Below, one piece after another: positions 1 through 14,108 of a stretch of DNA of 14,108 nucleotides. Numbering within the stretch: position 1 is the first letter of the stretch; each line of letters begins with the position of its first letter. The stretch spans positions 1 through 14,108 of the forward strand of contig PSPG01000015.1 in assembly GCA_003193925.1 (NCBI GenBank), read 5' to 3'. The stretch is from Candidatus Thalassarchaeum betae. GTDB lineage: Archaea; Thermoplasmatota; Poseidoniia; Poseidoniales; Thalassarchaeaceae. The position numbers were made by a program, and so were the translations under genes. The notes under the pieces are model-generated. The model saw only the letters and a list, made by a program, of their open reading frames with translations. It had not been told where the DNA came from and did no database searches.

Positions 1-242
1 TCCTCTTTGATGAGCAGGAATTCCACACCCATCCACTCGAGTTCCATCCCACCGTACTTGCGGTAGATGACTCGATCGCCTTCGGCGACGTTCTCGACTT
101 CCGGACCGACCGCGACGACGGTTCCGACCGTCATCTTCTCGCGTGCCTCCTCTGGCAGCAGCAGGCCGCTCGTGGTCTGCTCTGCAGCTTGCTCAATCTC
201 GACCAGTACCATGCTCGCCAACGGTTCGATTCCAACACTCAT
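1..242 (-). CDS. groES: GroES (Cpn10) co-chaperonin, N-terminal part, cut by window edge
   Basis: Co-chaperonin that caps the GroEL (group I chaperonin) folding chamber in the cytoplasm. Reading the minus strand from the ATG at 242-240 gives about 80 codons with no stop before the window edge. The protein starts MSVGIEPLASMVLVEIEQ. A mobile-loop-like stretch follows (EQTTSGLLLPEEAREK, about residues 18-33), then the Cpn10 core TVGTVVAVGPEVENV and the family signature GDRVIYRKYGGMELE near residue 60. A full GroES is about 95 residues, so only about 15 are missing. The start is supported by an AGGAG Shine-Dalgarno 9 nt upstream and a TATA-like box near 311-317. GroES is a bacterial-type protein that occurs only in some archaea, so it was probably acquired by transfer (inference). 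A groEL gene may lie beyond the edge but is not visible here. Confidence 0.9.
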   Translation of the reverse strand, partial: MSVGIEPLASMVLVEIEQAAEQTTSGLLLPEEAREKMTVGTVVAVGPEVENVAEGDRVIYRKYGGMELEWMGVEFLLIKE

Positions 243-251
243 GTCCGCTCT

Positions 252-256
252 CTCCT
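252..256 (-). promoter_or_regulatory. Shine-Dalgarno of groES
   Basis: AGGAG on the minus strand, 9 nt before the groES ATG at 242. It fixes that start and implies a leadered mRNA, which agrees with the TATA-like box about 70 nt upstream. Several other genes here look leaderless. Confidence 0.55.
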
Positions 257-308
257 GACATCCACAGCGCACAATACGCAGCGGACGGGACCTCGGAGAA
301 AAAGAGGC

Positions 309-318
309 TACTTAAAGC
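309..318 (-). promoter_or_regulatory. TATA-like box for groES
   Basis: The minus strand has CTTTAAG (311-317) in an otherwise GC-rich stretch. An archaeal start site about 25 nt downstream would lie near 288, giving a 5' leader of about 45 nt that contains the AGGAG. No clear purine-rich BRE precedes it. The box lies just past the stop of the uvrA remnant (334-336). Confidence 0.4.
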
Positions 319-333
319 CGACGAGATTGACTC

Positions 334-492
334 TCACAGCATTCGTCCGAGATATCTCCCTGTGTAGGAGGTAGGATGCTCAGCGACCAGTTCCGGTGAC
401 CCTTCGGCGACTACAAATCCACCACCCTCGCCCCCTTCAGGGCCGAGGTCGATGACCCAGCAAGTCATCGATGTGGGTGAGGGGCTCACTCG
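334..492 (-). pseudogene. uvrA: uvrA C-terminal remnant
   Basis: Excinuclease ABC subunit A is a two-ATPase-domain damage-recognition protein of about 940 residues. Here only its extreme C-terminus survives. The minus-strand frame from about 468 to the TGA at 334-336 reads [20 protein letters not shown], then [21 protein letters not shown]. This matches the conserved UvrA ending ([11 protein letters not shown] plus a terminal TGRYL). The Walker motifs, signature motifs and zinc fingers are absent: the frame hits a TGA at 493-495 and the HAD gene ends there. Just upstream, CACATCGATG could be a decayed trace of the preceding H-x-x-D-V stretch with small deletions (inference). About 44 codons from an internal ATG at 468 remain open, but a functional product is unlikely. 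Confidence 0.8.
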
Positions 493-935
493 TCATCGAA
501 GACCTCGATCTCGACGCTTCGCCTGACCAGGTCGGTGAACTTGGAGTTGAACCTCGTGGCCCTGACGATGTGATTGTCGATCCAGTGGTAGTTGCCCCCC
601 CTGGGCTTGCCCATCAGCAGATGGTGGTAGGCGAAGCCGTGCCTGCCCAACCAGCGCTCGGTGAGCTCGCGGTGCTCCTCCGTGCGCGCGGAGAAGAAAG
701 TGATGATGTGGCCCTCGTCGTACCATCGGTTGATCGTGGCCAAGGAGTCCGGGTAGACCTCTGCAGCCTCCATCCTCTCAGGGGACTCGTTCGGGATGTC
801 CTCGCCCACCGTCCCGTCGATGTCGATGAGGTAGTTCTTCATCCCCTCTGGCAGGATCGGGCTGAGCCGCTTGCCCGACTCGTCAATCGTCTCAACGAGG
901 TCCACCATGCCTCTCAACGGCGCGATTCCGTCCAT
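486..935 (-). CDS. HAD-superfamily hydrolase (probable phosphatase)
   Basis: Haloacid-dehalogenase-fold hydrolase, probably a small-molecule phosphatase; the substrate is unknown. Counting from the ATG at 935, motif I is [11 protein letters not shown] with D38 (nucleophile) and D40 (acid/base). Motif II is the Ser in [11 protein letters not shown]. Motif III is the Lys of [14 protein letters not shown], with a nearby Asp for Mg2+. At about 149 residues it is a compact HAD without a large cap. Other possible starts are ATG 953 (six residues longer) and ATG 842 ([11 protein letters not shown]). The open frame runs back to 1175, but residues upstream of 953 are Arg-rich and overlap the divergent gene, so they are rejected. 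A TATA-like TTCTTAAC (990-997) or GAATTC (958-963) may drive it. The uvrA stub follows directly downstream. Confidence 0.75.
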
Positions 936-950
936 AATGCCTCGTTCCTG

Positions 951-998
951 CATTCCTGAATTCGGAATGGGATTCCCGTTTTCCGAACCGTTAAGAAT
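951..998. promoter_or_regulatory. Divergent HAD/DDAH promoter with inverted repeats
   Basis: The short divergent region holds nested inverted repeats. CATTCC (951-956) pairs with GGAATG (964-969). GGAAT (964-968) pairs with ATTCC (972-976). TTCGGAA (961-967) pairs with TTCCGAA (981-987). The AT island GTTAAGAAT (990-998) can serve as a TATA-like element on either strand. On the plus strand it sits about 25 nt before the GTG at 1019. On the minus strand it would start transcription near 967. An operator controlling both genes is plausible but unproven. Confidence 0.35.
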
Positions 999-1000
999 GG

Positions 1001-1816
1001 ATGGGCGGACGGCCGCCCGTGTCGGGAGCCTACGACAGAAGCAGGAAGGAGGCCGTCGTCCGGCTCGTCTCACCGAACTTCGACAGAGCCTTGTCGAAGT
1101 ACTTCGGCACCCGCACGCCAAACCCAATAGCCGCTCAGGGCACGCATGACGCCTACGTGACTGCGCTCTCCGCACACGGCAGTGAGGTCACAATCCTGCC
1201 CTCGCTGGATGAGCACCCGGACTGCTGCTTCGTCGAGGACACAGCGGTGATGATCGACGGCACGGCGCTCATCCCCAACATGGGACACCCCTCTCGCGAG
1301 GGCGAGCAGAAGGCTGTTGCGGAGCACCTGTCGGCCGATGCCGATATCATCAGGATGCCCGAGGGTGCGACCCTGGATGGCGGCGACGTGCTGTTCTACG
1401 ACGACCGCTACCTCATCGGGCTCTCGACCCGGACCAACCGCGTCGGCGCCGAGTTCCTCGCCGAGCAGGTCAGGGCCGAGGACTTCTCGGTCGAACTCGT
1501 CGACATACCGCTGTCGGCGCTCCACCTCTCGACCGTCTGCTCCTCGCCGCGCCCGGACACCCTGCTCGTGGCCGAGGGCCACCTCACAGCGCAGCAGGTG
1601 GGGCACCTAGCCGAAGAGATCCTCTGGGTGCCCAACAAGGAGACCTATGCGGCGAACAGCATCGGCTACAGCGGCGACCGGGTCATCGTGGCGAGCGGCT
1701 ATCCCGTGACCAGACGGGTCCTGTTAGACGCCGGGTTCTCGATCACATCGGTCGACATGGACGACATCCGGCAGGCCGACGGGTCGCTGACCTGCCTGTC
1801 CGTGTTCAACCGGTAA
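1001..1816 (+). CDS. Dimethylarginine dimethylaminohydrolase / arginine-deiminase-fold hydrolase
   Basis: Guanidine-modifying enzyme of the pentein fold; family members hydrolyse methylated arginine (DDAH) or arginine to citrulline. Visible landmarks are the substrate-binding loop DCCFVEDTAV (residues 74-83, with E79/D80), LDGGDVLFYDD (D126, D129), GLSTRTNRVGAE, the catalytic His in ALHLSTVC (H175), and the catalytic Cys in DGSLTCLSVF (C265) near the C-terminus. This is the layout of DDAH, and 271 residues is the usual length. A GTG at 1019 (codon 7) is an alternative start. It lies about 25 nt after the AT island GTTAAGAAT, would suit a leaderless mRNA, and removes a Gly/Pro-rich N-terminus. 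Dimethylarginine versus free arginine specificity cannot be settled from motifs. Confidence 0.88.
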   Translation: MGGRPPVSGAYDRSRKEAVVRLVSPNFDRALSKYFGTRTPNPIAAQGTHDAYVTALSAHGSEVTILPSLDEHPDCCFVEDTAVMIDGTALIPNMGHPSREGEQKAVAEHLSADADIIRMPEGATLDGGDVLFYDDRYLIGLSTRTNRVGAEFLAEQVRAEDFSVELVDIPLSALHLSTVCSSPRPDTLLVAEGHLTAQQVGHLAEEILWVPNKETYAANSIGYSGDRVIVASGYPVTRRVLLDAGFSITSVDMDDIRQADGSLTCLSVFNR

Positions 1817-1830
1817 TCGGCCCCATTAAT

Positions 1831-1844
1831 TGAAAAGTAATATT
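1831..1844 (+). promoter_or_regulatory. BRE/TATA-like promoter of the 192-residue membrane protein
   Basis: TGAAAAGTAATATT is an AT-rich island in GC-rich DNA: purine-rich GAAAAG (BRE-like) followed by TAATATT. Its centre lies about 22-26 nt before the ATG at 1859, so transcription would begin at or next to the start codon. This is the leaderless arrangement common in archaea. Confidence 0.6.
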
Positions 1845-1858
1845 CCGTAGCACCGCCC

Positions 1859-2437
1859 ATGCACACGGCCGGCAAGGTGTTCCTCGGTATCGGGGCAGTG
1901 GTACTGCTCCTCGGAGCAGTGATGACATGGGCTGGTGGAAGCTCCCTAGAAGAAGCGGGAGAAGTCGATGTTGAGGGTAAGAGCCTCTGGAATGGTGATA
2001 GTGGGACCTTCTACTACGATGAGTCGGATCAGATCATGGTGTTTGTGAGGGACACTGTGAGGTGTGACGAGTTCTCGGCGACATTTTCTAACGCGTCCGG
2101 GGACGCTGGTTATGCGAACGATGAATGTACAGATGACGGTTCCAAACCTCGGGGCCATGGTGACGACCCAGCTGGTTGGTACCACATGGGGTCATTCGGC
2201 TGGGATCAGTCCAAAGGCGACTACGATATCGTAGCAAGCCACGAGATTTACCTGTTGCCGATGTGGGAAGTTGTCGGCGAGGAAATCGAAGAGGCTATTG
2301 GCGGTATTATGGGCATCCTGGGTGGGGTGGGTTTGCTAGGCTGCGGAGCCTGCTTCCTTCTTCTAGGCGGCATACTGGCCTTAGTGCTCAACGATCCTAA
2401 GGACGCGATGCAGATCCAGCAGCCCCCGTCAGTCTGA
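1859..2437 (+). CDS. Two-helix membrane protein with extracytoplasmic domain, unknown function
   Basis: I do not recognise a named family. The protein has 192 residues. Helix 1 is about residues 5-26 (VFLGIGAVVLLLGAVMTWAGG). A polar, acidic domain of about 120 residues follows (about 30-145), with two Cys (in VRCDEFS and NDECTDD) that could form a disulfide, and several Trp/Tyr. A Gly/Leu-rich helix 2 at about 152-178 contains LLGCGACFLLLGG, before a short cytoplasmic tail. The topology suggests a domain held outside the membrane between two helices. The gene uses more A/T in third positions than its neighbours, which may mean a different history. It has its own leaderless promoter. The peptidase gene follows after 31 nt and may be co-transcribed. 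Confidence 0.7.
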   Translation: MHTAGKVFLGIGAVVLLLGAVMTWAGGSSLEEAGEVDVEGKSLWNGDSGTFYYDESDQIMVFVRDTVRCDEFSATFSNASGDAGYANDECTDDGSKPRGHGDDPAGWYHMGSFGWDQSKGDYDIVASHEIYLLPMWEVVGEEIEEAIGGIMGILGGVGLLGCGACFLLLGGILALVLNDPKDAMQIQQPPSV

Positions 2438-2468
2438 CCGAGGCATTGAACACGGTCTCGACTATCGC

Positions 2469-4196
2469 ATGGTCGTGCGCTCGCGCGGCAGCATCGCCCT
2501 GCTACTGGTCGTGCTGATGGTCTCAGCACCGCTCAGCGGCTGCTTCGGAGAGGAGGAAACCGAGGCTAGCGCCAGCAGCCTCAGCATCACCCCCAAGGTG
2601 CTCGAGGCGGGCGTCTTCCAGCAAGTCGAGCTGAGCGCCAAGGCGGGGATGTCCGTCTTCGTGCCCTACCTCGTCATCGACCCGGCCACCGGATTCGTGC
2701 AGAACTCGACCGTGGTCGACCTGCCTTCGGGCTCCAGCATCACCCTGGAGGTCCTCGCGCCGCCGCGGGCCGATGCGATGGTCCTCATGGTCGGTGCCAA
2801 GGGGCGCGAGCACTGGCCGATCCGTGATTCGAACGAGTCGTGGATGACTTGGATGATGCACGATGGCGACAAGGGCGATGCGGGCAACGGCATCGTGCGC
2901 GTGGCGCATGGCGAGAACTCCACTCTGGATACCGTGAACCACAGCATCCAGCGTGGCGGGCGCGTCTCGGTCAAGACAGTGCTGTCCCTGCGCCCCTCGC
3001 TGATCGGGCTTGATCAGGGTGGGGCGCACTCGAGCGGCCTGCTGCACGGCAGGACGGTCTACGAACGGCTCTTCGAGATCACCGACCCAGCGATATCGAT
3101 CTTTGACGTCGACGGACGCGAGGGTTACTACGACCGTTGGGCGGGACAGGGCAACCCAGCCTACGAGGACGCGGCGATGTATCTGATCGACGAGATGGAG
3201 TCGTTCGGCCTGGAGGTCATGGCGCACCGCTTCGAGTTCACCGACATATTCGCCCACCAGAACCCCGAGGCCTACAACATCTGTGGCTACAAATGGGGCA
3301 GTGAGTTTGTGAATGAATGGCTGGTTTTCGGCGCACACTTCGACGTAGCACCCCCCGCGAACGCTGTCATACTCGACCCCCACACCACCGGTTCACGCAC
3401 CTACGGCACTCGCGTCGGCGCGTACGACAACAGCGCTGGCACCTCGATGGTGCTCGAGACCGCCCGCGTGCTTGCCCAGATCGAGAGCCGCCGGACGATG
3501 GTGTTCTGCCTATGGTCCGGCGAGGAGGGTGGCACGCGAGGCAGCGACTACTGGACCGACGAGTACGTCCGACAGGACCACCCCGAGGTCACGGTCACGA
3601 ACTACATCAATCTCGACATGGCCGGGGTCAACTGGCCGGGCGGAGGTGGTGCCCCGCACGGCGACCCGGACCCGCAGATCGACGAGAACGGCTACCCCAA
3701 GGACTCCGAGGTCTGGCCGATGCGAGTCTACATCGGGCCGAGCGTCGAGCACGACCAGATCAACCAGCCCGGCATGGTGGGAATCTCGAATTGGATCGGT
3801 GCCGACGCGCTCGGGCTGGAGCAGCAGATGGGCACGCTGGTCGGGGTGAACCAATCGGCAGACACCTGGAAGACCGACACGTGGCTGGACATGGACCGTC
3901 CTGAGATCATCGTCTACGAGGACACCACCGCGAGGAGCGACCACGCCAGCTTCCAGGAAAACCTCGGCACCGTGACCGTTGGCTTCGGCGGCCTTGTCGA
4001 CGGCTACTGGTGCTACCACCAGACCTGCGACACGCTCGAGGAGATGGAGGACTGGATGGGCACCACCGGCAAGGACTACGGCGAGGAGAACACCGGGGTC
4101 GCCAATCTGGTCAACAGCCTAGACTTGATCACGTGGTGGGCGCTGATGATCTTCTTCCACTGTGACGAGACCCCTATAATCAACGAATACCTCTGA
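2469..4196 (+). CDS. Secreted M28-family zinc aminopeptidase, lipoprotein
   Basis: Extracellular metallopeptidase, predicted to trim peptides at the cell surface. The N-terminus is a signal peptide with lipobox LSGC (lipidated C25) followed by an acidic EEE stretch. Residues 26 to about 270 form an extra N-terminal region with beta-rich segments. The M28 catalytic domain has all di-zinc ligands: H290 (GAHFD), bridging D320 (GAYDNSAG), E352-E353 (general base and ligand, SGEEGG), D383 (INLDM) and H517 (CYHQTCDT). The family motif SDHASF (D491-H492) is also present. At 575 residues it is longer than a minimal M28 domain (about 300) because of the N-terminal region. The ATG at 2469 gives an ideal signal peptide. 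Substrate and endo/exo mode are unknown, though most relatives are aminopeptidases. Confidence 0.9.
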   Translation: MVVRSRGSIALLLVVLMVSAPLSGCFGEEETEASASSLSITPKVLEAGVFQQVELSAKAGMSVFVPYLVIDPATGFVQNSTVVDLPSGSSITLEVLAPPRADAMVLMVGAKGREHWPIRDSNESWMTWMMHDGDKGDAGNGIVRVAHGENSTLDTVNHSIQRGGRVSVKTVLSLRPSLIGLDQGGAHSSGLLHGRTVYERLFEITDPAISIFDVDGREGYYDRWAGQGNPAYEDAAMYLIDEMESFGLEVMAHRFEFTDIFAHQNPEAYNICGYKWGSEFVNEWLVFGAHFDVAPPANAVILDPHTTGSRTYGTRVGAYDNSAGTSMVLETARVLAQIESRRTMVFCLWSGEEGGTRGSDYWTDEYVRQDHPEVTVTNYINLDMAGVNWPGGGGAPHGDPDPQIDENGYPKDSEVWPMRVYIGPSVEHDQINQPGMVGISNWIGADALGLEQQMGTLVGVNQSADTWKTDTWLDMDRPEIIVYEDTTARSDHASFQENLGTVTVGFGGLVDGYWCYHQTCDTLEEMEDWMGTTGKDYGEENTGVANLVNSLDLITWWALMIFFHCDETPIINEYL

Positions 4197-4200
4197 AGTT

Positions 4201-4215
4201 CCTATCAATGATAGG
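4201..4215. repeat. Perfect palindrome CCTATC-AAT-GATAGG
   Basis: A 6-bp perfect inverted repeat with a 3-nt centre. It begins 5 nt after the peptidase stop codon and ends 6 nt before the TATA box of the HTH gene. Its position upstream of TATA, in the BRE area, suits an operator. A short hairpin at the end of the peptidase transcript is the alternative, but no T-run follows directly. Confidence 0.6.
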
Positions 4216-4220
4216 CATAT

Positions 4221-4230
4221 TCTATAAAAT
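4221..4230 (+). promoter_or_regulatory. TATA box of the HTH gene
   Basis: TCTATAAAAT is the best TATA match in the window. Its centre is about 23-25 nt before the GTG at 4249, so the transcript should start at the start codon (leaderless). This supports the GTG start over the out-of-frame ATG at 4229. Confidence 0.7.
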
Positions 4231-4248
4231 GGACGTTTTCGCGGCGCC

Positions 4249-4539
4249 GTGGAACCGAAGAAGATCGCGACCATCGTCAAAATGCGCGCACTGGGCTGGA
4301 GTCAGCGTGAAATCGGCGATGAAATCGGCGTGAGCCAGCCCTCAATCGCATACCAATTGCGCAAGCTCAAGCAGGAGTCCGAGGGGGGCTCGAAGGACGA
4401 GATCCTCTCGAAGGTCCTGCTGGGTGGTTTCCTCGACTCCCTGTCTGGCTCGGCGCTCGCGAGGTTCCTGCAGTTCTCAGGAGCCAAGGAAGAGGACGAG
4501 GTCCCCCTCAGACCCGATACTTTCGATGACGCGATCTAG
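4249..4539 (+). CDS. Small helix-turn-helix DNA-binding protein
   Basis: Probable transcription regulator of 96 residues with a GTG start. Residues about 6-40 form a homeodomain-like helix-turn-helix: IATIVKMRALGWSQREIGDE, then IGVSQPSIAYQLRKLK, where SQPSIAYQLRKL is the recognition helix. The sequence resembles HTH domains of resolvase or sigma-region-4 type, but no recombinase or polymerase-binding domain is present. A polar linker (about 42-50) leads to a helical C-terminal part, LGGFLDSLSGSALARFLQF, possibly for dimerisation, and an acidic tail. It has its own TATA box, and a perfect palindrome lies just upstream, which suits autoregulation (inference). Its targets are unknown. Confidence 0.8.
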   Translation: MEPKKIATIVKMRALGWSQREIGDEIGVSQPSIAYQLRKLKQESEGGSKDEILSKVLLGGFLDSLSGSALARFLQFSGAKEEDEVPLRPDTFDDAI

Positions 4540-4625
4540 TCGCTAGCCGATGGGGCGGCCCGAATCGGTGCGTCGGTGAATCATGACGCGTGAAGTTTGA
4601 TAGTCCTAGTCGCCTAACTCGAGAC

Positions 4626-4689
4626 GCATCGTAGCGATGTCACGCCTCTCTCACCGGTCTCATTCATTCTCTTTCCCACGCTACGATGC
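4626..4689. repeat. 11-bp inverted repeat in convergent intergenic gap
   Basis: GCATCGTAGCG (4626-4636) and CGCTACGATGC (4679-4689) are exact reverse complements, separated by a 42-nt loop that is pyrimidine-rich on the plus strand. They fill the gap (4540-4692) between the converging HTH and M50 genes; the right arm ends 3 nt before the M50 stop triplet. A bidirectional terminator, a small structured RNA or a protein-binding site are all possible. I see no tRNA or C/D-box pattern in the loop. The rest of the gap shows nothing recognisable. Confidence 0.55.
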
Positions 4690-4692
4690 AAC

Positions 4693-5547
4693 TCAACCGA
4701 GCAAGGCGCCGAGCTGGGTGAAGTTGAACCACACCATGCTGACGGCGATGATGAGCCACAGCCAGAACATGCTCTCTGACCAGATCTTGATCTTCTTGCC
4801 GTCCAAAGGTCCGAATGGCAGCATGTTGAGAGCACCAAGAATGCCATTGGCCCACATCCAGTAGAATACCACGCGGCCTACCCAGTAACTCTCGCCTGCA
4901 ATACCCCCCGGGCCACCTGTTGCGATGGCGACCAGCAGCCCTATGCACCAGAGCACCACATTGCTGACCGGGCCTGCCAGTGCTATTTTCCCGAACTGCT
5001 CCTTGGTAGTGTTGCCAGCGACCATGACTGCCCCCGGCGCCATGAAGACCACGCCGAGGAGCGCCGCTAGGATGACTCCGAAGCGCAAGCCGCGGGGCGA
5101 GGCGCGAAACTCGGCCCAGCAACCGTACTTGCGCGCCTGGACCTTGTGAGCGATCTCGTGTATGAGGAAGCCCGGAGTGAAGGTGACTAGAGATAACAAG
5201 CCATAGACGAGGAAGACGTCCAGGTTGATGAGGGCGCCGTAGATGCCACCGCTGAACATGAAGGCTAGGGCTAGGGTGAACGCGAGGGTTGCTTGGCTGA
5301 GATGGTTGATCTCGGTCTCGGAGAAGTGCCAGATGGAGCCTGTGTGGACCGGGATTGGGCGGGCCTGCTCCTCGACGCCGAAGATGCGCACGAACGGCGC
5401 CCCTGAGCCCGATTCGTGGACCACGCGGATGTGCGGCTGGCGCCAGTTGCCGTCGTCCCTCGCTGCGCTGTGACTTCCCGGGGAGCCGATCTTATCGAAC
5501 GGGTCGTCGTCGAGCCAGTGGGCCCGTGGGTCCCTCTCTCCGGTCAT
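4693..5547 (-). CDS. M50-family (site-2-protease-like) membrane metallopeptidase
   Basis: Intramembrane zinc protease of the site-2 protease class, which cleaves membrane-spanning substrates. The protein has 284 residues. A polar cytoplasmic N-terminus (about 1-75) precedes about six hydrophobic segments. The zinc motif HEIAH (H130, E131, H134) lies at the end of the second segment, and the second signature NMLPFGPLDGKK supplies the third ligand D249. The fold is minimal, with no PDZ or CBS domain. The ATG at 5547 overlaps the stop of the alanyl-tRNA editing gene (ATGA), with a GGGGGA purine run just upstream, so translation is probably coupled. The open frame extends to 5661, but that extension lies wholly inside the upstream gene and is rejected. 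The substrate is unknown. Confidence 0.87.
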   Translation of the reverse strand: MTGERDPRAHWLDDDPFDKIGSPGSHSAARDDGNWRQPHIRVVHESGSGAPFVRIFGVEEQARPIPVHTGSIWHFSETEINHLSQATLAFTLALAFMFSGGIYGALINLDVFLVYGLLSLVTFTPGFLIHEIAHKVQARKYGCWAEFRASPRGLRFGVILAALLGVVFMAPGAVMVAGNTTKEQFGKIALAGPVSNVVLWCIGLLVAIATGGPGGIAGESYWVGRVVFYWMWANGILGALNMLPFGPLDGKKIKIWSESMFWLWLIIAVSMVWFNFTQLGALLG

Positions 5548-6266
5548 GCGTCTTCCCCCAAGTGGATGTACACGCGCCTGTTGCGCGCTCCCTTGTTGTC
5601 GACTTTGCCTATGCGCAGTCGGCCGATCTCCCCGGTGCTGGCGACGTGCGTGCCGCCGCATGACTGCAAATCCACGTCATCGCCGATCTTGACGAGACGG
5701 ATGCGCTCCGCATCCGCGGGCGGCTTGACGGTCATGGTGCGAGCCAGATCGGGCTGCGCGTCGAACTCCTCTCGCGTTATCCAGACCGTCTCGACCTTGT
5801 GGTCGTCCTCGACCAGCCGATTGAGCTCGGCGCTCAGGAACTCCTTGTCGATCTTGTATTCGCCGGTGTCGAAGTCGATGCGGCTCTTGTCCGTGCCCAC
5901 GGAGCCGCCGGTCACGCCACAGGGAATCGCCGAGCACAGCAAATGGGTCGCCGTGTGCATCCGCATCAGCCTGTGGCGTCGCTCCCAGTCGAGTGCTGCG
6001 GTGACCCCTGTGCCGGGGCCAGGCAGGTCCTGGTCCCCATACGGCACGTGGATGATGTCGCCTTCGGCCCGAATGGTGGTCCCGATGCTTATCGAGTCGC
6101 CATCGAAGTCGAGTGTGCCGACATCGCCTGGCTGGCCGCCACCTGTGGCGTAGAATACCGTCTGGTCCAGCACGATGCCACCGCGCTCGTTGACATCGAG
6201 CACGTTGGCCTCGCAAGCCCTGATGTAAGCGTCATCCCTGAAGACCTCCGCAGTGCGATGGGTCAT
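5544..6266 (-). CDS. alaX: Alanyl-tRNA editing protein AlaX (Ser/Gly-tRNA(Ala) deacylase)
   Basis: Free-standing editing enzyme that hydrolyses mischarged Ser- or Gly-tRNA(Ala) in the cytoplasm, homologous to the AlaRS editing domain. The 240 residues include TVFYATGGGQPGDVG (about 36-50, the AlaX-M-like N-terminal subdomain), the zinc motif HTATH (H104, H108), and the second zinc half CGGTH (C203, H207). All four ligands are present. The length fits AlaX-M, with no catalytic synthetase domain. ATG 6266 starts a clean N-terminus MTHRTAEVFRDDAYI. A weak AT-rich element (TTGAAATG, about 6289-6298) lies about 25 nt upstream. The 3' end overlaps the M50 protease gene by ATGA, an odd functional pairing. 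Confidence 0.9.
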   Translation of the reverse strand: MTHRTAEVFRDDAYIRACEANVLDVNERGGIVLDQTVFYATGGGQPGDVGTLDFDGDSISIGTTIRAEGDIIHVPYGDQDLPGPGTGVTAALDWERRHRLMRMHTATHLLCSAIPCGVTGGSVGTDKSRIDFDTGEYKIDKEFLSAELNRLVEDDHKVETVWITREEFDAQPDLARTMTVKPPADAERIRLVKIGDDVDLQSCGGTHVASTGEIGRLRIGKVDNKGARNRRVYIHLGEDA

Positions 6267-6310
6267 GCACGTTCACTTCCAGCGCCGTCTCATTTCAAGG
6301 CTCTCAGAAC

Positions 6311-6799
6311 TCACTCCCCATCGAGCAGCTCGGCCACCTCTGCCAGCAGCTCGTCCCATGTCGGTACGTGCTTGGGCCTCTCTCCGGTGAGCTTGGCCAG
6401 CATCTCCTCCCTCTGCTCCTCGGAGAGCTCTACGTCGTTCCACTCGTTCATATTGGCGACGTCGCGAATCAGAGAGCGCTTCCTCTTCTTCCGCTGCTCC
6501 TCGAACCTAGCCACCACCTCCTCTATCGTGGTGGCCGGAGTCTCACCGTGATGGGCGTCGATCAGCGCTGTGTAGTGCGTCATCAACTCACCGTGCGTCG
6601 AGTCGTCGGCGTAGTTCGAGGGATTGGCGAGCATTGTCACGAACTCCCTGGACAGTCGGTCCGCCTTGGTTGAAGCCTTGCCCGAAAGCCTCTCCCTGGT
6701 GCGGGCATGCGAGGAGATGCACGAGCGGCACCTCTCGGAACCAGCCACATCGGGCTCGTCGCAGCGCAAGCAGCACACTGCGAAGCCCATCATGTTCAT
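6311..6799 (-). CDS. Unknown protein with N-terminal Cys cluster
   Basis: I do not recognise this gene. From the ATG at 6799 it is about 162 residues. The N-terminus carries CCLRC and, about 15 residues on, CRSC: a four-Cys zinc-knuckle or ribbon-like module (about 9-30). The remainder is charged and probably helical, with a Lys/Arg-rich patch EEQRKKRKRSLIRD and a Glu-rich C-terminus (SEEQREEMLAKL, WDELLAEVAELLDGE) that looks amphipathic. It is predicted soluble and cytoplasmic, and a nucleic-acid- or protein-binding adaptor is possible. Starts at 6793, 6790 or GTG 6820 cannot be excluded; all keep the Cys cluster. It lies 44 nt upstream of the AlaX gene on the same strand and could be co-transcribed with it. 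Confidence 0.7.
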   Translation of the reverse strand: MNMMGFAVCCLRCDEPDVAGSERCRSCISSHARTRERLSGKASTKADRLSREFVTMLANPSNYADDSTHGELMTHYTALIDAHHGETPATTIEEVVARFEEQRKKRKRSLIRDVANMNEWNDVELSEEQREEMLAKLTGERPKHVPTWDELLAEVAELLDGE

Positions 6800-6881
6800 C
6801 GAGGACCTAGGCAGACTCACGGGCGGTGCTGCGGCCCGCCTGACATCAACCCTACCCGTGTGTGATGCTCAGGCGCCGGAG

Positions 6882-9161
6882 TCATTTCTTGCGGCCGGTG
6901 TAGACCAACAGACCGAGCAGGGCGGCCGCTACTGCGGTCAGTACGAAGAGCACGATATCGATCCCCCCCTCCTCCCACTTGGTGGGGTCATCCGGGTAGA
7001 AATCCGCGTTGTCGCCCACCCTATCGCCGTCGGTGTCCTCTGTCTCGGCGGGATCCAGAGGGAAAGCATCGCTGTTGTCGCCGATGCCATCCCCGTCGGT
7101 GTCTATCCACTCGAGCGGGTCGGCAGGGAACGCGTCCATGTTGTCCCCAAAGCCGTCCCCGTCGGTGTCTACCGTTTCGCTGGCGTCCCCGGGGAAGGCG
7201 TCTTGGTTGTCGCCTACCCCGTCCCCGTCGGTGTCGGCCCACTCTGAGGGGTCGTCTGGGAAGGCGTCTTGGTTGTCGCCTACCCCGTCCCCGTCGGTAT
7301 CGGCCCACTCTGAGGGGTCCTCTGGGAAGACATCGGCGTTGTCACCCACCCCGTCCCCGTCGGAATCGGCCCACTCTGAGGAATCATCGGGGAACGAATC
7401 GGCGTTGTCACCCACCCCGTCCCCGTCGGAATCGGCCCACTCCGAGGGATCCTGAGGAAATTCGTCTCGGTTGTCGCCGACCCCGTCAGCATCACTGTCG
7501 AGGGTCTCCGCAGCATCCTCCGGGAACGCATCGGCGTTGTCACCCACCCCATCACCATCGCTGTCGTCCCATTCGGTGGAGTCGAGCGGGAACTGATCGT
7601 CGCCGTCGGGGTCGCCGTCCCCATCGTCATCGTCGTCGAGCAGGTCGCACTCCCAGTCGCTGTCGGTGTCCGTCGGGACATCTGCGCGGTCCATCGGGTC
7701 GGTCTGGCAACTCAGCTCGTCCGCATCGGACCAGCCATCCCCGTCGTCATCCGCATCCGCGTTGTCGCCTACCCCGTCACCGTCGATGTCGGAGTGCTCG
7801 TCCGGATCGAGGGGGAAGGCGTCCTGTGCGTCATCCCAACCGTCGTTATCGTCGTCGGTGTCGGCGTTGTCCCCAACCCCGTCCCCATCCGTGTCGACGG
7901 TCTCGTTAGCATCGAGCGGGAAGGCGTCGTAGAAGTCCGCTACGCCGTCGTTGTCGTCGTCAGCGTCCGAATTGTCCCCTGTCCCGTCGCCGTCAGCATC
8001 GGACCACTCGTACGGATTATTGGGGAAGGCATCGCTAGGGACACAGACCCCGTCACCATCGCTGTCGATCCAGCCGGTCGGGTCGTCATCGCATTGGTCC
8101 GTATTGTCCCCGACCTTGTCCCCGTCCGCATCCGCCCACTCGTTGGGGTTGTAGATGAAGGCGTCCACATCGTCGCGGTAGCCGTCGCCGTCGGAGTCAC
8201 GTGAGAAGTCCTCGAGCGCCCAACTAAGACTCTCATCCGCCCATCCCGGGTCGTTCAGTGGGGGGGCGTGAGTCCCGTCGTTGATTCTCCAGTGCGCCAC
8301 CCGGTTGCCATCGGCGCAGTTCAGGTGCTCGAGATTGTCCGTCTCGGGGGCTCCGTCCGAGCCGGTCAGGTCGATGCTGCCGAGGTCTGTCCAGCTCGCA
8401 TCACAGCCTGACCTGTCGGCCCAGAAGGCGGTCGACTGTGGGGCAGAAGGATACGTATTGCCTCCGGTCATCGACCCACCGGCGTACTGTATGACGCTGT
8501 CAAGGGAGCCGTGGACATGCAGGATGTTCGGCCTTCCAGTATCGGGGCAGTCGTTGGCGAAATCATCCCACGTCGCCCCGTTCAGCGACACAATAGACTC
8601 GATTATCCCGCCTTGGTCGCACGCCATTCTGTGGCTCATGAACGCGCCGTTAGAGTGTCCTATCAACACAACTCCCTCTGGGTCCGCCCCGTAGTTCTGG
8701 ATGGCCTGGTCGATCAGGCCCGCGAGGAAAGCGACATCGTCCACCTCGGTGCCGAACAGGTTGCAGCAGGCCTCGGTGGCGTTCCAGAACCTCATGCCTA
8801 TGATATTCATAGTGCCGTCTGGGGTGAGCAGCAGGTGCTCGTTCTGGTGGACACTGTCATACAGGCTCATCCACCAAGCGTTGAAAAAACCGGAACTGGA
8901 GTACCCATGCAGACCGACGACCAGTGGGAGGGGGCGATCGTAGACGTGCCCGCCCGGCATGGTAAGCGTCGCGGACCTCCCCTCGGAGGTGAATGTGGCA
9001 GTGGTGTGCTCGTTGGTGTAGTTGATTGGGCCGTAGCCATCGTTTGAGTCGGTCCAGAGCCTGTCCTCGATTTCCTCGACCTGCGCCTGCTCACCGCCCG
9101 GCAGTCCGAATGCCATTATCATCAGGCAGACAAGAATAGGTGCGTAGGGGCGATTGCTCAC
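6882..9161 (-). CDS. Surface-anchored PHB-depolymerase/feruloyl-esterase-like hydrolase with TSP3 repeats
   Basis: Secreted alpha/beta hydrolase of 759 residues. A signal peptide (about 1-26) precedes the esterase domain (about 55-315). The oxyanion region is VVGLHGYSSSG. The nucleophile elbow is GHSNG with S170, the acid is probably D221 (HGSLDSV), and the base is H298 (GTHAPPL), matching the LpqC / poly(3-hydroxybutyrate) depolymerase family. Residues about 318-730 are Asp-rich thrombospondin type 3-like repeats (D-x-D-G-D-G-x-G-D-N), which bind calcium and act as a rigid stalk. A C-terminal helix (IDIVLFVLTAVAAALLGLLV) and GRKK tail anchor it in the membrane. The domain order places the enzyme away from the membrane. 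The true substrate (polyester, feruloyl ester or other) is unknown. A TATA-like TTCTTAG lies about 25 nt before ATG 9161. Confidence 0.87.
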   Translation of the reverse strand: MSNRPYAPILVCLMIMAFGLPGGEQAQVEEIEDRLWTDSNDGYGPINYTNEHTTATFTSEGRSATLTMPGGHVYDRPLPLVVGLHGYSSSGFFNAWWMSLYDSVHQNEHLLLTPDGTMNIIGMRFWNATEACCNLFGTEVDDVAFLAGLIDQAIQNYGADPEGVVLIGHSNGAFMSHRMACDQGGIIESIVSLNGATWDDFANDCPDTGRPNILHVHGSLDSVIQYAGGSMTGGNTYPSAPQSTAFWADRSGCDASWTDLGSIDLTGSDGAPETDNLEHLNCADGNRVAHWRINDGTHAPPLNDPGWADESLSWALEDFSRDSDGDGYRDDVDAFIYNPNEWADADGDKVGDNTDQCDDDPTGWIDSDGDGVCVPSDAFPNNPYEWSDADGDGTGDNSDADDDNDGVADFYDAFPLDANETVDTDGDGVGDNADTDDDNDGWDDAQDAFPLDPDEHSDIDGDGVGDNADADDDGDGWSDADELSCQTDPMDRADVPTDTDSDWECDLLDDDDDGDGDPDGDDQFPLDSTEWDDSDGDGVGDNADAFPEDAAETLDSDADGVGDNRDEFPQDPSEWADSDGDGVGDNADSFPDDSSEWADSDGDGVGDNADVFPEDPSEWADTDGDGVGDNQDAFPDDPSEWADTDGDGVGDNQDAFPGDASETVDTDGDGFGDNMDAFPADPLEWIDTDGDGIGDNSDAFPLDPAETEDTDGDRVGDNADFYPDDPTKWEEGGIDIVLFVLTAVAAALLGLLVYTGRKK
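6973..7583 (-). repeat. 66-bp-period tandem repeat array (TSP3 stalk)
   Basis: About nine regular 22-codon units, each encoding a variant of D-x-D-G-D-G-V-G-D-N-x-D-x-F-P-x-D-x-x-E-W. Units at 7195-7260 and 7261-7326 differ at only 2 of 66 bases, and units starting at 7327 and 7393 share about 45 identical bases. The near-identity at DNA level points to recent duplication. Older, more divergent repeats continue to about 8208. Confidence 0.85.
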
Positions 9162-9280
9162 GCGCCCTTCCTCACGCAGGCCACTAAGAATCTGCCTCAG
9201 CCGCGCTGATTGCAGTCGGGTGGTGCAGAGGCCAGGGTTCGAACCTGCGGATTCAAGTCGTTGCGCTCTGTGCGAAACCC
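9162..9280. promoter_or_regulatory. Divergent promoter region between esterase and ABC operon
   Basis: This 119-bp gap separates divergent genes. TTCTTAG on the minus strand (about 9184-9190) sits about 25 nt before the esterase ATG. For the ABC gene only a weak ATTCAAG (about 9251-9257) lies at the right distance. The palindrome GGTTCGAACC (9236-9245) stands between them and could be an operator. It also resembles a tRNA T-arm, but no tRNA folds here. Confidence 0.35.
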
Positions 9281-10033
9281 ATGGCCGCTGCGATAGTTGT
9301 CGATGGATTGTATCGGGGCTACGGATCGGGGCGCAGCAGGGTCGATGTCCTGCAGAGCCTGGGCATGAACGTAGAGGATGGTTCGATCTACGGGCTGCTA
9401 GGTCCCTCTGGATGCGGCAAGACCACTCTGCTCAAGGTGGTACTGGGCCGATTGGTGCCCGAATCTGGCAGTGTCGACGTGCTCGGCTCAAGACCGGGGG
9501 AGCCCGGCTCGCCTGTGCCCGGAAGTGCTGTGGGCTACTCGCCGCAGGAGATCGCCCTGTATGAGGACCTCTCGATCGCCGAGACGTTCCTCTTCCACGG
9601 CCGCCTGCATGGGATGAGCCGAGACAGGATATCCGCTCGACAGACCTGGCTGATTGGCTTTCTCGACCTGCCCGACCCGGGCTGGCAGGTCGGCAAGCTG
9701 TCCGGCGGGCAGAAGCGCAGGGTCAGTCTCGCCGTGGCACTGCTGCACGAGCCACGGTTGCTGCTGCTGGACGAGCCGACAGTCGGCGTCGACCCGGAGC
9801 TGCGCGCCCGCATCTGGGACCACCTGCGCGAAATCGCTGACGGCGGCACGACGGTGGTCCTCACCACCCACTACATCGACGAGGCGGGGCAAGCCGACCG
9901 CGTCGGCCTGATGCGCAACGGCGGGCTACTCGCAGAGGATGCACCAGGCTCGCTGATGGAGCCTCACGGACACAGCTCGCTCGAGCAGACCTTCCTGATG
10001 CTGTGCCGCCGGGACGGGGGTGCTGCGGCGTGA
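9281..10033 (+). CDS. ABC-2-type exporter ATP-binding protein
   Basis: Cytoplasmic ATPase subunit of an ABC exporter, 250 residues. Walker A is GPSGCGKTT (residues 41-49), the Q-loop is in GYSPQEIALYEDL, the ABC signature is LSGGQKRR (from 140), Walker B is LLLLDEPTVGVD (D164, E165), and the H-loop is TTHY (H197). It groups with the DrrA/CcmA-type ATPases that pair with ABC-2 permeases. Its stop (10031-10033) lies 2 nt before the permease ATG, so the two form one operon. The exported substrate cannot be told: drug-type compounds, lipids and polysaccharide precursors are all handled by this family. The start ATG 9281 is the first in frame and gives a typical N-terminus. Confidence 0.92.
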   Translation: MAAAIVVDGLYRGYGSGRSRVDVLQSLGMNVEDGSIYGLLGPSGCGKTTLLKVVLGRLVPESGSVDVLGSRPGEPGSPVPGSAVGYSPQEIALYEDLSIAETFLFHGRLHGMSRDRISARQTWLIGFLDLPDPGWQVGKLSGGQKRRVSLAVALLHEPRLLLLDEPTVGVDPELRARIWDHLREIADGGTTVVLTTHYIDEAGQADRVGLMRNGGLLAEDAPGSLMEPHGHSSLEQTFLMLCRRDGGAAA

Positions 10034-10035
10034 AG

Positions 10036-11094
10036 ATGGAACGGGTTCACGCCATAGGGGCGCGCAAATTCGCGTCCCTGCGCCGCGACAAGCAGATGTT
10101 CGGCTTCATCGTGCTGATGCCTGCCATCCAGATCATCCTGTTCGGGATCGCCATCGGCCAGACACCCTACGACCTGGACTTCGGAGTCATCGACGAGAGC
10201 GACGGGGCTCTGCAGGGGGTCGAGACGGGGCTGGCCGCGTCTCATGCGCTGATCATCCACGAGTACGACACCGTCGCCGATGCTAGGGCGGACATCGAGG
10301 AGGGTGCCATCTGGGGGGCTCTGCTGCTGACTGAGGAAGGTCAGTTGGAGTTGCACCTAGACAACTCGAACCAGCAAGTTAGCAATACCATCCTCATAGA
10401 GGTCCGCAACGCAATGGAGGCCGCGCTCGCAGAGCAAGGAGCCTCACTCCCGATGGAGATAGCTGACCCCGTCTTCGGCGAGCGCGATCCTTCTTTCATC
10501 GACTTCCTAGCGCCTGGCATCATCACCCTCGTCTGCTTCATGTTCAGCACCATCCTGACCACAATCGCGTTCGTCGGCGAGCGTTACGACGGTACCCTCG
10601 ACCGCGTCTTCGCTGCTGGGACCAAGCCCTCGGAGGTTCTGCTGGGTCACATGGGCGCGTTCTCGACCATCCTGATCGGTCAGGTACTGGTCGTCATCGG
10701 AATCGCGGTCTTCGCCTTCGATACCCCCGTCAACGGAAACCCGATCATCCTCTTCCTGCTCGCCCTGATGCTCGGATGGGCCGCCATGTGCCTTGGTCTG
10801 CTGATTTCAAGCAAGGCCAAGTCCGAGTTTCAGGGGGTGCAACTCAACATGCCCATCCTATTCACCGTGCTCCTGCTCTCGGGCATCCTCTGGCCGGTCG
10901 AAGCGTTGCCTGAGTGGATACAGCCCGTCTCCTACGCCCTGCCGACGACTTGGACCGCCGAGGCCTTCCGCTCGATCATGATACGGGGGTGGGGCCTCGA
11001 GAGCACGGTGGTCCTCACCGCATTCGCCTTCGATGCGGTGTTCGCTGTGGTGATGCTCGGAATAGCAAGTCGGACGCTGCGAGTCCAAGAGTGA
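10036..11094 (+). CDS. ABC-2-type transporter permease
   Basis: Membrane subunit of the exporter, 352 residues. One N-terminal helix (FGFIVLMPAIQIILFGIAIG, about 22-41) is followed by a large extracytoplasmic domain (about 42-160). Five more helices follow in the C-terminal half (FLAPGIITLVCFMFSTILTT, the segment around GQVLVVIGIAVFAF, FLLALMLGWAAMCLGLLIS, PILFTVLLLSGILWP and the last near FAFDAVFAVVMLGIA). This is the DrrB/YhiH-like ABC-2 layout, including the conserved P-x-x-x-L-P-x-x-W stretch near the fifth helix. ATG 10036 is preferred, 2 nt after the ATPase stop. GTG 10030 overlaps that stop (GTGA), and a longer GTG frame from 10003 exists. It works with the ATPase encoded directly upstream. 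Confidence 0.9.
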   Translation: MERVHAIGARKFASLRRDKQMFGFIVLMPAIQIILFGIAIGQTPYDLDFGVIDESDGALQGVETGLAASHALIIHEYDTVADARADIEEGAIWGALLLTEEGQLELHLDNSNQQVSNTILIEVRNAMEAALAEQGASLPMEIADPVFGERDPSFIDFLAPGIITLVCFMFSTILTTIAFVGERYDGTLDRVFAAGTKPSEVLLGHMGAFSTILIGQVLVVIGIAVFAFDTPVNGNPIILFLLALMLGWAAMCLGLLISSKAKSEFQGVQLNMPILFTVLLLSGILWPVEALPEWIQPVSYALPTTWTAEAFRSIMIRGWGLESTVVLTAFAFDAVFAVVMLGIASRTLRVQE

Positions 11095-11107
11095 GGAGGG
11101 GAGGGGC
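11095..11107 (+). promoter_or_regulatory. Shine-Dalgarno that decides the TTG start of the GNAT gene
   Basis: The 13 nt between the permease stop and the TTG at 11108 contain GGAGGGGAGGGG, a strong purine ribosome binding site. It supports the otherwise unusual TTG start and shows that the gene is translated from a polycistronic mRNA. Confidence 0.5.
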
Positions 11108-11605
11108 TTGACCCGAGACGCCGAGTGGCTGGTCTCGATGCTCACAGCGGAGCTCGACTTGCGGCCACCGCGCTCAATCGAGGCCGAGCGTGTCCGTCTA
11201 GAGTCGGGGAAGCCGATCCTGTTGCGCGACGAGGCCGGTCGGTTGGTCGCCCACGGAAGCCTGAGGAGGCTCGGGCGCGGCTGGGAGCTCGTTACCCTCG
11301 TGGTCGAGCCAAGCAGGCGGGGCGAGGGGCTGTCGCACCGTCTGGTGGAGGCCGCGGTCGAGCGAGTCGGAAGCACGGCGACGCTGCACAGCTGGACCAA
11401 GTCCCCAGCATTGGCGAAGAGTCTGCTCGATGGCGGCTTCCGCAGGACGCGGTGGCTCGGTCTGGCAGTGGGGGCTCATCTCAGCCTCCTCTCAGCAACG
11501 CGAGTGGTCGAGCAGCTGCTCCGTCTGGAATGGAGGCGAACGGCTCATCAGATAATCAATCTAGGCCGATACAAACTCTACGTCCTAGATTCGAAGAAGC
11601 GGTAG
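11108..11605 (+). CDS. GNAT-family N-acetyltransferase
   Basis: Probable acetyl-CoA-dependent N-acetyltransferase of 165 residues; the substrate is unknown. The GNAT core is visible: beta strand 4 in WELVTLVVEPSRRG, then the acetyl-CoA pyrophosphate loop R-R-G-E-G-L with the following helix SHRLVEAAVERV (motif A, about residues 58-82). A C-terminal motif B-like part follows (TLHSWTKSPALAKSLLDGGF, where a slipping residue plus GGF is typical). The C-terminus (about 135-165) is longer and basic. TTG is taken as start because of the purine-rich site just upstream and the 13-nt spacing from the permease stop. Its place in the operon suggests it modifies, or gives resistance to, whatever the exporter handles (inference only). 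Confidence 0.75.
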   Translation: MTRDAEWLVSMLTAELDLRPPRSIEAERVRLESGKPILLRDEAGRLVAHGSLRRLGRGWELVTLVVEPSRRGEGLSHRLVEAAVERVGSTATLHSWTKSPALAKSLLDGGFRRTRWLGLAVGAHLSLLSATRVVEQLLRLEWRRTAHQIINLGRYKLYVLDSKKR

Positions 11606-11691
11606 TCGGATTGACGGGCTTCGGCCCCTTGACAACTCTGCTCGCTCTCATCGGTGCTGCCGGGGCTCGGACGCTGGGCGACCGGGAATAA

Positions 11692-12801
11692 TCAGTCCCA
11701 CCAGTTGAGGCGGTCGGTAATCAGCTCCCCTGACTTGGCGCCGCGGAGGACGATGGTGGCTGGGGTGTCCGGCTTGGTCGGGGAGAACGAGTCGCATGGG
11801 ACGATCTCGTAGGTTCCGTCCGGCCTGGTCCAGCGTAGCTTGGCCTTGGCCTGCCCGCCGTTCTCATAGTACTCCATCCTGAAGTCGTAGACCTCCCCGG
11901 CCTCGAATTCGACCGGCGTGGGGTGGATGGTGGCCTGGTCGTACCACTCGTCCACAAGCAACTGCCCGTCCACCCAGAGCCTAACGCCGTCGTCGGTGGA
12001 GGTCTCGAGGGTGTACGTGCCAGTCTCCTTCGGGATGATGAACCCCGACCAGCGTATGCTGAACTGGTCGCCGCCCACACCAGGGGGCCCGCCGCTGCCC
12101 CAGTTGATGTCGATGTTGGGGTCGACGCCGGCGACCTTCGGCTCGCCGGACAGGTCCTTGTTGTCCCAGACCTCCGAGTTCAGCCCGCCGCACAGGTTGT
12201 TGATCAGGACCACGTTGCCCGTTTGGGTGAGAGCCTGGGCGGGAAGCGGGTTCCTCGCTGCCCCAGAGCCGTGGAAGATGAGGAAAAGGCCCCAGAACGG
12301 CCCTTGGAAGCCGATTCCCGTCACTATCAAGGCCGGGACGAAGAGGGCCCAAGCCCAGCCCTCCGGCTCCATGCCGATGCCGAACATCATGCCCCACCAG
12401 GTGTAGCAGGTGGTGAAGACGAACAAGAGCCAGAACCAGATCATCCCGAAGTGCAGGAGGTGGATGCCGCCGATCTGCTCCCCGGCTCTCTTCTCGCTGG
12501 GCTTGCCGAAGAAGGCCCAGGTGAAGAAGAGTGTCGAGTAGGCCCACGGATAGAGTGCGAAGCCGGACAGGAGGATGGCGAGGAAGCCCCATGCGGTCGA
12601 CTCGTTGAATGTAACATCCCAAAACCAGGGCAGCTGCCAAACGGATATCGCGAATGCCATCCACGGGAAGCCGACTACCATTGCAGCCACAGCGTATCCG
12701 AACAGCCCGCTGTCGAATTTGGGGAGGTCCTTCGGCTTGTGCCAATTCTCATAGGAAGTCCGGCCTTCGGTCTCGTCCTTCGAATAGGAGGTCACGACCA
12801 T
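11692..12801 (-). CDS. Four-helix membrane protein with C-terminal PA14 domain
   Basis: Membrane protein of 369 residues. The N-terminal 30 residues are polar. Four hydrophobic segments follow at about 33-55, 69-98, 113-141 and 148-177, rich in Trp and Phe. After a linker, residues about 204-340 form a PA14 domain (carbohydrate- or ligand-binding beta barrel). Evidence is FSIRWSGFIIPKETGTYTLE, the acidic pair and turn STDDGVRLWVDGQLLVDEW (D270, D271), EFEAGEVYDFRMEYYENGG, and KLRWTRPDG at the end. An even helix number puts the N-terminus and PA14 domain on the same side, presumably outside, although the N-terminal signal is unusual. No enzyme domain is present. A glycan-sensing or adhesion role is possible. 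It lies 31 nt downstream of purQ on the same strand but shows no functional link. Confidence 0.78.
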   Translation of the reverse strand: MVVTSYSKDETEGRTSYENWHKPKDLPKFDSGLFGYAVAAMVVGFPWMAFAISVWQLPWFWDVTFNESTAWGFLAILLSGFALYPWAYSTLFFTWAFFGKPSEKRAGEQIGGIHLLHFGMIWFWLLFVFTTCYTWWGMMFGIGMEPEGWAWALFVPALIVTGIGFQGPFWGLFLIFHGSGAARNPLPAQALTQTGNVVLINNLCGGLNSEVWDNKDLSGEPKVAGVDPNIDINWGSGGPPGVGGDQFSIRWSGFIIPKETGTYTLETSTDDGVRLWVDGQLLVDEWYDQATIHPTPVEFEAGEVYDFRMEYYENGGQAKAKLRWTRPDGTYEIVPCDSFSPTKPDTPATIVLRGAKSGELITDRLNWWD

Positions 12802-12832
12802 ACGCGGGCGGCGCCGGATATGGGGCTTGCCG

Positions 12833-13648
12833 TCACAGTTCTGACATCACATAGTCCACCGCATTGCGGAAGATCGCCATGCCCTCGCCCTCACCGTGCT
12901 CCAGATTCTCGCGCGTCCAGGTGGCACCGAGCCAGGTCGAGTGGTTGGCCTCCGGATGGGGCATCAGGCCGAAGACGAGGCCCGAGGGATCGCAAACTCC
13001 GGCGATGTTACGCCAGCTCTGGTTGGGCGAGGTCGGGTAGGGTAGAATCTCGTCTGATGTCGAGGGGAACTGCGATTCTGGGTCGACGTAGCGCACCGCC
13101 AGCTGGCCCGAGTCTGCCCACTTGTCGAGCAGAGGCGCGTCGTCGGTGACGAACTTGCCCTCGCCGTGGCGCACAGGCACTCGGATGCGCTGCATCCCCT
13201 TGGTCCAGATGCAAGGGCTGTCGGCATCGAACTCGAGGGTGACCCATCGGTCCTCGTAGTGGCCGCTGTCGTTGAGAGCGAGGGATGCGGTCTGGGTCAG
13301 GCTGACCTCGTCGTCGCCCGGCAGCAGACCCATCTTGACAAGGGCCTGGAAGCCGTTGCAGATCCCGATGATCGGTTTGCCGTCCTTGACGAAGTCTCGC
13401 ACTTGCTCGCGCAGACCGAAGCGCAGGCGGTTGCCCAACAGTCGGCCGCTGCCGAGGTGGTCGCCGAAGGAGAAGCCTCCCGGGACGGCCATGATGTGGT
13501 AGTCTTCCAGGCTGGCCTCGCCGCTGACCAGCCGGTTGACGTGAATTCTGTCCGCAGAGGCGCCGGCCATCTCGAAGACCGCCATGGTCTCCAACTCACA
13601 ATTGATCCCGAAGCCGGATATGACTGCCACGCGCGGCTTGCCTCCCAT
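12833..13648 (-). CDS. purQ: Phosphoribosylformylglycinamidine synthase subunit PurQ (glutaminase)
   Basis: Glutamine amidotransferase subunit of FGAM synthase, step 4 of purine synthesis; it releases ammonia from glutamine for PurL. The 271 residues form a class I GATase domain. The N-terminus is RVAVISGFGINCELET, the oxyanion strand is VPGGFSFGDHLGSG, the catalytic Cys sits in GICNGFQAL (about residue 97), and the His/Glu pair is in MPHPEANHS near the C-terminus. The ATG at 13648 overlaps the purL stop by one base (TGATG), with a GGTGAT Shine-Dalgarno (13654-13659) inside purL. A GTG at 13651 adds one codon. At 271 residues it is longer than the common PurQ of about 225, resembling archaeal forms that have inserts before the C-terminal motif. 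Confidence 0.93.
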   Translation of the reverse strand: MGGKPRVAVISGFGINCELETMAVFEMAGASADRIHVNRLVSGEASLEDYHIMAVPGGFSFGDHLGSGRLLGNRLRFGLREQVRDFVKDGKPIIGICNGFQALVKMGLLPGDDEVSLTQTASLALNDSGHYEDRWVTLEFDADSPCIWTKGMQRIRVPVRHGEGKFVTDDAPLLDKWADSGQLAVRYVDPESQFPSTSDEILPYPTSPNQSWRNIAGVCDPSGLVFGLMPHPEANHSTWLGATWTRENLEHGEGEGMAIFRNAVDYVMSEL

Positions 13649-14108
13649 CACGCATCACCCCCCAAAGCGCCCTGCCACGAGGTCTTGAGTTCCGCCATAG
13701 AGGCTCTCAGTACCTCGGTATCACGGTAGTTGACTGTGATGTCGTCGCTTTCCTCGACCACGCCGAGGAGGGTGCATGAGTTGCCCTCCATCGCTTTGGC
13801 GAAGTCCTCGGAGACGCCGGGGGCAACGCTGACGAGGATGCGGCCGAGGCTCTCGCCGAACAGCGCGCCCCACTCATCGAGGTGGCTGCAGTCGCTCTCG
13901 AGCCCGGCGATGTCCGCGGAAGCTCCTGCGTCGGCGCCGAAGCAGCACTCTGTCAGTGCCACCGCGAGGCCGCCATCGCTGCAGTCGTGGGCGCTCGCTA
14001 CCAAGCCGTCTGACATCGCCGATGTCAGTGCGCGGTACATCGCTAGATTGCGCTCGGGGTTGATGCGCGGAATTTCGCCGCCAATACCCCCCGAGCACTC
14101 GTCTCGGA
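13648..14108 (-). CDS. purL: Phosphoribosylformylglycinamidine synthase subunit PurL, C-terminal part
   Basis: ATP-dependent synthetase subunit of FGAM synthase. The reading frame is open to the window edge and covers about the last 152 residues. Conserved landmarks are ECSGGIGGEIPRINPERN followed by MYRALTSAMSDGLVASAHDC and SDGGLAVALTE, the AIRS-C-type segment of PurL (HD and SDGG are part of the active-site helix region). GESLGRILVSV and the closing region follow. An internal ATG at 14040 is not the start; the gene enters from beyond 14108. The stop overlaps the purQ start, giving a purL-purQ operon with coupled translation. Confidence 0.92.
   Translation of the reverse strand, partial: RDECSGGIGGEIPRINPERNLAMYRALTSAMSDGLVASAHDCSDGGLAVALTECCFGADAGASADIAGLESDCSHLDEWGALFGESLGRILVSVAPGVSEDFAKAMEGNSCTLLGVVEESDDITVNYRDTEVLRASMAELKTSWQGALGGDA
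13654..13659 (-). promoter_or_regulatory. Shine-Dalgarno of purQ inside the purL end
   Basis: GGTGAT on the minus strand, within a GGGGGGTGAT run, lies 5 nt before the purQ ATG at 13648 and decides between ATG 13648 and GTG 13651. Confidence 0.55.

Follow-up and report, generated by a model that had tools for sequence, protein, structure and literature searches.

Transfer from a sister genus as the probable origin of a uvrA tail beside groES in Candidatus Thalassarchaeum betae

The DNA analysed here (the window) is a contig of 14,108 nucleotides from the metagenome-assembled genome of Candidatus Thalassarchaeum betae (G000; 23 contigs, 92% complete). The genus of this archaeon is referred to as g1 and a sister genus of Poseidoniales as g2; G013 and G040 are g2 genomes, and 12 congeners were compared with G000. 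The contig begins within groES, and the features that follow are listed below.

3 to 242, minus strand: groES (Cpn10), incomplete at the contig start; belongs with the uvrA fragment to one putatively acquired block
243 to 333, minus strand: uvrA-groES intergenic region of 91 bp, conserved in donor-type loci
334 to about 460, minus strand: 3' end of a uvrA gene of apparent sister-genus type, 41 codons and a stop; probable passenger fragment
458 to 460, minus strand: junction of native and putatively foreign DNA; the CTG is assignable to either side
458 to 498, minus strand: start of a class-III aminotransferase gene, about 13 codons, overlapping the HAD stop
486 to 935, minus strand (stop at 486-488): HAD-like phosphatase gene, native flank, with positionally conserved orthologues in congeners

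The minus strand of 334-492 matches positions 899-941 of the 943 positions of the UvrA profile NF001503 (E value of 3.5e-14), with the conserved C-terminal motif of UvrA present. This match is far above chance, and the reading frame is undamaged. A full UvrA has about 940 amino acids, with zinc fingers and two ATPase domains that carry Walker A/B and signature motifs. All of these are missing from the 41 codons of the stub, which scores 51.8 bits against the profile, for which the cut-off is 1147; it is a fragment of UvrA and not a member of the UvrA family. The initial annotation had described about 43 codons of the UvrA C terminus at 334-492, abutting the HAD gene and lying just upstream of groES. 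The UvrA identity and the groES side of this description hold, but the uvrA part extends only over 334-460, and the letters at about 458-488 belong to the 3' end of the HAD gene and the beginning of another truncated gene. The stub is included in a 51-codon frame, the GTG start of which overlaps the HAD stop.

The second, complete uvrA that the initial annotation had proposed to look for in the same genome is present on the 252-kb contig C7 of G000 (17741-20632; 1281 bits), and DNA repair should therefore be unaffected. Nor is a "bacterial-type" uvrA remarkable in this group, as had been supposed: a search among relatives gave matches in 36 of 40, with a full-length frame in most. At the DNA level, the stub is 87.6% identical to the uvrA on contig C197 of G040, 82.9% identical to that of G013, and 63.5% identical to the intact uvrA of G000 itself. 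In a uvrA tree based on 129 nucleotide columns, the stub groups with the two g2 uvrA ends, with supports (82/91 and 91/89) that are below the strong threshold. By its sequence affinity, the stub appears to be a uvrA of the g2 type.

The neighboring groES gene encodes a Cpn10 protein (PF00166; E value of 3.6e-19 over 80 residues up to the contig edge) that is 97% identical in amino acid sequence to the GroES of G013. The region between the two genes (243-333) is presumed to be the groES promoter region; it contains a TATA-like element at about 309-318 (TTTAAGTAG on the minus strand), and its sequence is conserved in an alignment of the window, contigs C9 and C197 of G040, and G013. groES was found in 0 of the 12 congeners of G000, and groEL in none of these 12 either. 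The G000 assembly likewise contains no groEL; the window contig ends inside groES.

Positions 1-460 of the window align without gaps, and with 87% DNA identity, to positions 11443-11902 of contig C30 of G013, where the end of an intact uvrA is followed by groES, groEL, and purL; this alignment does not continue past 460. Beginning at 475/486, the matches are to genomes of the window's own genus, with g1 identities of 73-83%, whereas the window genes outside the block reach only 68-74% identity to G013 (over the longer stretches). The block is hence closer to g2 than vertical descent predicts. With this affinity, its absence from the congeners (0/12), and its sharp boundary at 460, it has the features of an acquired segment; it is visible only up to position 1, the contig edge. 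Thus, of the two possibilities raised in the initial annotation, arrival of the tail alone with a transferred segment is supported, in that the tail, the intergenic promoter region, and groES form a single block that resembles the sister-genus locus throughout.

On the other side of the boundary, the HAD protein is 74% identical in amino acid sequence to the orthologues found at the same place in congeners. In G010, G002, G006, and G007, the start of a class-III aminotransferase gene (420 to 424 amino acids) overlaps the HAD stop. The window keeps about 13 codons of this start (counterpart MTSDPLTPLDELL), directly followed by the uvrA tail. The match is short: beyond the HAD stop, 17 of 29 nucleotides agree with G010, a score that was equalled by 57 of 100,000 shuffles. 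There is no other close copy of the aminotransferase in the G000 assembly (best match, 34% identity). An intact uvrA at this site in related genomes, for which the initial annotation had suggested a synteny check, was seen beside HAD in no congener examined; several have the aminotransferase there.

Other observations concern the same neighborhood. On contig C4 of G012 (L104), at about 13311-13475, the aminotransferase gene is cut to a 44-amino-acid frame in which the initial 25 codons are joined to the final 19 (...GKALS up to the join, followed by KEDVDTTLHLLNESLGQSL); this scar is an internal deletion that arose independently at this site. Positions 6882-9161 of the window encode a large, secreted protein that is hydrolase-like and rich in calcium-binding TSP3-type repeats, which match many places in the genome. 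The hydrolase-like gene lies on the opposite side of HAD in G012 and G007, indicating that the locus has been rearranged. Displacement of a neighboring MarC gene was considered and set aside, because only three congeners have a close MarC orthologue and the absence of MarC is therefore uninformative.

Identity to the uvrA of G040 contig C197 starts at 460, and the last shared bases are the CTG at 458-460. This may be a 3-nucleotide microhomology, which would be consistent with end joining. The same junction exists in the middle of a contig of a Poseidoniales metagenome-assembled genome (G040 contig C9, CATMIM010000009.1), in which 1,060 of 1,073 positions across the junction are identical to the window. 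Over 7 kb, the two contigs are about 97% identical, with one divergent stretch at 1810-2341. This stretch holds a small membrane-protein gene that aligns poorly to its counterpart on C9, between flanks that are about 97% identical, which suggests an allele replacement.

That the junction is an assembly artefact, with sister-genus reads misjoined to a HAD contig near the contig end, might be suspected from its position only 460 bp from the start of a contig in a metagenome-assembled genome and from the lack of groES in the congeners. We consider this very unlikely, because a breakpoint that is the same base for base lies mid-contig in an independent assembly with differences at 13 of 1,073 sites and 3% divergence over 7 kb, and chimerism would not be expected to give two non-identical contigs a shared breakpoint. 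Moreover, the stub is 12% divergent from the g2 uvrA of that same genome (G040) and hence does not simply consist of reads from that gene. The assembly error that the initial annotation had named as a refuting case is thereby argued against. An equally slight probability is assigned to misbinning of the contig, by which the HAD-stub-groES arrangement would come from a g2 genome and not from the G000 organism. The second copy of the junction does sit in the g2 bin G040; however, the window contig and C7 share an exact 91-bp overlap through which the purL frame is continuous, which supports the assignment of the window contig to G000. In addition, the best matches of the window genes are in g1 genomes (73-83%, versus 68-74% for g2), and purL on C7 is 81% identical to that of G005 (g1) versus 75% to g2.

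The contigs of G040 complicate the picture. On C9, groES is succeeded by groEL and purL genes of the g2 type, and the g2-binned G040 also has an intact uvrA on C197, together with the start of groES. The end of C197 (L102, bases 3466-3520) is identical to C9 over exactly 55 bp, as is characteristic of a branch in the assembly graph, here at groES. It may be that the groEL-purL half of C9 comes from G040 itself, attached via shared groES k-mers, and for this reason we only infer the co-transfer of groEL. The presence of the junction contig in a g2 bin reflects either a contaminated bin or a more complex history.

In our preferred reading, which we regard as likely, the stub is passenger DNA left behind by horizontal gene transfer: a g2 segment was joined into the aminotransferase gene, and the resident uvrA lies elsewhere. 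The donor would belong to the sister genus of Poseidoniales with the locus order uvrA-groES-groEL-purL. The segment would have comprised the final 41 uvrA codons, the promoter region of groES, and groES itself (with groEL very probably following beyond the contig edge), and illegitimate, perhaps microhomology-assisted, recombination would have attached it at codon 13 of the class-III aminotransferase gene, the start of which overlaps the HAD stop. The direction of transfer and the end-joining mechanism are likewise what we infer from the arrangement of the locus. A two-step variant, in which the whole uvrA-groES-groEL unit came in and most of uvrA and the aminotransferase gene were deleted afterwards, is possible and would lead to the same product. 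A viral vector as the source was rejected, as no GroEL relative in viral contigs exceeds 53% identity to the donor-type GroEL. Insertion mediated by a tRNA or by repeats received no support; neither the window nor G040 contig C9 contains a tRNA, and positions 1-1000 contain no inverted repeat.

The initial annotation had also offered the alternative that a uvrA was present and then deleted. By such an in-place deletion, a full uvrA formerly located between HAD and groES would have lost all but its tail. Such a loss would leave just what is seen, a uvrA tail with groES after it; the donor-type locus has uvrA at that place, and deletion scars do occur at this site, as the 44 residues of aminotransferase kept in G012 attest. 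We nevertheless find this history unlikely, since the neighbor of HAD in the congeners is the aminotransferase gene and not uvrA, its start is kept at the window junction, and the stub is of the g2 type in a genome with a resident uvrA elsewhere. It is extremely improbable, in turn, that the 51-codon frame encodes a functional small protein. Both stub-bearing strains (G000 and G040 contig C9) have kept the frame open, with a single silent difference between them, but every catalytic motif of UvrA is missing from it, and the differences between the stub and the end of the G040 uvrA (9 synonymous-codon and 7 non-synonymous-codon differences) show no special constraint in a sequence too short to judge. 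The nearly unchanged state of the stub in both strains implies that it predates their split. The event, called recent in the initial annotation, can be so described in relative terms only, given the 12% distance of the stub from the nearest intact donor-type uvrA and its near identity in the two strains. The stub probably has no function of its own and may have been kept since it lies directly upstream of the groES promoter and would be without cost.

A strong groEL match is present in 39 of the 148 genomes of the family, belonging to genera g2, g7, g8, g9, and g10, and in none of g1. We suggest with considerable reserve that groES-groEL may be a free cassette with its own promoter, moving between Marine Group II genera and being end-joined into non-essential genes, which it replaces; if true, such a mobile cassette would explain the patchy distribution. 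In the literature on Marine Group II and GroEL, we found nothing on the uvrA-tail/groES locus. Read as a passenger scrap, the stub is a well-resolved yet ordinary gene-transfer scar. It would offer a base-resolved view of transfer between archaeal genera, in which both the donor gene and the recipient gene, though truncated, are still legible, and the cargo gained is a chaperonin gene otherwise missing from the recipient genus. It also cautions that gene stubs need not mean gene loss in place.

Compared with UvrA proper (excinuclease ABC subunit A, NF001503/TIGR00630), the stub has the last 43 model positions in common and has none of the ATPase Walker motifs, the signature, or the zinc modules. 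The g2 uvrA-groES-groEL-purL locus (G013 contig C30, and G040 contig C197 for uvrA and the groES start) agrees with the window in gene order, strand, and promoter region; there, however, uvrA is full length (1017 amino acids on C197), whereas in the window 41 codons are fused to the HAD/aminotransferase flank. No integrase, tRNA site, or repeat was found at the window junction; the other (left) end of the segment lies outside the window. The locus nonetheless resembles the gene fragments that border horizontally acquired segments, in which, as here, a truncated donor gene meets a truncated recipient gene with little or no homology at the junction.
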